A stretch of 64,000 bases of DNA from Limnochordales bacterium (GCA_014896315.1 JADBKP010000010.1:1-64000), one strand, 5' to 3'. Positions 1 through 64,000 are shown, counted from the first letter of the stretch. The notes: generated by a model not told the origin, from the letters alone. Numbers and translations are program-made.

Positions 1-182
1 AACGCCCTTGTATAGCCATTTCTTTGCATTACGGGTGTCAAAGTGCCGCCCAAGGGCGGCAACATATGACGTATTATGTATTCTCTGCCGCAGACTTCTC
101 CCCTGCTGTGGAATGGCAGCGTTGGTTTGATTTCCGGCCTCGCGCCGGGGGCGCGAGCCCTTGGCTCCAGTATCGACCATGG

Positions 183-211
183 TTGACAACAAGAGGTTGC
201 GGTTGTAGATT
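183..211 (+). promoter_or_regulatory. sigma-A-type promoter for the Hsp20 gene
   Basis: TTGACA at 183-188 and TAGATT at 206-211 are separated by exactly 17 bases and lie about 45 bases before the Hsp20 start. No CIRCE-type inverted repeat is visible, so HrcA control is not indicated. Further upstream, at 45-60, is a perfect 7-bp inverted repeat with a 2-base loop and no T-run; its role is unknown. Confidence 0.6.
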
Positions 212-255
212 GTATCTCGAAAGGTCAGTAATAGTCAGTGAGGAGGTGTTAGCAT

Positions 256-750
256 ATGCCGCTGATCCCGTGGATAAATCCCTGGGAAATCGGACGTCGC
301 TCTGAGCCCGGGCGCCGCCTGGCCAGGCGGGGGTGGCCGTCCTGGGCTGACTGGTTTGGCGGCTTGATGCCTGATCTCTTTGCCGACTTTCCTATGATGA
401 GTGATATGTTTCGTAGCCTGCAGAGCTTCCCGCCGATCGACGTTCAGGAGACTGATACGGCCTACGTGATCAGTGCTGACCTACCAGGCTTCGACAAGAA
501 CCAGCTCCAACTCTGGATCGATGAGAACGTCCTGACGATTAAGGGCCAGCAGGACGAGATCTACCGCGAGGAGCGGGGAGGCTATCTCCGCCAGGAGCGG
601 CGGACGGGAAGCTTTGTTCGGCACATCCCGCTGCCCGATGATATCGAACCGGAAGGAATCCGGGCTGAATTCGATAAAGGTGTATTGCGGATAACCGTTC
701 CCCGGACCGGTCGGAGTGCCGGGAGCGGTCGACGCATTGAGATCTCGTAA
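256..750 (+). CDS. Hsp20/alpha-crystallin small heat-shock protein
   Basis: A 164-residue ATP-independent holdase chaperone that binds unfolding proteins in the cytoplasm. The alpha-crystallin domain runs from about residue 55 to 150: it opens with PPIDVQETDTAYVISADLPG, includes the A-x-L-P-G-F type strand typical of the family, and ends with GVLRITVPR. A C-terminal I-E-I tripeptide (RRIEIS) fits the I-x-I motif used for oligomer assembly. The N-terminal arm is rich in Trp, Pro and Gly, as is common. The ATG at 256 is preceded by GAGGAGGTG at a good distance. The gene appears monocistronic, with its own promoter at 183-211, and is followed by a GC-only low-complexity tract. Confidence 0.93.
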   Translation: MPLIPWINPWEIGRRSEPGRRLARRGWPSWADWFGGLMPDLFADFPMMSDMFRSLQSFPPIDVQETDTAYVISADLPGFDKNQLQLWIDENVLTIKGQQDEIYREERGGYLRQERRTGSFVRHIPLPDDIEPEGIRAEFDKGVLRITVPRTGRSAGSGRRIEIS

Positions 751-1222
751 ACTGGCTCTACTGGTGAGCGCCGGCCCGGGCCAGGGCCTAGGATCGGGCA
801 GAAGCACAGGCACTGGCCCGGGCAGTGGCGCTGGCAAGGGCCGGGGCAGGAGTTCGGGCAAAGGTCTGGGGCTGGGGTTGGACCTGGGCGTTGTGGGCGT
901 TGGGCCGGGAGTTGAGCCGGGGCTGTGGGCCTGGGCAAAGGCCGGGCCGCACCGGCGAGACCCGGGCCTGGGACAGACCTCGGCCTGGACCGCGACGTGG
1001 GCCAGGGCAGGGGCAGAGGCACGGACACAAGCCGCGGCCTGGTCCTGGCGTGAGCCTGGGCCAGGGGCGCGGGGCGCGGGCCCAGCACAAGCAGCACAAG
1101 CAGCACAAGCCTCGGCCCGGGCCTCGGCATTAGCACGGGCATACACCCGGGCCATGGGCTTGGCCCATGGACACAGGCCATGGACTTGGCCCATGACCAC
1201 GGGCAAAACTAACCGGTGGAGT
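751..1222. repeat. GC-only low-complexity repeat tract with nested tandem repeats
   Basis: This stretch between the Hsp20 and beta-glucosidase genes is made of imperfect iterations of a hexamer-like GGGCCG/GGCCTG motif. Because stop codons are absent from such DNA, it is open in several frames on both strands, giving Gly/Pro/Ala/Arg-rich translations with no recognisable domain; I do not call a gene here. Two tidy repeats are nested: AGCACAAGC three times in a row at 1084-1110, and a 26-bp unit beginning GGCCATGG repeated twice at 1150-1201, each copy itself containing a CCATGG...TTGGCCCATG near-palindrome. No promoter or terminator can be assigned. Confidence 0.8.
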
Positions 1223-1241
1223 TAGGGGGGCGCAGCAGCCG

Positions 1242-2654
1242 ATGGCAAGGATCCAGTTCCCGAAGGGTTTCTTATGGGGCGTGGCCACGGCTTCCTACCA
1301 GATTGAGGGAGCGGTGGCCGAGGACGGGCGGGGGGAGTCGATCTGGGACCGGTTCAGCCACACACCCGGAAAGACGGTAAACGGCGATACGGGGGATGTA
1401 GCCTGCGATCATTACCACCGCTACCGGGAAGATGTGGCCCACATGGCCCGCCTGGGCGTACGGTCCTACCGGTTCTCCATCGCCTGGCCGCGCATCTTCC
1501 CGACCGGCCGTGGCACACCCAACCAGAAGGGCCTTGACTTCTACCGCCGCCTGCTCGATGCCTTGCACGAGGCAGGCATCCGGCCGTTTGCTACGCTCTA
1601 CCACTGGGACCTGCCGCAGGCCCTGCAGGACCGGGGCGGGTGGGCCAACCGGGATACCGCCCGGTGGTTTGCCGACTACGCCGCCTATGTGATGGAGAAG
1701 CTCAACGGCCAGGTCGACGGCTGGATCACCCACAACGAGCCCTGGGTTGTCGCCTACATCGGCCACGTTACCGGTGAACATGCTCCCGGCCTGAAAGACA
1801 TCCGGACCGGCTTTGTTGTAGCCCACAATCTGCTTCTCTCGCACGGGCTGGCCGTTCAAGCCTTCCGGCAGCTGGCCGTTAAGGGTGAGATCGGCATCAC
1901 CCTCAACATTCAACTGGTTCATCCCGCTACTGAACGGGACGAGGATGTCGCCGCCGCCCGCCGGCTGGACGGGGTGTTCAACCGCTGGTATCTTGACCCG
2001 CTCTTCCGGGGCGAGTATCCGCAAGATATATGGGAGCTGCTTGCAGCCGAAGAGGTTGCGCCGCCAGTTCGAGAGGGCGATATGCAGCTGATCGGGCAGC
2101 CCATCGACTTCCTCGGCATCAACTACTACTCCCGCACCCTTGCCGCCGCTTCCCCGGAGGCCCGGGAGACGCTGGGCGTCCGTATGCTCTCCGGCCCGGG
2201 GCCAAAGACGGATATGGGTTGGGAGATATACCCGCCCGGTATCTACGAGGTGCTGACCGGGATTCACCAAACCTACAAGCCGAAGAAGCTCTACATCACC
2301 GAGAACGGGGCAGCTTTTCGGGACAGGTTGCAGGAGCGGAGGAGCGGCGAAAGCAGGGAGGGCAGACCGGCTGAACGGAGCGGACAGGAGTATGTAGTTC
2401 ACGACCAGGACAGGATCGACTATCTCGGTCGCCACTTCTACCAGGCCGGGCGGGCCATTCAGGCGGGCGTCCCCCTCGCCGGATATTTTGTCTGGTCGCT
2501 CCTGGACAATTTTGAGTGGGCCTTTGGGTACACAAAACGCTTCGGAATCATCTACGTAGATTACTCTACCCAGCAGCGGATCTGGAAGGACAGCGCCTAC
2601 TTCTACCAGCAGATAGTAGCGGAAAACGCAGTGGATGAGAGGTTTGCCGAATGA
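1242..2654 (+). CDS. GH1 family beta-glucosidase
   Basis: A 470-residue retaining glycoside hydrolase of family GH1 that cleaves beta-linked glucosides or galactosides in the cytoplasm. The single TIM-barrel domain begins at once (FPKGFLWGVATASYQIEGA). The acid/base is Glu166 in THNEPW and the nucleophile Glu354 in YITENG; YHWDLPQAL and the C-terminal WSLLDNFEWAFGY aglycone/glycone signature are also present. A short charged insertion at about 361-380 (rich in Arg, Glu and Ser) lies in a surface loop after the nucleophile and is less conserved in the family. No signal peptide. No sugar transporter is adjacent, so the in vivo substrate cannot be inferred. The ATG is preceded by a G-rich GTTAGGGGGGCG site. 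Confidence 0.95.
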   Translation: MARIQFPKGFLWGVATASYQIEGAVAEDGRGESIWDRFSHTPGKTVNGDTGDVACDHYHRYREDVAHMARLGVRSYRFSIAWPRIFPTGRGTPNQKGLDFYRRLLDALHEAGIRPFATLYHWDLPQALQDRGGWANRDTARWFADYAAYVMEKLNGQVDGWITHNEPWVVAYIGHVTGEHAPGLKDIRTGFVVAHNLLLSHGLAVQAFRQLAVKGEIGITLNIQLVHPATERDEDVAAARRLDGVFNRWYLDPLFRGEYPQDIWELLAAEEVAPPVREGDMQLIGQPIDFLGINYYSRTLAAASPEARETLGVRMLSGPGPKTDMGWEIYPPGIYEVLTGIHQTYKPKKLYITENGAAFRDRLQERRSGESREGRPAERSGQEYVVHDQDRIDYLGRHFYQAGRAIQAGVPLAGYFVWSLLDNFEWAFGYTKRFGIIYVDYSTQQRIWKDSAYFYQQIVAENAVDERFAE

Positions 2655-2692
2655 GGTGACGTGCCTGAGAGTTGCGAAAGGAGGGCGGTGCC

Positions 2693-3112
2693 ATGGGGGA
2701 GAGAGAGGAGATAGAACGGACAGTGCTGGCTCGCTATGAGCAAATTGCCCGTTCGTGCAGCCGGGAACCGGGAGAGGAAAGCGGACTGGGTTGTGCCCGT
2801 CTGGTCGGATTGGTGCAGCTTTCTCCCGGGGAAGTCCTGCTCGATATTGGGAGCGGCCCCGGGCTGGAGACGATCGAGCTGGCTCGCATGGTCGAACCTG
2901 CCCCGGCTTTCGGGTTGGATGCGCTGCTGTCCATGGTCGAGGTGGCCGAGGAGAATGGGAGGAAGGCAGGGGTAGCCAACGTCCGTTTCCTGGTTGGACG
3001 CGAATTGCCTTTTAGCCCAAACCTTTGGAAAATCGAATGTTCGTACATGGAAACGACGTCAAGCGGACAGACCACGAAAATGGAGCGCATGGCTCTACCA
3101 GCCGTTCGTTGA
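2693..3112 (+). pseudogene. truncated SAM methyltransferase (ArsM/MerR-adjacent type)
   Basis: The ATG at 2693 has an ideal AAAGGAGG site. The product starts like arsenite/ubiE-type class I methyltransferases: an N-terminal helix, then the SAM-binding motif I in LLDIGSGPGLETIELAR (about residues 49-65), an acidic second strand and a helix ending near NVRFLVGRELPF. After about residue 112 the reading frame carries unrelated, Thr/Ser/Met-rich residues and stops at 3112, so the remaining half of the Rossmann fold, including the catalytic or As-binding cysteines, is missing. I read it as a 3'-truncated remnant. The following 237 bases up to the DNA methyltransferase hold no recognisable gene. Confidence 0.65.
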
Positions 3113-3349
3113 CAATGCTGCGTCAGATCATTCCCAAGGTCCTAGAAGGTTGATGCGCACCTGAGATAATATCACTAGACACCGAGGTCACAGGCAGCCG
3201 TTAGCCGTTTGCGACGGTGGCACAAGAGAACCCGAACACAATGGTGGCAGCCAGGATGCAAGCGCTGCAGGAGTCTCTTATCGATCAATCAATCCTGCAG
3301 GAAAACCGCAGGAGTGTGGTAACAAACTCCTGGCGTTCTAGGTGCAGGC

Positions 3350-5215
3350 TCAAGCCGGCCGGGATGCTGCCCACGCAAAGAGCGGCCCGAGGTCATGCTC
3401 ATCTTGCCATCCCTCACCGTTGGACATGCTGCGGCCATTAAGTTCGTCCAATTTGGCCGTAGCTATCTCGATATACGCAGGGTCAATTTCGATGCCCACA
3501 TAGTGTCGTCCCAGTTTCTTAGCCGCCAGAGCCGTTGAGCCTGTCCCCATGAATCCGTCAAAGACGATGTCACCGGGGTCGGAGGCAATCATGATGATCC
3601 GCTCCATCAGCCGCAGTGGTAACTGGCACGGGTGTGCATCCCGATTACGCCGATGTCGAATCCTATGAACGTCGTGCCAGATGTCGTCCAGGTCACCTGC
3701 TGCCGAGTCCGGGTGCAGGACATGTCGCTTCTTCACGCAACGAGCACGGAAGCAACCGCCTCGTGCCTCTACCTGTACCCGTTCCGGATGGAAGTGGGCC
3801 GCTCGGGGGCCTTTGGTATAGAAAAGGAGGCTGTAGTGAGCAGGCATAACTTTACCTCGAGGCTCGGATAGAGCGTCCCAGACGATCCAGTTTTGCCGTT
3901 GCAGTTCGTCGAACTGATCTAGGAATACTGCATGGTGCACTGCCCATTTGGGCAGGTTGAGCACGAATAGTGAGCCGCCCGGCTTGAGAATTCGCACATA
4001 CTGGGCAAGCCAACGGGTGCACCAGTTCAAATACTCACCATCATGCCGGTCGTCATCGTACCGACCGTAGTGCTTGTCCAAATTATAGGGGGGATCAGCG
4101 AAAGCTAGATCCACTGAATTAGAAGGAATACTACCAATCACTTCGAGGATATCGCCCTCGAGAAGGGTATCAAGGGGGAGTTCCCGTGTATCTGGCTGCT
4201 CCTCGTTGCGGAAGCCCGGCTCATCAACGCCTGACCGTCTAGCGTCAGGATCCGTCGCAAGCAGCGTGCCTTCGACTTGAACCCCATCGCCTACCAGCAA
4301 CCTACAGTCCTCAGCCTTAGATCTGCCGCATGAGTTAGACCCAACACCGTCCGCAAAGGGAGACGTCGCCTGCAGCGAAGGCAGTCCCCAACCCCGAATT
4401 GTGCGCCCCCAACCTGAACCGTCTCCTTCAGCCGCGGCTAGACGTGCCAACACAACTAGTGCTGCCGTCCCTGGCACCGTCGCCAGCGAAAAGAGCCGCC
4501 GCAGAATCTCGCGTTTCCATTCGTCCCGTGTCGGCCAGGTTGCCATCTGTAGCCATATATCGGATATCACGCGTCCAGCGGGGTTTCGATTGGCTTCTTT
4601 TCCTCCCCAATCGGCCAGCGGCTCGCCACAGAAACGGCAATACTGGTGTGGAACCCGCACCTGAGCAATGGTGAACTGCCTGCCGTTCCGAACATAATGG
4701 AGGATCCCCAGGTGTACTGAAACCAACCTGGTCGCTCCGGTTCCAAGGTCAATCTCCGTCGACGTCGCAGCTGAGGTACCTCTCTTCCATTCGACAGCGT
4801 GCCAGTACTTGAACGTAAAACCTCGCTTTTCAAGCTCCATCGCGAAGTATGGTAAACGAGACGGCAGGTCAACGACGAAAAACGTCCCGTCACTGTCTAG
4901 AGCGCTGATCAACCTGTCGAGAAGCGGTGACACCCAAGGCGACAGCCCCGGCAAGTGGCCTCCACCATTGGGGCATTCCGACTCGTCTTCTCCGTTGACT
5001 AGCACAATGGTGCTATACAGGTGGTTTCCTACACTTCCCTGCTCGCCGTCGTATACATACCCGTCTGGACTGGCGACGCCGTTCCGCAGGGGCTGCGAGA
5101 GGCCATTATCCCCGGGCGGTGTCCGGAACACTCTGACGTCGAGTCTGGCATAGCCGGACGCTCTGGCCAGTGAGTCGAGTTCAGTGGTGTCCAAGTCATC
5201 AAAGAACCAGAACAT
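3350..5215 (-). CDS. orphan beta-class DNA methyltransferase with a degenerate duplicated N-terminal half
   Basis: A 621-residue site-specific DNA methyltransferase (N6-adenine or N4-cytosine). The C-terminal half is an intact MTase: catalytic motif IV DPPYNLDKHY at about 374, the strand GGSLFVLNLP at about 413, and the SAM-binding FMGTGST at about 555 near the end. DPPY before FxGxG is the beta-class order. Residues 1-260 repeat this fold in degenerate form: GTFFVVDLP (about 110) matches GSLFVLNLP, HLGILHYVRNG matches HYSLLFYTKG, ISDIW matches LDDIW, and SLATVPGTAALVV matches MIASDPGDIVFDGF, but DPPY and the FxGxG loop are lost. A Cys-x-x-Cys (CRFCGEPL) lies in the degenerate half. I chose the ATG at 5215 because AGGGGGAC precedes it; an upstream TTG at 5314 is possible. 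No restriction endonuclease is adjacent. Confidence 0.85.
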   Translation of the reverse strand: MFWFFDDLDTTELDSLARASGYARLDVRVFRTPPGDNGLSQPLRNGVASPDGYVYDGEQGSVGNHLYSTIVLVNGEDESECPNGGGHLPGLSPWVSPLLDRLISALDSDGTFFVVDLPSRLPYFAMELEKRGFTFKYWHAVEWKRGTSAATSTEIDLGTGATRLVSVHLGILHYVRNGRQFTIAQVRVPHQYCRFCGEPLADWGGKEANRNPAGRVISDIWLQMATWPTRDEWKREILRRLFSLATVPGTAALVVLARLAAAEGDGSGWGRTIRGWGLPSLQATSPFADGVGSNSCGRSKAEDCRLLVGDGVQVEGTLLATDPDARRSGVDEPGFRNEEQPDTRELPLDTLLEGDILEVIGSIPSNSVDLAFADPPYNLDKHYGRYDDDRHDGEYLNWCTRWLAQYVRILKPGGSLFVLNLPKWAVHHAVFLDQFDELQRQNWIVWDALSEPRGKVMPAHYSLLFYTKGPRAAHFHPERVQVEARGGCFRARCVKKRHVLHPDSAAGDLDDIWHDVHRIRHRRNRDAHPCQLPLRLMERIIMIASDPGDIVFDGFMGTGSTALAAKKLGRHYVGIEIDPAYIEIATAKLDELNGRSMSNGEGWQDEHDLGPLFAWAASRPA

Positions 5216-5541
5216 CCCGACGCCGTCCCCCTGATTGCCAACTCGACTCCTGTATAGCGTTCTGCACCATGGCGCTGATTCCTGCCTGGGGTGGCCTGGT
5301 GGGTGCGCGACCAATGCATGAGATCTGTAACTGTTCCGGTTCGGAGCCTACGACCGATCCTGGAAGAAACAGACAAACCATTGCGGAGAAGATGGCAGGT
5401 GACCCCGATCTGATCCCAACCAATGCAGTGTGTCGACGTGGGCCAACCGCGGCGAGCGGGCGTCTCAACCGGTCGACATCGGGCGGATGCACTGGCTACT
5501 CGCCCGCACTCGTTGCAACGCCCGCCCCACCTGCTTGCGAC
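5216..5541. other. intergenic stretch without a recognisable gene
   Basis: Between the start of the DNA methyltransferase and the end of panD there are about 326 bases with open frames on both strands, but none has a convincing ribosome-binding site or resembles a known protein. Base composition is similar to the methyltransferase gene and less GC-rich than the pan genes, consistent with it belonging to the accessory segment. Confidence 0.4.
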
Positions 5542-5898
5542 TTACAAAGTTCGGACGACATTGTTGTCGTCGTCAAGCAGCAGCACTTTGGGCTTTAGTT
5601 GGCGTGCCTCTTCGTCGGTGAAAAGACCGTATGCGATGATGATAACCTGATCGCCCACCTGGAAGCGGCGGGCGGCTGCTCCGTTGATACAGATGACACG
5701 GGAACCCGGCTCGCCGGCAATGGCATAAGTTTCCATCCGCTCGCCTGTGTTGATATTCAGAACCTGAATTCTCTCATTCTCCAGGATGCCGGCCTGCTCC
5801 AGCAGGTTGCGGTCGATCGTGACGCTGCCTACGTAGTCGAGCCGGGCTTGGGTGACCCGCCCGCGATGGAGTTTGGCATGCATCATCATGCGCAGCAT
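5542..5898 (-). CDS. panD: aspartate 1-decarboxylase
   Basis: A 118-residue pyruvoyl enzyme that converts L-aspartate to beta-alanine for pantothenate synthesis. It is made as a proenzyme and self-cleaves between Gly and Ser to form the pyruvoyl group; the site is visible as YVGSVTID (Gly23-Ser24). Further family signatures are [11 protein letters not shown] at the N-terminus, INGAAAR and [10 protein letters not shown]. The ATG at 5898 follows GGGGGTGAG; an in-frame extension to 5973 is rejected because homology starts at [12 protein letters not shown]. It lies 98 bases downstream of panB on the same strand and probably forms a transcription unit with it. Confidence 0.96.
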
Positions 5899-5996
5899 CG
5901 TCTCACCCCCAGTGCGCCCCCGACACCGCGACAGGCTTTGCTTTGGGGTAGGCCGTTGCTCGGCCTCCACCATAGCCTTGCCTGTCCTTTGTCACT

Positions 5997-6845
5997 TCAT
6001 TGGCCATTCTCCTTGGCTACTCCCTGGCTATCCTTAACAACCCAATCGGCGTGGGTAACTTCATTCTCGCCCGGAAACTCCCGGGATTCCACCGCTTCCC
6101 GGTATCTCTTCAGCGCCTGCACCACCTGGCTGCGTACGTCTCCGAAGATACGGACGAAGTGGGCCGGCTTGGGTGTAAAGCCCAGCAGGTCGTAGATAAC
6201 AAGCACCTGGCCCGAGGTATAGCGCCCCGCGCCGATGCCAATGGTGGGTATGGAGACGGCTTCAGTGATCATCCGCCCCACTTCTTCCGGCACGGCCTCG
6301 ATGACGATGGAGAAAGCCCCGGCTGCCTCCAGCGCCTTCGCATCTTCTATCAGCTTACGGGCGGCTGCCTCGTCGCGCCCCTGCGTGCGATACCCTCCCA
6401 GCCGGTGAACTGCTTGCGGTGTCAACCCAACGTGTCCCATCACGGGGATACCGCTTGCGACAATGGCTTCCACCCGGGAAGCCATCTCCCTGCCACCCTC
6501 GAGTTTGACCGCCTGTGCCCCGCCTTCCTTTACCAGGCGACCGGCGTTGGCGATCGCCTGCTCCACCGAAACCTGGTAGGAGAGGAAGGGCATGTCGGCA
6601 ATGACCATTGCCCGGCTGGTTGCCGCCACCACCGCTTTTGTATGGCGGATCATGTCTTCCATCGTTACCGGCAGGGTGGTCTCATATCCGAGCACCGCCA
6701 TGCCCAGTGAATCGCCCACCAGGATCAGCGGGATACCGGCCTCCTCTGCCGCCCGGGCGAAGGGAGCGTCGTACGCCGTCACCATGGCGATGGGCGTACC
6801 GGCGTCCCGCATCTCCTGTACTTTCGGGACCCTGATCCGGGCCAT
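5997..6845 (-). CDS. panB: 3-methyl-2-oxobutanoate hydroxymethyltransferase
   Basis: A 282-residue (beta/alpha)8-barrel enzyme that transfers a hydroxymethyl group from 5,10-methylene-THF to alpha-ketoisovalerate, giving ketopantoate, the first step of pantoate synthesis. Signatures are MVTAYDAPFA, the metal-binding LVGDSLGM, VIADMPFLSYQ, VKLEGG, MGHVGLTPQ and the catalytic Glu region VIEAVPEE followed by IPTIGIGAG. Length is normal for the family. The ATG at 6845 is preceded by GGAGGCGACG. The C-terminal DWVVKDSQGVAKENGQ tail is slightly long. panD follows; panC lies about 3 kb away on the same strand, separated by unrelated genes. Confidence 0.97.
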   Translation of the reverse strand: MARIRVPKVQEMRDAGTPIAMVTAYDAPFARAAEEAGIPLILVGDSLGMAVLGYETTLPVTMEDMIRHTKAVVAATSRAMVIADMPFLSYQVSVEQAIANAGRLVKEGGAQAVKLEGGREMASRVEAIVASGIPVMGHVGLTPQAVHRLGGYRTQGRDEAAARKLIEDAKALEAAGAFSIVIEAVPEEVGRMITEAVSIPTIGIGAGRYTSGQVLVIYDLLGFTPKPAHFVRIFGDVRSQVVQALKRYREAVESREFPGENEVTHADWVVKDSQGVAKENGQ

Positions 6846-6968
6846 TTTTGCGTCGCCTCCTGCAGTTATTGGCCATCTATAACTCTACCACAGAAGCCCC
6901 GGAAGATCGCACAGGGCGGTTGAAAGATGCTCCCTTCGATGCAATGATGTCACGAGCCAGGGGACTCT

Positions 6969-7159
6969 CTTAAGTTTGTAGATCCCGTTCCTGTTCCTGA
7001 AGTTCTCCGGCCAGTTGGAATGGAACACGGGAAACCTCTCTACCAGGTGACCATGAGACAAGTGAAGCAGAAGCTGCACCGTGATTTCAGTCCTACGACC
7101 GTTTGGGGGTATGAGGGCAAGTATCCCGGGCCGACCATCGAAGCCCGTCGGGGGCAGCC
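6969..7159 (+). pseudogene. N-terminal fragment of a multicopper oxidase (spore-coat CotA/bilirubin-oxidase type)
   Basis: Translating the plus strand gives LKFVDPVPVPEVLRPVG, then PLYQVTMRQVKQKLHRDF, then TTVWGYEGKYPGPTIEARR, which is the characteristic N-terminus of CotA-like multicopper oxidases (KFVDPLPIP..., TxxWGYNGxxPGPTIE). There is no start codon between the preceding in-frame stop (6945-6947) and the homology, and the match stops at about 7159, where the antisense 3' end of the neighbouring hydrolase gene begins. None of the four copper-ligand motifs is present. It is a remnant of a gene whose bulk was lost, possibly when the hydrolase gene arrived. Confidence 0.7.
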
Positions 7160-8064
7160 CAAAGTTCAACTTCGACCAGGACCGGGTTGTGGTCTGAGGC
7201 CAGGGTCGTGTCCCGCACGACCTCTGCCGAGACTACCTGCCAGCGCCACACCGCTCCGGGGTCAGGAGTGGCGGTCGCGGAGGGGGAGGGCGAGGTGGAG
7301 GCGGAGGTGGGGCGGCCCGCCGGCTTGCGGTGGAGCAGGATATGGTCGATGGCCTGGCGGGCGGCCGTACCGCTCGGCCAGCTCAGACGCTGTTCGCCGG
7401 TAACCCCGGCCAGAGCCAGGGCGTCGTCAAAGTCCGCCAGCAAAGCCTGAAACTCGGGGGAGTCGGGAGTGCAGTTCAGGTCGCCCATGACGACTGCCGG
7501 GAAAACCGAACGGCCGGCTAGCTGCTTGATCTCTTCTGCCTGCACCAGGCGCTGGTCTTGCGCCGTCGACCAGTGCGTGCAGACCACGGTTACGTACGTG
7601 CCAGCGCCGGCAGCAGTAGCAATAGCAACAGCAGCAGGAAGCTCGAGGATCGTCTCCAGCGCTACCCGGGGCTCGATGTCCCAGGGGCGTTCGCCCGGTT
7701 CAAGCCTGGCCCGCCTGTAGAGCGGGTGCACGAACTGGGCCCTGATCGGCCAGCGGCTGAGCAGAGCGACTCCATACTCGCCGTGGGCGAAGGCAGCCGG
7801 GGGAGCGGACGGTTCAAGCGCGTAGTAAGCGGGGGCGTAGGCGTGCCACGCGAAGTTGAGGCGGCGGGACAACCATTCCACTTGATCCACATGGCCGCTA
7901 CGGGCCCGGTAGCGGTCGACCTCCTGCAGGGCGACGATATCGGGGCTGGCTGCTTCTATCACCCGGGCTACCGCTTCGAGGTCGAACTTGGTCGGATCCC
8001 AGCGAGGGTTGCGGGCGCTACCGACGCCGATCTGAATGTTGTAACTCATCAACCGCAAGCGCAC
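7093..8064 (-). CDS. endonuclease/exonuclease/phosphatase (EEP) family hydrolase
   Basis: A 323-residue metal-dependent phosphoesterase of the DNase I/inositol-phosphatase superfamily. Visible signatures are LMSYNIQIG at the N-terminus, the Mg-binding Glu in IVALQEVDR, HGEYGVALLSRWPI, VVCTHWS, the catalytic VMGDLNCTPDS and the terminal SDHNPVLVEVEL. The GTG at 8064 is chosen because AAAGGAGCT lies 9 bases upstream. The homology ends at VEVEL; the last 25 residues read through the multicopper-oxidase remnant on the opposite strand, so the natural 3' end may have been replaced. Two low-complexity insertions occur, an Ala-rich one near the middle and a Pro/Ser/Thr one after ILLHRKP. The substrate (nucleic acid, phospholipid or sugar phosphate) is unknown. 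Confidence 0.88.
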   Translation of the reverse strand: MRLRLMSYNIQIGVGSARNPRWDPTKFDLEAVARVIEAASPDIVALQEVDRYRARSGHVDQVEWLSRRLNFAWHAYAPAYYALEPSAPPAAFAHGEYGVALLSRWPIRAQFVHPLYRRARLEPGERPWDIEPRVALETILELPAAVAIATAAGAGTYVTVVCTHWSTAQDQRLVQAEEIKQLAGRSVFPAVVMGDLNCTPDSPEFQALLADFDDALALAGVTGEQRLSWPSGTAARQAIDHILLHRKPAGRPTSASTSPSPSATATPDPGAVWRWQVVSAEVVRDTTLASDHNPVLVEVELWAAPDGLRWSARDTCPHTPKRS

Positions 8065-8216
8065 CTTGTAGCAGCTCCTTTTCCGGTGGTCTTCTCGGAG
8101 AGAGTGATTGTCCCTAATTGATACTCGGTGCACAGCGATTATCCTGGCATGATCACACTGCGGTACCGGGAGTGGTGCCAACCTCCCGAGCAGCCGCGAG
8201 ATGGATCGATCCTCCT

Positions 8217-8819
8217 CTACCCCGCCACCGGCAGCAGCAGGAAGATCAGCACTGTCCAGACCGAGTGGGAAATCACTCCCGGAACAATGCTCTTCTGCCA
8301 CCGGAAGAGCAACCCCCAGAAGAGCCCGGCGACCAGGGCGGCCAGCACCAGCATCAGATTACCGGAGAAGAGGTGAACTGCGGCATAGCAAAGCGAGCCG
8401 ATCAGCCACCCCTGCCAATCGCCCCGGCGCTCCATAAACCGCCGCTGGAGAAATCCCCGCCAGAAGATCTCCTCGGCCGGGCTGGTGACAAAGAAGAGGA
8501 TGAGCCCGATGAGCAAGGGGTCGGCCTCCGACCTGATCCCGTAGACGTCGCCGATCTGCCCGGGCGCAAAGGGGAAGATCAGGCGGGCGAGCCAGTTGCC
8601 GGCGACAAAGATCAGGTACAGGGCGACGGCACTGGCCACGCCCACGGCCAGTGCCCTGCCATTCCATTCTGAGCGCCGCCATGGCCTGCCGCCCACTACC
8701 ACCGCATAGGCGGTCAGAACCAGGGCTGCCGTTGCCATTCCCGCCCAGAAGTTGACGGTCTTCAGCCCGAAGATGAGCAGCCAGAAACCGGCCGCCAGCA
8801 AGAGTCCCAGGTAAGTCAT
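8217..8819 (-). CDS. CPBP-family (CAAX-like) intramembrane glutamic protease
   Basis: About 200 residues with roughly six to seven hydrophobic segments. The ABI/CPBP signature is complete: the paired glutamates and Arg in PAEEIFWRGFLQRRF, a His in AAVHLFSGN and a second His in VISHSVWT, which together make the membrane-buried active site of Rce1-like proteases. Bacterial members are often linked to bacteriocin immunity or signalling-protein processing, but no such neighbour is seen here. The ATG at 8819 is chosen because GGGAG lies 7-8 bases upstream. The gene is followed by the EEP hydrolase about 150 bases downstream and preceded by the MenA-like gene about 50 bases upstream. Confidence 0.9.
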   Translation of the reverse strand: MTYLGLLLAAGFWLLIFGLKTVNFWAGMATAALVLTAYAVVVGGRPWRRSEWNGRALAVGVASAVALYLIFVAGNWLARLIFPFAPGQIGDVYGIRSEADPLLIGLILFFVTSPAEEIFWRGFLQRRFMERRGDWQGWLIGSLCYAAVHLFSGNLMLVLAALVAGLFWGLLFRWQKSIVPGVISHSVWTVLIFLLLPVAG

Positions 8820-8869
8820 CGTGTGCAACTCCCAAGTCGCGAGCTCTTTGCTCCTTTTCTCCTTGGCCC

Positions 8870-9856
8870 TTAAAGCAGCGACACCAGAACTCCGGCGGTG
8901 AGAATCAGACCGAAGAGCATATGGAGACGGGCGGTGAGCGGTTCAACCATGATAATCTGGTTGCCGCCCCGGTGCACCCGCTGCATGAGACGGAATGCTT
9001 CAGGAAGTGTGAGGAAAACCGCCAGTGTCCAGACGGGGAAGAGGCCAAGGATAACGTTTAGCACTACCGTGAGATATGCCCCGGCAATCAGAACGTCATA
9101 GAACCAGGCCCCGCGGCGCGGGCCTATCAAGGTGGTAAGAGTGGTGACTTTGGCCTTACGGTCGTCGTGGAAGTCGCGCAGGTCGTTGGCATGCAGTATC
9201 GCAGCTACCAGGCATGATATGGGCAGCGAAGCGACCACGGCAGCCCAGGTAGCCCGCCCGGTTTGTACCGCATACGCGCCGACGACCATGAGTACTCCCA
9301 TGAGTATGAAGACCAGGGGAACTCCCAGCCCGAGATACTTATAGTTTACGGGTCTCGCCGTATAGAAGAAGCCGCCGAGCAGGCCGATGATACCGAGAAC
9401 AGCTATGAGCCAGCCACGGACTGCGACCAGGTAGACGCCGAGCAGCACCGCCAGCAAGAAGACAACGAAGCTACCTTTCAACATGGTCTGCGGCTGCATC
9501 CAGCCCAGCACCAGGACGGGCTGGTTGTGGGCCTTGTTCTCGGCATTGTCGAGCCCGTTCAGATAGTCATAATAGGAGTTTACCAGGTTGGTGCCGACCT
9601 GCAGCAGCACACCGCTGGCCAGTGCGAGCAGAAAGAGTAAAGGATAGAAAGTGCCGTTCGCTACGCTGAGGGCTGTGCCGATCAGCACCGGTATGACGGA
9701 GGCGGTCAGCGAGAACGGACGGGCCGCCGCCAGCCAGACTCTCCATGTAGGCAGCGGTGGTAGGGTCGGATTGGGGGCAGGGTGGGGAGCGGGGACGCGA
9801 GGGGGAGCGGGAAGCAGGCCGGGTCCGGTCACTGCGCCCGGTTCAAAGGCAGACAC
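8870..9856 (-). CDS. menA: UbiA-superfamily prenyltransferase, MenA-like
   Basis: A 328-residue integral membrane prenyltransferase with about nine transmembrane helices. It most resembles 1,4-dihydroxy-2-naphthoate polyprenyltransferase of menaquinone synthesis. The two Asp-rich diphosphate-binding motifs are NSYYDYLNGLD (first, N-x3-D-x5-D form) and NDLRDFHDDRKAK (second). About 37 N-terminal residues are Pro/Ala-rich low complexity before the conserved WRVWLAAARPFSLTASVIP. The start is GTG at 9856 behind AGAGGTGA. No other men gene is in the window, so the naphthoate substrate is inferred from family similarity; a related quinone or heme prenylation is less likely. Confidence 0.85.
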   Translation of the reverse strand: MSAFEPGAVTGPGLLPAPPRVPAPHPAPNPTLPPLPTWRVWLAAARPFSLTASVIPVLIGTALSVANGTFYPLLFLLALASGVLLQVGTNLVNSYYDYLNGLDNAENKAHNQPVLVLGWMQPQTMLKGSFVVFLLAVLLGVYLVAVRGWLIAVLGIIGLLGGFFYTARPVNYKYLGLGVPLVFILMGVLMVVGAYAVQTGRATWAAVVASLPISCLVAAILHANDLRDFHDDRKAKVTTLTTLIGPRRGAWFYDVLIAGAYLTVVLNVILGLFPVWTLAVFLTLPEAFRLMQRVHRGGNQIIMVEPLTARLHMLFGLILTAGVLVSLL

Positions 9857-9924
9857 GAGGTCTCACCTCTTTCTTGCAAATAGAATCCATTACCTTTCCT
9901 TGATACGCAAACGGGCGGAGAGTA

Positions 9925-10833
9925 TCAAGAGGGTAAAGTTGGCCAGGACATATCGAAGAGGTCGCTGGCGGACCGTTCACTACCGTCCGGATTGAGCAGG
10001 GCGTTGTCGATCAGGCGTGTCGTGCCGATAAAGACTGCCAGGGCGAAGAGGGTAGTCTTGTCGCAGCGCGGGACCGGTTGAAGCGTGAGCGGGTCAACGA
10101 TTTCGACATAATCCACCCGTGAACTGGGTGCTCTACCGATCACCGCCAGCATTGCCTGCCGCAGGCGGCCAGCATCCCTCTCACCCTCCCGCAGGAGGCG
10201 GGCTGCCTGTTGCAGTGCCTGGTAGAGGACGGTCGCCTCCTGCCGTTCGGTAGGAGAGAGGTAGGTATTGCGAGAGGACATCGCCAGTCCGTCCTCTTCC
10301 CGGACGGTGGGACAGACCACCAGACGGAGGGGGAAGAAGAGCTCGTGGACCATGCGTCGCAGGATCAGCGCCTGCTGGTAATCTTTCTGGCCAAAGTAGG
10401 CGGCATCGGGCTGGACGATGTGAAAAAGCTTGGTAACGACGGTGGCCACCCCTCGGAAGTGGCCGGGCCGGCTGCGTCCGCAGAGTACCTCGGAGAGTGA
10501 ACCAACTTCGACGAAAAACTGGCTGTCCCCATCCGGGTACATCTCCTCGACGCTGGGGGCAAAGATAAAGTCAGCGCCGGCACTGGCTGCGACGGCCTGG
10601 TCACGAGCGAGATCCCGGGGGTAGCGGGCGTAATCTTCGTTCGGCCCGAACTGGGTGGGGTTGACGAAATCGGAAACCACCACCACGTCGTTTTCCCGGC
10701 GGGCCTGGCGGATAAGGCTGGCATGTCCTTCGTGCAGGTAACCCATAGTGGGGACAAAGCCTATACGGGCACCGCGGCGGCGAAAAGGAGCAAGGCTCTT
10801 GCGCAGTTCCGCGATGGTCTTGACAAGCTGCAT
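9925..10833 (-). CDS. panC: pantothenate synthetase
   Basis: A 302-residue ATP-dependent ligase joining pantoate and beta-alanine to pantothenate via a pantoyl-adenylate. Rossmann-type nucleotidyl-transfer signatures are GFVPTMGYLHEGHASLI (HIGH-like), VVSDFVNPTQFGPNEDY, RPGHFRGVATVVTKLF, FGQKDYQQ and the KMSKS-like AMSSRN. The ATG at 10833 overlaps the stop of the upstream DUF2520 gene by one base (TGATG) and has GGAGGG upstream, so translation is probably coupled. With panB and panD the window encodes all standard pantothenate steps except a recognisable ketopantoate reductase. Confidence 0.97.
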   Translation of the reverse strand: MQLVKTIAELRKSLAPFRRRGARIGFVPTMGYLHEGHASLIRQARRENDVVVVSDFVNPTQFGPNEDYARYPRDLARDQAVAASAGADFIFAPSVEEMYPDGDSQFFVEVGSLSEVLCGRSRPGHFRGVATVVTKLFHIVQPDAAYFGQKDYQQALILRRMVHELFFPLRLVVCPTVREEDGLAMSSRNTYLSPTERQEATVLYQALQQAARLLREGERDAGRLRQAMLAVIGRAPSSRVDYVEIVDPLTLQPVPRCDKTTLFALAVFIGTTRLIDNALLNPDGSERSASDLFDMSWPTLPS

Positions 10834-11771
10834 CAGTCTGGTCCCTCCGTTGAAAGTAACCGTTTCCACTCTAGCACATCTGCTGGGATGAGGATCCCCT
10901 CTTTTGCCAGCTCGCAGGCAAGCAGGAGTGAGAGCCGGCGGTAAGTCTCTGTCTGGTAGGGTGTGCCAAACGATTTCAAGGCCTGCAGGTGCCGCTCAAC
11001 TGTTTCCACATCCCCGCGCCGCACCGGGCCGGTGACGCCGGCCGCCCCCGCCCGTTCGAGGTTGGTCAGGCTGCTTTGGGCGAGCCGCACCACTGCCTGG
11101 TGGGCGGCGGCCTGGTCAAAGCCGATGGCCGTGAGCATCTCCTCGGCCAGCAGCCAGACGGCGGCGCTCAGGTTGGCGGCCACCGCCGTGGCCGCGTGGT
11201 AAAAGGCCCGGCGCTCGCCGGGTACACTGACCATTCGGCCGTGGAGCAAGCCGATGATCTGCGCCACCGCCTCGGTGGCCTGCGCTCCGTCAGCTTCCAC
11301 GGCCCAGGTCAGCTCCTCGAGCTCCGCCGGATCGCCGCTGATAGAGGCGGGCGGGTGGAGCGCCAGGCGGGGGCGGCCGGCAGGCAGGACCTCTACCCCG
11401 TAAGCTCCGGCCGTGTGAATCCAGACCGTGTCGGACCTGACGAATCCGCTCCGGTCAAAGCGATCGGCCACTACAGCCAGCTCCCGATCCGGCACTGTCA
11501 GGAAGAGCCAATCGGCCTCCGCAAGCTCGGGCGAAGGGAGGGTGCGGGCGGGAGCGCACAGTTCCGCCGCCAACCTGGCCAACCTGTCACCGGCTGCCGC
11601 GAGAGCTCCCCCCGTCGCATGGGCTTTGGCAGTCGCCCGGCCTTCGGTTTGGTGTTCGGCCCGACCCCACACTCCGACGGGAACCATGCCCCGGGCGGCA
11701 AGGGCCAGCCCCAGCGCCCGGCCTACTCGCCCCGGACCGACGATGGCAAAACGCCGTCGCATCTCACCCAT
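10833..11771 (-). CDS. Rossmann-like/DUF2520 dehydrogenase, candidate ketopantoate reductase
   Basis: A 312-residue protein of the two-domain architecture Rossmann-like plus DUF2520, structurally related to 6-phosphogluconate dehydrogenase/ProC-type enzymes. The NAD(P)-binding loop is FAIVGPGRVGRALGLAL; DWLFLTVPDREL follows the Rossmann core; LALHPPASISGDP and FYHAATAVAANLSAAVWLLAEEML mark the helical DUF2520 half. The ATG at 11771 has GGAGGGGG upstream. It is translationally coupled to panC, and no panE or ilvC is nearby, so reduction of ketopantoate is a reasonable guess, but this is context-based. The substrate is not proven by anything in the sequence. Confidence 0.85.
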   Translation of the reverse strand: MGEMRRRFAIVGPGRVGRALGLALAARGMVPVGVWGRAEHQTEGRATAKAHATGGALAAAGDRLARLAAELCAPARTLPSPELAEADWLFLTVPDRELAVVADRFDRSGFVRSDTVWIHTAGAYGVEVLPAGRPRLALHPPASISGDPAELEELTWAVEADGAQATEAVAQIIGLLHGRMVSVPGERRAFYHAATAVAANLSAAVWLLAEEMLTAIGFDQAAAHQAVVRLAQSSLTNLERAGAAGVTGPVRRGDVETVERHLQALKSFGTPYQTETYRRLSLLLACELAKEGILIPADVLEWKRLLSTEGPD

Positions 11772-11967
11772 CCGCAAGCCCCCTCCGGATTGCAGTGCGG
11801 GCTGGTGCAGAATGCGCCAGGCTCACCGCTTCGGGCGGTGCACTCTGCGCCAACTTGCGCTCGGATCAGCCCACTCAGTGCCTCCTCACCGGGACAACAA
11901 CTACCCACTGGCTCTAGCAGCAATTACTAACCCCAACCCCGCACCGGCCCCCTCACACCCCCCTACT

Positions 11968-12019
11968 TGGCGCATTGTGCGCCATCAGCAAGAAGCAGGC
12001 GGTGCAGTGCCGCCTGCTT
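11968..12019 (-). terminator. hairpins downstream of gnd, probable terminator
   Basis: Immediately after the gnd stop (read on the minus strand) a perfect 10-bp stem, arms at 12010-12019 and 11993-12002, encloses a 7-base loop and is followed by CTTGCTG, a poor U-tract. A second perfect inverted repeat, TGGCGCA-TTG-TGCGCCA at 11968-11984, follows within ten bases. Together they probably end gnd transcription before the DUF2520-panC unit, but the weak T-run makes efficiency uncertain. The rest of 11772-11967 shows no gene. Confidence 0.5.
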
Positions 12020-12032
12020 GCCTGCCTTCACC

Positions 12033-12938
12033 CTATCGCGTTCCCGCTTCCTCAACTTTATGCCCGCCGAACTCGTTGCGGAGGGCCGCCACGACCTTGC
12101 CGGCGAACGTATCTTCCTGTTCTGAACGGTAACGCATGAAGAGCGAAAGGCCGATCACCGGGACGGGAATGCCGAGTTCGAGCGCCGTCTGCACCGTCCA
12201 GAGCCCTTCACCGGACGAATGCATGACGCCCCGGATCTTCTCCAGGCGCGGGTCTTTGGCAAATGCCCTCTCCGTCAACTCCATCAGCCAGCCGCGGATA
12301 ACCGACCCGTTGTTCCAGACCCGGGCCACTTCCTTGAGGTCGAGCTTGAACGGTCCGTGGGCGAGGATCTCGAAACCCTCGCCAATGGCCTGCAGCATCC
12401 CGTACTCCACACCATTGTGAACCATCTTCACGAAATGCCCGCTGCCGACCGGTCCGCAATGGAGGTAGCCGTTGGGGACGCTGATGTCCCGCAGAAGCGG
12501 TTCGATGCGGGCGAAGACGTCGTCATCCGCCCCACACATCGTGCATGCTCCATGGCGGGCGCCTTCGATACCGCCACTTGTTCCCACGTCGGCAAAGCGG
12601 ATACCGGTGGGCTTGAGCCTTTCCGCCCGGCGAAGTGTATCTTTGTAATTCGAATTACCCCCGTCAATGATCAGATCGCCGGGGGTAAGGAGCGGGACGA
12701 GCCTTTCAATGATCTCGTCGACCACCGGCCCGGCGGGTAGCATAAGCCAGAGGGTTCGCGGGTGAGCCAGCTTGGCCACCAGTTCCTCGAGGCTGTAGGC
12801 ACCGGTAATGCCCTCTTTCTCAATCTCTTGAACCTTGCTCAAAGTTCGGTTCCAGGCCACCACGCGGTGCCCTTTGTCCCGCATGTTGAGGGCCAGGTTA
12901 TATCCCATCCGCCCCAGGCCTATAAGTCCAACCTCCAC
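12033..12938 (-). CDS. gnd: 6-phosphogluconate dehydrogenase, decarboxylating (short GndA/YqeC type)
   Basis: A 301-residue enzyme oxidising 6-phosphogluconate to ribulose 5-phosphate and CO2. It is the short (about 300-residue) form rather than the 470-residue dimeric form. The dinucleotide loop is VGLIGLGRMGYNLALNM; the substrate region is IDGGNSNYKDTLRR, VGTSGGIEGARHG and GSGHFVKMVHNGVEYGM with the catalytic Lys in HFVKMVHN; VWNNGSVIRGWL is typical of this subgroup. The GTG start at 12938 is set by AAAGGAGG 8 bases upstream; the in-frame extension to 13550 lacks homology. Lack of zwf nearby means the pathway role (oxidative pentose phosphate or gluconate use) cannot be read from context. 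Confidence 0.95.
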   Translation of the reverse strand: MEVGLIGLGRMGYNLALNMRDKGHRVVAWNRTLSKVQEIEKEGITGAYSLEELVAKLAHPRTLWLMLPAGPVVDEIIERLVPLLTPGDLIIDGGNSNYKDTLRRAERLKPTGIRFADVGTSGGIEGARHGACTMCGADDDVFARIEPLLRDISVPNGYLHCGPVGSGHFVKMVHNGVEYGMLQAIGEGFEILAHGPFKLDLKEVARVWNNGSVIRGWLMELTERAFAKDPRLEKIRGVMHSSGEGLWTVQTALELGIPVPVIGLSLFMRYRSEQEDTFAGKVVAALRNEFGGHKVEEAGTR

Positions 12939-13239
12939 GGTTGCTGCCTCCTTTGAGATCTTGCTGCTTGTGGCTGCTTGCCGGTTGCAGCTGTGGATCA
13001 CGAACAACGGAACGATAAGACTACGGGTTCTGAAGAGTTTGGCTCTGGCGTTCAGAAACCCTACTTGGTCCTGATAATAGATTTTCTGAGGCCGGCGGTA
13101 AAGGGACACCGGTGAACGGGAAAGAAGATGATAGGATGACGCTCCGCTGAACGGGTGGAGCGAGCAGGACGTGTAGGAGGGAGCTCGTAGCGCGGGCCGA
13201 CCCTTGCGTGGCCGGCTCAGGCAGCTCGACAGGGAAAAG

Positions 13240-14199
13240 ATGAAGGAAAGGGAAAACGAGAAGACGCAAGCGAGAGAAGCAGCCGGGACCTGGTCTGGGC
13301 TGGCCGCCGATCTGGCGCGGCTGGTCGGACCGGGTAACGTACGGGTTAACGAACCGCTCAGCGCCCACACCTCTTTTCGGGTGGGCGGGCCGGCCGATTG
13401 CATGGTCTTTCCCCGCAGCGAGGAACAGGTAGAAGCAGTTTTGCGTTTCTGCCGCACCCGCAACATCCCCGTACTGGTCATTGGCCGGGGCAGCAACCTG
13501 CTGGTTCGCGACGGCGGAGTGCGGGGGGTGGTGGTCAAGCTGGCCGACAACTTCGCCCAGTGGGAGATCGAGGGAAGGGAAGTCTGGGCGCAGGCAGGGA
13601 TTACCCTCCGCCGCCTCGCCCTCCAGACAGCTTTGGCCGGCCTGACCGGCCTGGAATTTGCGAGTGGGATCCCCGGAGCGCTTGGGGGTGCGGTGGTGAT
13701 GAATGCCGGCGCTTATGGCGGCGAGATCAAGGACGTGCTCGTCACTGCTACGGTCCTCGACCAGAATCTGGAGCGACGCGAAATGTCCCCGGCCGAACTG
13801 CAGCTTTCCTACCGCTACAGCATCCTCCAAAAGGAACGGATGCTGGTGCTCTCCGCCCGCCTCCGGCTATCCCGGGGTGAACCGGGAGCGATCATGCGCC
13901 AGATCGACGACCTCTGGGAGCGGCGAGCGTCCAGGCAGCCGCTTGAGTATCCCAGTGCCGGCAGCGTCTTCAAACGGCCTCCCGGCCGCTACGTCGGCCC
14001 GATGATTCAGGAACTTGGCTTGCAGGGCTTCCGTATCGGAGGGGCCGAGGTATCCCAGAAGCACGCCGGGTTTATAGTCAACCGGGGTGGAGCCACCGCC
14101 CGCGACATCCTTGAGCTGATCGAATACGTGCGGGCCCGGGTGCGGGAGCGCTTCGGGGTTGAGCTGGAGCCGGAAGTCCGGATCGTTGGTGACCCGTGA
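13240..14199 (+). CDS. murB: UDP-N-acetylenolpyruvoylglucosamine reductase
   Basis: A 319-residue cytoplasmic FAD enzyme that reduces UDP-GlcNAc-enolpyruvate to UDP-MurNAc in peptidoglycan precursor synthesis. The FAD-binding signatures are TSFRVGGPADCMVFP, VIGRGSNLLVRDGG and GLEFASGIPGALGGAVVMNAGAYGGEI; the proton-donor Ser is in PSAGSVFKRPPG and the catalytic Glu near the C-terminus in GVELEPEVRIVG. About 25 extra charged residues precede the domain. The ATG at 13240 follows a modest AGGGAAAAG; a TTG at 13204 is an alternative. The gene diverges from gnd and converges on the HAD gene, so it seems to stand alone. Confidence 0.95.
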   Translation: MKERENEKTQAREAAGTWSGLAADLARLVGPGNVRVNEPLSAHTSFRVGGPADCMVFPRSEEQVEAVLRFCRTRNIPVLVIGRGSNLLVRDGGVRGVVVKLADNFAQWEIEGREVWAQAGITLRRLALQTALAGLTGLEFASGIPGALGGAVVMNAGAYGGEIKDVLVTATVLDQNLERREMSPAELQLSYRYSILQKERMLVLSARLRLSRGEPGAIMRQIDDLWERRASRQPLEYPSAGSVFKRPPGRYVGPMIQELGLQGFRIGGAEVSQKHAGFIVNRGGATARDILELIEYVRARVRERFGVELEPEVRIVGDP

Positions 14200-14206
14200 T
14201 TCCTGC

Positions 14207-14962
14207 TCAAACCCGCGCCAGCTCGCCGCTCTTGACCAGCGCGATCAGGTCCTGGAGGCTCCCCCGGCCGTTGGGAGTACACTCTTCTGTTGCGGCCTCA
14301 GGATGCAGGAGGAAGGTATCAACCAGGAAAGTTTTGATTCCGACCCGCCGGGCGGGCATGTCGTCGTGAACATCGTTCCCCACCATGATGCACTGCTCGG
14401 GTGTGACGCGCAGTCTCTGGCAGACCTCATAGAAATAGGCAGGGTGTGGTTTTGTGGCATGGAACGTGTCCATGTAGGTAATCAGTTCAAATGCAGTGGG
14501 GGAGATGCCGGCCCAGCTCAGTCGCTCCAGAAGCGCCACCATCGGGAAGATCGGCTGGGTGGCCAGGACCAGCCGCCAGCCCTGAGCCCGGGCGGCTGCG
14601 AGCAGCTCCCTGGCTTCGGGCAGAGGAGCAGACTTGTGGCGCAGGCGGGGGAAGGCTTCCCTGTAAAACTGCTCAGTGACCGACCTCAGACTCTGCTTCG
14701 CAATGCCCGTGAGCCGGGAGAAGGCGTTGTAGAACCGTTCCCCGTTAGTGGGTGTGCCGGGCGGCAGCGGCCAGTCAACCGGCTTCAACATTTCTGCCGT
14801 CGCCTGCACAAAGAGGCGGGCAAACTCGTCGAAGCCGAGGTGCGCGGCAAAGTAGGGGTGCAGCAGGGCCAGGTAGTCGGGGATTATCCGGTCGAAGTCG
14901 AGATCGAGCAAGGTTCCGTCCAGATCAAGCAGCAAGACCTCTGGCAGGCGAGCATCGGGCAC
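14207..14962 (-). CDS. HAD-superfamily hydrolase
   Basis: A 251-residue phosphatase-like protein. HAD motif I is LLLDLDGTLLDLDFD (both Asp present), motif II the Thr in LVLATQPIF, motif III the Lys in FHATKPHPAYF, and motif IV VGNDVHDDMPARRVG. An alpha-helical cap lies between motifs I and II (C1 type), as in phosphoglycolate phosphatase-like enzymes. The GTG at 14962 is set by GGGAGGT 7 bases upstream; a longer in-frame extension is not homologous. It lies 139 bases downstream of murI on the same strand. The substrate is unknown; the murI link could suggest a cell-wall-related sugar phosphate, but that is speculation. Confidence 0.88.
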   Translation of the reverse strand: MPDARLPEVLLLDLDGTLLDLDFDRIIPDYLALLHPYFAAHLGFDEFARLFVQATAEMLKPVDWPLPPGTPTNGERFYNAFSRLTGIAKQSLRSVTEQFYREAFPRLRHKSAPLPEARELLAAARAQGWRLVLATQPIFPMVALLERLSWAGISPTAFELITYMDTFHATKPHPAYFYEVCQRLRVTPEQCIMVGNDVHDDMPARRVGIKTFLVDTFLLHPEAATEECTPNGRGSLQDLIALVKSGELARV

Positions 14963-15101
14963 GCGAGGTACCTCCCTGTTGTGTGCTAGCTGGGCATGTG
15001 TTACATGGCCGGTGGTGATCAGTCTTGTGACGACCCGCTCTACCCGCGCCTTTGGAGATGGTGATGCGCCCCAACACGCTTGTATTTTTTTATGTTTTTT
15101 C

Positions 15102-16163
15102 TCAGAGAGCAGGTGGCACTCCTGCTTCGGCCAGATCCAGGACGATCCGTTCGACCTCGGGAGCAAGCTGCCGGAACTCCTTCTCTGGCAAAAAGAGCCG
15201 GACCGCCGCCGCGAACCGGACGGGATCGCCGGTGGTAAGAAGACGCACCGGGGCGGCAGCCCGAGCGCCGGCCCGGGCCTGGGCCGCAGCCGTAGCCGCA
15301 GCCGTAGCCGCAGCGGCGTCCGCCTGAGCCGGAGACGAACCGGGGCCGGGCCCGGCCGCCCCGGCGAGCCCCTGCGGGCTCAAGCTTTCCTGCAACGCCC
15401 GGATCACCGCGACTGCCGGATCGACGATCTCTATGTCCGGGCTGATGATCCGCCGGATGAGCGGCAAAAGGAAGGGGTAGTGGGTGCAACCCAGCACGAG
15501 CGTATCTATGCCGGCATCGAGGAGTGGTTCGAGGTAGCCTTCAAGGGCGAGGCGCGTCTCTTTATCGTGCAGCCTTCCCGCTTCGACCAGCGGTACGAGT
15601 GCCGGGGCGGCCTGGCTTATTACCACCGCTTCCGGGTTGTAGCGCAATATAGCCTTTTCGTACGCGCCGCTCTTCACCGTCGCCTGCGTGGCCAAAAGCC
15701 CGATTCTGCCGTTGCGAGTGGCAGCGACCGCCGCTTGCGCCCCCGGGTCGATCATACCGATCATGGGGGTGTCGGCATACCGTTCACGCAGGATGGGAAG
15801 AGAGACGGCTGAACTTGTATTGCAGGCAAAAACGATTTGCCTTGCCCCTGCGGCGCGCAGGTAACGGACGATAGCATCTCCCAGCACCAGCAACTCTTCC
15901 GGTGAACGGTCTCCGTAAGGCACGTGAGCCGAATCAGCGAGGTAGATCAAAGGATAACCGGGTAGCCGGCGGAAGAGCTCTCGCGCCACCGAGAGCCCGC
16001 CCACTCCCGAGTCGAACATGCCGATCCATTCTTTGTCTGTGGGGGGCAGCGCTGGCTGTCCCACCCGACCGTTCAGGTTTGCCTGGCCATTCTGGCTTGC
16101 CCGGCCATTTGTGTTTGTTCCTGCCAGGCCGCCGCTTGCACCTTCCCGCCCTGCCCAGTCCAT
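15102..16163 (-). CDS. murI: glutamate racemase with a low-complexity insertion
   Basis: A 353-residue cofactor-independent racemase that supplies D-glutamate for peptidoglycan. The two catalytic cysteines are in VFACNTSSAVSLP and LVLGCTHYPFLLP; FDSGVGGLSV and PYGDRS are further signatures. It is about 80 residues longer than usual because of an N-terminal Asn/Gly-rich repeat-like leader (residues 12-40) and an Ala/Gly-rich insertion at about 262-305 between the second Cys region and LTTGDPVRFAA. The insertion is encoded by 12-bp repeats at 15283-15318. The ATG at 16163 has AAGGAGTAAG upstream. The insertion lies after the active-site residues and need not inactivate the enzyme. Confidence 0.95.
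   Translation of the reverse strand: MDWAGREGASGGLAGTNTNGRASQNGQANLNGRVGQPALPPTDKEWIGMFDSGVGGLSVARELFRRLPGYPLIYLADSAHVPYGDRSPEELLVLGDAIVRYLRAAGARQIVFACNTSSAVSLPILRERYADTPMIGMIDPGAQAAVAATRNGRIGLLATQATVKSGAYEKAILRYNPEAVVISQAAPALVPLVEAGRLHDKETRLALEGYLEPLLDAGIDTLVLGCTHYPFLLPLIRRIISPDIEIVDPAVAVIRALQESLSPQGLAGAAGPGPGSSPAQADAAAATAAATAAAQARAGARAAAPVRLLTTGDPVRFAAAVRLFLPEKEFRQLAPEVERIVLDLAEAGVPPAL
15283..15318. repeat. 12-bp minisatellite inside murI
   Basis: Two exact copies and one diverged copy of the 12-mer GCCGCAGCCGTA (plus-strand sense) stand in tandem. In the murI frame each unit adds four residues of an Ala/Thr-rich loop, so gain or loss of units would keep the frame. Confidence 0.85.
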
Positions 16164-16422
16164 CGCTACTTACTCCTTGCTTTTTATTTTGGTAGCTGGT
16201 GTCGCGCCTGAGCGTCGCACCAGGACCCGGTCTACTCGGTCTGCCGTCGATATCGCGGCCCTGGGACTTCGGAACTACGAACCACGGTCTATTGTACGCC
16301 GGGTGGTCTGGTGCTGACACTTCACATTGACGCAGGAAGCAAGGCAGGAGGCGCGAAACCTCCGAAGAAATACGAGGGGGCCGGGGGTGATCCTGGTAAA
16401 AAGCCGCGGAGGTCGAAGGGGT

Positions 16423-17592
16423 ATGCGACAAGGACCGGGTTTTCTCGTGTTCCTGCTTGCGCCGACATGGACCGCTTTACTATCGCTGCTGCTGGTAGTG
16501 GTGGTGGCATCGGCCGGAAGTGGGGTGGCCCGGGCAGCTGCCGCACCTGATTCCGGTTCAGCCGCCACGTCCAGTTCTGGTTCAGCCGGCCTGCCGCGGT
16601 TCTGTGGGACATTTCTCCAGCTTGACGCAGGTAACTCCGCCTGGTCGAGGGAGGAGTGGGAGCAGGAGTTTGCCAGCATGCAACGGCTGGGCATGAACCT
16701 TCTCATCGTGCAGTGGGCGGCCACGCCATCCCGGGCCTATTACCCTTCTGCCATCCTGCCCTCTGCCTTCCCGCCCGCGTCCGTCGCCATTCCGCCCCTT
16801 AACACCCGGTCCGACCCGGATGAGTCTTTCTCTCCTCTCGATACCACCATGGAGCTGGCCGAAAAATACGGATTCTCCGTCTACCTCGGCCCCTATATGA
16901 ACGATGCCTGGTGGAAGCAGTACATGCGGGAGGAGTTCATCGAGCAAGAGCTGGAGATGACGGAGAAGGTGGCCTCTGAGCTTGCCAGGCTATACGGCCA
17001 TTCGCCTGCTTTTGCGGGGTGGTATCTGCCTTATGAAATCAATGCGACACCGCTTTTCACGGGGGCCGGGCGCCGGAGGGCGGCCGAGCTTCTGCGCCGG
17101 GCCGTTAACATATTTGACAGGCTTACGCCCGGACGGCCGGTGGCGATCTCTCCCTTCTTTGACCGGTGGTTGCCGGTGGGCATGTTTGAGTCCTGGTGGA
17201 AAGAGGTTCTGCGGGACTCAGGAGTGGACTACGTTTTTCTGCAGGATGGAGTAGGAACGGGGCGCAAGATCACGCCGGAGTTGGCCGGCCGGTACTTCGA
17301 GGCGATGCGGCGGGCCACCGCCGCGGCCGGAGTGAAACTCTGGAGTGATCTTGAGATCTTTGTGGAAGGGGCGTGGACTCCTGCTCCGTGGGAGAGGATT
17401 GCTGCCCAGCTACGGGCGGAAGCCCCGTATGTCGAGGGCTTCGTTATTTTCGAATACAATCACTACATGAGTCCCGTCAGAGGTGGCGCAGCAGCGGAGT
17501 TGTACGCGGCTTATGCGGCCTACCTGGGGTTAGCTCCTTGGGCTCCTGGTGGCAGCACCAGTCCTGGCGGCGTGCAGGGTGGGGGAGTGTGA
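16423..17592 (+). CDS. exported DUF4434 TIM-barrel protein
   Basis: A 389-residue protein with an N-terminal hydrophobic export signal (about residues 7-35, ending near GVARAAAAP) and a Ser/Ala-rich linker. From about residue 58 the sequence matches the DUF4434 family, a glycoside-hydrolase-like barrel: CGTFLQLDAGNSAW, MQRLGMNLLIVQWA, YLGPYMNDAWW, FAGWYLPYEIN, AISPFFDR, DYVFLQDGVG, LWSDLEIF and VIFEYNHYMSP. Acidic residues at strand ends (PYEIN, QDGVG, SDLEIF) are candidate catalytic groups. The ATG at 16423 has GGAGGTCGAAGG upstream; a GTG at 16387 is an alternative. The FAD oxidoreductase gene starts 3 bases after the stop, so the two are co-expressed and both exported. Substrate unknown, probably a glycan. 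Confidence 0.82.
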   Translation: MRQGPGFLVFLLAPTWTALLSLLLVVVVASAGSGVARAAAAPDSGSAATSSSGSAGLPRFCGTFLQLDAGNSAWSREEWEQEFASMQRLGMNLLIVQWAATPSRAYYPSAILPSAFPPASVAIPPLNTRSDPDESFSPLDTTMELAEKYGFSVYLGPYMNDAWWKQYMREEFIEQELEMTEKVASELARLYGHSPAFAGWYLPYEINATPLFTGAGRRRAAELLRRAVNIFDRLTPGRPVAISPFFDRWLPVGMFESWWKEVLRDSGVDYVFLQDGVGTGRKITPELAGRYFEAMRRATAAAGVKLWSDLEIFVEGAWTPAPWERIAAQLRAEAPYVEGFVIFEYNHYMSPVRGGAAAELYAAYAAYLGLAPWAPGGSTSPGGVQGGGV

Positions 17593-17595
17593 CCG

Positions 17596-19485
17596 GTGAG
17601 ATTGTCGTGGCGGTGGGAGCGAGACGGAAGCGAAAGCTGGTTGCGGTGGCGGGGTCGGGTTGGAGTTCTCATCCTTGTATTGGCGCTGGCGTTGGTAGCG
17701 CTGGTAGTCGCACTGCCGCCCGGGCAGAGAGTTGCGCCGGCACAGGCAACGGCCGGGACGACAGGGGAGTCGGGTTCCAGGTCTGCGGCGGCAGAGGAGG
17801 AAATCGCGGGCGAGTATGACATTCTCATCTACGGCGGCTCATTTGCCGGTGTGGCGGCGGCGATTAGTGCTGCCTCTGTGAACCCGTCGGCCCGTATTCT
17901 GCTGGTCAACCCGCAGACAGCCCTGGGCTCTATCGGCACGGTGGGTGGCCAGAACTACATGGACGTGCGGAACTGGCCGGAGGACCCCCACGCCTACCTC
18001 TGGAACAAGGGCTGGCAGCGCCCCTACGTCACCATGGGCACGTATGACCGAATCTTTGCCAGGACCGATCGGGCTTACAACACCGACGAAGCGGCCGCGC
18101 TGCTCGAGGCGATGGTGCGAGAGCATTCCAACGTGACGATAGTTCACAATACCGACTTGCTGGCGGTAGAGTCGGTGATGGTTTCGTCGCCGGAGAGTGC
18201 GGGTAATGCGGGCGGGGCGGCGGGTGCTGTGGCCGGTTCTGCTGAAGCCGGACCCGGGGTTGCCAGGTTGACCGCCGTCACGCTGCAGAAAGTGCGAAAA
18301 GATCCGGCTACCGGATATGTCCTGTTTGACACCGAGAGTAAACCCCGGACCGTGCGGGCGAAGATCTTTGTCGATGCTTCGGATAACGGTCGTCTCACCC
18401 GGCTGTCGGGCCATTTCGTGGGGACGCTGGGCCGGGCTGATACCGACGGCGAGCAGCGCTTTATGGCCCACACGCTGATGTTCAAGATCCGGGGTGTGAA
18501 TGTGCCCCGGCTTATTCAGGAGATGAACTCGCCTACCGGAGACTGGCGGGGGTTGTGGGACCGGGATGGCACGCTTCTCTTCTATGGCGGCTGGAAGACT
18601 GCCGACCCCCGGACAGGTGCGCCGGCGGTGCGGGAGTTCAACGGGAAGACGCCCCGCTTCCACATCAAGCCGGCCAATGTGGCGCAGAACGGAACCGGTT
18701 CGGATGAATATTGGGTCAATATGCTGCTGATCTACAACGTCGACCCGCGTATGGAGGAGAAAGATCGGGGGACGCTCCGCTTCCCTAAACCGGCCAACGA
18801 CGATCCGGTGGTGCCGCCCTGGTCGCTGGACCAGGCCTGGGTTGAGGCGAGGAAGGTAATCGATACGCCTGAGTTTCTGGCGGCGTTGCGCAGTTTCCCG
18901 GCATTTGAGAATGTGGAGCTGGTACGGGATAAGGACGGGAAGCCGGCTGTGGGCGAGATGCTGTACATTCGCGAAGCGCTCCACACCAGCCTGCGACCGG
19001 ACGCCGACGTGGCGGAGTGGATACGGCCCTACAACTATGCCCTCAACCAGCTGGAAGTGACGTACGCAGGCAGGGGCCCGGATGATGGCGAGGATGCTGC
19101 CAACTTTGATCATCGGGTCGGCCTGATCTTCTATTGGATGGACTCCAACGGCTACGAGAAAGTCTGGCGGAACGGCCAGTGGGAGCCGGCAGCAGATCCG
19201 TTGCCATACGGGCGTGGGCCGAGCAATCCCGCCTATCTGCCTTATGAGGCGCTGGTGACGCGGAACATCGAGAATCTGCTGGTGCCGAACGGGTCGGCCA
19301 ATGCCGGGCGGTGGGCCTGGTCGATGCTGCGGGTGATTCCCAACCTGACCGTGGCTGGGGATGCGGCGGGAGTGGCCGCCGGGCTGGCGCTGCGGGAGGG
19401 GTGGACGGTCAGCCGGCCGCCGGAACAGGCGATCAGGAGAGTGCAGGAGGAGTTGCGGCGGCTTGGGGCGAGGTTGGATAAGTAG
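17596..19485 (+). CDS. exported FAD-dependent oxidoreductase
   Basis: A 629-residue flavoprotein with a strong N-terminal hydrophobic segment (about residues 21-45) that lacks a clear twin-arginine motif, then a linker and the FAD-binding fold YDILIYGGSFAGVAAAISAA at about 76. RILLVNPQTALGSIGTVGGQNYMD is the second nucleotide-binding turn with the GG-rich signature of the FAD_oxidored (PF12831) group. Near the C-terminus, NLTVAGDAAGVAAGLALREG is the closing FAD-contact motif. It belongs to a family of uncharacterised oxidoreductases often found beside carbohydrate-active enzymes. The GTG start is 3 bases after the DUF4434 stop, behind GGGGGAG. Its acceptor and substrate are unknown; how FAD would be loaded outside the membrane is an open point. 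Confidence 0.85.
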   Translation: MRLSWRWERDGSESWLRWRGRVGVLILVLALALVALVVALPPGQRVAPAQATAGTTGESGSRSAAAEEEIAGEYDILIYGGSFAGVAAAISAASVNPSARILLVNPQTALGSIGTVGGQNYMDVRNWPEDPHAYLWNKGWQRPYVTMGTYDRIFARTDRAYNTDEAAALLEAMVREHSNVTIVHNTDLLAVESVMVSSPESAGNAGGAAGAVAGSAEAGPGVARLTAVTLQKVRKDPATGYVLFDTESKPRTVRAKIFVDASDNGRLTRLSGHFVGTLGRADTDGEQRFMAHTLMFKIRGVNVPRLIQEMNSPTGDWRGLWDRDGTLLFYGGWKTADPRTGAPAVREFNGKTPRFHIKPANVAQNGTGSDEYWVNMLLIYNVDPRMEEKDRGTLRFPKPANDDPVVPPWSLDQAWVEARKVIDTPEFLAALRSFPAFENVELVRDKDGKPAVGEMLYIREALHTSLRPDADVAEWIRPYNYALNQLEVTYAGRGPDDGEDAANFDHRVGLIFYWMDSNGYEKVWRNGQWEPAADPLPYGRGPSNPAYLPYEALVTRNIENLLVPNGSANAGRWAWSMLRVIPNLTVAGDAAGVAAGLALREGWTVSRPPEQAIRRVQEELRRLGARLDK

Positions 19486-19548
19486 CCGGGCGGGAGCGGG
19501 ATCGCAGGCCGCGGAGCGCAGGCCTGGCGACATAACCGGACAGGCACC

Positions 19549-19577
19549 TTGACAGACCGGGCCAAAACGGTTAACAT
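19549..19577 (+). promoter_or_regulatory. sigma-A promoter of the SRP RNA gene
   Basis: TTGACA at 19549-19554 and TAACAT at 19572-19577 are 17 bases apart. Transcription would start near 19584, leaving a short 5' precursor before the SRP RNA 5' end at about 19602. Confidence 0.75.
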
Positions 19578-19601
19578 TGATAGGCACAGCGCAAAATTAG
19601 G

Positions 19602-19875
19602 TCTTGTCGTGCTAGGCGGGGAGGTAGCGGTGCCCTGTACCCGCAATCCGCTGCAGCGGGGCTGAACTCCCGCCCGAGGGGGGGCCTTGTGGGGACTGCC
19701 CCCGGTATGGAGCGATGATGGCCAGGACCCGCGCAATAGGAACTTGTGAACCCCGTCAGGTCCGGAAGGAAGCAGCGGTAAGCAAGGCCACCTGTGTGCC
19801 GCGGGCAAGCCTGGTCTGAGTCCCCAGCCGAGGTTACGCCCGGAAGACCTGCTTCGACGGCGGGTGCACGACAGG
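19602..19875 (+). ncRNA. ffs: signal recognition particle RNA, large (Bacillus) type
   Basis: The sequence closely follows the B. subtilis scRNA. The 5' domain reads CGTGCTAGGCGGGGAGGTAG and then GCGGTGCCCTGTACC, the Alu-domain core. The apical domain IV, which binds Ffh and FtsY, is GTCAGGTCCGGAAGGAAGCA at about 19758-19777, including the GGAA tetraloop and the asymmetric loop. The 3' end GGGTGCACGACA pairs with the 5' TGTCGTGC. It is about 270 bases long, so it carries the Alu domain as in Bacilli and Clostridia. The RNA directs ribosome-nascent chains to the membrane. Its position just before dnaX is the same as in many Bacillota. Confidence 0.95.
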
Positions 19876-19883
19876 GTTTGCGA

Positions 19884-19928
19884 GTGCCCGGCGCCTGGCC
19901 TGCGAGGCCACGACGGGCACTTTTTCTT
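19884..19928 (+). terminator. intrinsic terminator after SRP RNA
   Basis: GTGCCCG (19884-19890) pairs with CGGGCAC (19914-19920), with inner GGCCT/AGGCC pairing, followed by TTTTTCTT at 19921-19928. Confidence 0.9.
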
Positions 19929-20017
19929 AGTGGCGTGTTGAGGTCTGGGCTCCCTCAGACCGGCAGAATGGCATTGACCTGAGTTTGTCTCTGGTAAAGT
20001 CCGAAGAGGGTAGGGGC

Positions 20018-22240
20018 ATGGCGTACTTATCACTCTATCGCCGCTGGCGGCCGCAGACTTTTGCCCAGGTAGTGGGGCAGCAGCACGTGGTTCGCACCTT
20101 GCAAAACGCCCTGCGGAGCGGACATGTAGCCCATGCCTACCTTTTCGCTGGCCCCCGGGGAACGGGCAAGACCACCATCGCCAGACTTCTGGCCAAAGGC
20201 CTCAACTGTGCCAGGGGAGTGACCCCCGAACCCTGCCGCGAGTGTGAATCTTGCCGCCGCATTGCCGACGGGACATCCCTCGACTGCCTGGAGATCGACG
20301 GTGCCTCCAACCGGGGCATAGACGAGATCCGCGAACTGCGGGAGCGGAGCAAGTTTGCGCCCCAGGAAGGGCCGTACAAGGTCTACATCATAGACGAAGT
20401 TCACATGCTCACGACTGAGGCGTTCAACGCCCTGCTAAAGACGCTGGAGGAGCCCCCGGAGCATGTGGTTTTCGTGCTGGCAACTACCGAGGCCCACAAA
20501 GTGCCTGCAACCATCCTCTCCCGCTGTCAGCGTTTCGACTTTCATCGCTTTGGCGAAGAGGATGTGGCCGAGCACCTGTCCCGGGTTTGCGCGGCCGAAG
20601 GGGTACAGGCCACCCCGGAAGCGTTGCGCCTGATCGCCCGCCATGCCGAAGGGGGGATGCGGGATGCCCTCAGCCTTCTGGAGCAGTGCGTTGTCTATGC
20701 CGGCGCTGATACTGACACCGAAGGTGAGAGCGCTGGCGCCCCCGATGCGGCGAGCAGGCGGACCATTGATGAAGAGACAGTTGCTGCGGTCCTGGGCCTT
20801 GTCCCGGGCGAGACGATTGAACGGTTTTACCGTGCTCTGAAGGCCGGCGATGTAGCCGCCGCCCTGGGTGTGGTGGAAGAGGTTTTTGCCGGCGGGGCTG
20901 ACATCCGGCAGTTCGTTCACACTTTTGCCGTGTACCTGCGGGAGCTGCTCCTGGCCACCGCCGGATCAGGACCGGAAGCCGCCTTGCTGCTGCAATGGGT
21001 CGAGCTGCTCGCCGACGCGGAAGTGCAGCTCCGGGCGGGAGCATCACCCCGGTTTGTGCTCGACCTTCTGGTTTTGCGCCTGGCGCTCGGGAGGGTGGCA
21101 GAGGTACGGCCGGTAGTGGTACAGCCGGCGGGGGAGCAGGCAGGAGAAAAACAAGAGGTGGCGAGTCGTCTGGCTGAACTGGAGTCCCGCGTGGCACGCC
21201 TGGAGGAGATGCTGCTTAGACGGCAGCCGGGTGCCGCGGCCTCGTTCTGGGAGGCGGCGGAAATGGTTCGGCGGCAGGGAGAAGGCCCCCCGGCCCATGC
21301 CCCGGTCCAAGCTCCGGCCGATGCTAAGTCCTCGTCCCACGTCCGGCCGCCGGCCGAAGCCCCGGTCAACGTCCAGCCCCAAGCCCAGGCGCAGGGACGG
21401 GCTGCGGCGTCGCTATCCGCTCCGGCGGGGGAGGGAGCACACGACGAGGCCCGATCCATCGCTCAAGCTCAGACTCAGGTTGAGGCCCAGGCCCAGCGAG
21501 AGACTCAGGCTCAGGCCCAAGGACCATCGGTGGCGCAAGCTCAGGCGCAGGCCGAGGCTCAGGCCCGAGCCCTGGCCCATACCCCCGCCGGCTCGCCGGC
21601 TCCGGCAGCCGGCGCCGGAGCGGAAGCCACTTGCGTCCCCGGTGAGGAGCTGGCCTCTGCCTGGGAGATGATCCTGGCCCAGGTGCGCCAGCGCAGCATC
21701 CAGGTGCAAGCGCTGCTCCGGGAGGCACGGCCGGCAATACTGCTGGGTGACACACTCCATCTGGTTCTGCCGGCGGGTTGTGCATTTCACAAGAGCGGTT
21801 TGGAACAGCCCAGGGTTCTGGAGATGCTGGAACGGGTTGTTTCCCGGGCGCTGCGGCGGGCGACTCACCTCAAGTTTCACCTGGGCGAACTGCCCGCCGA
21901 CCTGAGTTCAATCCTGGCAGGAGCTCGTGCGAAAACCGGACCGCCAACCGGACCTCAACCCGGACCTCAACCCAGTCCGCAACCCGGACCGCAAACCGCA
22001 CCGAGGACCGGTTCGGGAATAGGGCCGAACGAACCGGCAGCCGGACCTGCAGTCGGACCAGCAGTTGCCAGTGAGCCGGCAGTTCAAGCGGGGCTGCCGG
22101 TTGAGAGGTGGGAACAGGCCGACGCCCTGCTCAACCACCCGCTGGTCAAAAGAGCACTGGAGCTGTTTGGGGGACGGGTAGTCCAGGTGATCCCCGCAGA
22201 GAGCCGACCGCCCGAGAGCCCACGGGCGGAGAACCAATAG
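20018..22240 (+). CDS. dnaX: DNA polymerase III subunit gamma/tau
   Basis: A 740-residue clamp-loader ATPase that opens the beta clamp at the replication fork. Domains: AAA+ module with Walker A GPRGTGKT (45-52), a zinc-binding set C64, C73, C76, C79, Walker B DEVHML (about 126-131) and the sensor region VLATTEAHKVP; collar helices to about residue 400; an Ala/Gln/Pro-rich low-complexity linker (about 425-545); a folded tau-like block starting ELASAWEMILAQVRQRS (about 550-640); and a second repetitive linker of 12-bp units before a terminal amphipathic segment. No classical slippery heptamer for gamma production was found. The ATG at 20018 follows GAGGGTAGGGG. It heads the conserved dnaX-ybaB-recR operon. 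Confidence 0.97.
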   Translation: MAYLSLYRRWRPQTFAQVVGQQHVVRTLQNALRSGHVAHAYLFAGPRGTGKTTIARLLAKGLNCARGVTPEPCRECESCRRIADGTSLDCLEIDGASNRGIDEIRELRERSKFAPQEGPYKVYIIDEVHMLTTEAFNALLKTLEEPPEHVVFVLATTEAHKVPATILSRCQRFDFHRFGEEDVAEHLSRVCAAEGVQATPEALRLIARHAEGGMRDALSLLEQCVVYAGADTDTEGESAGAPDAASRRTIDEETVAAVLGLVPGETIERFYRALKAGDVAAALGVVEEVFAGGADIRQFVHTFAVYLRELLLATAGSGPEAALLLQWVELLADAEVQLRAGASPRFVLDLLVLRLALGRVAEVRPVVVQPAGEQAGEKQEVASRLAELESRVARLEEMLLRRQPGAAASFWEAAEMVRRQGEGPPAHAPVQAPADAKSSSHVRPPAEAPVNVQPQAQAQGRAAASLSAPAGEGAHDEARSIAQAQTQVEAQAQRETQAQAQGPSVAQAQAQAEAQARALAHTPAGSPAPAAGAGAEATCVPGEELASAWEMILAQVRQRSIQVQALLREARPAILLGDTLHLVLPAGCAFHKSGLEQPRVLEMLERVVSRALRRATHLKFHLGELPADLSSILAGARAKTGPPTGPQPGPQPSPQPGPQTAPRTGSGIGPNEPAAGPAVGPAVASEPAVQAGLPVERWEQADALLNHPLVKRALELFGGRVVQVIPAESRPPESPRAENQ
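21935..22006. repeat. 12-bp minisatellite in the dnaX C-terminal linker
   Basis: Six consecutive 12-base units related to CCCGGACCTCAA run from 21935 to 22006, each coding four residues of a Thr/Gln-Gly-Pro-Gln/Pro type linker. Unit changes keep the reading frame. Another simple-sequence block (CAGGCC-like hexamers, Ala-Gln repeats) codes the first linker at about 21370-21590. Confidence 0.85.
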
Positions 22241-22338
22241 CCAGGAAGCTTGTCCCGGCCCGGGTGAACTGCGGACAGACAGGATTCCGGGACAGCGGGG
22301 CGCACAGAGAGATAGAGAGATAGAGAGGGTGTTCCTGT

Positions 22339-22665
22339 GTGAACGTGCAGAAACTCTTCAAACAGGCGCAGAAGCTTCAGGCCGAGATGGCCCGGGTGCA
22401 GGAAGAACTGGGACAGAAGACGGTAGAGGGCACGGCCGGCGGCCAGGCGGTGAAGGTGGTGGCCAACGGGAAGCAGGAGATCCTTTCCGTTACCATTGAC
22501 CCGGCCGCCGTCGATCCGGCAGACGTGGAAATGTTGCAGGACCTCGTTCTGGCCGCCGTCAACGAAGCCTTGCGCAAGTCCCGGGAGCTGGCAAGTGAGG
22601 AGATGGCCAGGGTGACGCAGGCCATGGGATTGCCGGGACTGCCGGGCGGGCTGGCCGGCTTCTGA
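22339..22665 (+). CDS. ybaB: YbaB/EbfC nucleoid-associated protein
   Basis: A 108-residue dimeric DNA-binding protein of the YbaB/EbfC family (YaaK in Bacillus). Family features are FKQAQKLQAEMARVQEELGQ at the N-terminus, VKVVANGKQEILSVTIDPAAVD in the middle and the C-terminal helix LVLAAVNEALRKSREL followed by a Met/Gly-rich tail. The GTG start at 22339 lies behind GAGAGGGTG. It sits about 100 bases after dnaX and 18 bases before recR, the invariant order in Bacillota; its link with RecR suggests a role in DNA repair or nucleoid structure, but the precise function is not settled. Confidence 0.95.
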   Translation: MNVQKLFKQAQKLQAEMARVQEELGQKTVEGTAGGQAVKVVANGKQEILSVTIDPAAVDPADVEMLQDLVLAAVNEALRKSRELASEEMARVTQAMGLPGLPGGLAGF

Positions 22666-22683
22666 GGGGGCGGGTTTGACGGC

Positions 22684-23280
22684 ATGCAGTATCCCCGCCC
22701 GTTGAGCCGCCTGATAGAGGAGTTGGGGCGACTGCCCGGGATCGGCACAAAGACCGCCCAGAGGCTGGCCCTTTACCTGGTAGGACGCCCGCCGGCGGAA
22801 GTGCAGGCGTTAGCCCAGGCAATCCTCGAGGCGAGTGAGAAAATAGTATTTTGTTCACAATGCTTCAATATTACTGATGTTGACCCCTGCCGCCTCTGCA
22901 CCGATCCACGCCGGGACAGTAGCCTGCTTTGCGTGGTGGAACAGCCCCGCGACGTTTTTGCTCTCGAACGGACCGGGGAGTTCCGCGGGCGCTACCACGT
23001 CCTGCACGGTGCGATCTCCCCGATGGAAGGCATCGGTCCGGACGATCTCCGTATCAAGGAATTGCTGGTCCGCCTCGAACAGCATCCCGTGGACGAGGTG
23101 ATCCTGGCCACCAACTCTACGGTGGAAGGGGAGGCGACCGCCATGTACCTGGCGCGGCTCCTCAAACCGGCAGGAATCAAGGTGAGCCGGATCGCCTACG
23201 GTCTGCCCGTAGGCGGTGACCTCGAGTATGTGGATGAAGTGACCCTCAGCCGGGCGCTGGAAGGACGCCGACAGCTTTAG
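22684..23280 (+). CDS. recR: recombination protein RecR
   Basis: A 198-residue protein of RecFOR-type recombinational repair that helps load RecA on gapped DNA. The order of elements is standard: helix-hairpin-helix ([20 protein letters not shown]), Cys4 zinc finger ([16 protein letters not shown]), then Toprim domain ([34 protein letters not shown]) and a C-terminal Walker B-like [21 protein letters not shown]. The ATG follows GAGGGGGCGGG. It ends the dnaX-ybaB-recR operon. The gene normally next in line, a yaaL/DUF2508 gene, is found only 4.3 kb further on, after a minus-strand glycosylation cassette. Confidence 0.98.
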
Positions 23281-23342
23281 CTAAAGCAGGTACGGTCTCG
23301 CGGCACCGTAGCCAGAGCTGCTACGGTTCGTCCCATGGAGTG

Positions 23343-25037
23343 CTAGGGTTTGAACTCTAGCAGCACACCCATGGAGTGGCTGGCTATCTCCTGCACCGGG
23401 TATCGTCTGGCGAGCTGTGCTCCAACGTGCCTTGGCACAATGAGCAGCAGGGGATTGCTGCTCTGCTGAATGATGCCTTCTACTTCCTGCTCGGAATGGG
23501 CATAACGTACCTGCCGACGGGCGTAGAAGGTGGGGCTGGCAATCCCCAGCATGCTCACGATACGGTGATGCGGGGTTGCCACCTGCGCAGCCTCCAAGAC
23601 GAGTGGTTTTCCGGGCTTGAATTCTTCAACAATTGGTTGCACTACCCAATTAAACCCGCATGCTAAAACCACTGCCTCAAGTACTATGGCTGTCATGAGG
23701 GTACGCCGCCGGGCATAGCAATGCCCCACAAGCCAAGCAGCGGTGGCACCAGCCAGCAGTACCGGGGGGAACAATAGGACCATTCGGTAGGCTCGAACGT
23801 ACTCATCCGGTATGCTCTTCCTCAAGCTCAGGAGAGCCACCAACGAAACAAGGGAAACGACGGCGGCTCCAAGAACATAGCTCTTCAGCAAACGCAACTC
23901 CCTGTCTGTGCTCGGGATGCTGTCCAGCCAATGTCCTGTCAGAATCGCAAGCGGGATGAACGCAGGTAAGATGTACCCCGGTAGCTTGGTGCTGGAAAGA
24001 GAGAAGAACATTACTACAGCGCCAAACCACCAAAGGAGCAGCTTGACACCTGATATGCGACGGCCTGGCCAGGTTCCTTCCTGCTGCGGATGACTGGGGC
24101 CTAGGTCGTACAAGCGGGCCCGATTCGATAGGCTGAACACGGTTTCCTTGCCTACAAACCAGAGCAGCGGGCTCCAAGGCACAAAACCGATCAAGATAAC
24201 TATCACATAATAGAACCAAGGTTCACCGTGCTCCTCGATCGGCTGAGTAAACCGAGTGAGCATGTGGTAACCGAAGTAGTCAGTAACCCATGCCATCCCC
24301 TCCCGCTGCCAGATGGCGAGGTGCCAGGGTGCAGCAATAAGCACGAAGAGAGCAACGCCCAGCCAAAACCATCCCTTCCTCAGCTCCCGAAGCGCCTGGC
24401 GAGGACCGATCCACAAGAGTAGCGCGCTGCCCGGAAGGAGGAGTGCGACTGGTCCCTTGGTGAGGGTACCTAGGGCGGCGGCACCCCAGAGCAGGAGGTA
24501 GTACGAATGCTTTCTCTCATTGATGGTCAACCAGCCTGCGAACATTGTCAGACCAATGAAAAAACTCAGAGCCGTATCAATGATTCCTATCCGCGATTCC
24601 AGAAACCAAGCGATGCTCGTACCAAGAACCAGGCCGCTCGTCCACCCAGTAGAAGATCCAAACAGATGCCCACCAAATAGGCTTGTGAGTAGCATACCTG
24701 CTACGCCGAAGAGGGCCGAAGTGAGGCGAACTGCCAGTTCGCTAGGTCCGAGAATTCGGATGAATGCGGCCGTAAGCCAGAGTGTTAGTGGCGGCTTGTC
24801 GTAACGGGGCGCGTAGTTCCAGTGTGGGACGACCCAATCTCCACTCTCCACCATCTCACGAGAGATCTCTCCATAGATTGCTTCGTCAATGTCCCACAAG
24901 CTGGAATAACCCAACCGAACAAGCATCACTACAAGTACCAATGCCCAAAGTAGCGGATAGACCCAACGCGGGCCGTGGTGGCCTATGCTGCCTTGCTGAG
25001 ATCCATGACTTTGTGCGTCACCTTTCCACGGAACCAT
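23343..25037 (-). CDS. GT39/ArnT-like membrane glycosyltransferase
   Basis: A 564-residue polytopic membrane protein of the PMT/ArnT (GT-C fold) superfamily. These enzymes use a polyprenyl-phosphate sugar as donor on the outer face of the membrane. The first external loop carries the catalytic acidic signature SSLWDIDEAIYGEISREMVESG with DKPPLTLWL after it, as in ArnT. About 11-13 hydrophobic segments follow, then a soluble C-terminal region from about 440. The ATG at 25037 has GCGGGAG close upstream. It is the last gene of the minus-strand cassette GT2-SMR-PHP-GT39, where GT2 would make the donor and the small transporter would flip it. The acceptor (wall polymer, lipid or protein) is unknown. 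Confidence 0.88.
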   Translation of the reverse strand: MVPWKGDAQSHGSQQGSIGHHGPRWVYPLLWALVLVVMLVRLGYSSLWDIDEAIYGEISREMVESGDWVVPHWNYAPRYDKPPLTLWLTAAFIRILGPSELAVRLTSALFGVAGMLLTSLFGGHLFGSSTGWTSGLVLGTSIAWFLESRIGIIDTALSFFIGLTMFAGWLTINERKHSYYLLLWGAAALGTLTKGPVALLLPGSALLLWIGPRQALRELRKGWFWLGVALFVLIAAPWHLAIWQREGMAWVTDYFGYHMLTRFTQPIEEHGEPWFYYVIVILIGFVPWSPLLWFVGKETVFSLSNRARLYDLGPSHPQQEGTWPGRRISGVKLLLWWFGAVVMFFSLSSTKLPGYILPAFIPLAILTGHWLDSIPSTDRELRLLKSYVLGAAVVSLVSLVALLSLRKSIPDEYVRAYRMVLLFPPVLLAGATAAWLVGHCYARRRTLMTAIVLEAVVLACGFNWVVQPIVEEFKPGKPLVLEAAQVATPHHRIVSMLGIASPTFYARRQVRYAHSEQEVEGIIQQSSNPLLLIVPRHVGAQLARRYPVQEIASHSMGVLLEFKP

Positions 25038-25131
25038 TTTCTCCCGCTTCTTCCTGCCAACACATTCTCAATGTAGATGGTCGTTCTCGTTAGCCAAGTA
25101 GACGCTGTACTGGTCACTCCTGGGGACTTCC

Positions 25132-26232
25132 TCAGTTCGCCTCCGGTACTAGCCAAAACGGCTGCGACCAGGCCATTTCTCCGGACTGACTCCTCACTTC
25201 AACGCGTACAAACCCTTCAGCACCTGAAGGCGCATATTGAGCGGAAAAACCAGCTACCTGTTCTACCGATGCTCCCGAGCCGTTAATGAACCGGATCTCC
25301 GCGGGCTCTTCGCTGTGGACGTGCACCATTATACGGTTCTCTTGCACGCCGAAATCTGCGCTGACCCCGGTTGAAGCGTAGAAACTCCCCCTCCGCAGTG
25401 CTGCTTTCAATGCTTCTTGCGATATGCCGTCGGTCTTAACAACGATCCAGCCGAGATTAAGGCGTTCGGGACTGTGGGAATCGTCCACTGCTATGGCCCA
25501 CACGGGCCGATTGGGACCCAGTCGTCTGATCAACTCATGCCAACGGCGCGTATCCTCGACTGGATCTGAATGAGGGTTATACACTTCTACCAATTGGTAA
25601 CCGGTGAGAGCCAGCATCCGAGGTAGAGTCCACTGGCCTGTCTGAAGATTGCCTACCCAGCTCGGGTGGGCGAGAGCGACGATACCTCCCGCCGAGAGGG
25701 CGGTATCGATTCGCTTTTGCGCATTGCCACTTGTCTCGTGTGTTTCCACAAACAATCGCAGAATGTGACAGCCCAGGGGCCAAAAAGGCCAAGGTACAGT
25801 GTTCTCCTCTCCGGTAATTATCACAAACGTTGGATCGTCGAGCTCGTGGTGAACAGTTACCTTGTCATGATCCGTCAGTGCCACGTAAGTATATCCAGCG
25901 TCACGATAAGCTTGAAGTGCCTCTCTGACTGACCAATTACCATCTAACGATCGATCCGTATGCACGTGCAGTTGGGCCTTGTAATAAACGCCATGATAAG
26001 CATACGGATCGATAACATCAAACGACCTGAGTGGCTTCAGGTGCATTTCCGACGATACCGGTGGATATGCTTGCGGGTCAACTTCAGCTGGCTTTCGTAA
26101 TACCAGCAGTCCACAAACCACCAATATTAAGCTGAACACAAACACAACCGAACGTATACAGAACCGTGCCAATCGACTGCGCCTCTGAGACGATCTATTC
26201 CCACGTCGCAATATCCACCCTGGACGACCCAT
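25132..26232 (-). CDS. membrane-anchored PHP-domain phosphoesterase
   Basis: A 366-residue protein with an Arg-rich N-terminus and one transmembrane segment (about residues 24-46), then a PHP metal-dependent hydrolase domain. Metal-ligand motifs in order are QLHVHTDRS (H-x-H), VALTDHDKV (D-H), ITGEENTV (E), VALAHPSW (H) and IAVDDSHS (D-x-H). A C-terminal beta-rich part (about 290-366) resembles the accessory sheet seen in CehA/McbA-like PHP proteins. The active site would face outside. It lies between a small multidrug-resistance-type transporter and the GT39 gene in a cassette, so it may remove a phosphate or phosphodiester from a surface glycan or lipid-linked intermediate; this is inference. 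Confidence 0.85.
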   Translation of the reverse strand: MGRPGWILRRGNRSSQRRSRLARFCIRSVVFVFSLILVVCGLLVLRKPAEVDPQAYPPVSSEMHLKPLRSFDVIDPYAYHGVYYKAQLHVHTDRSLDGNWSVREALQAYRDAGYTYVALTDHDKVTVHHELDDPTFVIITGEENTVPWPFWPLGCHILRLFVETHETSGNAQKRIDTALSAGGIVALAHPSWVGNLQTGQWTLPRMLALTGYQLVEVYNPHSDPVEDTRRWHELIRRLGPNRPVWAIAVDDSHSPERLNLGWIVVKTDGISQEALKAALRRGSFYASTGVSADFGVQENRIMVHVHSEEPAEIRFINGSGASVEQVAGFSAQYAPSGAEGFVRVEVRSQSGEMAWSQPFWLVPEAN

Positions 26233-26249
26233 CAAGTACCAAACCCTTC

Positions 26250-26606
26250 CTACGGTCTACCAATGAGGGCTACCCCGGCACAAATCAGCAGCACTCCAAG
26301 CACCTTTATCAGCGACAGGCTTTCCCTGAAAAAGAGCCAGGAAAGCAGTACCACTAACACATATCCTAGGCTCAACATTGGATAGGCAGTACTCAGCTCC
26401 ACCCTTGAAAGGACGACCAGCCACAGCACAGCGCTCACCGCATACAGGAGCAAGCCTGCGGCAACAAAGGGCTGAGTGAGCATGCTGATAATACACCCAG
26501 GACTGAGCTTGTCTACCGATCCGAAGACAGTTATTCCCTTCTTCAGGGACAACTGTCCGAAAGCTCCAAGAAGGATGGAGATCGCGATGGCAGTGCCTGG
26601 TCTCAT
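26250..26606 (-). CDS. small four-helix EamA/SMR transporter (ArnE-like)
   Basis: 118 residues forming four hydrophobic helices, the size of EmrE/ArnE-type small transporters and half an EamA transporter. It has a charged/Gly N-terminal helix (AIAISILLGAFGQLSLKKG), a central VELSTAYPMLSLGYVLVVLLSW, which is the conserved A-Y-P/G-Y signature, and FRESLSLIKVLGVLLICAGV at the end. The start overlaps the GT2 stop by four bases (ATGA), so the two are translationally coupled. By analogy with ArnE/ArnF it may flip a polyprenyl-phosphate sugar made by GT2. A drug efflux role is possible but less consistent with the context. Confidence 0.85.
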   Translation of the reverse strand: MRPGTAIAISILLGAFGQLSLKKGITVFGSVDKLSPGCIISMLTQPFVAAGLLLYAVSAVLWLVVLSRVELSTAYPMLSLGYVLVVLLSWLFFRESLSLIKVLGVLLICAGVALIGRP

Positions 26607-27544
26607 CGATGATTCTCTGCGAGTGCTGTCTCCGGCCTAGCGGCTCCGGTGGAGAGCCGGCAGTGACGCCAGCGGATGCGGATCAGGTCAGCGAACATTC
26701 TGGGCGGATCGGCCCAAACATTGACCGTGCTTTCTGGGGAATATGCCCAGCTAACCGGCACCTCCGCGATGCGATAGCCCAGCTTCTCTGCAATGGTAAG
26801 CGCTTCTATGTCGAAGGCAAACCCGGCAACAGTGAGACGTGTGAAAACCTCCTTCGCCGCTTCCCGTGTGAAACACTTAAAGCCGCATTGGGGATCCTTA
26901 ATCTCTCGCAGGGCGAGGAGACCAACTAACCCCCGAAAGGTTCGTCCCATCAAGCGCCGGGACCAGGGTTGGGGAACCTTTATCTCCGAGTAAGGGACAT
27001 AGCGCGAACCAATGGCAATGTCACACCCGGAGCGTAGGTACTGGAGCAGCTTATCAACTTCTGTAATTGGCGTGGAGAGGTCGGCGTCGGTAAAGAGCAC
27101 GTACTCGCCCCTAGCCAACCGCATACCCTCCGCAACCGAGTAGCCCTTGCCGCGGTTCACCTTCCGATCGATGATCTTGAGGCCTGAAATGCGACCTTCA
27201 AAAGAGCGTGCGATCTTCACAGTATCGTCCGTGCTGCCGTCGCTGACCACAATCACCTCACAAGGGAACGGCTGCTGCTCTATGTATGCGGCAATACTTT
27301 CCAGCGAGGGGCCCAACCGCCGGGACTCGTTGTATGCAGGTATAACAACTGAAAGGAACACTTCGCGTTCCCGGTCCAAAACGAGCACCTCCCCGGATTC
27401 TAAGCCGAATACCAAAGCCCAGCTGGCTACCAAGTGATTCTGCGTGAGAGGCGGTCTTTCCTGCCGTAGCCAGCGATTTACACGCGACACCAGGGAGCGG
27501 AAAGGATAGCGCAGCGGCAGGCTGTTCATACTGGGGTTAGACAC
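26603..27544 (-). CDS. GT2 polyprenyl-phosphate sugar synthase (ArnC/DPG synthase-like)
   Basis: A 313-residue family-2 glycosyltransferase similar to dolichyl-phosphate glucose synthases. GT-A signatures are SVVIPAYNESRRLG (nucleotide binding), VIVVSDGSTDDT, the DxD-type metal motif FTDADLSTP and the acceptor region DPQCGFKCFTREA; AFDIEALTIAEKLGYRIAEVPVSW is typical of the Alg5-like group. There are no C-terminal membrane helices. About 65 residues precede the domain and are not conserved; the true start may be an ATG at 27529 rather than the GTG at 27544. The gene begins only about 26 bases from the divergent yaaL-like gene, so its promoter probably overlaps that gene. First gene of the glycosylation cassette. 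Confidence 0.9.
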   Translation of the reverse strand: MSNPSMNSLPLRYPFRSLVSRVNRWLRQERPPLTQNHLVASWALVFGLESGEVLVLDREREVFLSVVIPAYNESRRLGPSLESIAAYIEQQPFPCEVIVVSDGSTDDTVKIARSFEGRISGLKIIDRKVNRGKGYSVAEGMRLARGEYVLFTDADLSTPITEVDKLLQYLRSGCDIAIGSRYVPYSEIKVPQPWSRRLMGRTFRGLVGLLALREIKDPQCGFKCFTREAAKEVFTRLTVAGFAFDIEALTIAEKLGYRIAEVPVSWAYSPESTVNVWADPPRMFADLIRIRWRHCRLSTGAARPETALAENHR

Positions 27545-27570
27545 TACCAGCGAAGGGTGGAAACCCCAGG

Positions 27571-28050
27571 ATGAACGTGATGGTGAGAGTTGCCTCCCGC
27601 TGGCAACTTGTCCGGGAGAAGTTCCGACAGCTTGGGCCGGCGTTAGCCGTGGTGATCCGCACCACCGTTGAGACTCAATTCCAGGTTTGCCGGGAGCGGA
27701 AGCTTGCCGCCCGGCGGGAGGCGGTAGGCCACGATTTGCTGGAAGAGGTGAATCGAGCTCGTCGCGAATGGTTGCAGGCCCAGAACTACTTCGAGTGGGT
27801 TACCAGCCCTGAGGAGATTGAACATGCTGCCTTCTGGGTTAAGGAGGCGGAGCGTAAGTACATACTCCTGTGGGAACAGGCGCGTCGGTTGCAGGCAGCG
27901 GCTTGGAGTTGTGGAAAAAAGTGTAACAACAGGATTGCTGCCCCCCGTGACCGGTGGTATAATCACGCTGGTTTGTCGTACCCCGCTCCAACGGAGAGGT
28001 TGGAGCCGCTAGTCCAAGGGGAGGAGGTGAAGCCAGGTGCGCCCGTATGA
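27571..28050 (+). CDS. yaaL: YaaL-like DUF2508 protein
   Basis: A 159-residue reading frame whose middle (about 48-110: HDLLEEVNRARREWLQAQ, then an acidic PEEIEHAAFWVKEAERKY helix) matches the small coiled-coil DUF2508/YaaL family, which in Bacillus follows recR. YaaL is normally 70-90 residues. The N-terminal 45 residues are extra, and the last 45 run through the rpsF promoter (27935-27963) and leader and overlap the rpsF start by 14 bases, so the 3' end looks recruited. A weak ribosome site (GGGTGG...CCCCAGG) precedes the ATG. Function unknown. Its position supports the view that the glycosylation cassette was inserted between recR and yaaL. Confidence 0.65.
   Translation: MNVMVRVASRWQLVREKFRQLGPALAVVIRTTVETQFQVCRERKLAARREAVGHDLLEEVNRARREWLQAQNYFEWVTSPEEIEHAAFWVKEAERKYILLWEQARRLQAAAWSCGKKCNNRIAAPRDRWYNHAGLSYPAPTERLEPLVQGEEVKPGAPV
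27935..27963 (+). promoter_or_regulatory. sigma-A promoter of the rpsF-ssb-rpsR operon
   Basis: TTGCTG at 27935-27940 and a perfect TATAAT at 27958-27963 are separated by 17 bases. It lies inside the 3' part of the yaaL-like reading frame, about 70 bases before rpsF. Confidence 0.8.
27985..28036 (+). promoter_or_regulatory. structured rpsF leader, candidate S6:S18 autoregulatory element
   Basis: GCTCCAAC (27985-27992) and GTTGGAGC (27999-28006) form a perfect 8-bp stem with a 6-base GGAGAG loop, followed at once by CCGCTAGTCC and the GGGGAGGAGGTG ribosome site. Known rpsF leaders bind the S6:S18 heterodimer through a stem with an exposed CCG. A CCG (28006-28008) sits at the base of this stem. 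Assignment is by position and these features, not by a covariance model. Confidence 0.5.
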
Positions 28051-28588
28051 AGTGATGGTGATCTTTGACCCGAGCAAGGTCGATGGTGACGAAGCGGTGG
28101 CCAGGATGCTCGACCGGATCCAGGGAATTGTGACTGGTGACGGTGGGAAGGTAACCAACATCGACCGCTGGGGACGGCGCCGGCTGGCTTACGAGATCGG
28201 AGGGTCAACTGAGGGTTACTACGTGGTCATCCAGTTCGAGGCGGAGCCGAAGACTGCCGCTGAGCTCGGACGGATACTGCGTATCACCGATGGCGTTCTC
28301 CGGCACATGATTGTCCGGCCGTATCCGATCACCCGCAGGGCTCGGGTTGCGCAAGCAGCCCGTCGCCGGAACGCCGAGGCCGCCGAGGCCGCTAACCAGG
28401 GTGCCGGTCAGGCGACGCCGGCGGCGGAAAGTGGGCCCGAGCAGGCAGAGGCTGACGGTAAGGCCGGCAATGATGGCAATGCCGAGGTCGGCGAAGTGGC
28501 CGACACGGGCCAGGCAGACGCAGACAGCGCAGTGGATGGCGCGGAGGCGGCTCAGCCTGTGGCCGGCGAGGTGGCCGAGAGGGGTTGA
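28037..28588 (+). CDS. rpsF: 30S ribosomal protein S6 with a long acidic tail
   Basis: A 183-residue S6, which binds 16S rRNA in the platform with S18. The canonical fold covers about residues 1-100: MRPYEVMVIFDPSKVD, DRWGRRRLAYEIGGSTEGYY and LRITDGVLRHMIVRPYP are recognisable. The remaining 80 residues form an Ala/Glu/Asp/Gly-rich disordered tail that normal S6 proteins (about 95-110 residues) lack; in the E. coli protein a short C-terminal Glu tail is added by RimK, so an acidic tail here is encoded rather than added. The GTG start follows GGAGGAGGTG. First gene of rpsF-ssb-rpsR. Confidence 0.97.
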   Translation: MRPYEVMVIFDPSKVDGDEAVARMLDRIQGIVTGDGGKVTNIDRWGRRRLAYEIGGSTEGYYVVIQFEAEPKTAAELGRILRITDGVLRHMIVRPYPITRRARVAQAARRRNAEAAEAANQGAGQATPAAESGPEQAEADGKAGNDGNAEVGEVADTGQADADSAVDGAEAAQPVAGEVAERG

Positions 28589-28634
28589 GCCGGAGCTCAG
28601 TGTGAAGTTGAGCTGCTGATTGGGGGCGCGCAGC

Positions 28635-29135
28635 TTGTTCAACAAGGTGATTTTGATCGGGCGTCTTGTGGCCGACCCGCAGTTGCGCTATACGCAGACT
28701 GGCAAAGCAGTAACCAGTTTCCGGCTGGCCGTGGACCGGGGCTTTGCCAGCAGTGGGGGTGCGGGTCTTGCCGGGCAAGAGCGGGAGCGGCAGACGGATT
28801 TCTTCGACATTATCACCTGGAACAAGCTGGCTGAAACTTGCGCCAACTATCTGGGTAAAGGCCGGTTGGTGGCCGTGGAGGGAAGACTCCAGGTCCGGGA
28901 TTACGAAGGGCAGGACGGGCAGCGGCGGCGGGCGGTAGAGATCGTTGCCAGTGACGTCCGGTTCTTGGATTCCGGCCGTGGCCAGGGCGGTGGGGCGGCC
29001 CACGCCGATGACCAGGGCGGTGATGCACCTGGCTTTGGCCTGCCGGGTGATTTGGGGACCGGTTCTGGAGCCGGCCACCCGGGTGGCTTTCCTGGAGAAG
29101 AAGATGAGTATGACGGACCCGAAGTTCCATTTTGA
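28635..29135 (+). CDS. ssb: single-stranded DNA-binding protein
   Basis: A 166-residue SSB that coats ssDNA at forks and recruits partners. The OB-fold covers about 1-112 (NKVILIGRLVADPQLRYTQ at the start, FFDIITWNKLAETCANYLGKG in the core, VEGRLQVRDYEGQDGQRRR). An insertion of about 13 Gly/Ala-rich residues lies in the L12 loop (SSGGAGLAGQE). The Gly-rich linker ends in the partner-binding acidic tip DEYDGPEVPF, close to the conserved DDDIPF-type ending. The TTG at 28635 is chosen because GGGGGCG lies 6 bases upstream and homology starts with FNKV. Middle gene of rpsF-ssb-rpsR. Confidence 0.96.
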   Translation: MFNKVILIGRLVADPQLRYTQTGKAVTSFRLAVDRGFASSGGAGLAGQERERQTDFFDIITWNKLAETCANYLGKGRLVAVEGRLQVRDYEGQDGQRRRAVEIVASDVRFLDSGRGQGGGAAHADDQGGDAPGFGLPGDLGTGSGAGHPGGFPGEEDEYDGPEVPF

Positions 29136-29151
29136 TGGCAGGTGAAGGCTC

Positions 29152-29382
29152 ATGGCAAAGGACCGCAAGGGGCGCAAGCGCCGCAAGGTATGTGCCTTCT
29201 GCCAGGACTGGATCGACATGGTCGACTACAAGGATGTCAGCCGGTTGCGCCGATTCTTGAGCGAGCGCGGTAAGATTCTGCCCCGCAGGATCACCGGCAA
29301 CTGCGCCCGACATCAGCGCAGCCTGACGAGGGCTATCAAGCGGGCACGGGAGATGGCTCTGCTTCCTTACGTAGTTGACTGA
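29152..29382 (+). CDS. rpsR: 30S ribosomal protein S18
   Basis: A 76-residue S18, partner of S6 on the 30S platform. Recognisable: the basic N-terminus, [20 protein letters not shown], the helical [33 protein letters not shown] signature in its normal place, and a short C-terminal end. It carries the zinc-binding (C+) form, with Cys14, Cys17, Cys50 and His53 positioned as ligands, implying that zinc-free paralogues may exist elsewhere. The ATG has AGGTGAAGG upstream. It ends the operon and is followed by a strong terminator. Confidence 0.97.
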
Positions 29383-29413
29383 GTCCACCAGGACCGGGTA
29401 GGAAGAGATCTGG

Positions 29414-29446
29414 GCAGTTGCAGATGCAAACTGCAACTGCTTTTTT
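29414..29446 (+). terminator. intrinsic terminator of rpsF-ssb-rpsR
   Basis: GCAGTTGCAG (29414-29423) and CTGCAACTGC (29431-29440) form a perfect 10-bp stem with a 7-base loop, followed by six Ts. Confidence 0.95.
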
Positions 29447-29778
29447 ATGCCCGTGCTCCTGCATTTGCTGGCATAACGTACCTGGCGCAATGTGCAACAG
29501 TCAGAGCAGTAAGCCCTGCACCGCCCGTACCGGGCCCGGGTTGCCTATCAGCTTGATACCGAGGTGACACAATTTACGCTGCTGTGCCGCTGCCGGGGTC
29601 TGTCGCCGGCGGTCTCCGCATTGCCCGGCCGCAGCCGCGGGCCGGGCTTTGAGCTCACCTGGGGCGGCAGGAATTGTCGGTACGTGCGTGCAGGGAAGTG
29701 GTATGCGTCCGCCGAAGCCTTGAAGACAGCATGCCGGATTGTTGGTGCCGGCCAATTCGCCGGGGAGGAGCGGAAGCC
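29447..29778. other. intergenic stretch with one doubtful small frame
   Basis: Between the rpsR terminator and the MazG-like gene, a GTG at 29564 opens a plus-strand frame that could give a small basic protein containing GFELTWGGRNCRYVRAGKWY, but it runs out of frame into the MazG-like gene, lacks a good ribosome site and matches nothing I recognise. I see no promoter. It may be a decayed gene. Confidence 0.3.
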
Positions 29779-30093
29779 ATGGACCAGGTCGGTATGGATT
29801 CGGACATTGCCCGGCAGGTCAAGGCGCTGGAATGGCTCAAGGCTGAGCTGGTAGCCGGGGTGGGCGATTTCTTCCGCAGCTTGCGAGCGGGGGGCGAACA
29901 GACGGCGGATGCCCTGGCGAACATCATTATGCTCGCATTGATTCTCTCCCGGCGGCTGGGGATTGATCCTGCCCAGCTTGATCGGAAGGTTGACTTGCGC
30001 CTGCGAGCTAACCTGGAGAAGAGACACGAGCTAGAAGCCTGGTTTGGTGACCTGAGTGCGATTCTCCAGTACAGAAACGGTTCTAAGAGGTGA
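29779..30093 (+). CDS. MazG-like family protein
   Basis: A 104-residue small helical protein of the MazG-like group (PF12643 type), seen in spore-forming Bacillota just before the yybS/DUF2232 gene. The helices are DIARQVKALEWLKAELVAGVGDFFRSL, ADALANIIMLALILSRRLG (with the Ala-Asn-Ile-Ile core typical of the family) and LDRKVDLRLRANLEKRHELEAWFGDL. The full MazG E-x-x-E...E-x-x-D metal set is not obvious, so nucleotide pyrophosphohydrolase activity should not be assumed. The ATG is preceded by GGGGAGGAGCGG. The next gene starts 8 bases after the stop. Confidence 0.8.
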   Translation: MDQVGMDSDIARQVKALEWLKAELVAGVGDFFRSLRAGGEQTADALANIIMLALILSRRLGIDPAQLDRKVDLRLRANLEKRHELEAWFGDLSAILQYRNGSKR

Positions 30094-30100
30094 AAGGCGC

Positions 30101-31294
30101 TTGGGCCGCAGGCCGGAATTGACTGTGGCGCTGCTTGCCGGGATCGGTCTGATCCTGATTGGCTTCACGGTCATGCCCCATCTACTTTTCCTGATCCCTG
30201 CCTGCGTGGCATTGGCCGGTGTAACTCTCGGCAGCCGCAGCGCCATATGGCTCACTATTTGTTTTTCGCTTCTGGCCGTGGGGTTGGCAGGAGAGACCGG
30301 GTGGCTCGTGCCCTTCCTGTGCCTGAGTGGATTCAGCCTAGCGAGGGGACTCAAGTCGCGCCGCGAACCGCTCGAGATCATTATCATCACCGGCGCTGTC
30401 ATGGCCGCCGGCGTCATTGCCTGGTTGGCCGTTGGGGTTCTCCTCTCCGGTGAATCGCTGCGAGAAGGCCTCGGCATCTGGCTGCAAGAGATGCGTGCCG
30501 AGCTTTTGTCTGATATTGCCGGACTGCCCCGGGACGAACAGGAGGCCGTGCTCCAGCGCTTCGATCTCTTCCTGCAACTGGTCTGGCCGGCGTCGGTCCT
30601 TCTTTCCATGCTCTTTGGCGCAGGCATCAACTACGTAGCCGCCCGCTGGGTTGTGCAACGGTTTGCCGCGGCGCACCTCGCTGATTGGCCGCCCTTCTCG
30701 CACTGGCGGCTGCCCTGGGGGTACTCCTGGGGTGTGATCGGCGGGCTGGGAGCGCTGCTCCTGTCTGAGGCCGCCGGGCCGCAGTTCGGTCCGGGGCTTG
30801 CTGCCATAGGGCTCAACCTGAGCATGGTCTCCTCCACGGTTTTCCTCGTACAGGGGCTGGCGGTCGTCTGGTACTGGCTGTCCCGGACAGGTATGGGTCG
30901 AGGCCTGCGGCTGGCCCTGGTTCTTTTCTCCTTGTTCACAGTCTTCCTGCCGCCCGTCATAACCCTTATTGGTGTCTTCGATTGCTGGTTTGACTGGCGT
31001 CGGCTGGAAAAGCGGGGTAAGGCGGATAAGGCCGGTAAGGCGGGTAGCGAGGGAGGCAAAGAGGGCGGTGAAGCCGGGGAGCAAGGCCGACCTCGGGTGA
31101 AAGTGGAGACGACAGACGAAGCGGCAGAGCCGGTAGAGCCGGTAGAGCCGCGAGGTCCGGGAGGGCCGGTAGGCACCAGTTGCGCGGGCAGTCCCGGCGG
31201 CAGGGAAAAGTCCGGGGGAGCGGGAGCGGCGAGTTCTGACGCTGCGGGAGCTGATGGCAGCGAGGACGCCGGGGAAGAGTCGCGTGGTCGTTGA
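30101..31294 (+). CDS. yybS: YybS family (DUF2232) membrane protein
   Basis: A 397-residue membrane protein with about eight hydrophobic segments in its first 300 residues and a long charged, low-complexity C-terminal tail (from about 305: Lys/Gly/Glu repeats, then Glu-Pro-Val and Ser/Gly/Ala stretches) that family members lack. It has the DUF2232 features of a paired N-terminal hairpin, a central amphipathic region ([22 protein letters not shown]) and ARWVVQRF. The TTG at 30101 is used because AGGTGAAAGG, overlapping the previous stop, is just upstream. In Bacillus the next gene is gdpP; here rplI follows 30 bases later and gdpP is absent. Function unknown. Confidence 0.85.
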
Positions 31295-31323
31295 GGTACG
31301 AGGCAGGAGAAGGAGGAGCGAAG

Positions 31324-31773
31324 ATGCAGGTGATCTTGACTCAAGACGTGAAGGGCCTCGGATCGAAGGGCGATACGGTCAAGGTAGCCGATGGATATGC
31401 CCGCAACTACCTGATCCCGCGCGGGCTAGCCATCGAGGCGACCAAGGCGAATCTCAAGCAACTTGCGGCACAGCAGGCAGAAAGAGCCCGCCAGCTCCAG
31501 CGCAAGGAGAAGGAGGCGGAGGAACTGGCCAGGCGCCTGGAAGCCACTACCGTTCGCATACCGGCGCGAGCCGGTGAGGGTGGCCGCCTCTTTGGGTCGG
31601 TTACCGCCGCGGATATAGCCGAGGCGCTGGCCAAGCTGGGAATCAAGGTAGACAAAAAACAGATCGAATTGGAGGGCCCCATCAAGCAGCTGGGTACCTA
31701 TACAGCGGTCGTGCGGACGCTGCCCGGTAAGACAGCCTCCCTGCGCATTGTGGTGGAGGAAGCTGGGGCATGA
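31324..31773 (+). CDS. rplI: 50S ribosomal protein L9
   Basis: A 149-residue L9 with the standard two-domain shape: N-terminal rRNA-binding domain ([36 protein letters not shown]), long connecting helix ([31 protein letters not shown]) and C-terminal domain ([21 protein letters not shown], then [23 protein letters not shown]). The ATG at 31324 has AGGAGCGAAG upstream. The stop overlaps the lonC start (ATGA), so ribosomal protein and protease are translationally coupled. Confidence 0.98.
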
Positions 31774-33791
31774 AACTTCCCGCCTTCCGCCCATCGTCAC
31801 TGTCGTCGTCCCGTCAGAACCGACGCAGAGGGGGCGAGAACGACGCAAACGGACTGGTAGAGCGGGTCAAAGCTTTGACCGGCTTGATGATGGAGCTTTA
31901 CGGGCCCAAGGAGCTCAAGCGCCGGGTCGTTTACCTGCAGGCGGCCCGGCTGATCCGTTCGGAACGGGTGGAAGAGCAGGTTTGGGGTTTACAGAAACTG
32001 CTCCTGGGAGCAAAGGCGGCGTCTTCGCCGCCCCGAAGTGAGGAGCTTCCCTCTCTTATCGACCAGCTGGAGGAGAAGGTGGCGGAGACGCTCGCCCGGC
32101 GGGTGCTGGAGCGGCGTATTGAGAGAAAGGTCGCCCGACAGCTGGCCGAAAGGCAGGAAGAACATCTACGGGCGTTAAAACTGGAGCTTCTCTCCCAGGA
32201 GGTCGGCCCGGACAATCCCCGCACCCTGCGCAAGTTTGCTGAACTGGAAAAGCAAAAGCGGGTGCACCTGGCCCGCCACGCCTGGGAATTGCTGCGTCCC
32301 CGTTCTTTGGACGAAATCGTGGGGCAGCAGGCCGGCATCCGGATGCTCCTCAGCAAGCTGGCCAGTCCCTTTCCTCAGCACGTGTTGATCTACGGACCGC
32401 CCGGGGTGGGCAAGACGACCGCCGCCCGGCTGGTCCTGGAAGTGGCCAAGCAGCTGCCCTTTACCCCCTTTGGGCCGAACGCCCCCTTTGTTGAGGTGGA
32501 CGGAGCGACGCTGCGCTGGGACCCTAGGGAAGTGGCCAACCCCCTGCTGGGCTCGGTGCATGACCCCATCTACCAGGGGGCCAGGCGTGACCTGGCCGAA
32601 GCGGCGATACCCGAACCGCGGCCCGGCCTGGTTACCGAGGCTCATGGCGGGATACTCTTCATCGATGAGATAGGTGAGATGGATCCGCTGCTTCAGGCCA
32701 AGCTCCTGAAGGTGCTGGAAGAGAAGCGGGTGACATTCGAATCGGCCTATTACGATCCCGATGATCCGCAAGTTCCCAAATACATAAAGCAACTCTTTGC
32801 CGAGGGCGCGCCCGCCGATTTCATACTGGTGGGTGCGACCACCCGCAATCCGGAGGAGATCAATCCGGCACTCCGTTCCCGCTGCGGAGAGGTATTCTTC
32901 GAACCGCTTACTCCCAGCCAGGTGGCCGAAGTAGTGCGCTCGGCGGCTGCCCGGCTGGGCGTCAGGCTCGATGCGGGTGTGCCGGAGCTGATCAGCCGTT
33001 ATACCGGAGAGGGCCGCAAGGCGACTCAGGTGCTGGCCGACGCCTATGGTTTGACCCTCTACCGGCAGGCTGCCGATTCTGAGGCCGGTGAACGTGAAAA
33101 GGGAGAGAAGAGAGCTCTTCCCCGCGATGTTGAACTTACCATGGCTACCGTCGAGGAGATCTTACGCCTTTCCCGGCTTACCCCCAACCCGGCAGTGGTG
33201 ACCGATCGTCCGCCGGAGGTCGGAAGGGTGCTGGCGCTGGGCGTCTTTGGGTTTATCGGTTCGGTGATCGAGGTAGAAGCGATGGCCTACCCGGCCCGGG
33301 AGAGGGGCGGCGGGAGGATACGGTTCAACGAGGCGGCCGGGCAGATGGCCCGCGATTCCCTCTTCAACGCCGTCGCACTCGCCCGCCTGGCATGCGGCCT
33401 GGAGCTGGACGACTGGCATATTCATGTGAATGTGCTCGGTGGTGGCCGGATTGAAGGGCCTTCGGCGGGGGCGGCCATTTTGCTGGCAGTTGTCAGTGCC
33501 CTGCTGAAACTGCCGGTCCGGCAGGATCTGGCGGTCACCGGTGAAGTCTCCCTCCACGGGCGTATACGGGCCGTAGGCGGGATTCCCGCCAAGCTCTACG
33601 GAGCAGCACGGGCGGGAGTTAAGCTGGTGCTGGTGCCTGAGGAGAATCGGCCTGACGTTCCCGCTGAGCTGCCGGAGGGGCTTGAGGTGCGTTATGTCGC
33701 CCACCTGCAGGACCTATGGCGGTGTTCCTTCAATCAAGAGCCTCCCGCGGCGGTGCGGGCACTGCTGGGAGCAGAAAGGTTGAGTGGATGA
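31770..33791 (+). CDS. lonC: spore-type Lon family ATP-dependent protease (LonC)
   Basis: A 673-residue soluble Lon-family protease resembling the spore_lon_C group of Clostridia and Bacilli. There is no classical LAN domain; the first 170 residues are helical and coiled-coil-like ([20 protein letters not shown]). The AAA+ module has Walker [10 protein letters not shown] (209-217), Walker [14 protein letters not shown] (about 293-305) and the Arg-finger region [13 protein letters not shown]. The peptidase domain has the Ser-Lys dyad: Ser565 in IEGPSAGAA and Lys608 in [10 protein letters not shown]. It starts with ATGA overlap on rplI and ends with overlap on aroE. Usually it sits near spore or clp genes; its place between rplI and aroE is unusual. 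Targets are unknown. Confidence 0.93.
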
Positions 33792-34741
33792 TGGTGAGCG
33801 GCGGAACTCCCGCGGTGGTTGTTACGGGCAAGACCCGAGTGCTTGGGGTGATCGGCGATCCGGTGGAACACACTCTCTCGCCGGTCATGCAGAATGCTGC
33901 CTTGCAGGCGGTCGGGCTCGACTGGGTCTATCTACCCTTCCATGTTCGAGCCGAGAGCCTGCCAAGCGCCATCGGTGCCCTGCGGGCCTTGAATCTGGTC
34001 GGTTTCAACGTGACCATTCCCCACAAGGAAAAGATCCTGCGGCTGGTTGATGAGGTCGACCCCTTCGCCGCCTGGCTTGGAGCGGTTAACACCATAAGCC
34101 GCGTTGACGGCGACCGTTTGAAAGGCTGGAATACCGACGGCGCGGGCTTTCTGGCCGCACTGGCCGAGGAGGTCGGTTTCCGACCGCAAGGAGCCAGGGT
34201 GGTTATCCTGGGGGCCGGCGGAGCGGCCCGGGCCATCGCCGGGCAGCTTTATCTGAGCGGCGTCGCTTCTCTCACCATCGTCAACCGCACCTATTCCCGG
34301 GCGGAAAAGTTAGTGGAGTGGCTGCAGGACGCCCCTGCCGTTGCTCCCGTCCGTGCGGAGGGCAGCCCCAAGGTTCAGCTCTCTGCCCTGGCCTGGGACG
34401 ATGCTGCGGCCCTGGCCCGGGCCATAGCGGAAGCCGACCTGCTGGTGCAGGCGACAGCTTACGGCATGTATCCGCGGGTCGAGCCCGAACCACCGGTTCC
34501 GGCCCGCCTCTTGCACCCCGGGCTGGTGGTCTGTGATATCGTCTACCGGCCACTGGAGACCGCCCTGCTACGGGAGGCCAGGGCCCGGGGAGCGCGCCCG
34601 GTGACCGGCCTCGGAATGCTGGTTCACCAGGGGGCCGCCAGTTTCTCCATCTGGACGGGTTTGCCCGCTCCTGTCTCCATCATGCGCCGGGCCGTCCAGG
34701 AGGCCCTATCAACCCTGCAAGAACCGGAACAAAAGACATAA
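33788..34741 (+). CDS. aroE: shikimate dehydrogenase
   Basis: A 317-residue enzyme reducing 3-dehydroshikimate to shikimate with NADPH in the aromatic pathway. Substrate-binding signatures are LGVIGDPVEHTLSPVMQNAAL (S-x-S variant), GFNVTIPHKEKIL with the catalytic Lys, WLGAVNTI and KGWNTDGAGF; the Rossmann loop is VVILGAGGAARAIA and the NADP-binding NRTYSRAEKL follows. C-terminal GLGMLVHQGAASFSIWTG completes it. Two ATG codons (33788, 33791) overlap the lonC stop, so translation is coupled. No other aro gene is in the window. Confidence 0.97.
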   Translation: MMVSGGTPAVVVTGKTRVLGVIGDPVEHTLSPVMQNAALQAVGLDWVYLPFHVRAESLPSAIGALRALNLVGFNVTIPHKEKILRLVDEVDPFAAWLGAVNTISRVDGDRLKGWNTDGAGFLAALAEEVGFRPQGARVVILGAGGAARAIAGQLYLSGVASLTIVNRTYSRAEKLVEWLQDAPAVAPVRAEGSPKVQLSALAWDDAAALARAIAEADLLVQATAYGMYPRVEPEPPVPARLLHPGLVVCDIVYRPLETALLREARARGARPVTGLGMLVHQGAASFSIWTGLPAPVSIMRRAVQEALSTLQEPEQKT

Positions 34742-34820
34742 CATACAAGGACCGGTACCCAAACTTGCGCAGAGCTCCGATTACCTTGCCCGTAGCGGGC
34801 AGGAGGATGGCAGGAAAATT

Positions 34821-36029
34821 ATGACTACTACCAGTAGCAACCATGGGAAGACGCGAGTCGGCTTGATCTACGGAGGCCGTTCCAGCGAACATGAGGTCTC
34901 CCTGCAGTCAGCAGCTGCGGTTTTTCGGGCGTTTGACCCCGCCCGGTACGAGGTTATACCCATTGCGGTGGACCATGCCGGGCGCTTCTGGACGGGCCGT
35001 GCTTTCCGGGAGGCGCTGAAGGCGCGGGCAGCCTCTTTGCCTTTGCCCGGCGAGAGTGGGAGTGCCGGCGGGCCATCGTCCGGGCCAGGAGAGTGCTTGC
35101 CGGTTCATGCCCGGCTCGACCCAACGCGTCCTGGCTTCTTTGTTGGTGAAGGGCAGGAGGCAGAGCTCCTTCAGCTGGATGTGGTCTTTCCCCTGATTCA
35201 CGGGACGTACGGTGAGGATGGGACGCTGCAGGGATTGCTCGAGATGATGGGCCTGCCTTACGTGGGGGCGGGAGTGCTCGGATCGGCCGTAGGGATGGAC
35301 AAGGTGATGATGAAGGCCGCTTTTCGTGCCGCGGGGCTGCCGATCCTCTCCTACCAGGCGATCTCCCGGTATGAGTGGGAAAAGCAGCCCGAGCTGGTGC
35401 AAATGGTGGTGGCGCGCGAGATAGGCTTTCCTTGTTTTGTCAAGCCGGCGAACCTCGGTTCGAGCGTGGGCGTGAGCAAGGTGCTAAGCGAGAAAGAGTT
35501 GCCGGCGGCCCTAGCCCGTGCCTTCCTCTACAGCCGCAAAGTGCTGGCGGAACGGGCCGCCCTTAACTGCCGTGAGATAGAGTGCAGCGTCCTGGGGGCC
35601 GATGAGGTGCAGGCCTCTATTCCCGGTGAAATCCGCCCCTCCCGGGATTTCTATGATTACCAGGCAAAATACCAGGATGAGACTTCCGAGCTAATCATAC
35701 CGGCGCAGTTGCCGCCGGCTGTGGTCGAGCGGGTGCGGGAACTTAGCATCGCTGCCTTCCGGGCGGTGGATGCGGTTGGCATGGCCCGGGTCGACTTTTT
35801 CGTCGCCCGGGAATCGGGAGCCATTTACGTCAACGAGATAAACACCATTCCGGGTTTCACCCGCATCAGCATGTATCCTAAGCTATGGGAGGCAAGCGGG
35901 CTTCCTTTTCCCGCACTGGTCGACCGCCTGGTAGAACTGGCCTTCGTCATGCAGACGGAGCGGGCCCGCACTCTCTACCGGTATGATCCGGAGGCGGAGG
36001 AGGCCGTCATTCGTCAGTTGCGGGAATGA
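34821..36029 (+). CDS. ddl: D-alanine--D-alanine ligase
   Basis: A 402-residue ATP-grasp ligase making D-Ala-D-Ala for peptidoglycan. Signatures: VGLIYGGRSSEHEVSLQSA, VVFPLIHGTYGEDGTLQGLLE, GAGVLGSAVGMDKVMMK, the ATP-binding FPCFVKPANLGSSVGVSK, the REIECSVLG strand and the metal-binding YVNEINTIPGFTRISMYPKLW. The Ser of GTYGEDG and the omega-loop region DYQAKYQDETSELIIPAQLP suggest a D-Ala-D-Ala (not D-Lac) enzyme. About 25 low-complexity residues are inserted around 85-105. The RBS (AGGAGG) lies well upstream of the ATG at 34821. dnaB follows 18 bases later. Confidence 0.97.
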   Translation: MTTTSSNHGKTRVGLIYGGRSSEHEVSLQSAAAVFRAFDPARYEVIPIAVDHAGRFWTGRAFREALKARAASLPLPGESGSAGGPSSGPGECLPVHARLDPTRPGFFVGEGQEAELLQLDVVFPLIHGTYGEDGTLQGLLEMMGLPYVGAGVLGSAVGMDKVMMKAAFRAAGLPILSYQAISRYEWEKQPELVQMVVAREIGFPCFVKPANLGSSVGVSKVLSEKELPAALARAFLYSRKVLAERAALNCREIECSVLGADEVQASIPGEIRPSRDFYDYQAKYQDETSELIIPAQLPPAVVERVRELSIAAFRAVDAVGMARVDFFVARESGAIYVNEINTIPGFTRISMYPKLWEASGLPFPALVDRLVELAFVMQTERARTLYRYDPEAEEAVIRQLRE

Positions 36030-36047
36030 TACGGGGAGGGGTGCTGT

Positions 36048-37562
36048 ATGTCGATCGGTGCCAATGCCATCACTCCGAGCCCGTCCGAGGGCTCACCACC
36101 CCGGGGACAGGCGCAGATCTCCGCAGATGAGCTTGCCCTGTTGCCGGGCGAGGTCGAGGCAGAGCGCCGCATTCTGGGAATCCTCCTCAAGCACCCGGAG
36201 CAGGCCGATGTGGTGCTGGAGTCTCTCAGCCCGGAACACTTCGTCGACCCGGTGCTGCGGGAGATCTTCAGCATCATCACGCTGCTCTACAACAGCGGGC
36301 AGCGCATCTCGTTCACCCAGGTCTATACCCGCCTGCGCCAATCCGGGCGTGTGGCTGAACCCGAGGCGCTGCTTGCAGGTCTGACCGACTCCTTCACCAG
36401 TCTGGCGGAGTTGCTTCCCAGCGTGGAGGTGCTCCTGGAAAACCACGCCCGCCGTCGCCTGCTCCTGGCCGCCAGGGAGATTCAGCGGCTGGCGATGGAA
36501 GGGACGGGCATAGAGCCCGGCCAGCCCGGCTCCGTGCCCGGGGCGTCCATTGCCGCCCTCCAGGCCCGGGCGCAGGCACTGATCATGGATGCCACCTCCG
36601 TGCGAGGCAGCTCTCAAGAGGACGTATACGACCTTTTGACCGTTCTCAACCGCTGCTACGCCCGGCTCATGGAACGGTACGAGGGGGTAGAGGGGGCGTT
36701 TGGGCTTTCGGTCCGCTACCCATCTGTCGACCTGATGACCACGGGGTTCAAGAAGAAGGACCTGATCATCCTGGCCGCTCGTCCCAGCATGGGTAAGACA
36801 AGCCTTGCCCTGAATTTCGCCCTCAACGTCGCCCGCCGGCGAATTCCGGTACTCATCTTCAGCCTGGAGATGGATGCCGAACAGATCGGCGACCGCCTGG
36901 TGGTCAGCGAGCTTTTCCGTTTTCGGAATGATGACGGTTCCTACATCGTTAGCGGCAGCGAGTACAACGGTAAGCTGACCGACCGGCAGCTGGAGGTCGT
37001 CCGTCAGGCTTATAATGAGCTTTTTCCGCTGCCCATCTACATTGTCGACCGCCGGGGTCTGACGGTGGCCGAGATCCGCGCCAAGGCCCGCAAAGTGAAA
37101 GCCCAGCATCCCAACCTGGGGCTGATTATCATCGACTACTTGCAGCTGATTCGCGCTCCTGCGATTCCGGGCCGTACCTGGGCTATGCAGGTGGGAGACA
37201 TTGTCCGGGAGTTGCGGGAGCTGGCCGGCGAGCTCGACGTGCCGCTGATCCTTCTTTCCCAGCTCAACCGCGGGGTCGAAGCTCGCGAGGACAAGCGGCC
37301 GCTCCTCTCCGATCTGCGGGATAGCGGAAACATCGAAGAGTTTGCCGACGTCGTCATCCTGCTCTACCGGGACGATTACTACAACCCCGCGAAGGCCCGA
37401 GAGGAGGGGACGGAGGGGCAGGTGGAAGTGATCTTCGCCAAGCAGCGACGCGGCCGGACGGGAAAGGCGATCCTGCGCTGGATCCCCGAGTTTACCCGCT
37501 TCATCGACGAGGTGCCGGCCGACCTGGCCGCCCAGGCTCCTAAGGCAGGTGAGGCCAACTGA
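36048..37562 (+). CDS. dnaB: replicative DNA helicase DnaB
   Basis: A 504-residue hexameric helicase (DnaC in Bacillus nomenclature) that unwinds DNA at the fork. The N-terminal primase-binding domain starts LLPGEVEAERRILGILLKHP; the RecA-like motor has Walker A ARPSMGKTSLALNFA (about 248-260), LIFSLEMDAEQIGDRLV, Walker B GLIIIDYLQLIR, and VPLILLSQLNRGVEAREDKRPLLSDLRDSGNIEEFADVV. No intein is present. Two short low-complexity insertions are in the linker region (around 155-170). It follows rplI-lonC-aroE-ddl; in Bacillus it follows rplI directly. Confidence 0.98.
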   Translation: MSIGANAITPSPSEGSPPRGQAQISADELALLPGEVEAERRILGILLKHPEQADVVLESLSPEHFVDPVLREIFSIITLLYNSGQRISFTQVYTRLRQSGRVAEPEALLAGLTDSFTSLAELLPSVEVLLENHARRRLLLAAREIQRLAMEGTGIEPGQPGSVPGASIAALQARAQALIMDATSVRGSSQEDVYDLLTVLNRCYARLMERYEGVEGAFGLSVRYPSVDLMTTGFKKKDLIILAARPSMGKTSLALNFALNVARRRIPVLIFSLEMDAEQIGDRLVVSELFRFRNDDGSYIVSGSEYNGKLTDRQLEVVRQAYNELFPLPIYIVDRRGLTVAEIRAKARKVKAQHPNLGLIIIDYLQLIRAPAIPGRTWAMQVGDIVRELRELAGELDVPLILLSQLNRGVEAREDKRPLLSDLRDSGNIEEFADVVILLYRDDYYNPAKAREEGTEGQVEVIFAKQRRGRTGKAILRWIPEFTRFIDEVPADLAAQAPKAGEAN

Positions 37563-37591
37563 CTCCTTACCTGGCTGCTGTCGCGCGGGAA

Positions 37592-37810
37592 TTGGCTGAG
37601 GCAGTGGGCAACCGCCGGGAACAGCTACGGATGCAGCTGATCCGTGCCTACCGCCTCCTGCATGAGCAGGGGGAGATCAGTGAGGAACAGTTCGACCGGG
37701 TCCTGCAGGAAGTGATTGATCCTCTCGAATCGCTGTCCCCGGATGAGCTGGCCCGGCGGCTGGAGAGTATCTTCCCGGGGTGGCAGGAGGATCACCCTTC
37801 ATCCAGGTGA
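37592..37810 (+). CDS. small hypothetical helical protein
   Basis: A 72-residue frame immediately after dnaB: MAEAVGNRREQLRMQLIRAY then a helical LHEQGEISEEQFDRVLQEVI, ending in LESIFPGWQEDHPSSR. It reads as two or three amphipathic helices with a normal acidic/basic balance and no Cys. The TTG at 37592 has a poor ribosome site; a CTG at 37559, overlapping the dnaB stop and preceded by AGGTGAGG, would add LTPYLAAVARE and looks plausible. It overlaps the 3' end of phoU by 19 bases on the other strand. I recognise no family. Confidence 0.5.
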   Translation: MAEAVGNRREQLRMQLIRAYRLLHEQGEISEEQFDRVLQEVIDPLESLSPDELARRLESIFPGWQEDHPSSR

Positions 37811-38505
37811 ACCTTGTGCTGTCTTTGCCTGTCCCGCGCCGGTTCCCGGTTGAAATGCACTCGCTTGCCGGTTACCAGGAAGATCACACCTTCGGCAATG
37901 TTGGTGGCGTGGTCGGCAATCCTTTCCAGATACCGGGCGACGAAGAGCAGGTTGATGGCCTGGGTCGCCCGACGCACGTCTCCTCCTGCTAGAACAAAGC
38001 CAATCAGCTCATCAAAGAGCTGGGCGTATAGCTCGTCTACCTCGTCGTCGGACTGGCAGATCTGCTCCGCCAGCGCCACATCCCGGCGAACCAGCGCGTC
38101 CAGGCTCCCCTTCAGCATGCGATCGGTCAGGTCTGCCATCCGGGGGATGTCAATGAGCGGTTTGATCAGCGGTTCGTGACCGATGCGGCGGGTGATCAGG
38201 GCGATGTTGACCGCGTGGTCGCCAATACGCTCCAGGTCGATAATGACCTTAAGGATGGTAGTTACCGTTCGCAGGTCGCGGGCGAGGGGTTGTTGCAGGG
38301 CAATGAGCCTAACAGACCTCTCCTCGATCTCCTGCTGGACGATGTCAATCATATCGTCGCCCTCGATAATCCGCTCTGCCTCGTCAAGATCCTGATTGGC
38401 GAGGGAGCGGACCGCCCGGCGTACAGCCTCTTCCACGAGACCACCCATCTTAAGGATTTGTTCCTGCAGGGCACGCAGTTCTTCATCGAATGCTTCGCGG
38501 GGCAT
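37792..38505 (-). CDS. phoU: phosphate signalling complex protein PhoU
   Basis: A 237-residue protein of two PhoU three-helix repeats. Metal-binding E/D-rich motifs are IDLERIGDHAVNIA (first repeat) and RYLERIADHATNIAEGVIFLVTGK (second). PhoU links phosphate transport by PstSCAB to repression of the PhoR kinase. The ATG at 38505 is chosen because GAGGAGG lies 7 bases upstream; the ATG six bases earlier is too close. Unusually it stands alone on the opposite strand, about 4 kb from the pst operon and separated by a large membrane-protein gene, whereas phoU is normally the last gene of the pst operon. The last 20 residues (Arg/Gln/His-rich) are an unconserved tail. Confidence 0.95.
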   Translation of the reverse strand: MPREAFDEELRALQEQILKMGGLVEEAVRRAVRSLANQDLDEAERIIEGDDMIDIVQQEIEERSVRLIALQQPLARDLRTVTTILKVIIDLERIGDHAVNIALITRRIGHEPLIKPLIDIPRMADLTDRMLKGSLDALVRRDVALAEQICQSDDEVDELYAQLFDELIGFVLAGGDVRRATQAINLLFVARYLERIADHATNIAEGVIFLVTGKRVHFNREPARDRQRQHKVHLDEG

Positions 38506-38621
38506 CCGCATGCCTCCTCGACTTGCTGCGGTCGTAAGTCAACGGATTCTGTGGTTCACACTATGACCGGATGTCCACCTAGTTTACCTTAACCATTGCT
38601 GCGAAGGAACGGGGTACGAAG

Positions 38622-41090
38622 ATGACGCGCAAATTCTGGCTCGTCGCCCTCCCATGCCTGGTGCTGACGGTCCTGCTGCCATTTGTGAGCGCGCTGGTGA
38701 TCCCGGGGGTGGTGGTCGCGCCGGCGGCCTGGGCCGCCGTGAACCGGGCGGTAAGTCCTCCACTGGGCGACGTAGCTGCTTTCTCAAAAAATTCGGCTTC
38801 TGCGGTCATTCTCCTGCTGCTGCCGGGCGTTACCTGGAGCGATCTGGTTTCCCCAGCTGCTGCTTCCGCCTGGGAATGGCTGTGGCCCCAGGCCGTGGTC
38901 GGGTTGATGAACTCCCGGTCCGGCAGTGGTTTTGATCCGGCTGCCGGGTATATGACGCTCGGGGCGGGGGCAAGAGCCCTGCGGTTGCCACCAGGAAGCG
39001 GCACGGTGTACCAGCGGGAGGAGAGCCTGGCCGGGATGACAGCGGAGGAGTGGTACCGGCTCTGGACGGGGCGCGATCCTGCCGAAGGGGCGATCCTTTT
39101 TCCCGGCATCGAGGCAGTGCAGAGCGTTCACCGGCGTGCCGACCATCCAGTTACTCCGGGAGCGCTGGGCAAGTGGCTAAGGGCCCAGGGGCTATCAGTG
39201 GCTGCCTTTGGTAACGCCGACCTGCCCGAGGGCTACTGGCGGCCGGTAGCGCTGGTGGTCATGGATGAACGGGGTGTGATACCGCGGGGGCGGGTCGATG
39301 CTGGCATACTCAGTTCCGATCACGATCAGCCAGGAGGAAGAGGGCTGGACGAGCTGCAGCTTGGAAGTCTGGTAGCTGCCGAGTTGCAGGCCGGTACCGA
39401 CTTGATAGCGGTGGAATGGAGCGACCTGGAGAGATTGGAGCGAGGAGCCGGCGGCGACGGGCAGCTCTTTGCCCCCGGTCGTCAGGAGAGCCTGCGCTGG
39501 CACGAATTGGCTCGCGCGGGGAAGTGGGCCAGAATGTGGTGGGAGCGCTGGCAGGTGGCTGCCGGCCGGCCCCTCACGCTGGTTGTACTCTCGCCCTATC
39601 CGGGCCGAGAAGCGATCCGGCGCGGCGAGCTCTTGACGCCCGTTATCGTCTACCGGGAAGGGGGGCAGCCGGGCTTACTGGTGTCGCCCACCACCCGCTG
39701 GCGGGGGATCGTTGCCAATCTGGATGTTGCCCCCAGCCTTGCCCGGATCCTGGCCGGGGACCGCGAGATGACCGCGGTTACCGGGCGCCGTTGGACAGAG
39801 GTGCGGGACCGACAGTCTGCTTCCGACCCTGAATGGGCGGTGCGGGAGATCAGAAACCTGGCGCAACGCACGGCGGGTGTAAGCTACACCCGCCCCGGGG
39901 TGCTGCGCGGCTATGTGCTGGCGCAGATCATCACTTCGCTATCGCTCCTTGTATTGCTTTTGGCCGCCTCTTCCCGGCGCCTGCCTCGCGGCCGTCTCCT
40001 GAACGTTGCGGGAAGGCTTTTGGCGCTCTTTGTGGTGACGCTTGTCATTGTTCCGGCCGCCCTGCCTCTTACCACCTCTTTACACTCCCGGGGGGTGGGG
40101 GCAACCCTGGCGGGAGCGCTGGGGGGATCGCTGCTCGCCGCCCTGGTACTCTTGCTTGTTGTGCGTCGTCCCTATCGTGCGGTCCTGCTGGTAGCTGCGG
40201 CCGTAACAGCAGGGCTGATCGCCGATGTGCTGACCGGCTCGACGTTTATGCGCCGCTCGGTTCTGGGATATGATCCGGCGGTGGGCGCTCGCTACTACGG
40301 GATCGGTAACGAGTACATGGGTGTGCTGGTCGGAGCAAGTACCCTTGTGGGGACAGCCGGGCTTGACTGGTTGGCCCGATCCGTGAGCCGGGCACGCCCC
40401 GCACAGGGGATAGCAGGGCTGCGAGGGGCGCTGCTCTTGCCCGCGTCTGTGGGCATTGTCACAACCCTGGTCATAGCGCTGCCCTTCTGGGGGGCGAATT
40501 TCGGTGGAGCTCTGACGGCTGCGGCCGCTTTGGCGGTGGCGCTGCTGGGGGCGAGGGAGGAGGCTGCCAACACCAGCCCTGGTCCGCAGAGCCCCTCGCC
40601 GGCGCCGCCCCGTGGCTGGAGTCTTTCGGGACGCCACTGGGTATGGGCGCTGCTGGCTTTGGTGGCGGTGGTCGCAGGCCTGGCTGTCATCGATACACTG
40701 CAGCCGATCTCGGTCCGTTCCCACGTGGGGTTACTGGTTGGAGCGATCCGCGAAGACGGCCAGGCCGTTCTCTGGCAAACCATCGACCGCAAGCTGGCCA
40801 CCAACATCAAGATCATGCGTTACAGCATCTGGACCTGGGGCTTTGCCATCGGACTCGTGACCCTGACCCTGCTCTTCTTGCGCCCCACGCCGGGATTTCA
40901 CCGCCTCCTGGCCGATCGGCCGTACCTGGCCCGGGGGATGATGGCCAGCGCGATCGCAAGTATTGTGGCATTTGCCGCCAACGACTCGGGCGTTGTCTGC
41001 GCCGCGACCACACTGCTTTTTCCCGCCTCAGCGCTGCTGCTCCTGGGTTTGGAGTCAGTACGGTCGCAGGCGGCATTTACAATCCGTTAA
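38622..41090 (+). CDS. large membrane protein with phosphatase-like ectodomain
   Basis: An 822-residue protein. It has an N-terminal signal/anchor (about 5-40), a soluble external region of about 390 residues and about 11 hydrophobic segments from residue 430 on. The soluble part is laid out like a type I phosphodiesterase/alkaline-phosphatase fold (VILLLLPGVTWSDL at the start, PLTLVVLSPYPG, TPVIVYREGGQPGLLVSPTT, VANLDVAPSLARIL), although the full metal set is not evident. The membrane half carries YYGIGNEYMGVLVGAS and FWGANFGGALTAAAALAVAL. Related proteins are known from thermophilic Clostridia without assigned function. ATG preceded by GAAGGAACGGGG. Its 3' end carries a PhoP-box-like repeat. 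Confidence 0.7.
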   Translation: MTRKFWLVALPCLVLTVLLPFVSALVIPGVVVAPAAWAAVNRAVSPPLGDVAAFSKNSASAVILLLLPGVTWSDLVSPAAASAWEWLWPQAVVGLMNSRSGSGFDPAAGYMTLGAGARALRLPPGSGTVYQREESLAGMTAEEWYRLWTGRDPAEGAILFPGIEAVQSVHRRADHPVTPGALGKWLRAQGLSVAAFGNADLPEGYWRPVALVVMDERGVIPRGRVDAGILSSDHDQPGGRGLDELQLGSLVAAELQAGTDLIAVEWSDLERLERGAGGDGQLFAPGRQESLRWHELARAGKWARMWWERWQVAAGRPLTLVVLSPYPGREAIRRGELLTPVIVYREGGQPGLLVSPTTRWRGIVANLDVAPSLARILAGDREMTAVTGRRWTEVRDRQSASDPEWAVREIRNLAQRTAGVSYTRPGVLRGYVLAQIITSLSLLVLLLAASSRRLPRGRLLNVAGRLLALFVVTLVIVPAALPLTTSLHSRGVGATLAGALGGSLLAALVLLLVVRRPYRAVLLVAAAVTAGLIADVLTGSTFMRRSVLGYDPAVGARYYGIGNEYMGVLVGASTLVGTAGLDWLARSVSRARPAQGIAGLRGALLLPASVGIVTTLVIALPFWGANFGGALTAAAALAVALLGAREEAANTSPGPQSPSPAPPRGWSLSGRHWVWALLALVAVVAGLAVIDTLQPISVRSHVGLLVGAIREDGQAVLWQTIDRKLATNIKIMRYSIWTWGFAIGLVTLTLLFLRPTPGFHRLLADRPYLARGMMASAIASIVAFAANDSGVVCAATTLLFPASALLLLGLESVRSQAAFTIR

Positions 41091-41103
41091 CGATTCCTTT
41101 ACG
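41076..41103 (+). promoter_or_regulatory. PhoP-box-like direct repeats upstream of the pho/pst genes
   Basis: Three hexamers TTTACA (41076-41081), TTAACG (41087-41092) and TTTACG (41098-41103) recur with an exact 11-bp period (6 + 5 spacer), matching the layout of Bacillus PhoP boxes (TT-a/c/t-A-c/t-A repeats, 5-bp gaps). They overlap the stop codon of the 822-residue gene. A TGTGATTTAAT -10-like sequence lies about 18-20 bases downstream, as at PhoP-activated promoters. It could drive the small membrane gene, the response regulator and pstB. Confidence 0.6.
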
Positions 41104-41155
41104 TTTGGCCGCCAGGAGCTTGTGATTTAATTAACTAGTGGAAGAGGGGATCCGC

Positions 41156-41266
41156 ATGGACGATAGCGGTGTGGTACGAGCCTGGCTCGGCCGCATGCTC
41201 TTTCTGGGGCTGCTTGGCGCAATCATGTATATACTCCGCCTCTCCGGAGTGATAACAGGGCTTTGA
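41156..41266 (+). CDS. 36-residue single-span membrane protein
   Basis: An ATG behind GAAGAGGGGATCC opens a 36-codon frame: MDDSGVVRAWLGRMLFLGLL, then GAIMYILRLSGVITGL and a TGA. It has an acidic N-terminus, Arg at both ends of a 16-17-residue hydrophobic core and a short C-terminal end, the shape of small regulatory membrane proteins. It lies 50-100 bases after the PhoP-box-like repeats and 170 bases before the response regulator. No homology can be judged at this length. Function unknown; a modulator of the phosphate kinase or transporter is only a guess. Confidence 0.5.
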   Translation: MDDSGVVRAWLGRMLFLGLLGAIMYILRLSGVITGL

Positions 41267-41436
41267 TCGGCCGGACAGGCTGGGAGGTTGCGTGACGGCA
41301 CTGTTCGTTGACAATCTCGGCGGCCGCGAACTACCCTGAAGACGCGGTGCACACCAGGGCAGGGGGAGTTCGTCCCTTCATTTGCCTTTCGTGGTGTGGA
41401 GTCTGCCGCTGTCAAGTAAGGAGAGAGTCCCGTCTG

Positions 41437-42129
41437 GTGAAAGTTTTGGTGGTGGACGACGAGCCCAGCATTGTGGAGCTGGTTCGTTTTGCCCTCGCGC
41501 GAGAGGGTTTTGCTTCCGTTGCCGCCAGCGACGGGCAGGATGCGCTGGATAAGGTGGAAGCCGAGCATCCTGACCTGGTCCTGCTTGATCTGATGCTCCC
41601 CAAAGTGGGCGGCCTCGATGTCTGCCGCATCCTGCGGCAGAAACATCCGTCTTTGCCCATCATTATCCTCACGGCCCGGGGGGATGAGACGGACAAAGTG
41701 CTCGGGCTCGAGCTGGGGGCGGACGATTACATCACCAAGCCTTTCAGTCCGCGCGAGCTGGTGGCCAGGGTGCGAGCAGTCCTGCGCCGGACCGCACCGG
41801 GCGGGGAAGAGGCCGGCACCTTGCTGCGGGTGGGGCCGGTGACCCTGGATCCCCAAAGGTACGAAGTGACCGTTAGAGGACGAAAGGTGGAGCTGGCCCC
41901 GAAAGAGTTTGACCTGTTGCGAATGCTGATGGCCAACAAAGGCGTGGTCCTCAGCCGAGATGTCTTGCTGCAAAAGGTGTGGGGGTATGACTTTGCCGGC
42001 GACACCCGGACGATTGATGTTCACATTGTGCGGTTGCGGCAGAAGATTGAGGATGACCCCTCAGAACCGCGTCTTATTGAGACCGTGCGGGGCGTGGGTT
42101 ACCGATTTCGGGATGTGGAGGGGCAGTAA
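41437..42129 (+). CDS. phoP: OmpR/PhoB-type response regulator
   Basis: A 230-residue two-component regulator. The receiver domain (1-118) has the acidic pocket VLVVDDEPS, phospho-acceptor Asp51 in LVLLDLMLPK, Thr79 in IILTAR and Lys101 in YITKPFSPREL. The winged-helix DNA-binding domain (about 130-228) has VELAPKEFDLLRMLMANKG, SRDVLLQKVWGYDFAGDTR and VDVHIVRLRQKIE-like TIDVHIVRLRQKIE with GVGYRF at the end. It is in front of pstB-pstSCA-pstB, so it is the likely phosphate regulator; a matching kinase gene is about 11 kb away (53185-54642). GTG at 41437 behind AAGGAGAG at a long spacing. Confidence 0.92.
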   Translation: MKVLVVDDEPSIVELVRFALAREGFASVAASDGQDALDKVEAEHPDLVLLDLMLPKVGGLDVCRILRQKHPSLPIIILTARGDETDKVLGLELGADDYITKPFSPRELVARVRAVLRRTAPGGEEAGTLLRVGPVTLDPQRYEVTVRGRKVELAPKEFDLLRMLMANKGVVLSRDVLLQKVWGYDFAGDTRTIDVHIVRLRQKIEDDPSEPRLIETVRGVGYRFRDVEGQ

Positions 42130-42177
42130 CCAGTGGGGCTTTCGCCGGCCAGTCAGGTTGGGAGAGGAATTGCGCTT

Positions 42178-42975
42178 GTGAGTCAGGAGCTGGTTTCTCA
42201 TCGGCAAACTGCGGCGGCGCCCGGGCGCATTTCCACCCGCGGACTTTCTGTTTTCTACCGCCGCAACCAGCAGGCCCTCTTTGACGTGAGTCTTGACATC
42301 CCCTCCCGTGCTATCACCGCCTTGATCGGACCTTCGGGGTGTGGAAAGTCTACTTTTCTACGCTCTCTCAACCGGATGAACGAATTGATCCCGGGTACGG
42401 TGGTAACCGGTGAAGTTTATCTCGATGATTTGAACATCTACGACCGGCGGGTAGACGTGGTCTTGCTGCGGCGCCTGGTAGGGATGGTCTTCCAGCGGCC
42501 CAACCCTTTTCCCACTTCAATCTGGGAGAACGTCGCGTATGGCCCGCGGCTGGGCGGTATTCGCAACCGGGCGGAGCTGGATCGGATTGTAGAGGAGAGC
42601 CTGCGCAAGGCAGCCCTCTGGGATGAGGTCAAGGATCGCCTTTCCCACTCGGCTCTCGGCCTTTCGGGCGGACAGCAGCAGCGGCTCTGTATCGCCAGGG
42701 CCCTCGCGGTCAACCCCCGCGTCTTGCTTCTTGACGAGCCTGCCTCAGCGCTCGACCCCATAGCCACCGGACGCATCGAAGAGCTGCTGCTGCAACTGAA
42801 AAGCGAACTGACCATCGTTATCGTCACCCACAATCTCCAGCAAGCCGGCCGTATTGCCGACCAGACGGCCTTCTTCCTCATGGGACGGCTGATTGAAGCC
42901 GGGCCGACAGTTCAGATATTCGAAAACCCCACGGATGAACGGACGGAAAACTATATTACGGGCAGATTCGGTTGA
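42178..42975 (+). CDS. pstB: phosphate ABC transporter ATP-binding protein (first copy)
   Basis: A 265-residue ABC ATPase that powers PstCA phosphate import. Walker A is [21 protein letters not shown], the Q-loop [10 protein letters not shown] (the PstB hallmark), signature [16 protein letters not shown], Walker [15 protein letters not shown] and switch His [11 protein letters not shown]. The C-terminal NYITGRFG is the usual PstB ending. I chose the GTG at 42178 (GGGAGAGG upstream); a GTG at 42133, 3 bases after the regulator stop, is the alternative. It lies before pstS, separated by 129 bases with a second PhoP-box-like element. A second pstB ends the operon. Confidence 0.95.
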
Positions 42976-42986
42976 TAAGGTGGACC

Positions 42987-43014
42987 GTAACATTGCTGTA
43001 ACCTGTTGGCTGTA
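42987..43014 (+). promoter_or_regulatory. second PhoP-box-like element, upstream of pstS
   Basis: GTAACA (42987-42992), GTAACC (42998-43003) and the looser GCTGTA (43009-43014) are again spaced by 11 bp. A GATACT -10-like hexamer at 43035-43040 lies about 20 bases downstream, and pstS starts about 65 bases later. The match is weaker than the element at 41076. Confidence 0.45.
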
Positions 43015-43104
43015 GACTTGAGATGGCGTTAGCAGATACTTTCGTTTTTTGGCACGCGGATCCCAAAAACCAAAAAGCAGAAACTTACCGGCAGGAGGTT
43101 GACC

Positions 43105-44211
43105 ATGGCTAATCAGATTCGGGGGGTTCGCGGGGTGCTGTGGCTGGTTCTGGCGGTCGTGGTTGTCGTGGCCGCCATTGCCGCGGTAGTAACCCGGGAG
43201 CAAGGTCAAAGCCCGGAGGTTGGAACGAATGAAGGGGCGGGGCGGGAAGGTGCGGCCGGGGTGACGTTGTCGGGAGCCGGAGCTACTTTTCCGCAGCCGC
43301 TCTACGAGAAATGGTTTGCCGAGTACAACCGGCAAAATCCCAGCGTCAGGATCAATTATCAGGGAATTGGTAGTGGGGGCGGCATCCGCGCCATCACGGA
43401 GCGGAACGTCGACTTCGGTGCGACCGATGCCCCGCTTACTGATGAACAGTTGCAGGCGGCTCCGGGTAGGCTCCTTCACATCCCTACGGTGGCGGGCGCG
43501 GTGGCGGTGGTCTACAACCTTCCGGGGGTGGAGCGGCTGCGGCTGACACCGGAGGTGCTGGCCGATATCTTCCTTGGCAAGATCACCCGCTGGAATGATA
43601 GCCGGATCGCGACCATCAACCCCGGAGTGCAGCTTCCCGACCTGCCGATTGCGGTAGTCCACCGTTCGGACGGCAGTGGTACGACCAACATTCTGACCAG
43701 CTACCTGTCGGCGGTGAGCAGCGAGTGGAAGGAGAAGGTTGGTGCCGGCCCGTCGATAACCTGGCCTGTGGAGGCAGCTGCGGGCAAGGGGAATCCGGGC
43801 GTGGCCGGATATGTTCGCCAGATGCAAGGAGCTATTGGCTACACGGAATACGCCTATGCTCGCCAGAACAACCTGGCGTGTGCCCTGATCCAGAACCAGG
43901 CAGGCAACTTCGTTGAACCATCCCTGGAGAGTACCCGGGCGGCGCTCGCAGGTATGGCAGAAGAGATGCCGGCCGATTTCCGGATGATGACGGTGAATTC
44001 GCCCGCTCCCGACGCCTACCCCATCGTGGGTCTGACCTGGCTCCTGGTCTACCAGCAGCAAGAGGATGGCGAGAAGGGGAAGGCCCTCGTCGACGTCCTG
44101 GAGTGGGTACTGCAGCATGGCGATGAGATAGCGGAGAGCCTGGATTACGTACCGCTTCCCGGTGATCTGGAAGCTAAGGTCCTGGAGAGAGTGCGGAGCA
44201 TCCAGTACTGA
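43105..44211 (+). CDS. pstS: phosphate-binding protein PstS
   Basis: A 368-residue extracellular phosphate receptor of the Pst importer. The N-terminus is one hydrophobic segment (about 10-32) followed by an acidic/Gly linker; no Cys is present there, so the usual lipobox is missing and the protein must stay anchored by this segment or be released. The binding fold starts LSGAGATFPQPLYEKWFAEY; phosphate-contact regions are GIGSGGGIRAI, FGATDAPL and HRSDGSGTTNILTSYL. GAIGYTEYAYA and the C-terminal DYVPLPGDLEAKV are typical. The ATG has AGGAGGTTG upstream. pstC follows 46 bases later. Confidence 0.95.
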   Translation: MANQIRGVRGVLWLVLAVVVVVAAIAAVVTREQGQSPEVGTNEGAGREGAAGVTLSGAGATFPQPLYEKWFAEYNRQNPSVRINYQGIGSGGGIRAITERNVDFGATDAPLTDEQLQAAPGRLLHIPTVAGAVAVVYNLPGVERLRLTPEVLADIFLGKITRWNDSRIATINPGVQLPDLPIAVVHRSDGSGTTNILTSYLSAVSSEWKEKVGAGPSITWPVEAAAGKGNPGVAGYVRQMQGAIGYTEYAYARQNNLACALIQNQAGNFVEPSLESTRAALAGMAEEMPADFRMMTVNSPAPDAYPIVGLTWLLVYQQQEDGEKGKALVDVLEWVLQHGDEIAESLDYVPLPGDLEAKVLERVRSIQY

Positions 44212-44257
44212 CGAGCGAGCAGACCGTCCTGGGCCGGCGCATTACCGGGGGAGACCG

Positions 44258-45202
44258 ATGGATAAAGAGAATGAGCTGATCAGACGAAGCGACGAAAGCT
44301 TGGCCGACCGTCTCTTCCAGGGGAGCACCACCTTCTTTGCCTTGCTGATACCCATCTTGCTGGTGACAATGGTGGTGGTCCTGGGTTTTGAGGCCTGGCC
44401 GGCGATCCGGCGTTTTGGCCTCAACTTTCTGACGAGCAGCGAGTGGAATTACGCGGATGAGTTCGGAGCACTCCCCTATATTTGGGGAACTCTCTACTCC
44501 TCCTTTCTGGCCATTCTCCTGGCGCTTCCGGTCAGCCTGGGCGTGGCAATCTTCCTGGCGGAGATCGCTCCGCTTGCAGTTCGTACCCCCCTTTCCTTCC
44601 TTGTGGAGCTGTTGGCGGCGATCCCCAGCGTTGTTTATGGCCTGTGGGGGATCTTCGTGCTGGCGCCGCTGGTGCAGAGATTCGAGGCCTGGCTGGGAGC
44701 GCGGCTGGGCTTCATCCCGCTTTTTGCCGGTCCGCCCCTGGGCCTGGGGATGCTGACGGCCGGGGTGGTGTTGGCGGTGATGATTATCCCCACCATTGCC
44801 TCGGTTTCCCGAGATGTCTTGCTGGCCGTACCGGCATCGCAGCGAGAAGCGGCGCTGGCCCTGGGGGCGACCCGCTGGGAGGCCATCAAGGTGGCGCTCA
44901 GCAACGCCCGGTCCGGTATCATCGGTGCGACCATCCTGGGTCTGGGCCGGGCTCTGGGGGAAACGATGGCCGTGACCATGGTCATCGGCAACATCCGCTC
45001 CATCTCCCTTTCGCTCTTCCAGCCTGCCTACTCTATGGCCGCAGTAATCGCCAACGAGTTTAGCGAAGCCTTTGATCCCCTGCACATTGCCAGCCTTATC
45101 GAGGTGGGCCTGCTCCTCTTGCTGATAACGTTCATACTCAACCTGCTCTCACGCCTGCTCGTGCGCAGGGTGGCCGCGGCTGGTGGTTCGGGAAGGAGGT
45201 AA
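44258..45202 (+). CDS. pstC: phosphate ABC transporter permease PstC
   Basis: A 314-residue inner-membrane permease with about six transmembrane segments (first at about 25-47). The PstC signature is clear: LTSSEWNYADEFGALPYIWGTLYSSFLA, LLAAIPSVVYGLWGIFVLAP, and the ABC-coupling EAA loop REAALALGATRWEAIKVALSNARSGI with GLGRALGETMAVTMVIGN. The ATG at 44258 is set by GGGGGAGACCG. With PstA it forms the translocation pore. pstA begins 6 bases after the stop. Confidence 0.97.
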   Translation: MDKENELIRRSDESLADRLFQGSTTFFALLIPILLVTMVVVLGFEAWPAIRRFGLNFLTSSEWNYADEFGALPYIWGTLYSSFLAILLALPVSLGVAIFLAEIAPLAVRTPLSFLVELLAAIPSVVYGLWGIFVLAPLVQRFEAWLGARLGFIPLFAGPPLGLGMLTAGVVLAVMIIPTIASVSRDVLLAVPASQREAALALGATRWEAIKVALSNARSGIIGATILGLGRALGETMAVTMVIGNIRSISLSLFQPAYSMAAVIANEFSEAFDPLHIASLIEVGLLLLLITFILNLLSRLLVRRVAAAGGSGRR

Positions 45203-45208
45203 GCGGCG

Positions 45209-46144
45209 ATGAATCGACCTTTCTTGCCTTCGACGGATGGCGGCAGCAGCCCGGACGCCTCTTACGTGCTGTCGCAGCTGGCCTGGTCGGGATTCTCCGT
45301 CCTGCACTATCGGCGACGCCAGTTAGTGGATCGGCTGGTGACACTGTTGACCGGTCTGGCAGTGCTGACCGCGGTAGTGCCCCTTTTCAGCATCCTCATC
45401 TATGTGGGGGTTCGGGGGCTTCCCGCCCTCAATCTCGCCTTCTTCACCCAGATGCCCAAACCGATCGGTGAGGTGGGCGGCGGCATGCTCAACGCCATTG
45501 TGGGCAGCATCCTGCTGGTGGGACTGGCTGCCATCATCGGGCTGCCGGTAGGTATCATGGCCGCAATCTACCTCTCCGAGTACGGGCGGGGGCGACTGGC
45601 CGATATCATCCGCCTCTTCACCGAGGTGATGAGTGGACTTCCCTCCATAGTCGTGGGCATCTTCGCCTATGCGCTGGTGGTCCGCCCGTTGCACCACTTC
45701 TCGGCTCTGGCGGGGGGCATTGCCCTGGGAGTGCTGATGATTCCGGTGGTTACCCGTACCACCGAAGAGATGATCAGGATGGTGCCGCAATCGTTGCGGG
45801 AAGCCGGCCTGGCGCTGGGGCTACCCAAATGGCGGGTGATCGTCAGCATTGTGCTGCCTGCGGCGGTGAACGGGATCATCACCGGTGCGATGCTCTCCAT
45901 TGCTCGTGTAGCAGGCGAGACCGCCCCGCTCCTCTTCACCGCCTTGAACAACGCTTTCTTCTCCATTTCGCTTCTGCAGCCCATAGCCTCGTTGCCGGTG
46001 CAGATCTACACGTATGCCACCACTCCTTATCCGGAGTTGCACCGGTTGGCCTGGGGAGGGGCGTTCGTCCTGGTAATGATGGTGCTGATTACTAACCTTC
46101 TCACGCGGTTTTTAGTGCGTGCCGGTTACCAGGTAGACCGGTGA
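45209..46144 (+). CDS. pstA: phosphate ABC transporter permease PstA
   Basis: A 311-residue permease, partner of PstC. An extra N-terminal stretch of about 40 residues (Pro/Ser-rich) precedes the first membrane segment at about 50. Signatures: [45 protein letters not shown], the EAA loop [23 protein letters not shown] and [18 protein letters not shown]. The ATG follows AAGGAGGTAAG. The stop overlaps the GTG start of the second pstB (GTGA), so the two are coupled. Confidence 0.97.
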
Positions 46145-47043
46145 ACGTAGCTTTGGGGGTAGGGGTAATGGTAATGGGTATAGCTACTGTGCAAACGATG
46201 CTGGCTGTGGCCAGGGCAAGGCAACAGCCGGGGATGCAGGTGACGGCCGTGCCCGAGGTGGCTGCCGCCGCCCCGGCGGGCGTGGCCGGCCCCGCCCTGG
46301 AGGTTATCAACCTGCGGGCCTACTATGGCGGGACCGAGGTCCTGCACGGGATCAACCTGGTCTTTCCTGCCCGCAAGGTAACAGCAATTATCGGCCCTTC
46401 CGGCTGCGGGAAGTCGACACTGCTCCGTTGCCTCAACCGCATGCACGAACTTTCGCCAGGTGCAGTGGTACGGGGGCGGGTCCTTTTGGGCGGCCAAGAC
46501 ATCTATGACCCGCGGGTTGACCCTATAAGCCTGCGGCGGCGCATCGGCATGGTCTTCCAGCGCCCCAACCCTTTCCCGACCATGAGCATTTTTGATAATG
46601 TTGCTGCCGCACTGCGCTGGCATGGGCTGCGCAACCGTTCGGAATTAGAGGCTCGGGTTGAGCAAGCCTTACGGATGGCGGCGCTATGGGATGAGGTGAA
46701 GGACCGGCTGCATGAGAGCGCCCTGGCTCTCTCCGGTGGGCAGCAACAACGGTTGTGTATCGCTCGGGCGCTGGCAGTTGAGCCGGAGATCTTGCTAATG
46801 GATGAGCCGGCTTCCGCTCTTGACCCGATTTCCACGGGACACATCGAGGAATTGATTCAACATCTGCGGCACAAGTACACAATTCTCATCGTCACGCACA
46901 ACATGCAACAGGCAGCCCGCATCTCCGACTATACCGCCTTCATGTTGATGGGTGAACTGATCGAATTTGCCCCCACCGGAATTCTCTTTACGAATCCGAG
47001 CGATCAACGCACCGAAGCCTACGTAACGGGACGCTTCGGTTGA
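46141..47043 (+). CDS. pstB: phosphate ABC transporter ATP-binding protein (second copy)
   Basis: A 300-residue PstB. All ATPase motifs are intact: [66 protein letters not shown] and [19 protein letters not shown], ending YVTGRFG. It has the PFPxMSI form of the Q-loop, the more common PstB version, whereas the first copy reads PFPTSI. About 50 N-terminal residues, hydrophobic and then Ala/Pro-rich, are not part of the ATPase; a later start such as the ATG at 46168 is possible, but AGGTAGACCG supports GTG 46141. Either PstB could pair with PstCA; which one is used, or when, cannot be read from the sequence. Confidence 0.95.
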
Positions 47044-47084
47044 TAGCGTAATTGTGCTAAACTTTACTTTAGAGAGGTGGGCGA

Positions 47085-48068
47085 ATGTCAAAGCCGCCCG
47101 TCCGTCTGCCATCCCCGCTCGAGTTACGACAGTTGCTGGCCGAGTACGGGGTCAGGCCACGGCGCTCCCGTGGGCAGAATTTTCTTATTGATGCCAACGT
47201 TCTGGCCCGAATCGTGGTCGCGGCCGACATCAGGCCGGGAGATCTGGTGGTTGAGATCGGACCGGGGCCGGGGGCGTTGACCGAGCGGTTGCTGGCGGCA
47301 GGAGCCTTTGTCTTTGCCATCGAGATCGACAGACGCTTGTGCCAGCTCTTGATGGACCGCTGGGGAGATGATCCCCGCTTTCACCTGATGGCGGGGGATG
47401 CCCGGGAGGTGGACTGGCCGAAGTTCCTCGGCGAGCTGCGGGAGGCTCGGGCAGCGGGCGGGGAAGACGGACGGCGGAAGCACCCCGAGGCGGAAACGGT
47501 CCCGCGATCGGGGTGGGGCCGCGGGTGGTTCAAGATCGTGGCCAACATTCCCTACTCCATCACCACGCCGCTGCTCTTATCGATCCTTGAGTTGGACAGG
47601 CAGCTTGAGCGGGTGGTATTGCTGGTACAAAAGGAAGTAGCCGAGCGTCTGGCGGCCGACCCCGGCACTCCCGCATACGGTTCACTAACGGTTGCCGTGC
47701 AAAGCCGGTTTGCCGTGGAGATGGTCGCCCGGGTGCCGTCTACAGTCTTCTGGCCGCGGCCTGCCGTTGATTCGGCGGTTATCCGCCTCTTTCCGCGAGC
47801 GGAGCCGCTGGTGAAGGGCGATTTGCAGCCGACCTTTACGCTGCTGGTCAGGGCTGCTTTCAATCAGCGCCGCAAGACGCTCTGGAATGCGCTACGGACG
47901 GCACCTGCCTTTGCCGGTAAGGAGGAGGCCCTGCAACGAGCGCTGGCGGCGGCAGGGATCGATGGGAGACGGCGGGGGGAGACGCTCACCCCGGAGGAGT
48001 TTGCGCTGCTCGCCCGTTACGTGCGGGCGGAGGCAGAGCCAAAAATCTGCCAGGAAGGGATCGACTGA
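47085..48068 (+). CDS. rsmA: 16S rRNA dimethyladenosine transferase
   Basis: A 327-residue KsgA methyltransferase that dimethylates two adjacent adenines in the 3' hairpin of 16S rRNA, a late step of 30S assembly. Motifs: RRSRGQNFLIDANVLARIV, SAM-binding VVEIGPGPGALTERLL, FAIEIDRRL, GDAREVDW, catalytic NIPYSITTPLL, and the C-terminal FNQRRKTLWNALR. A Gly/Arg/Glu-rich insertion of about 25 residues at about 125-148 precedes KIVANIPY and is absent from most KsgA proteins. The ATG has GAGAGGTGG upstream. It starts the ksgA-ykuK-veg block that in Bacillus runs ksgA-yabG-veg. Confidence 0.97.
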   Translation: MSKPPVRLPSPLELRQLLAEYGVRPRRSRGQNFLIDANVLARIVVAADIRPGDLVVEIGPGPGALTERLLAAGAFVFAIEIDRRLCQLLMDRWGDDPRFHLMAGDAREVDWPKFLGELREARAAGGEDGRRKHPEAETVPRSGWGRGWFKIVANIPYSITTPLLLSILELDRQLERVVLLVQKEVAERLAADPGTPAYGSLTVAVQSRFAVEMVARVPSTVFWPRPAVDSAVIRLFPRAEPLVKGDLQPTFTLLVRAAFNQRRKTLWNALRTAPAFAGKEEALQRALAAAGIDGRRRGETLTPEEFALLARYVRAEAEPKICQEGID

Positions 48069-48079
48069 AGGGATAGAAT

Positions 48080-48550
48080 GTGGAGTTCATCAGCCCGACC
48101 CGTGGTCGCATGAGCTTTGATGAGATGTTTGCCGACATCATTGCTTTCATCGATCAGGTGCCTGATGCCAAGTACCGCCTGATCATCGGTTCGGACTCCC
48201 AGTTGGGAGACGAGACCTGTTTTGTCACGGCGGTGATCGTCTACCGTGTCGGCAAAGGAGCTCGCTATTACTATCATCGGGAACGGGAGAGCTTCACCCG
48301 CAATCTCCGGCAGCGGATATACTATGAGACTTCCCGGAGTCTCGCAGTGGCAAGCCGTCTTGCCGAGAAGCTGGCAGAGAACGGCCACGCCGACCTCGAC
48401 ATCGAGATTCACCTTGATATCGGGGAGGCCGGAGATACTCGCGACCTGATTCGTGAAGTGGTGGGTATGGTGGTGGGCAGTGGCTTCGATGCTCGCATCA
48501 AGCCGGACTCGTACGGGGCCTCCAAGGTGGCAGACAAATACACTAAGTGA
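48080..48550 (+). CDS. ykuK: YkuK-like RNase H-fold protein (DUF458)
   Basis: A 156-residue protein of the DUF458/YkuK family with an RNase H-like fold. Recognisable: FISPTRGRMSFDEMFADI at the start, YRLIIGSDSQLGDETCFVTAVIVYRVGKG (first strands with the conserved GSDSQ), YYHRERESFTRNLRQRIYYET and LDIEIHLDIGEAGDTRDLIREVVGMVVGSGF with the acidic D/E residues of the presumed active site. It starts with GTG 11 bases after the ksgA stop and looks co-transcribed. No enzymatic activity has been fixed for the family. Confidence 0.9.
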   Translation: MEFISPTRGRMSFDEMFADIIAFIDQVPDAKYRLIIGSDSQLGDETCFVTAVIVYRVGKGARYYYHRERESFTRNLRQRIYYETSRSLAVASRLAEKLAENGHADLDIEIHLDIGEAGDTRDLIREVVGMVVGSGFDARIKPDSYGASKVADKYTK

Positions 48551-48579
48551 AACTGGCCAGATGAGCGGGCAAATTGCCC

Positions 48580-48646
48580 TTGACGGGCCGGCAGGGGCGA
48601 GATAAAATATGGCTTCTTGACTGCCGGGTGCAATCGGTGGTAAAAT
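48580..48646 (+). promoter_or_regulatory. tandem sigma-A promoters of veg
   Basis: Two close-to-consensus promoters follow each other: TTGACG (48580-48585) and TAAAAT (48603-48608), spacing 17; TTGACT (48617-48622) and TAAAAT (48641-48646), spacing 18. veg in B. subtilis is also driven by very strong, paired sigma-A promoters. Confidence 0.8.
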
Positions 48647-48680
48647 GCGATCAGAGTATATGAAGGCAGGTGAATAGCTG

Positions 48681-48959
48681 TTGCCCCTGCCAAACGTAGC
48701 ACTGGAGCAGATTCGCCACGACCTGCAGCGGCACCTGGGAGAGCGAATTCGTCTTCGCGCCAATCGTGGTCGCAAGAAGGTACTTGAGGCGGAGGGCATC
48801 TTAGAACAGACTTATCCGAAGTTATTTGTGGTCCGCCTCGACCGAAACAGCGCCGTCAAGCGTATCTCGTACACATATGTTGACGTGTTGACCGCGGCAG
48901 TGGAAGTTACCATCGGCGAAAACCGAATCGGCGCTTCCGACACGTCCGTGGCAGAGTGA
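48681..48959 (+). CDS. veg: Veg protein
   Basis: A 92-residue small protein of the Veg (DUF1021) family. It follows the family closely: LEQIRHDLQRHLGERIRLRANRGRKKVLEAEGILEQTYPKLFVVRLD, then VKRISYTYVDVLTAAVEVT. The TTG start follows AGGTGAAT. In Bacillus Veg stimulates biofilm formation by interfering with the SinR repressor; whether that applies here is unknown, as no sinR is seen. It has its own tandem promoters and terminator. Confidence 0.95.
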   Translation: MPLPNVALEQIRHDLQRHLGERIRLRANRGRKKVLEAEGILEQTYPKLFVVRLDRNSAVKRISYTYVDVLTAAVEVTIGENRIGASDTSVAE

Positions 48960-48961
48960 AA

Positions 48962-48990
48962 GCCCCGGTAAACCTTTGCCGGGGCGTTTT
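48962..48990 (+). terminator. intrinsic terminator after veg
   Basis: GCCCCGG (48962-48968) pairs with CCGGGGC (48979-48985) around a 10-base loop, followed by GTTTT. Confidence 0.85.
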
Positions 48991-49200
48991 CGTACTCATC
49001 TTGTGCCCACCGGTTCTCTCCCGGCAACCTTGCTGGGCCGCGCAGTTCTTCCATTCCTTCCACTCCTCCAGAGCGGATTGGTTCTTTGCTCCTCTCCATG
49101 CCTGGTAGTAAATGGGCCTCAATTCCTCCGCCGCTACGGAACTTCGGTTGTGACCGCACATACCCTGTAGATTGAGGTAACTTGGGAGGGGGCTGTCAGG

Positions 49201-49608
49201 ATGCCTCCATGGCTTCGACAGGTGATTGCGGTCCTGACCGATGAGCAGATCGTAGAGCCGCTCCTGCTGATTGCCGCCGTTCTTGCCGGCCGGGAGTACC
49301 ACAAGAACCGGCGGTTGCAGGTCCTCTCTGATATCACGCTCGACCTCGTCGATTTCATTGAAGAGCATTACAAGGAATGGGGAATCCGCGGGCCCGAGAA
49401 GATGGAGCGCTTCCTGAAGCTCTTCGTCAGTGAGTTCCGCAAGCGGATGGGGCGGGCACCCAGTGCCGGCGAGATCGAGACTGCCCGGCTGCGGGCGGAA
49501 GCGTACGTCCAGCGGATAAGGCGCGACCAGATGCTAGCCCAGTCGCCAGAAAGAGCCCGGGGCCGCCCCCGTGTATTGCCGGGTCTGGCGGCTTCACGTA
49601 CTGCATAA
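49201..49608 (+). CDS. small membrane-anchored protein, holin-LLH-like
   Basis: A 135-residue protein with one hydrophobic segment near the N-terminus (IVEPLLLIAAVLAG, about 17-30) and a helical cytosolic or external part (LDLVDFIEEHYKEWGIRGPEKMERFLKLFVSEFRKRMG, then APSAGEIETARLRAEAYV). The layout recalls phage holins of the LL-H type, which pair with lytic enzymes; the next gene encodes a peptidoglycan-binding protein. There is no other phage gene, so a spore-envelope or wall role is more likely than lysis. The ATG at 49201 follows TTGGGAGGGGG. I do not recognise a precise family. Confidence 0.55.
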   Translation: MPPWLRQVIAVLTDEQIVEPLLLIAAVLAGREYHKNRRLQVLSDITLDLVDFIEEHYKEWGIRGPEKMERFLKLFVSEFRKRMGRAPSAGEIETARLRAEAYVQRIRRDQMLAQSPERARGRPRVLPGLAASRTA

Positions 49609-49670
49609 CTTAACGCGGGGCGCCCGGCGGACGGTCCGGCCGGGCCGATTGTAGCCGGGCGGAGGGCTAC

Positions 49671-51200
49671 ATGGGGCTGCGAGGCGTGACGGCCAGAGAA
49701 GCCGCCGGCCGTTCCCGCAATTTTCCTCTGCTTTCGCCAGGCTCGCGGGGAGCAGGCGTCCGACAATTGCAGGAGAAGTTGCGGGCAGCCGGCTTTGATC
49801 CCGGTCCGGTCGATGGAATCTATGGACTTCTGACCGCGGCAGCCGTACGAGAATTGCAGCATACCTTCGGGCTGCGCGAGGACGGGCTGGCCGGACCCGA
49901 AGTCTGGAGTGTCCTGACCGATCCGGAAGCGCTCATGACGCGCCCGCACACCCGTTTGCCAGCAGGTGAGCATCTACAGGCGTTGCCCCTCACCTATCGA
50001 TTGGCCTGGCCGCGACTTACAAGTCAGCCGGGAGCGCAGGGTCAACGGGTCTTTGGCCGCACGAGCGGTGGTTTGTCCCGTACTCTTCTGGCGGCCAGCA
50101 TGCCACATCTTTCCGGTATGGTGACCCATGTAATCGCTCCCAACCCCCAGTCCGTGGCCTCCGGACATCTCTGGGAGTTACTACCTCTTGGCGACTTACC
50201 GGAAGAGGCTGCCCGGGCCGGTTGTGATCGCTGGGCGCTGCTTCCCGCACGGGCAGGGCGTGAGCTGAGTCTGGTCCTGGCCCAGGCCTCGCTTCCGGGC
50301 CGGTCTTCGCCTGCTTCCGTGTCCGGCGCGCAAGAGCAGGGCCGGCAGGGCCCAGAACATAGCCGTGAACAGGGCCGGTCGCACGATGGACGCGGCTGCA
50401 AAGGAGTGCTGGTGGATGCCAGCGGTTTCCGCCTTCCGGCGCAGCTGCCTGAATTCCTGGCTTTACTGGCCGCCCTGCGCGAGCTGTGTTCGGAGCCCGG
50501 GGGCGAGGAGTGGGAGGCAGAAGGGGAGAGCCCGGGACGAGCAGGAGGCATCCGGCTTGAGGTGGTGCTGCCGGCGGTGCCAGCCGCCGCCGGCCCTTTC
50601 TGGCGCGCCTTCTGCCAGACGTCTGCCCGGCTTGCCGGCCGGGCCGATCGCCTCTGGCTCTCTGCCTTTCGCCGCTCTGAGGACTGGCCCGTCGCCGGCC
50701 GGCCTCTGCAGCTGGTGGAGCTCGAGCGGATGCTCGCCCTGGCCCGGGAGACGTGGATGCCGTGGCGTCTCGGGGTGGTCCTGCCGGCGGGCGGCTGGTG
50801 GGCGGATGGCCGCCCCCTGACCCGCCGGGAAGCCCAGGCTTTGCGCCAGCGCCAGTGCCAGCGCCATCGCCACCGCCATCGTCAGCACCAGCTCCGGCTC
50901 CGGGCAGAGGTCGCCCAAGCCGTCTTGCCATCAGCTCCCGCAACAGCCGAAAAGCCCCGGGATGAGGCTTCCGGCCTGCTCTTACTTGGCCTGCAGGCGG
51001 GAGACGGTATTCCGGAGGCGTACCTGGTCGATCAGGAGACCTGGCGGGTGCTGCTCGGGTGCGCGCACGCGGCAGGAGTGGGCGGCCTGGCTGTCTACCC
51101 CTGGGGTGAGGAACATCCCTCATCATGGAAACTCTTTCCCCATTTTTCGGGGCGGCTGGCCGGGGACAACGAGGCAAGTCCGCCGGGGGGCGGCATATAA
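49671..51200 (+). CDS. peptidoglycan-binding-domain protein, large C-terminal part unidentified
   Basis: A 509-residue protein with one PG_binding_1 module at about 21-88 (LLSPGSRGAGVRQLQEKLRAAGFDPG, VDGIYGLLTAAAVRELQ, FGLREDGLAGPEVWSVL), typical of spore cortex-lytic and coat proteins. There is no N-terminal signal peptide. The remaining 400 residues show hydrophobic strands (GVLVDASGFRLP, LEVVLPAVPAA, RADRLWLSAF, WRLGVVLPAGGWW, LLLLGLQAGDGIPEAYLVDQE) arranged like a degenerate TIM barrel of GH18/YaaH-type spore proteins, but catalytic motifs are not evident. An Arg/Gln/His repeat stretch (about 400-420) is low complexity. Probably a spore-envelope protein; function not assigned. Confidence 0.7.
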   Translation: MGLRGVTAREAAGRSRNFPLLSPGSRGAGVRQLQEKLRAAGFDPGPVDGIYGLLTAAAVRELQHTFGLREDGLAGPEVWSVLTDPEALMTRPHTRLPAGEHLQALPLTYRLAWPRLTSQPGAQGQRVFGRTSGGLSRTLLAASMPHLSGMVTHVIAPNPQSVASGHLWELLPLGDLPEEAARAGCDRWALLPARAGRELSLVLAQASLPGRSSPASVSGAQEQGRQGPEHSREQGRSHDGRGCKGVLVDASGFRLPAQLPEFLALLAALRELCSEPGGEEWEAEGESPGRAGGIRLEVVLPAVPAAAGPFWRAFCQTSARLAGRADRLWLSAFRRSEDWPVAGRPLQLVELERMLALARETWMPWRLGVVLPAGGWWADGRPLTRREAQALRQRQCQRHRHRHRQHQLRLRAEVAQAVLPSAPATAEKPRDEASGLLLLGLQAGDGIPEAYLVDQETWRVLLGCAHAAGVGGLAVYPWGEEHPSSWKLFPHFSGRLAGDNEASPPGGGI

Positions 51201-51281
51201 GTCTTACGAAGAGTGGGTGTCGCGGATCAAGTCTGAAGGAGTACTGGCTCGGGACGGCGCCCGCGAAAAGAGGGGGAGACC

Positions 51282-53141
51282 ATGCTGAGACTGGAGGAGA
51301 CCCGTCTCAATCTGGAACGAACCTACGGCGAGCAGTTGGTGTCAGCCGTAGCTACCGGTCCTGTCCGGCTGGGCAGTGGCGAACCGTCCATTGGCCGCGT
51401 CCTTGGCCTGCGGGCCGTGCCCCGGCTGACGCAGCTGGCCTGGACCGAGGGACAGGCCAGGGCAAGAGGGGTCGTCGATCTCATCCTGATCTATGAAGAA
51501 GCAGTAGCTCCTGCGAACGAGGCCGACGCGCAGCTGGCCGGTTTCGGGCGGCAGGTGCACCCCGGCGGTGACGAGCTCCCTGACGATGACATGAGCCGGG
51601 GCTATGAAGAAGGCCTTGCTTTTGAGGATGACCAGGACGGCAGAGAGGACAGCATCGACACCGAAGGCGAAATCGGCACCGGCAGAAGCCGGAGCGGCGG
51701 CCGGAGCCGGGCAGGGCGCGGCGAGATGGGGACGCAACCGGCCGCGGCCGAGCTTGCGTCCACCATCTGGCGGGAGGCGCTCACCTTTGAAGTCTGGGCC
51801 GACCTGCCCGGGGCGGATCTCGAGCCCCCGGCCGAACTTCAGGGACGGTGTGAGGTTGAGACAACCAACTTCCAGGTTGACGATGATGGCCGGGGAGCCG
51901 AGGTCGAGGTCGGCCTGGCGGTCCTGGTGCGGGCGTTCCGGATCGAGACCGTCCGTCTGGTGACCGGCATGAATGCCGGCAGCAAGAGCCGCCTGCGGCT
52001 GGAAGGTGCAAGAGTGGCTCTGGAGAACTTTGTCGGCCGGGCGCAAGCGGAGGCGCTGGCCCGCAGGGAAATTGCTCTGGCAGTTGGCCATGAGATCGCC
52101 CGCCAGATCGTCGATGTGCAGGTTCAGCCGCGGGTCGAGGAGAGCCGGGTAGTGGAAGGCGGGGTCGATATCACAGGGAAGGTGGAGCTCAACCTCCTCT
52201 ATCTTGTCCGGTCCCCGTACGACGACCTCGACGCACCCAAACGGGAGTCCCAGGTCCGCAGCCAGGTCGCGGATCTGAGGTGGCAGGCCCACGTCGATCT
52301 TCCCGGGGCCCGAGCCGGTCACCAGGCTGGAGTGGAAGTGGAGGTGGCCGGCATGCGGGCCAATCTGAGCGACGACGGCCGTTCACTGGCAGTGGGACTA
52401 ACCCTCGCTCTCGACGTGCGGGTTGTTGAACCGGTCACCGTGACGCTCCTGCAGGGTGTGCACGGTGACGGGATCGAGGTGGCCACGCAAATGCAACCCT
52501 TTACAGCCGAGGCGCTGGTAGGGGGCGGTTCAAAGACCGGAAAGGCAGAGGGGGAGATCGAGGTCGCCGACCCGTTGCCCGGGTTCGACCGGGTGTTCTT
52601 CGCGGTCGGGCAGGTACACGTGGACAGGATCGTCTGCGGTCAGGACCGGGTCGAAGTCGAAGGGGCGGTGGATGTCAACATCACGTATCTGGCCGACAAC
52701 TGGGAGCAAAGCCTCGAGGTAGCAACCTGGCCGCGGGCGCTTGAGTTCCGAGAGATCGTGGTGATTGCCGGCGTCCATGAACAGGACATAGCCCAGGTAC
52801 GCGCCAACCTGCACTCCCTTGAGATCACGCCGCGGGGTTCGCACTACGCTACCGCCCGGGCAGCGCTCGACCTTGAAGTACAGGTCTTCCGCCCCGTGGA
52901 GACCGAGGTGGTAGCCGATGCCGTAGAAGTGCTACCTCTTGAGGGTGAACCGCCTACCATGCGTTTTGTGGTCGTCCAGCCCGATGACACCCTCTGGAGG
53001 CTGGCTACCCGTTACTCTACCACCCCGGAGGCGCTGCTGCAGGTGAATCCCGAACTTGCCGAGGGTGAACTGCCGGTGGGACACAAGGTTTACATACCCC
53101 GGCGGATCGTGCGGACAGCTGCTTCTCAGCAGAGTGCCTAG
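51282..53141 (+). CDS. DUF3794-LysM spore-envelope protein
   Basis: A 619-residue protein with repeated DUF3794 (SipL/YvbJ-like) modules and a C-terminal LysM. A first DUF3794 copy is at the start (TRLNLERTYGEQLV, IGRVLGLRAVPRL...VVDLILIYE), further copies around 160-290, 300-420 and 430-560 (each with a VEVEG.v.v.i.YL strand such as RVEVEGAVDVNITYLADNW). The LysM at about 565-612 reads RFVVVQPDDTLWRLATRYS then NPELAEGELPVGHKVYIP. An acidic low-complexity insertion (about 95-150) interrupts the first module. Such proteins anchor the coat to the SpoIVA layer or cortex. Follows the PG-binding gene by about 80 bases. Confidence 0.88.
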   Translation: MLRLEETRLNLERTYGEQLVSAVATGPVRLGSGEPSIGRVLGLRAVPRLTQLAWTEGQARARGVVDLILIYEEAVAPANEADAQLAGFGRQVHPGGDELPDDDMSRGYEEGLAFEDDQDGREDSIDTEGEIGTGRSRSGGRSRAGRGEMGTQPAAAELASTIWREALTFEVWADLPGADLEPPAELQGRCEVETTNFQVDDDGRGAEVEVGLAVLVRAFRIETVRLVTGMNAGSKSRLRLEGARVALENFVGRAQAEALARREIALAVGHEIARQIVDVQVQPRVEESRVVEGGVDITGKVELNLLYLVRSPYDDLDAPKRESQVRSQVADLRWQAHVDLPGARAGHQAGVEVEVAGMRANLSDDGRSLAVGLTLALDVRVVEPVTVTLLQGVHGDGIEVATQMQPFTAEALVGGGSKTGKAEGEIEVADPLPGFDRVFFAVGQVHVDRIVCGQDRVEVEGAVDVNITYLADNWEQSLEVATWPRALEFREIVVIAGVHEQDIAQVRANLHSLEITPRGSHYATARAALDLEVQVFRPVETEVVADAVEVLPLEGEPPTMRFVVVQPDDTLWRLATRYSTTPEALLQVNPELAEGELPVGHKVYIPRRIVRTAASQQSA

Positions 53142-53184
53142 CACCGGAAGATAGTGCTCTCCAAAAGCAGAGAATCAATCGACC

Positions 53185-54642
53185 TCAATCGACGGCGGCC
53201 GCTGTCTGGCCGGCCGCCGTAACCATCTCCGGCGGAAAGTGAACTGTGAAAGTAGACCCCTCGCCTACCTCGCTCTCCACCTCGATGGTGGCGCCGTGTT
53301 TTTCGACGATATGACGGACAATGGACAGACCGAGCCCCGTCCCCCCGAGCTGGCGTGAACGTGCCTTATCAACTCGGTAAAACCGTTCAAAAATGCGGGC
53401 CAGGTCCCGCTTGGGTATGCCGACTCCGGTATCCGATACCGCCAGTGCCACCCCGCCTGTCTTCTCCGGGCGGGTACGGATCACCACCCGTCCGCCGGCC
53501 GGAGTGTACTTGATGGCGTTGTCGACCAGGTTGAGGAGGAGGCGCCGCAAAAGTTCATCATCGGCGTAGAGAAGGGGCAGGCCGGGGGCCAGATCGAGCT
53601 CGAGCCGTAGTCCCTGACCTTGTGCCCGAGGACCGAGGGTGATGCCTACCTCATCTGCCAGCGCGTTGATGTCCACAGGCCGCCGCCGCAGCGGGATGTC
53701 CGCCGACTCGACCCGGGAGAGGTCGAGGAGGTCATTGACCAGCGCCACCAGCCTGTCCGTCTGCTGGTTGATGATCTCAAGAAAGCGGCGGCAGGTGGCA
53801 GGATCGTTCATGGCGCCGTCGAGCAGCGTCTCCACAAACCCCTTGATGGAGGTGAGGGGGGTGCGCAGTTCATGGGAGACGTTGGCCACGAAATCCTTCC
53901 GCACTCGCTCCAGCCGGCGCAACTCGGTGATGTCATGGAAGACCACCACCACACCGGCTGTGACGTCCGTACCCGTACCGCCGGTCACGGGGGCGGCCTG
54001 GGTCTGCAGAATCCTTTCCTCTGAGCCGAGCAGAACCGTCAGTTCCCGGGTCTTGGGAACCCCCGAGGCAAGAACTTCCTCGCAAAGAGTCGCCAGCTCA
54101 AAGTGGCGGATCACTTCCAGCAGCACCCGTCCGGTGGCTTCAGCTGCACTTACGCCGAAGTACCGCTCCGCCACAGGGTTAAAAAGCACGATCCGGTGGC
54201 GGCGGTCGATAGCGATGACGCCGTTCAGGAGTGAACGGAGGATTCCCTCCAGCTGGACGCTCTGTTGCTTTATCTCCCGGAAAGTCTCTTCCAGTTGCCG
54301 GGCCATTGCCCCGATGGCGAGGGCGAGTTCCCGTACTTCGTCGTTGCCTTCCCGGCCGGCAGAAAGGCGGGGGAGGCGAAAGTCGCCGGCGGCGATCGCC
54401 CGGGCGTGGGCGGTCAATGCCTGCAGGGGCTGGAGAACGTACCGTCGTGGAAATAGCACGGCGATACCGGCGAAAAGCGCCGCCAGAAGCAATGCGGCGG
54501 CCAGGAGAGCCAGGTGGGCAACCGGGCCTTCCTCGGGCAAGACCACGGAGATGAGAAATAGCGCTGCAGCCTCGCCGGCGAAAGCCACGGCAAAGTAGGA
54601 GAGATAGAGCTTGGCGAGGAGACGAGAAGACCGAATTGACAC
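53185..54642 (-). CDS. PhoR/WalK-like sensor histidine kinase
   Basis: A 485-residue membrane kinase. Two transmembrane helices (about 10-34 and 42-64) leave an extracellular loop of only about 7 residues, so sensing is probably not from outside. Then HAMP (about 65-118), PAS (about 128-235), HisKA with His257 in DFVANVSHELRTPLTSIKG, and the ATPase domain with N box LLLNLVDNAIKYTP, DTGVGIPK, FERFYRVD and GGTGLGLSIV. No partner regulator is adjacent. The PhoB/PhoP-type regulator upstream of pst (41437-42129) is the only response regulator in the window and a plausible partner. A hairpin and a TATAAT-like -10 lie between dcd and this gene. Confidence 0.9.
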   Translation of the reverse strand: MSIRSSRLLAKLYLSYFAVAFAGEAAALFLISVVLPEEGPVAHLALLAAALLLAALFAGIAVLFPRRYVLQPLQALTAHARAIAAGDFRLPRLSAGREGNDEVRELALAIGAMARQLEETFREIKQQSVQLEGILRSLLNGVIAIDRRHRIVLFNPVAERYFGVSAAEATGRVLLEVIRHFELATLCEEVLASGVPKTRELTVLLGSEERILQTQAAPVTGGTGTDVTAGVVVVFHDITELRRLERVRKDFVANVSHELRTPLTSIKGFVETLLDGAMNDPATCRRFLEIINQQTDRLVALVNDLLDLSRVESADIPLRRRPVDINALADEVGITLGPRAQGQGLRLELDLAPGLPLLYADDELLRRLLLNLVDNAIKYTPAGGRVVIRTRPEKTGGVALAVSDTGVGIPKRDLARIFERFYRVDKARSRQLGGTGLGLSIVRHIVEKHGATIEVESEVGEGSTFTVHFPPEMVTAAGQTAAAVD

Positions 54643-54666
54643 GCAACTCCTCCTCTCGACCCTCCA

Positions 54667-54712
54667 TTATAACAATTGACCCGGCAATCCGCCTGGCTTG
54701 CGGATTGCCGGG
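54667..54712 (-). promoter_or_regulatory. strong hairpin and TATAAT between dcd and the kinase gene
   Basis: A perfect 13-bp inverted repeat (54680-54692 with 54700-54712, 7-base loop) lies about 35 bases after the dcd stop. On the minus strand it is followed by TCAATTGTTATAATGG rather than a pure T-run. The TATAAT may be the -10 of the kinase gene, although no good -35 is visible, so terminator and promoter functions may be combined. Confidence 0.5.
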
Positions 54713-54747
54713 AAGAAGCCCGGCGGTGGCCTGCTTGTCGGCGCCTT

Positions 54748-55299
54748 TCAGATACGGGGCAGCGTGATGCCGAGCTGTTTCTGGTACTTGCCTTTCCGCT
54801 TTGCGTAACTTACCTCGCAGGGCTCGTCGCCTTCGAAGAAGAGAATCTGGGCGATGCCCTCTCCGGAATAGATCTTGGCGGGAAGTGGCGTAGTGTTGGA
54901 GATCTCGATGGTAAGATGGCCCTCCCATCCCGCTTCGAGGGGCGTGATGTTGACGACGATGCCGCAGCGAGCATAGGTGCTCTTTCCCACGCACAACCCG
55001 GTTACGTTCTCAGGTATCCGGAAATACTCCATGCTGCGCGCCAGAGCGAATGAGTTGGGAGGGATGATGCAAACCTCGCCCTTGAACTCGACCATTGACT
55101 CCGGGCGGATCGCCTTCGGATCGACCACCACCGAGTTGAGGTTGGTAAATATGCGGTACTCGTCGGCCACCCGGATGTCGTATCCGTACGACGAGAGTCC
55201 GTACGAGATCACGCCTTCCCTAACCTGGTGGTCGACAAAAGGAGAGATCATGCCCCGCAGGGCTTGCTCACGAATCCAGCGGTCGGACTTGAGTCCCAC
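54748..55299 (-). CDS. dcd: dCTP deaminase
   Basis: A 183-residue trimeric enzyme deaminating dCTP to dUTP for thymidylate synthesis. Signatures: [50 protein letters not shown] with the active-site Ser and Arg, and [19 protein letters not shown] with the catalytic Glu; [17 protein letters not shown] closes it. Length is normal. The GTG at 55299 is chosen because AAAGGAGC lies 7 bases upstream; an extension to 55380 is unsupported. It is divergent from rex, with about 150 bases between them. Confidence 0.96.
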
Positions 55300-55379
55300 G
55301 CAGTACGCTCCTTTCGTGCAATACGCAGAGCAAAGTTCGCTTTCGGTTCCGGCTTTCCTTCCTGCCCGGCGGGCTGGCA

Positions 55380-55408
55380 TTGACAGGAAGTAGCCGCCTT
55401 TCTATAAT
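55380..55408 (+). promoter_or_regulatory. consensus sigma-A promoter of rex
   Basis: A perfect TTGACA (55380-55385) and a perfect TATAAT (55403-55408) stand 17 bases apart, the strongest promoter in the window. Confidence 0.92.
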
Positions 55409-55416
55409 CGAATAAT

Positions 55417-55432
55417 GCAAGTGTTCACTTGC
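55417..55432. promoter_or_regulatory. palindromic operator candidate at the rex transcription start
   Basis: GCAAGTGTTCACTTGC is a perfect 7-bp inverted repeat with a 2-base centre, placed 9 bases after the -10, where a repressor would block transcription. Rex operators have the form TTGTGA-n-TCACAA or TTGTTAA-n4-TTAACAA; the half-site AAGTG/CACTT is only partly alike. Autoregulation by Rex is the simplest reading. Confidence 0.5.
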
Positions 55433-55451
55433 TTTAAGCTGGGAAGATAGT

Positions 55452-56147
55452 GTGGACATGAAGGAAGTGATGGCAGTGCCGTGGCCCAAGATCGCCGATG
55501 CGGTAGTGCGCCGGCTTGTGATCTACCTGCGCGTTCTCGACCGGGAAGCACGGGCGCAGGAGCGTACCATCTCCTCCTACCAGCTTGCACAAAAGACCGG
55601 TGTCAGCCCGGCGTTGGTCCGCAAGGATCTGGCGTGGTTTGGTGAGTTCGGGACCCGCGGCGTTGGCTACGACGTTGCCTATCTGCGGGATCAGCTGCAC
55701 AAGATTCTCCGGCTGGAGCAGGAGGTCCGAGCGGTGCTGGTCGGCGCAGGGAGCCTCGGCATTGCCCTGACCCGTTACAACGTGCGGCGGTATGCCGACG
55801 ACCCGACTTTCAACGTCCGGATCGTGGCCCTGTTTGATACCGATCCGGGCAAGATCGGCCTGATGATTGACGGCATTGAGATCTTTCCACTGCGCCTGTT
55901 GGGAGAGAAGGTCCCAGAGTTAGGGGCGACCATGGGCATCATCACCGTGCCCGCCTATGCCGCCCAGCAGGTGGCGGACGAGCTGGTCAAGGCAGGAATA
56001 GAGGGGATTGTCAACTTTGCTCCCACACCCATTCACGTGCCTCCCCGGGTGGCGCTCCAGACGGCGGACCTGAGTCTGGAGATGCAGTATCTCGCGTACA
56101 TTATGATGTCCCGCCGAGAGGAACGGGAAGAAGCGAGCGGCAGATAA
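55452..56147 (+). CDS. rex: redox-sensing transcriptional repressor Rex
   Basis: A 231-residue NAD(H)-responsive repressor that controls fermentation and respiration genes according to the NADH/NAD+ ratio. The winged-helix part includes RTISSYQLAQKTGVSPALVRKDLAWFGEFGTRGVGYDV (about 37-75), the Rossmann part AVLVGAGSLGIALTRY with FDTDPGKIG, and the C-terminal domain-swapped helix VALQTADLSLEMQYLAYIMMS. Several starts are close together (GTG 55452, ATG 55458, ATG 55470); none has a strong ribosome site, GGGAAG being nearest to the first. It stands alone with its own promoter; no Rex-regulated operon is adjacent. Confidence 0.96.
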   Translation: MDMKEVMAVPWPKIADAVVRRLVIYLRVLDREARAQERTISSYQLAQKTGVSPALVRKDLAWFGEFGTRGVGYDVAYLRDQLHKILRLEQEVRAVLVGAGSLGIALTRYNVRRYADDPTFNVRIVALFDTDPGKIGLMIDGIEIFPLRLLGEKVPELGATMGIITVPAYAAQQVADELVKAGIEGIVNFAPTPIHVPPRVALQTADLSLEMQYLAYIMMSRREEREEASGR

Positions 56148-56162
56148 AGGATTTCCAGTCAT

Positions 56163-56306
56163 GCCAGTCCCACTGGCCGAATAAACCACCTCCGGAGAGA
56201 CATGCTAGTTGTGAACTAGCAAAGGGGGTCAGTGGGCCATGAAGGTACCGGCCGCGTGGGAGGCCGGGCACCCGTTCAACCGGGGAAGCGGACGGGTGCC
56301 TTTTTT
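56163..56306 (+). promoter_or_regulatory. attenuator-like structured leader overlapping the 5' end of dacF
   Basis: Four foldable elements follow rex. A hairpin GCCAGT-CCC-ACTGGC is at 56163-56177. Its 3' part can pair instead with 56227-56236 (10 bp, one G-U), so the two are exclusive. GCTAGTT-GTG-AACTAGC is at 56204-56220. Last comes a terminator-shaped stem GGCACCCG (56267-56274) with CGGGTGCC (56293-56300), followed by TTTTTT (56301-56306). The last element lies inside the first 23 codons of the dacF frame as drawn from 56239. It does not match any riboswitch family I can recall. Confidence 0.5.
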
Positions 56307-57552
56307 GTCCTGTTCGCCGGCGGGGATCGCTCCGTCCTTTGTTTGGGCCCTACGCTCTTCCGGCAAGCCTTTTGCTCTCACTCTTCTTTGGGTGCTCGTC
56401 CTTGCGCTGACTTCTACCCTGTCGGTCTGGTTTTCGGGAGGAGAACCGGTCAAGGCCGCTGCACCTGTTTTTGACGTCGACGTGCCTTCGGCGCTCTTGA
56501 TTGACGTGGACACGGGACAGGTGCTATACGAGAAGAACGCCGATGAAAAGCGGTCGCCGGCCAGCATCAGTAAAGTAATGGTTATGCTGCTGGCCATGGA
56601 AGCGGTGGCAGACGGCCGGGCGAGGCTGGACGATCAGGTGACCATCAGCCAGACGGCGGAGTCGATGGGGGGCTCCCAGCTCTACCTGAAGGCCGGTACA
56701 TCCTTCACGTTACAGGAGTTACTGGAGATGCTGGCGATCGCCTCTGCCAACGATGCCACGGTCGCCATCACAGAGTACCTAGCCGGCAGCGAGGATGCTT
56801 TCGTAGAGGCGATGAACCGGCGGGCCCGCGAGCTGGGAATGAAGGACACCGTATTTCTGGATGCTTCCGGACTTCCCCTGATGAATAACCAGGAGAATGT
56901 GACCACGGCCCGGGACATCGGCCGGATGTCTGTGGCGCTCATCAAGAAGTACCCGCAGGTGCTCGAATGGACGGGGATCTGGACCAAGCAATTCCGTCCT
57001 GACCTACCGGTGGCAGTGAATACCAACAGGCTGATCCGCCGCTATCCGGGGGCTGACGGGCTGAAGACCGGGCATACGGAGAAATCGGGCTACTCGGTGG
57101 TCGCTACCGCGCAGCGGGGCGACCGGCGGCTGCTTGTCGTGGTGCTCGGGGCGACCAGCGACGAGGCGCGAATAGCCGCCGCCAGCAAGCTGCTCGACTA
57201 CGGTTTTACCGCCTTTCACCGGGTACTGGCCGTGCCGGCGGGCACGGCCGTAGGGAACGTGGAAGTAGCAGGAGGTTCACCCGGGCGCGTGGAAGCAGTC
57301 GTACTCGAGGATATCCGGGTGCTGCTGCCGCGGATCGTCACACAAGAGGGAGTCGAGCAGCGCCTTGAGCCCAGGCAAGGGTTGCAAGCGCCGGTAAAGA
57401 AAGGAGACCGGGTTGGCGAACTCGTCCTGTATTACAGGGGCACGGAAGTCGGTCGCCACCCGGTAGTGGCCGCCACCGACGTGAGGCGGGCCGGACTGCT
57501 GGCCCGGCTGTGGCAATGGCTGCGTAACCTGATAGCCGGTCTCTTCCGCTAG
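56239..57552 (+). CDS. dacF: D-alanyl-D-alanine carboxypeptidase (DacF-like)
   Basis: A 437-residue penicillin-binding protein (S11 peptidase) that trims the terminal D-Ala of peptidoglycan stems. Active-site motifs: S-x-x-K in SPASISKVMVM, S-x-N in IASANDATVA and K-T-G in GLKTGHTEKSGYS; RLIRRYPGADG precedes the last. A C-terminal beta domain (GRVEAVVLEDIRVLLPRIV...) and a terminal amphipathic helix (RLWQWLRNLIAGLF) anchor it to the outer membrane face, as in PBP5-type enzymes. The export signal is at about 43-73, unusually far in, and a terminator-like hairpin lies in the first codons, so the start may really be a GTG or TTG near 56296-56306. DacF types act in spore cortex synthesis. Confidence 0.9.
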   Translation: MKVPAAWEAGHPFNRGSGRVPFLSCSPAGIAPSFVWALRSSGKPFALTLLWVLVLALTSTLSVWFSGGEPVKAAAPVFDVDVPSALLIDVDTGQVLYEKNADEKRSPASISKVMVMLLAMEAVADGRARLDDQVTISQTAESMGGSQLYLKAGTSFTLQELLEMLAIASANDATVAITEYLAGSEDAFVEAMNRRARELGMKDTVFLDASGLPLMNNQENVTTARDIGRMSVALIKKYPQVLEWTGIWTKQFRPDLPVAVNTNRLIRRYPGADGLKTGHTEKSGYSVVATAQRGDRRLLVVVLGATSDEARIAAASKLLDYGFTAFHRVLAVPAGTAVGNVEVAGGSPGRVEAVVLEDIRVLLPRIVTQEGVEQRLEPRQGLQAPVKKGDRVGELVLYYRGTEVGRHPVVAATDVRRAGLLARLWQWLRNLIAGLFR

Positions 57553-57556
57553 GAGC

Positions 57557-58804
57557 ATGGCAGTGACAGAGCGTGCTGCGCGGCCCCACTTTAGAGGGTG
57601 CGACGTGATGAGAAGCCAGGAAGGCGTCTGGGTGGCCGGGCGGGCCAAGCTTAACCTGGGTCTGGCGGTCACCGGACGCCGTCGCGATGGTTACCATCTC
57701 TTGCTGACGCTGTTTCACAGTGTAGAACTGCATGATTGGGTGCTGGTGGGCCGGGACGATCCGGCCGCGGCCGGTCCGGCAGCCGCGCCGCCAGAGGTGC
57801 GCTGGGTCTGCCGGGCTGGAGAGAACGGTGTGCACCGGGCGCAGCTGGTAGGCGCCGGCCGGGAGCGGGAGGCGGTGTTATCCCGCTGCCTGGGTGCAGA
57901 GCTGGTGCCGGCAGATGCCAGCAATCTCGCCTGCCGGGCTGTGGTCGAAGTGGCCGGTGCCGGCATCGTTGCCGTCCGCCGGATTATCAAGTCGATTCCC
58001 GCCGGGGCGGGGCTGGGCGGAGGCAGTGCCGACGCGGCCGCCGCCTGGCGGGCGGCTGCGCTGCTTGCCGGGGTCACCAGGGCCGCAGGCCGGGGCAGGG
58101 GCGAAGGCGAGGAGCTGATCCGGCGAGCCGCCCGCCTGGGCGCGGACGTTCCTTTTGCCCTTACCGGTGGGGCGGCGCTTGCCGCCGGCATCGGGGAGGA
58201 GCTCGTGCGCCTGCCACCCCTGGATTTCCCGGTGATTCTGGTAAAGCCGGAGTTCTCCCTGGCCACGGCCGAGGTTTTCGGCTGGTATGACGAGGACAGG
58301 GAGCGAGGTCAAGACGGGGTGCCGACGGGAGATGTGGCAGGGGCAGGCGGGGACGCAACGCGTTTCCGGGAGGCAGTCCTGGCTTTGGCCCAGGTGCTGG
58401 CCGCGGGCGATGGCAAGGCGCGCCGACGCAGGTTTGCGCGGTATCTCCGCATCTGGGGACGGGAGCTCCCCAACGAACTGGCGCTCTCCGTGTACCACCG
58501 CTCTCCGCAGCTCGAAGTGTGGCGGGAGCGGCTGGCCTCCTCGTCGGCGCTGGCTTTCGGGCTGACCGGTTCCGGGTCGGCTCTCTTTGCGTTGGCCGAA
58601 GATGACGACCACCTGGAGCGGCTCTGGGGGGAACTTGTGCGGCCGTGGACGGGCACGGGTCGGCCGCCATCCGACCTGCTGCCGGCAGCGGGGGAGGCTA
58701 AAGCAACATCAACGTCTGCGGCATGGGCGGCACCTGCAGCAACGGCACTGCTCATTGCCACCCGCTTGTGGCCTGGCCCGGGCCTGAGTTACAGGTTTCG
58801 TTGA
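57557..58804 (+). CDS. ispE: 4-diphosphocytidyl-2-C-methyl-D-erythritol kinase
   Basis: A GHMP-family kinase of the non-mevalonate isoprenoid pathway, phosphorylating CDP-methylerythritol at the 2-hydroxyl. Signatures: VAGRAKLNLGLAVTGRRRDGYHLLLTLFHSVEL, the ATP-binding PAGAGLGGGSADAAAAWRA and the C-terminal ALAFGLTGSGSALFAL. At 415 residues it is about 120 longer than usual, owing to GC-rich insertions around 65-105, 240-265 and a long Ala/Pro-rich C-terminal tail. The start is uncertain: GTG 57563 has AGGAG 8 bases upstream, ATG 57608 has GAGGG, and 57557 gives the longest form. In Bacillus ispE likewise precedes purR. Confidence 0.93.
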   Translation: MAVTERAARPHFRGCDVMRSQEGVWVAGRAKLNLGLAVTGRRRDGYHLLLTLFHSVELHDWVLVGRDDPAAAGPAAAPPEVRWVCRAGENGVHRAQLVGAGREREAVLSRCLGAELVPADASNLACRAVVEVAGAGIVAVRRIIKSIPAGAGLGGGSADAAAAWRAAALLAGVTRAAGRGRGEGEELIRRAARLGADVPFALTGGAALAAGIGEELVRLPPLDFPVILVKPEFSLATAEVFGWYDEDRERGQDGVPTGDVAGAGGDATRFREAVLALAQVLAAGDGKARRRRFARYLRIWGRELPNELALSVYHRSPQLEVWRERLASSSALAFGLTGSGSALFALAEDDDHLERLWGELVRPWTGTGRPPSDLLPAAGEAKATSTSAAWAAPAATALLIATRLWPGPGLSYRFR

Positions 58805-58874
58805 CCGCCTGAGGAGTCTGCTTTATAGTTAGCGCGATTGATTTTCCGTGGTTTGGCGAAGGTGCTGATGTCTG

Positions 58875-59753
58875 ATGCCGGAGGAGAACTTGCGCGCCCT
58901 GGTGCTGGCCGGAGCCCCCAACCGGGGGAAGCTGGCGGCCGCCGCACCTGAGATGTGGGAGGCCTTGATACCTATTGGTGGCCGGCCCATGGTTCTGTAC
59001 GTACTGGATGCCCTGTGGGCCGCCGGGAATGTGGAGAGTGTCGTTCTGGTCGGGCCCTCCGACCTGGACTCCTTTTTGACCGGCTACCAGAATACGGGCG
59101 GAGCGGCGGTGGGGTCGGCCGATGGTTTACCCTGGCTGGTACGGATAGATCCGGGAGTCAGTCTGATGGAGAACCTGAGACGGGGACTGGAGGTCTTGTC
59201 CTCCGACCGTCTTCTGCTGGTCGTAACCGGGGACGCGGTCTTGCTGAACGGTCGAGTGCTGCGGCAGTTTCTCTCTGCTTGCTGGGAAGCGGAGCGCCAG
59301 GCCGGGCGCGAGTTTGAGGTTTTCTACCCAGTTGTAACCCGCAAGGGAATGGAAAGAGTGCTACCGGCCGGCCGCCGCACGTACGTACAGCTGCTTGACG
59401 GGGAGTTCACCGGCGGTAACATATTCCTGATGCGCCCGTCGGTGGTGGAAAAAGCAGGGAGGATCCTGGAAGAGGCCATTGCCGCGCGGAAGAAGCCCTG
59501 GCGGCTCGCCCGGCTGTTTGGCTGGCGCTTTTTGCTGGCACTGGCGCGGCGGCGTCTGCGGATAGCCAGCGTGGAGCAGGTTGTGGCCGACCGGTTCGGC
59601 ATAAGTGGGAAGGCGATCGTGTTAGAGGAAGCGGCGATCGGTTTTGATGTCGACAAGCCGGTGGATCTGGCCATGGCCCGCGAGCTGCTGGCAAGTTCCC
59701 GGGGAGGGGGCAATGCTCCGGCCGGGGCAACCCCGAGGAGTAGCAACTTGTGA
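58875..59753 (+). CDS. nucleotidyltransferase-family protein (MobA/GlmU-like)
   Basis: A 292-residue Rossmann-like NTP transferase. The nucleotide-binding start is LRALVLAGAPNRGKLAAAAPEMWEALIPIGGRPMVLYVLDAL, a variant of the G-G-x-G-x-R-M loop in which the Arg-Met is replaced; LLLVVTGDAVLLNGRVLRQF contains the metal-binding Asp, and FTGGNIFLMRPSV is a G-G-N strand like that of GlmU/MobA proteins. The C-terminal part is helical and Arg-rich (LARLFGWRFLLALARRRLRI), then FDVDKPVDLAMARELL. ATG at 58875 has only a weak ribosome site. It sits between ispE and purR, where Clostridia often carry this gene. Substrate unknown. Confidence 0.85.
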   Translation: MPEENLRALVLAGAPNRGKLAAAAPEMWEALIPIGGRPMVLYVLDALWAAGNVESVVLVGPSDLDSFLTGYQNTGGAAVGSADGLPWLVRIDPGVSLMENLRRGLEVLSSDRLLLVVTGDAVLLNGRVLRQFLSACWEAERQAGREFEVFYPVVTRKGMERVLPAGRRTYVQLLDGEFTGGNIFLMRPSVVEKAGRILEEAIAARKKPWRLARLFGWRFLLALARRRLRIASVEQVVADRFGISGKAIVLEEAAIGFDVDKPVDLAMARELLASSRGGGNAPAGATPRSSNL

Positions 59754-59773
59754 GATTGCCGGGAGGTGTCAGG

Positions 59774-60667
59774 ATGCGGCGCAGCCAGCGTCTGGCTGTC
59801 ATCATTCGGGAGTTGGTGGAGCGCCCGGGGCGGGTGATTCCGCTGGGTTATTTTGCTGAACGACTGGGGGCGGCCAAATCCAGTCTCAGTGAGGATCTGG
59901 CACTGGTCCGGGAAGCGTTTGCCAGCAACGGCCTGGGCCAGGTCGAGACCATCCCGGGAGCTGCCGGCGGCGTGATTTACCGCCCATCCCTCACTCCGGC
60001 CAGGATGCAGGAAATAGCCAGTAAGTTTTGCCAGCGCCTGGCCGACCCCAAGCGCATCCTGCCGGGAGGTTTCCTTTACCTGACCGATCTGATCTCCGAT
60101 CCCTTCCTGCTGGCAGAGGTGGCGGAGGTGTTTGTCAGCCGTTGGCACCAGCTACATCCCGGCGGTTTTGCTCCCGATCATGTGGTTACGGTTGAGACCC
60201 GGGGGATTCCGGTAGCCGTGATGACCGCCCGGGCACTGGGAGTGCCGCTGGTCATCATAAGGCGGCAGGCGCTCCTTACGGAAGGCCCGGTGGTAACCGT
60301 CAACTACCTGAGCGGTTCACGGCGGGTAGAGACTATGTCGCTCCCCCGGCGGGCGCTGGTGGAAGAGGCTAAGGTAGTGCTGGTGGATGACTTCATGAAG
60401 GCGGGCGGGACGGTCCGGGGAATGCTGGAGCTTATGGAGGAGTTTGGGGCCAAGGTCTTGGGGGTGGCGGTGCTGGTAGAGACCGCCGAACCGGCGGAGA
60501 AGCCGATCGCTGATTACCTGAGCATTGCCAGGTTACTGTGGGTGGACGACGTCTCCCGGACGCTGGCGGTCGAGCCCGCCCCCTGGCTGCAGCAGCTGGA
60601 GGCGCCGGCCAGGGAAAGTGCGAGTGCTATTGCTGCTTGTGAAGCGGAACATGATTCGGTAAAATAA
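59774..60667 (+). CDS. purR: pur operon repressor PurR
   Basis: A 297-residue repressor of purine biosynthesis that senses PRPP. The N-terminal winged helix is RRSQRLAVIIRELVERPGRVIPLGYFAERLGAAKSSLSEDLALVREAF; the type I phosphoribosyltransferase-like domain contains VTVETRGIPVAVMTARALGVPLVIIRR and the PRPP loop VVLVDDFMKAGGTVRGMLELM. It lacks enzymatic activity in the family. The ATG at 59774 is set by GGGAGGTGTCAGG. prs, whose product is the effector PRPP, lies 2 kb further on, the same neighbourhood as in Bacillus. The C-terminal 25 residues are an Ala/Ser/Glu tail. Confidence 0.95.
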   Translation: MRRSQRLAVIIRELVERPGRVIPLGYFAERLGAAKSSLSEDLALVREAFASNGLGQVETIPGAAGGVIYRPSLTPARMQEIASKFCQRLADPKRILPGGFLYLTDLISDPFLLAEVAEVFVSRWHQLHPGGFAPDHVVTVETRGIPVAVMTARALGVPLVIIRRQALLTEGPVVTVNYLSGSRRVETMSLPRRALVEEAKVVLVDDFMKAGGTVRGMLELMEEFGAKVLGVAVLVETAEPAEKPIADYLSIARLLWVDDVSRTLAVEPAPWLQQLEAPARESASAIAACEAEHDSVK

Positions 60668-60686
60668 TAAGGCACGTCTGACGGTT

Positions 60687-60760
60687 GGGGAGTCGCCAAG
60701 CGGTAAGGCACCGGACTTTGGATCCGGCATTCGCAGGTTCGAATCCTGCCTCCCCAGCCA
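60687..60760 (+). tRNA. tRNA-Gln (anticodon TTG)
   Basis: The cloverleaf is complete: acceptor TGGGGAG pairs with CTCCCCA, the anticodon arm CCGGACTTTGGATCCGG presents TTG, the T arm contains GGTTCGAATCC, and CCA is encoded at 60758-60760. It is a lone tRNA between purR and the ssp gene. Confidence 0.97.
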
Positions 60761-60850
60761 CTTTTGTTTGTTGCGAGTCGTTATTGCCGGCGGTTCCCCC
60801 GCGCCGCGACAAAAGCTGCAGCACCAGGGAAACTTTTTTGCAGCCGTTGC

Positions 60851-60881
60851 TGATTGAACCTCCCCGCCCCCGGTCAGACTA
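60851..60881 (+). promoter_or_regulatory. candidate sigma-G promoter of the ssp gene
   Basis: TGATTG (60851-60856) and CAGACTA (60875-60881) are 18 bases apart, resembling the forespore sigma-G consensus (TGAATA-like -35, CATxxTA -10). The gene start is about 48 bases downstream. The match is partial, but timing fits an SASP. Confidence 0.45.
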
Positions 60882-60928
60882 GGGGCAGAAACCGCTCCTG
60901 GCCGGGGCGGAAACGGGGAGGTGAATGT

Positions 60929-61273
60929 ATGGCTCAGGGTTCTGACCGCAGTAATCGGGCCCTAATCGTGCAGGCAGCAGGCGTGCTTGACCAGTTCAAG
61001 TATGAGGTTGCCTACGAGCTGGGTATCGACACGAGCAAGATCCAGAGCGGCTACTGGGGTGATCTACCCTCCCGGGATTGCGGAGCGGTAGGAGGACATA
61101 TGGTCCGGCGGATGATTGCCGCCGCCGAGCAGGCGCTGATCGACCAGGCGGCTGCCGGTGTACGCGCCGGATTCGCTCAGGCGTTGCAGGGGACTCCGAT
61201 GCAGCTGAACCGTCAGGCAGGTGTCCAGCCCGCGACGGCAGCGCAACCGACCTCCACTCCTACCGGCTTCTAA
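60929..61273 (+). CDS. alpha/beta-type small acid-soluble spore protein
   Basis: A 114-residue DNA-coating spore protein. It carries both family signatures: VLDQFKYEVAYELGID (the GPR cleavage site normally lies in this K-x-E-x-A stretch) and the DNA-binding YWGDLPSRDCGAVGGHMVRRMIAAAEQAL. It is longer than the usual 60-80 residues, with an extra C-terminal Gln/Ala/Pro/Thr tail of about 35. The Cys in SRDCGAVGG replaces the usual Asn or Gln. ATG at 60929 has GGGGAGGTG upstream. It directly proves sporulation capacity of the lineage. Bacillus has sspF close by, between veg and ispE. Confidence 0.96.
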   Translation: MAQGSDRSNRALIVQAAGVLDQFKYEVAYELGIDTSKIQSGYWGDLPSRDCGAVGGHMVRRMIAAAEQALIDQAAAGVRAGFAQALQGTPMQLNRQAGVQPATAAQPTSTPTGF

Positions 61274-61302
61274 CGCACGAGTAAAACACCTTGAAGCAGA
61301 AA

Positions 61303-61342
61303 GGCAGCGGACCTGCTCCGGCGGGTCCGCTGCCTCTTTTCC
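61303..61342 (+). terminator. intrinsic terminator after the ssp gene
   Basis: GGCAGCGGACC (61303-61313) and GGTCCGCTGCC (61324-61334) form a perfect 11-bp stem with a 10-base loop, followed by TCTTTTCC. The next 180 bases up to glmU show no gene. Confidence 0.95.
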
Positions 61343-61522
61343 ACTCATTGCAATTCTCGTCCCCGTCAGTTATTCCTGGTCTATTTTTAGCTGCGCTCCC
61401 GCCTATGACCGATAGTAGTATGAAAGGTGTCAGCTCAAATATACGCGTGGCGGAGGAGTCACGCCGCTCCTAGAGAACGAAGATACTGACAGATTGACCT
61501 TAGCAAGGAGGATCGGTGCGAA

Positions 61523-62539
61523 TTGGCAACCGACTCACAGGCGGCGGTGACGGCGGTAGTCCTGGCTGCTGGTTTGAGCAAACGGATGAAATCCCAGAAG
61601 ATAAAGGTGTTACACCATCTGTGTGGGCGTCCGGCAATTCTGCACCTGATAGACAGTCTGGAGAGGGCGGGATTTCACCGGATATTGCTGGTTGTCGGCC
61701 ACCAGCAGGAAGAGGTAAAACACGTGGTGGGGGAACGGGCGGAGTACGTCGTGCAGGAGCAACTGCTGGGGACGGGCGACGCCGTACGGCAGGCAGCTGC
61801 GCGACTGCTCCCGGAGGAGACGGTCTTGATCACCTACGGTGACACGGTATTGTACCGGCCTGAGACTTTTCGCCGCCTGGTGGAGTTCCACCTGCAGAGC
61901 GGCGCAGCAGCAACTTTGCTCTCTACGCGATTGAGCGATCCGACCGGTTATGGACGCGTGATCCGGAAGGCGGACGGGAGCTTCGCCCGTATAGTTGAAG
62001 AGAAAGATGCCAGCCCTGTGGAGCGGGAGATCAACGAGATCAACACCGGCACCTACTGCTTTGCCGGCGAGGCGCTCCAGGCCGCCTTGCCCCATCTGCA
62101 GGCCCGCAACGCCCAGGGAGAGTATTACCTGACCGATACCCTCGGGTGGCTGCGCGAGCAGGGGCGGCATGTGGCCGTGCTGGAGCTGGATGATCCCGAC
62201 GAGGCGCTGGGGTTCAACGACCGGCGTCAACTGGCCCAGGCTGAGAGAGTCTTGCGAGACCGGATCCGGTCCCGGCTGATGGAGTCGGGGGTAACCCTGG
62301 TCGATCCCAACAACATCTACATCGATCCGGATGTGGAGATCGAGGCGGATACGGTGGTAGAACCGGGTACCTGGCTGGTAGGTAGAACCCGGGTGGGAAG
62401 GGGGTGTCACATCGGTCCCTGGGTGTACCTGGAAGATGCCACGGTTGCCCCCGGGACGCGCCTTGCGTTTTGCTACCAACGAGGGGACGGCCGTCCGGTC
62501 CCGCTGGTCCAACCGTTAGCGCCTCGGGATATTGAATGA
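61523..62539 (+). CDS. glmU: short GlmU: uridyltransferase domain with most of the acetyltransferase domain missing
   Basis: A 338-residue version of N-acetylglucosamine-1-phosphate uridyltransferase/GlcN-1-P acetyltransferase (normally about 450-460). The N-terminal pyrophosphorylase is intact: VVLAAGLSKRMKSQKIKVLHHLCGRP, EQLLGTGDAVRQA, YGDTVLYRPE, NEINTGTYCF and QGEYYLTDTLGWL. Only the start of the left-handed beta-helix is kept (PNNIYIDPDVEIEADTVVEPGTWLVGRTRVGRGCHIGPWVYLEDATV); it ends GTRLAFCYQRGDGRP and lacks the acetyl-CoA site and catalytic His. The prs ribosome site starts at once after the stop, so there is no room for a decayed remainder. TTG at 61523 behind AAGGAGG. Confidence 0.93.
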   Translation: MATDSQAAVTAVVLAAGLSKRMKSQKIKVLHHLCGRPAILHLIDSLERAGFHRILLVVGHQQEEVKHVVGERAEYVVQEQLLGTGDAVRQAAARLLPEETVLITYGDTVLYRPETFRRLVEFHLQSGAAATLLSTRLSDPTGYGRVIRKADGSFARIVEEKDASPVEREINEINTGTYCFAGEALQAALPHLQARNAQGEYYLTDTLGWLREQGRHVAVLELDDPDEALGFNDRRQLAQAERVLRDRIRSRLMESGVTLVDPNNIYIDPDVEIEADTVVEPGTWLVGRTRVGRGCHIGPWVYLEDATVAPGTRLAFCYQRGDGRPVPLVQPLAPRDIE

Positions 62540-62554
62540 GGAGGATATCTGTAA

Positions 62555-63502
62555 TTGGCTATCTCAGTAGAAAAGCATCTGCACATCTTTTCGGGCTCGG
62601 CCAATCCGGGCCTGGCAAGGGAGATTGCGGCCTACCTCGGCCTACCGTTGAGTGAGGTGGTGTTAGGCCGCTTTCGGGACGGGGAGATCAGTGTTCGCAT
62701 TCAAAAGTCGGTGAGGGGCGCCGAGGTCTTCCTGGTCCAACCGACCTGTGCACCCCACAACGATAACTTGATGGAACTGCTTATCATGATCGACGCATGT
62801 AAGCGGGCCTCCGCCCGGTCGGTGGCGGCCGTCATTCCCTATTACGGTTACGCCCGCCAGGACCGGAAGGCTGCTCCCCGCGACCCGATCACCGCCAAGC
62901 TGGTGGCCAACCTGCTGACGGCAGCTGGGGCCGACCGCGTGTTGACGATGGACCTGCACGCCCCCCAGATCCAGGGCTTCTTCGACATTCCCGTAGACAA
63001 CCTGACTGCCATGCCCTTGCTCGCCAACTACTTCCAGCAAAAACAGCTGCAGGATGTAGTTGTCGTCTCTCCGGACGCGGGGGGAGTGGCCCGGGCGCGG
63101 CAGTTATCGCAGCGCCTGCAGGCACCGCTCGCCATCGTAGACAAGCGTCGGCCGATGCCCAACGTCTCCGAAGTGATGCACATAATCGGAGACGTACAGG
63201 GTAAGACGGCGATCCTTGTCGATGACATCATCGATACCGGCGGCACCCTTACGGAAGCGGCTCAGGCTCTGGTCAAGGAGGGGGCGAAGGAGGTTTACGC
63301 TTGTGGTACACATGCGGTCTTCTCGCCTCCGTGTCTTGAACGGTTGGCCAAAGCACCTATCAAGGAGGTTGTGGTCACCAACACCATTCCGGTTCGGGAG
63401 GGACTGCCACCCAACGTGCGTGTGCTTTCCGTCGCACCGGTCTTTGGCGAAGCAATCCGGCGGATCTTCCACGATGAGTCCGTAAGCGTGCTCTTTGATT
63501 GA
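62555..63502 (+). CDS. prs: ribose-phosphate pyrophosphokinase
   Basis: A 315-residue enzyme making PRPP from ribose 5-phosphate and ATP for nucleotides, His and Trp. Signatures: LHIFSGSANPGLAREIAAYLG, GRFRDGEISVRIQKSVRG, RQDRKAAPRDPITAKLVAN (flexible ATP loop), VLTMDLHAPQIQGFF and the PRPP loop TAILVDDIIDTGGTLTEAA. TTG at 62555 follows GAGGAGGATATC 15 bases after glmU. Co-transcribed with glmU; PRPP is the effector of the nearby PurR. Length and motifs are normal for class I. Confidence 0.98.
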   Translation: MAISVEKHLHIFSGSANPGLAREIAAYLGLPLSEVVLGRFRDGEISVRIQKSVRGAEVFLVQPTCAPHNDNLMELLIMIDACKRASARSVAAVIPYYGYARQDRKAAPRDPITAKLVANLLTAAGADRVLTMDLHAPQIQGFFDIPVDNLTAMPLLANYFQQKQLQDVVVVSPDAGGVARARQLSQRLQAPLAIVDKRRPMPNVSEVMHIIGDVQGKTAILVDDIIDTGGTLTEAAQALVKEGAKEVYACGTHAVFSPPCLERLAKAPIKEVVVTNTIPVREGLPPNVRVLSVAPVFGEAIRRIFHDESVSVLFD

Positions 63503-63557
63503 GTACGCCCTTGGAGCCGGTGCCGGGTGCCAGCGGAGCGTTAGCGCGGCCGGAGGA

Positions 63558-63566
63558 TGGTATAAT
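63558..63566 (+). promoter_or_regulatory. extended -10 promoter element of rplY
   Basis: TGGTATAAT at 63558-63566 combines a perfect TATAAT with the upstream TG of extended -10 promoters; a -35 (AGCGTT-like) is weak. In Bacillus ctc has its own stress promoter at this place, but no sigma-B signature was seen. Confidence 0.5.
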
Positions 63567-63596
63567 AGCGACGATTGTGTCTTAGGAGGGGTAGAT

Positions 63597-64000
63597 GTGA
63601 CGGATTTCGTTTTGGCTGCCAGCAAGCGGGCTAATGTCGGGAAGGGCGTAGCCCGGGAATTGCGGCGGCGGGGCCGGGTACCGGCAGTGCTGTACGGCCC
63701 GGGGCGGGAGCCGGCAGCACTCAGTGTTGAACTGCGGCGGCTGCAGGATGTGTTCGCGAAGGTGGGCTATACTCACCTGCTCAACCTTGAGATCACCGAA
63801 GGCCAGGACGGAGAGGCAGCCGGGGAGATCGTCTCCAACGTCGTGATTAAGGAAGTGCAAAGGGATCCGATCAGCGGCGACATCCTGCACGTGGATTTCT
63901 ACCAGGTACCCATGGACCGGCCGGTGCAGTTCACGGTGCCGATTGTGCTTACCGGTGTCGAAGCGCGGGAGAACGACGGCGGTATCATCCAGCACGACCT
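63597..64000 (+). CDS. rplY: 50S ribosomal protein L25/Ctc (5' part; runs off the window)
   Basis: The GTG at 63597 behind AGGAGGGG opens a frame that continues past the end of the window (134 codons visible). It begins TDFVLAASKRANVGKGVARELRRRGRVPAVLYGPG, the L25 5S rRNA-binding domain, and continues to VVIKEVQRDPISGDILHVDFYQV and the start of the C-terminal beta domain (PVQFTVPIVLTGVEAREN) that marks the long CTC-type L25. It follows prs, as in Bacillus, where pth comes next. CTC proteins bind 5S rRNA and are stress-induced in some bacilli. Confidence 0.95.
   Translation, partial: MTDFVLAASKRANVGKGVARELRRRGRVPAVLYGPGREPAALSVELRRLQDVFAKVGYTHLLNLEITEGQDGEAAGEIVSNVVIKEVQRDPISGDILHVDFYQVPMDRPVQFTVPIVLTGVEARENDGGIIQHD

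Follow-up and report, generated by a model that had tools for sequence, protein, structure and literature searches.

The interval between recR and the yaaL-like gene of this Limnochordales bacterium raises the question of what a membrane-anchored PHP hydrolase contributes to a set of genes for lipid-linked sugar transfer, and of how such a set came to lie there. In the 64 kb of DNA analysed here (the window), recR (positions 22684–23280, plus strand) and a DUF2508 gene resembling yaaL (27571–28050, plus strand; PF10704, 26.7 bits) enclose four genes on the minus strand. An earlier note on this DNA had assigned these genes to a GT2 synthase, an ArnE-like transporter, a PHP enzyme and an ArnT-like GT39 transferase; all four open reading frames are present at this place and on this strand, and Pfam scans agree with each family.

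The GT2 polyprenyl-phosphate-sugar synthase is encoded at 26603–27379 on the minus strand (258 aa with the start proposed here), within an open reading frame listed as 26603–27544. It matches Glycos_transf_2 (PF00535; 108 bits, 6.7e-31), and its closest solved relative is dolichol-phosphate-mannose synthase (5mlz, 2.7e-21). The stop of this gene and the start of the transporter gene overlap in an ATGA (TCAT on the plus strand at 26603–26606), which bears out the coupling described earlier. Translation of the GT2 probably begins at TTG 27379 instead of GTG 27544, because the latter lies in ancestral yaaL-upstream DNA and has no Shine-Dalgarno ahead of it, whereas GGGGAGGTG (27386–27394, minus strand), the proposed Shine-Dalgarno, precedes TTG 27379 at fitting spacing. 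Homologous GT2 proteins begin to match near this TTG. With this start the cassette more likely ends inside a divergent intergenic region of ~190 bp, and the span first proposed for it, 23343–27544, keeps its left end and probably loses its right one.

The next gene (26250–26606, minus strand; 118 aa) encodes an ArnE/ArnF-like SMR transporter of the EamA/EmrE fold, a putative flippase, which scores over the cut-off for both EamA and Multi_Drug_Res and matches EmrE at 7.9e-7. The ArnT-like GT39/GT-C glycosyltransferase (23343–25037, minus strand; 564 aa) has about 10 or more TM segments and matches PMT_2 (65 bits, 1e-17) as well as the ArnT structure 5ezm (7.1e-31). Its D51-E52 and D80-K81 are conserved; D51-E52 is the catalytic pair, and the one-residue variation at the first Asp pair occurs only outside D51-E52. 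This gives the protein the outward acidic pair after TM1 that is expected of a GT-C enzyme.

Three-component glycosylation systems combine a polyprenyl-phosphate sugar synthase, a flippase and a GT-C transferase (PMC11127046, PMC7389260), and the cassette encodes by sequence a GT2-type synthase, a small putative SMR flippase and a GT-C. The GtrA/GtrB/Gtr and CsbB/GtcA/YfhO systems likewise hold a GT2 synthase, a small flippase and a GT-C in one operon (PMC11127046, PMC7389260), and SMR flippases have been proposed in some three-component systems, as in this cassette. The cassette differs from them in its ArnT/GT39 type of GT-C and in an added membrane-anchored PHP metallohydrolase. The GT2/flippase/GT-C scheme is thus already known, and the membrane-anchored PHP as a fourth component is the new part. 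The cassette also resembles the Arn pathway for L-Ara4N addition to lipid A, in that it has an ArnT-like GT39, an ArnE/F-like SMR, a GT2 in the role of ArnC and a hydrolase in the position of ArnD. Membership in that pathway was rejected: ArnA, ArnB and ArnD are missing, and every Arn model scored below its cut-off (ArnT equivalog 167.5 bits against 567; ArnF 65.2 against 99 and ArnE 45.9 against 92 for the SMR protein; ArnC 40.6 against 529 for the GT2). The description of the cassette as self-contained holds in part, as no gene for synthesis of a special nucleotide sugar lies inside it.

The PHP-domain metallohydrolase (25132–26235, minus strand) is 366–367 aa long, depending on whether its gene begins at TTG 26235 or, as it may, at ATG 26232. 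The PHP domain (PF02811) scores 27.4 bits over a cut-off of 26.4 (4.9e-6). In an alignment of 7 homologues, H90, H92, D122, H123, E144, H190, D252 and H254, which from general knowledge we take to be the metal ligands, are invariant. A single TM near residues 27–47 follows an Arg-rich N-terminus, and for this reason, by the positive-inside rule only, the catalytic part is probably outside the cell. This agrees with the extracellular placement in the earlier note for the window protein, but the homologue in genome G304 carries Lys/Arg after its TM, which would place the domain inside and leaves the topology ambiguous there. Structure prediction was poor (too shallow; mean pLDDT 49). The best curated model for the protein is that of CehA/McbA (NF038032), which matches all 7 homologues; the window PHP (74.5 bits) and that of G304 (76.6) fall below its cut-off of 80, and the homologue in G061 passes at 87.1. 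Compared with CehA/McbA, the window PHP has a TM anchor, a C-terminal beta region and a different genomic context. PHP-fold enzymes are also represented in capsule operons by the tyrosine phosphatases CpsB/YwqE, which work in the cytoplasm on a tyrosine kinase; the tie of a PHP enzyme to surface-polymer synthesis is common to both cases, and the cassette has no tyrosine kinase.

The evidence that the PHP protein belongs to the pathway comes from a search of 399 genomes of the phylum with the ArnT protein alone. The best matches after the own genome were in G061 (2.5e-111), G304 (3.6e-88) and G353 (3.9e-81), and in all three the gene directly 5' of ArnT on the same strand encodes a homologue of the window PHP. 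The order is GT2-PHP-ArnT in G061 and G353 (loci L114 and L116), with a PHP/ArnT overlap of 4 nt in L114, and PHP-ArnT-GT2-GtrA in G304 (L115), with an overlap of 7 nt. The flippase therefore varies (SMR here, GtrA in G304, none in G061 and G353) and the PHP-ArnT pair is constant. A PHP profile search of the same sample put the same four loci on top, a ranking that is not independent since the profile contained those three proteins and that of the window. In the ArnT tree, all four PHP-linked transferases fall within one six-member clade (99/98), though not as a clade of their own that excludes the other two members: in G140 the PHP gene is on a different contig, and in G382 ArnT and GT2 are followed by PAP2. 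The flanks read for the 21 other GT39 genes, some of about 1.5 kb and some of 8 kb, contain no PHP gene. Counted by hand, 4/6 against 0/21 would arise by chance with a probability of 15/17550 (~0.0009), a figure weakened by the relatedness of G061 and G353. The loci with a PHP-ArnT pair number only four, and two of these come from a single genus, which counts against the explanation preferred below; they place PHP directly 5' of ArnT in three GTDB families. Because the same kind of transferase adjoins a PHP gene in distant bacteria too, we suggest that the PHP protein is probably a genuine fourth step of the pathway. Through this repeated neighbourhood an uncharacterised PHP hydrolase with a membrane anchor is linked to ArnT-type sugar transfer and gains a testable function; a literature search found no paper joining a PHP domain with ArnT or GT39. 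The expectation that the same genes co-occur elsewhere was thus borne out for GT2-PHP-ArnT, PHP-ArnT-GT2-GtrA and an SMR-PHP pair, but no second copy of the complete set of four, SMR included, turned up.

Some further features of these loci were observed. In G061 and G353 a gene for a surface protein with an SLH domain (Pfam SLH in L114) is divergent from GT2-PHP-ArnT (L114 12990–14240, L116 3217–4473), and a DNA polymerase I-like gene lies 3' of ArnT in both. The G382 locus (L118 851–3777) is an ArnT-GT2-PAP2 operon, with a PAP2 phosphatase in place of PHP.

Judging from the protein families, the cassette would work like a three-component extracytoplasmic glycosylation system with a fourth part. 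The GT2 would load polyprenyl phosphate with the sugar of a nucleotide donor, the SMR protein would carry the lipid-linked sugar across the membrane, and the ArnT-like GT39 would move it onto an acceptor outside. The membrane-anchored PHP would perform a linked hydrolysis at the outer face, trimming either acceptor or donor; likeliest is that it would take a phosphate off the acceptor, be this lipid A or some other phospho-lipid or glycan, and so free a site for the sugar. These biochemical steps, together with the topology of the PHP, its phosphatase activity, the acceptor and the sugar, are what we infer from the genes. We put at about even the chances of the reading as a whole, namely an acquired cassette in which a GT2-SMR-GT39 pathway is joined to PHP hydrolysis at the outer face, most likely acceptor dephosphorylation.

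A phosphatase role is favoured because PHP enzymes are mostly phosphoesterases, because PAP2 stands beside ArnT-GT2 in G382 and because rhizobia offer a precedent for dephosphorylation followed by glycosylation. In these bacteria LpxE/LpxF remove a lipid A phosphate, and RgtE (a GT2) with the RgtD/F transferases adds a sugar (PMC7663294). The scheme of taking a phosphate off and then letting a GT-C add a sugar from a polyprenyl-phosphate donor would be common to the rhizobial system (PMC7663294) and to the one proposed here, with the differences that the hydrolase here is a PHP encoded directly 5' of the transferase in place of LpxE/LpxF, and that lipid A is here a candidate acceptor. Against the preferred reading, the PAP2 gene beside ArnT-GT2 is a single case (G382), and the standard three-component pathway needs no phosphatase.

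Lipid A is a possible acceptor on account of LpxC, the lpx gene scored: the own genome encodes it (2.1e-59), as do 13 of 14 relatives, and among the controls only diderms were positive; Limnochordia are listed among the diderm Bacillota (PMC11448272). In Aquifex, lipid A glycosylation of the RgtD/E/F type occurs without a known matching phosphatase (PMC7663294), and a PHP partner offers a concrete type of candidate for the phosphatase missing from such glycosylation. More specifically, and as a proposal that we regard as unlikely, the PHP could be a new extracytoplasmic lipid phosphatase that dephosphorylates lipid A or its equivalent and hands the position to the ArnT-like transferase, as part of a mobile module of diderm Bacillota. 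Such an enzyme would be unrelated to LpxE/LpxF, which are of the PAP2 type.

The strongest alternative, which we consider doubtful, is that the PHP acts like ArnD, as a deacylase or deformylase, and cuts an amide, ester or carbamate bond of the lipid-linked sugar to make it usable by ArnT. The gene roles match the Arn set (GT2, hydrolase, SMR, GT39), and in G099 a gene for a NodB-type deacetylase overlaps that for a PHP of this group (L152 8862–10812). ArnD acts on the donor and in the cytoplasm, however, and the PHP here is probably outside; the cassette also has no nucleotide-sugar N-acyl genes. The same reading draws on CehA/McbA as the nearest named model, whose founders are carbaryl esterases with an essential His in a PHP-like domain (PMC8292978), but the proteins of the window and of G304 score below its cut-off.

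Against the neighbourhood evidence, the PHP could also be a passenger, that is, a solitary extracellular hydrolase caught within an ordinary three-component system. Most PHPs of this group do not adjoin ArnT, and this includes those closest to the window protein by sequence (57–59%; G032, G043 and G037), all of which are solitary. In the PHP tree the window PHP falls together (96/94) with PHPs that stand alone in two members of the class, the deeper branches being without resolution, so the PHP-ArnT pairing of the window could have arisen apart from that of G061/G353 or G304, and a solitary enzyme of the class could be the source of its PHP. We nevertheless hold the passenger reading to be improbable, as a PHP gene stands directly 5' of ArnT, in the same order and on the same strand, in three GTDB families and beside none of the 21 other GT39s. 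Other members of the PHP group occur in varied surroundings: the homologue in G037 (L073 5166–6277) is interrupted by a frameshift and lies on a contig that has no other cassette genes, and that in G275 (L154 3195–4211) lies right after electron-transfer-flavoprotein-like genes and has no obvious membrane anchor. Viral contigs gave no match, plasmids gave only ~30% identical CehA/McbA proteins and Proteobacterial ArnT, and a profile search of genome contigs with the PHP alignment returned the known loci and one weak match.

A role in quality control or recycling, in which the PHP would split lipid-linked sugar left unused or attack polyprenyl phosphate once it is released, is quite improbable too; the PHP gene does lie directly 5' of that for the transferase that releases polyprenyl phosphate, but we found no precedent, and dephosphorylating the released carrier would be a waste.

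As to how the cassette, taken as a glycosylation pathway with PHP as its probable fourth step, came to lie at this site, comparison with relatives strongly supports gain by horizontal transfer, as the earlier note had proposed. In the one same-genus genome compared (G001, locus L068), recR is followed by yaaL after ~90 bp and the cassette is absent. Alignment with this locus gives approximate ends for the inserted segment (23281–27503): the recR match stops at 23280 (L068 8018), and similarity resumes at 27504 (L068 8039), where an ancestral yaaL-upstream block (27504–27577, plus strand; 81% identity to L068 8039–8112) marks the right junction. Across the class, recR and yaaL are adjacent in 28 of the 29 relatives with recR read (projected distance < ~130 bp), and no relative carried the cassette at this site. 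A search of 60 relatives turned up no close ArnT or GT2; the SMR-PHP pair occurs among them in G009 only, and the full set is absent from every class relative searched.

The composition of the segment is foreign as well. Its G+C is 0.551 against 0.625 in the rest of the window, and nowhere else in the 64 kb does a 4.2 kb stretch have so low a G+C, in line with the A/T-richness that the earlier note had remarked on; GC3 is 0.52–0.64 in the four cassette genes against 0.66–0.82 in their neighbours, and the tetranucleotide correlation with the window (0.26) is the lowest found. The empty sister site, the adjacency in the relatives, the lack of close ArnT and GT2 homologues and this composition together are why we favour gain. 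That the cassette is instead ancestral and was lost in the relatives might be argued from the variability of the junction in G002, but is extremely improbable given the lack of any insert in the sister species and 28 of 29 relatives, the foreign composition and a class without close ArnT or GT2 homologues. The locus is also a case of surface-glycosylation genes moving to the edge of a housekeeping operon, in a diderm Bacillota lineage that branches deeply.

A mobile element or genomic island was rejected: the segment 23281–27503 holds no integrase or transposase gene, and its ends show no target duplication or terminal repeats, only chance-like repeats. The sole exception among the 29 relatives is G002, from another genus of the family, with HflX and an extracellular solute-binding protein between recR and yaaL (L069 5568–8740), so that genes have entered at this junction on at least two occasions. 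Directly 5' of the yaaL start, and overlapping it, lies a hairpin (27523–27577) with 15-base arms (27524–27538 and 27562–27576), common to the sister (L068 8058–8113), with a folding z-score of -2.77 in the window against -0.84 in the sister; it is possibly a regulatory or terminator element. A repeat element was rejected, as the window has no other good copies, and so was a 13-mer match in L069, which lies within a coding region. Intrinsic terminators and sigma-70 promoters showed no excess over shuffles. An Rfam scan of 19000–32000 returned SRP RNA only, namely the large bacterial SRP RNA (RF01854) at 19607–19871 on the plus strand, immediately 5' of dnaX.
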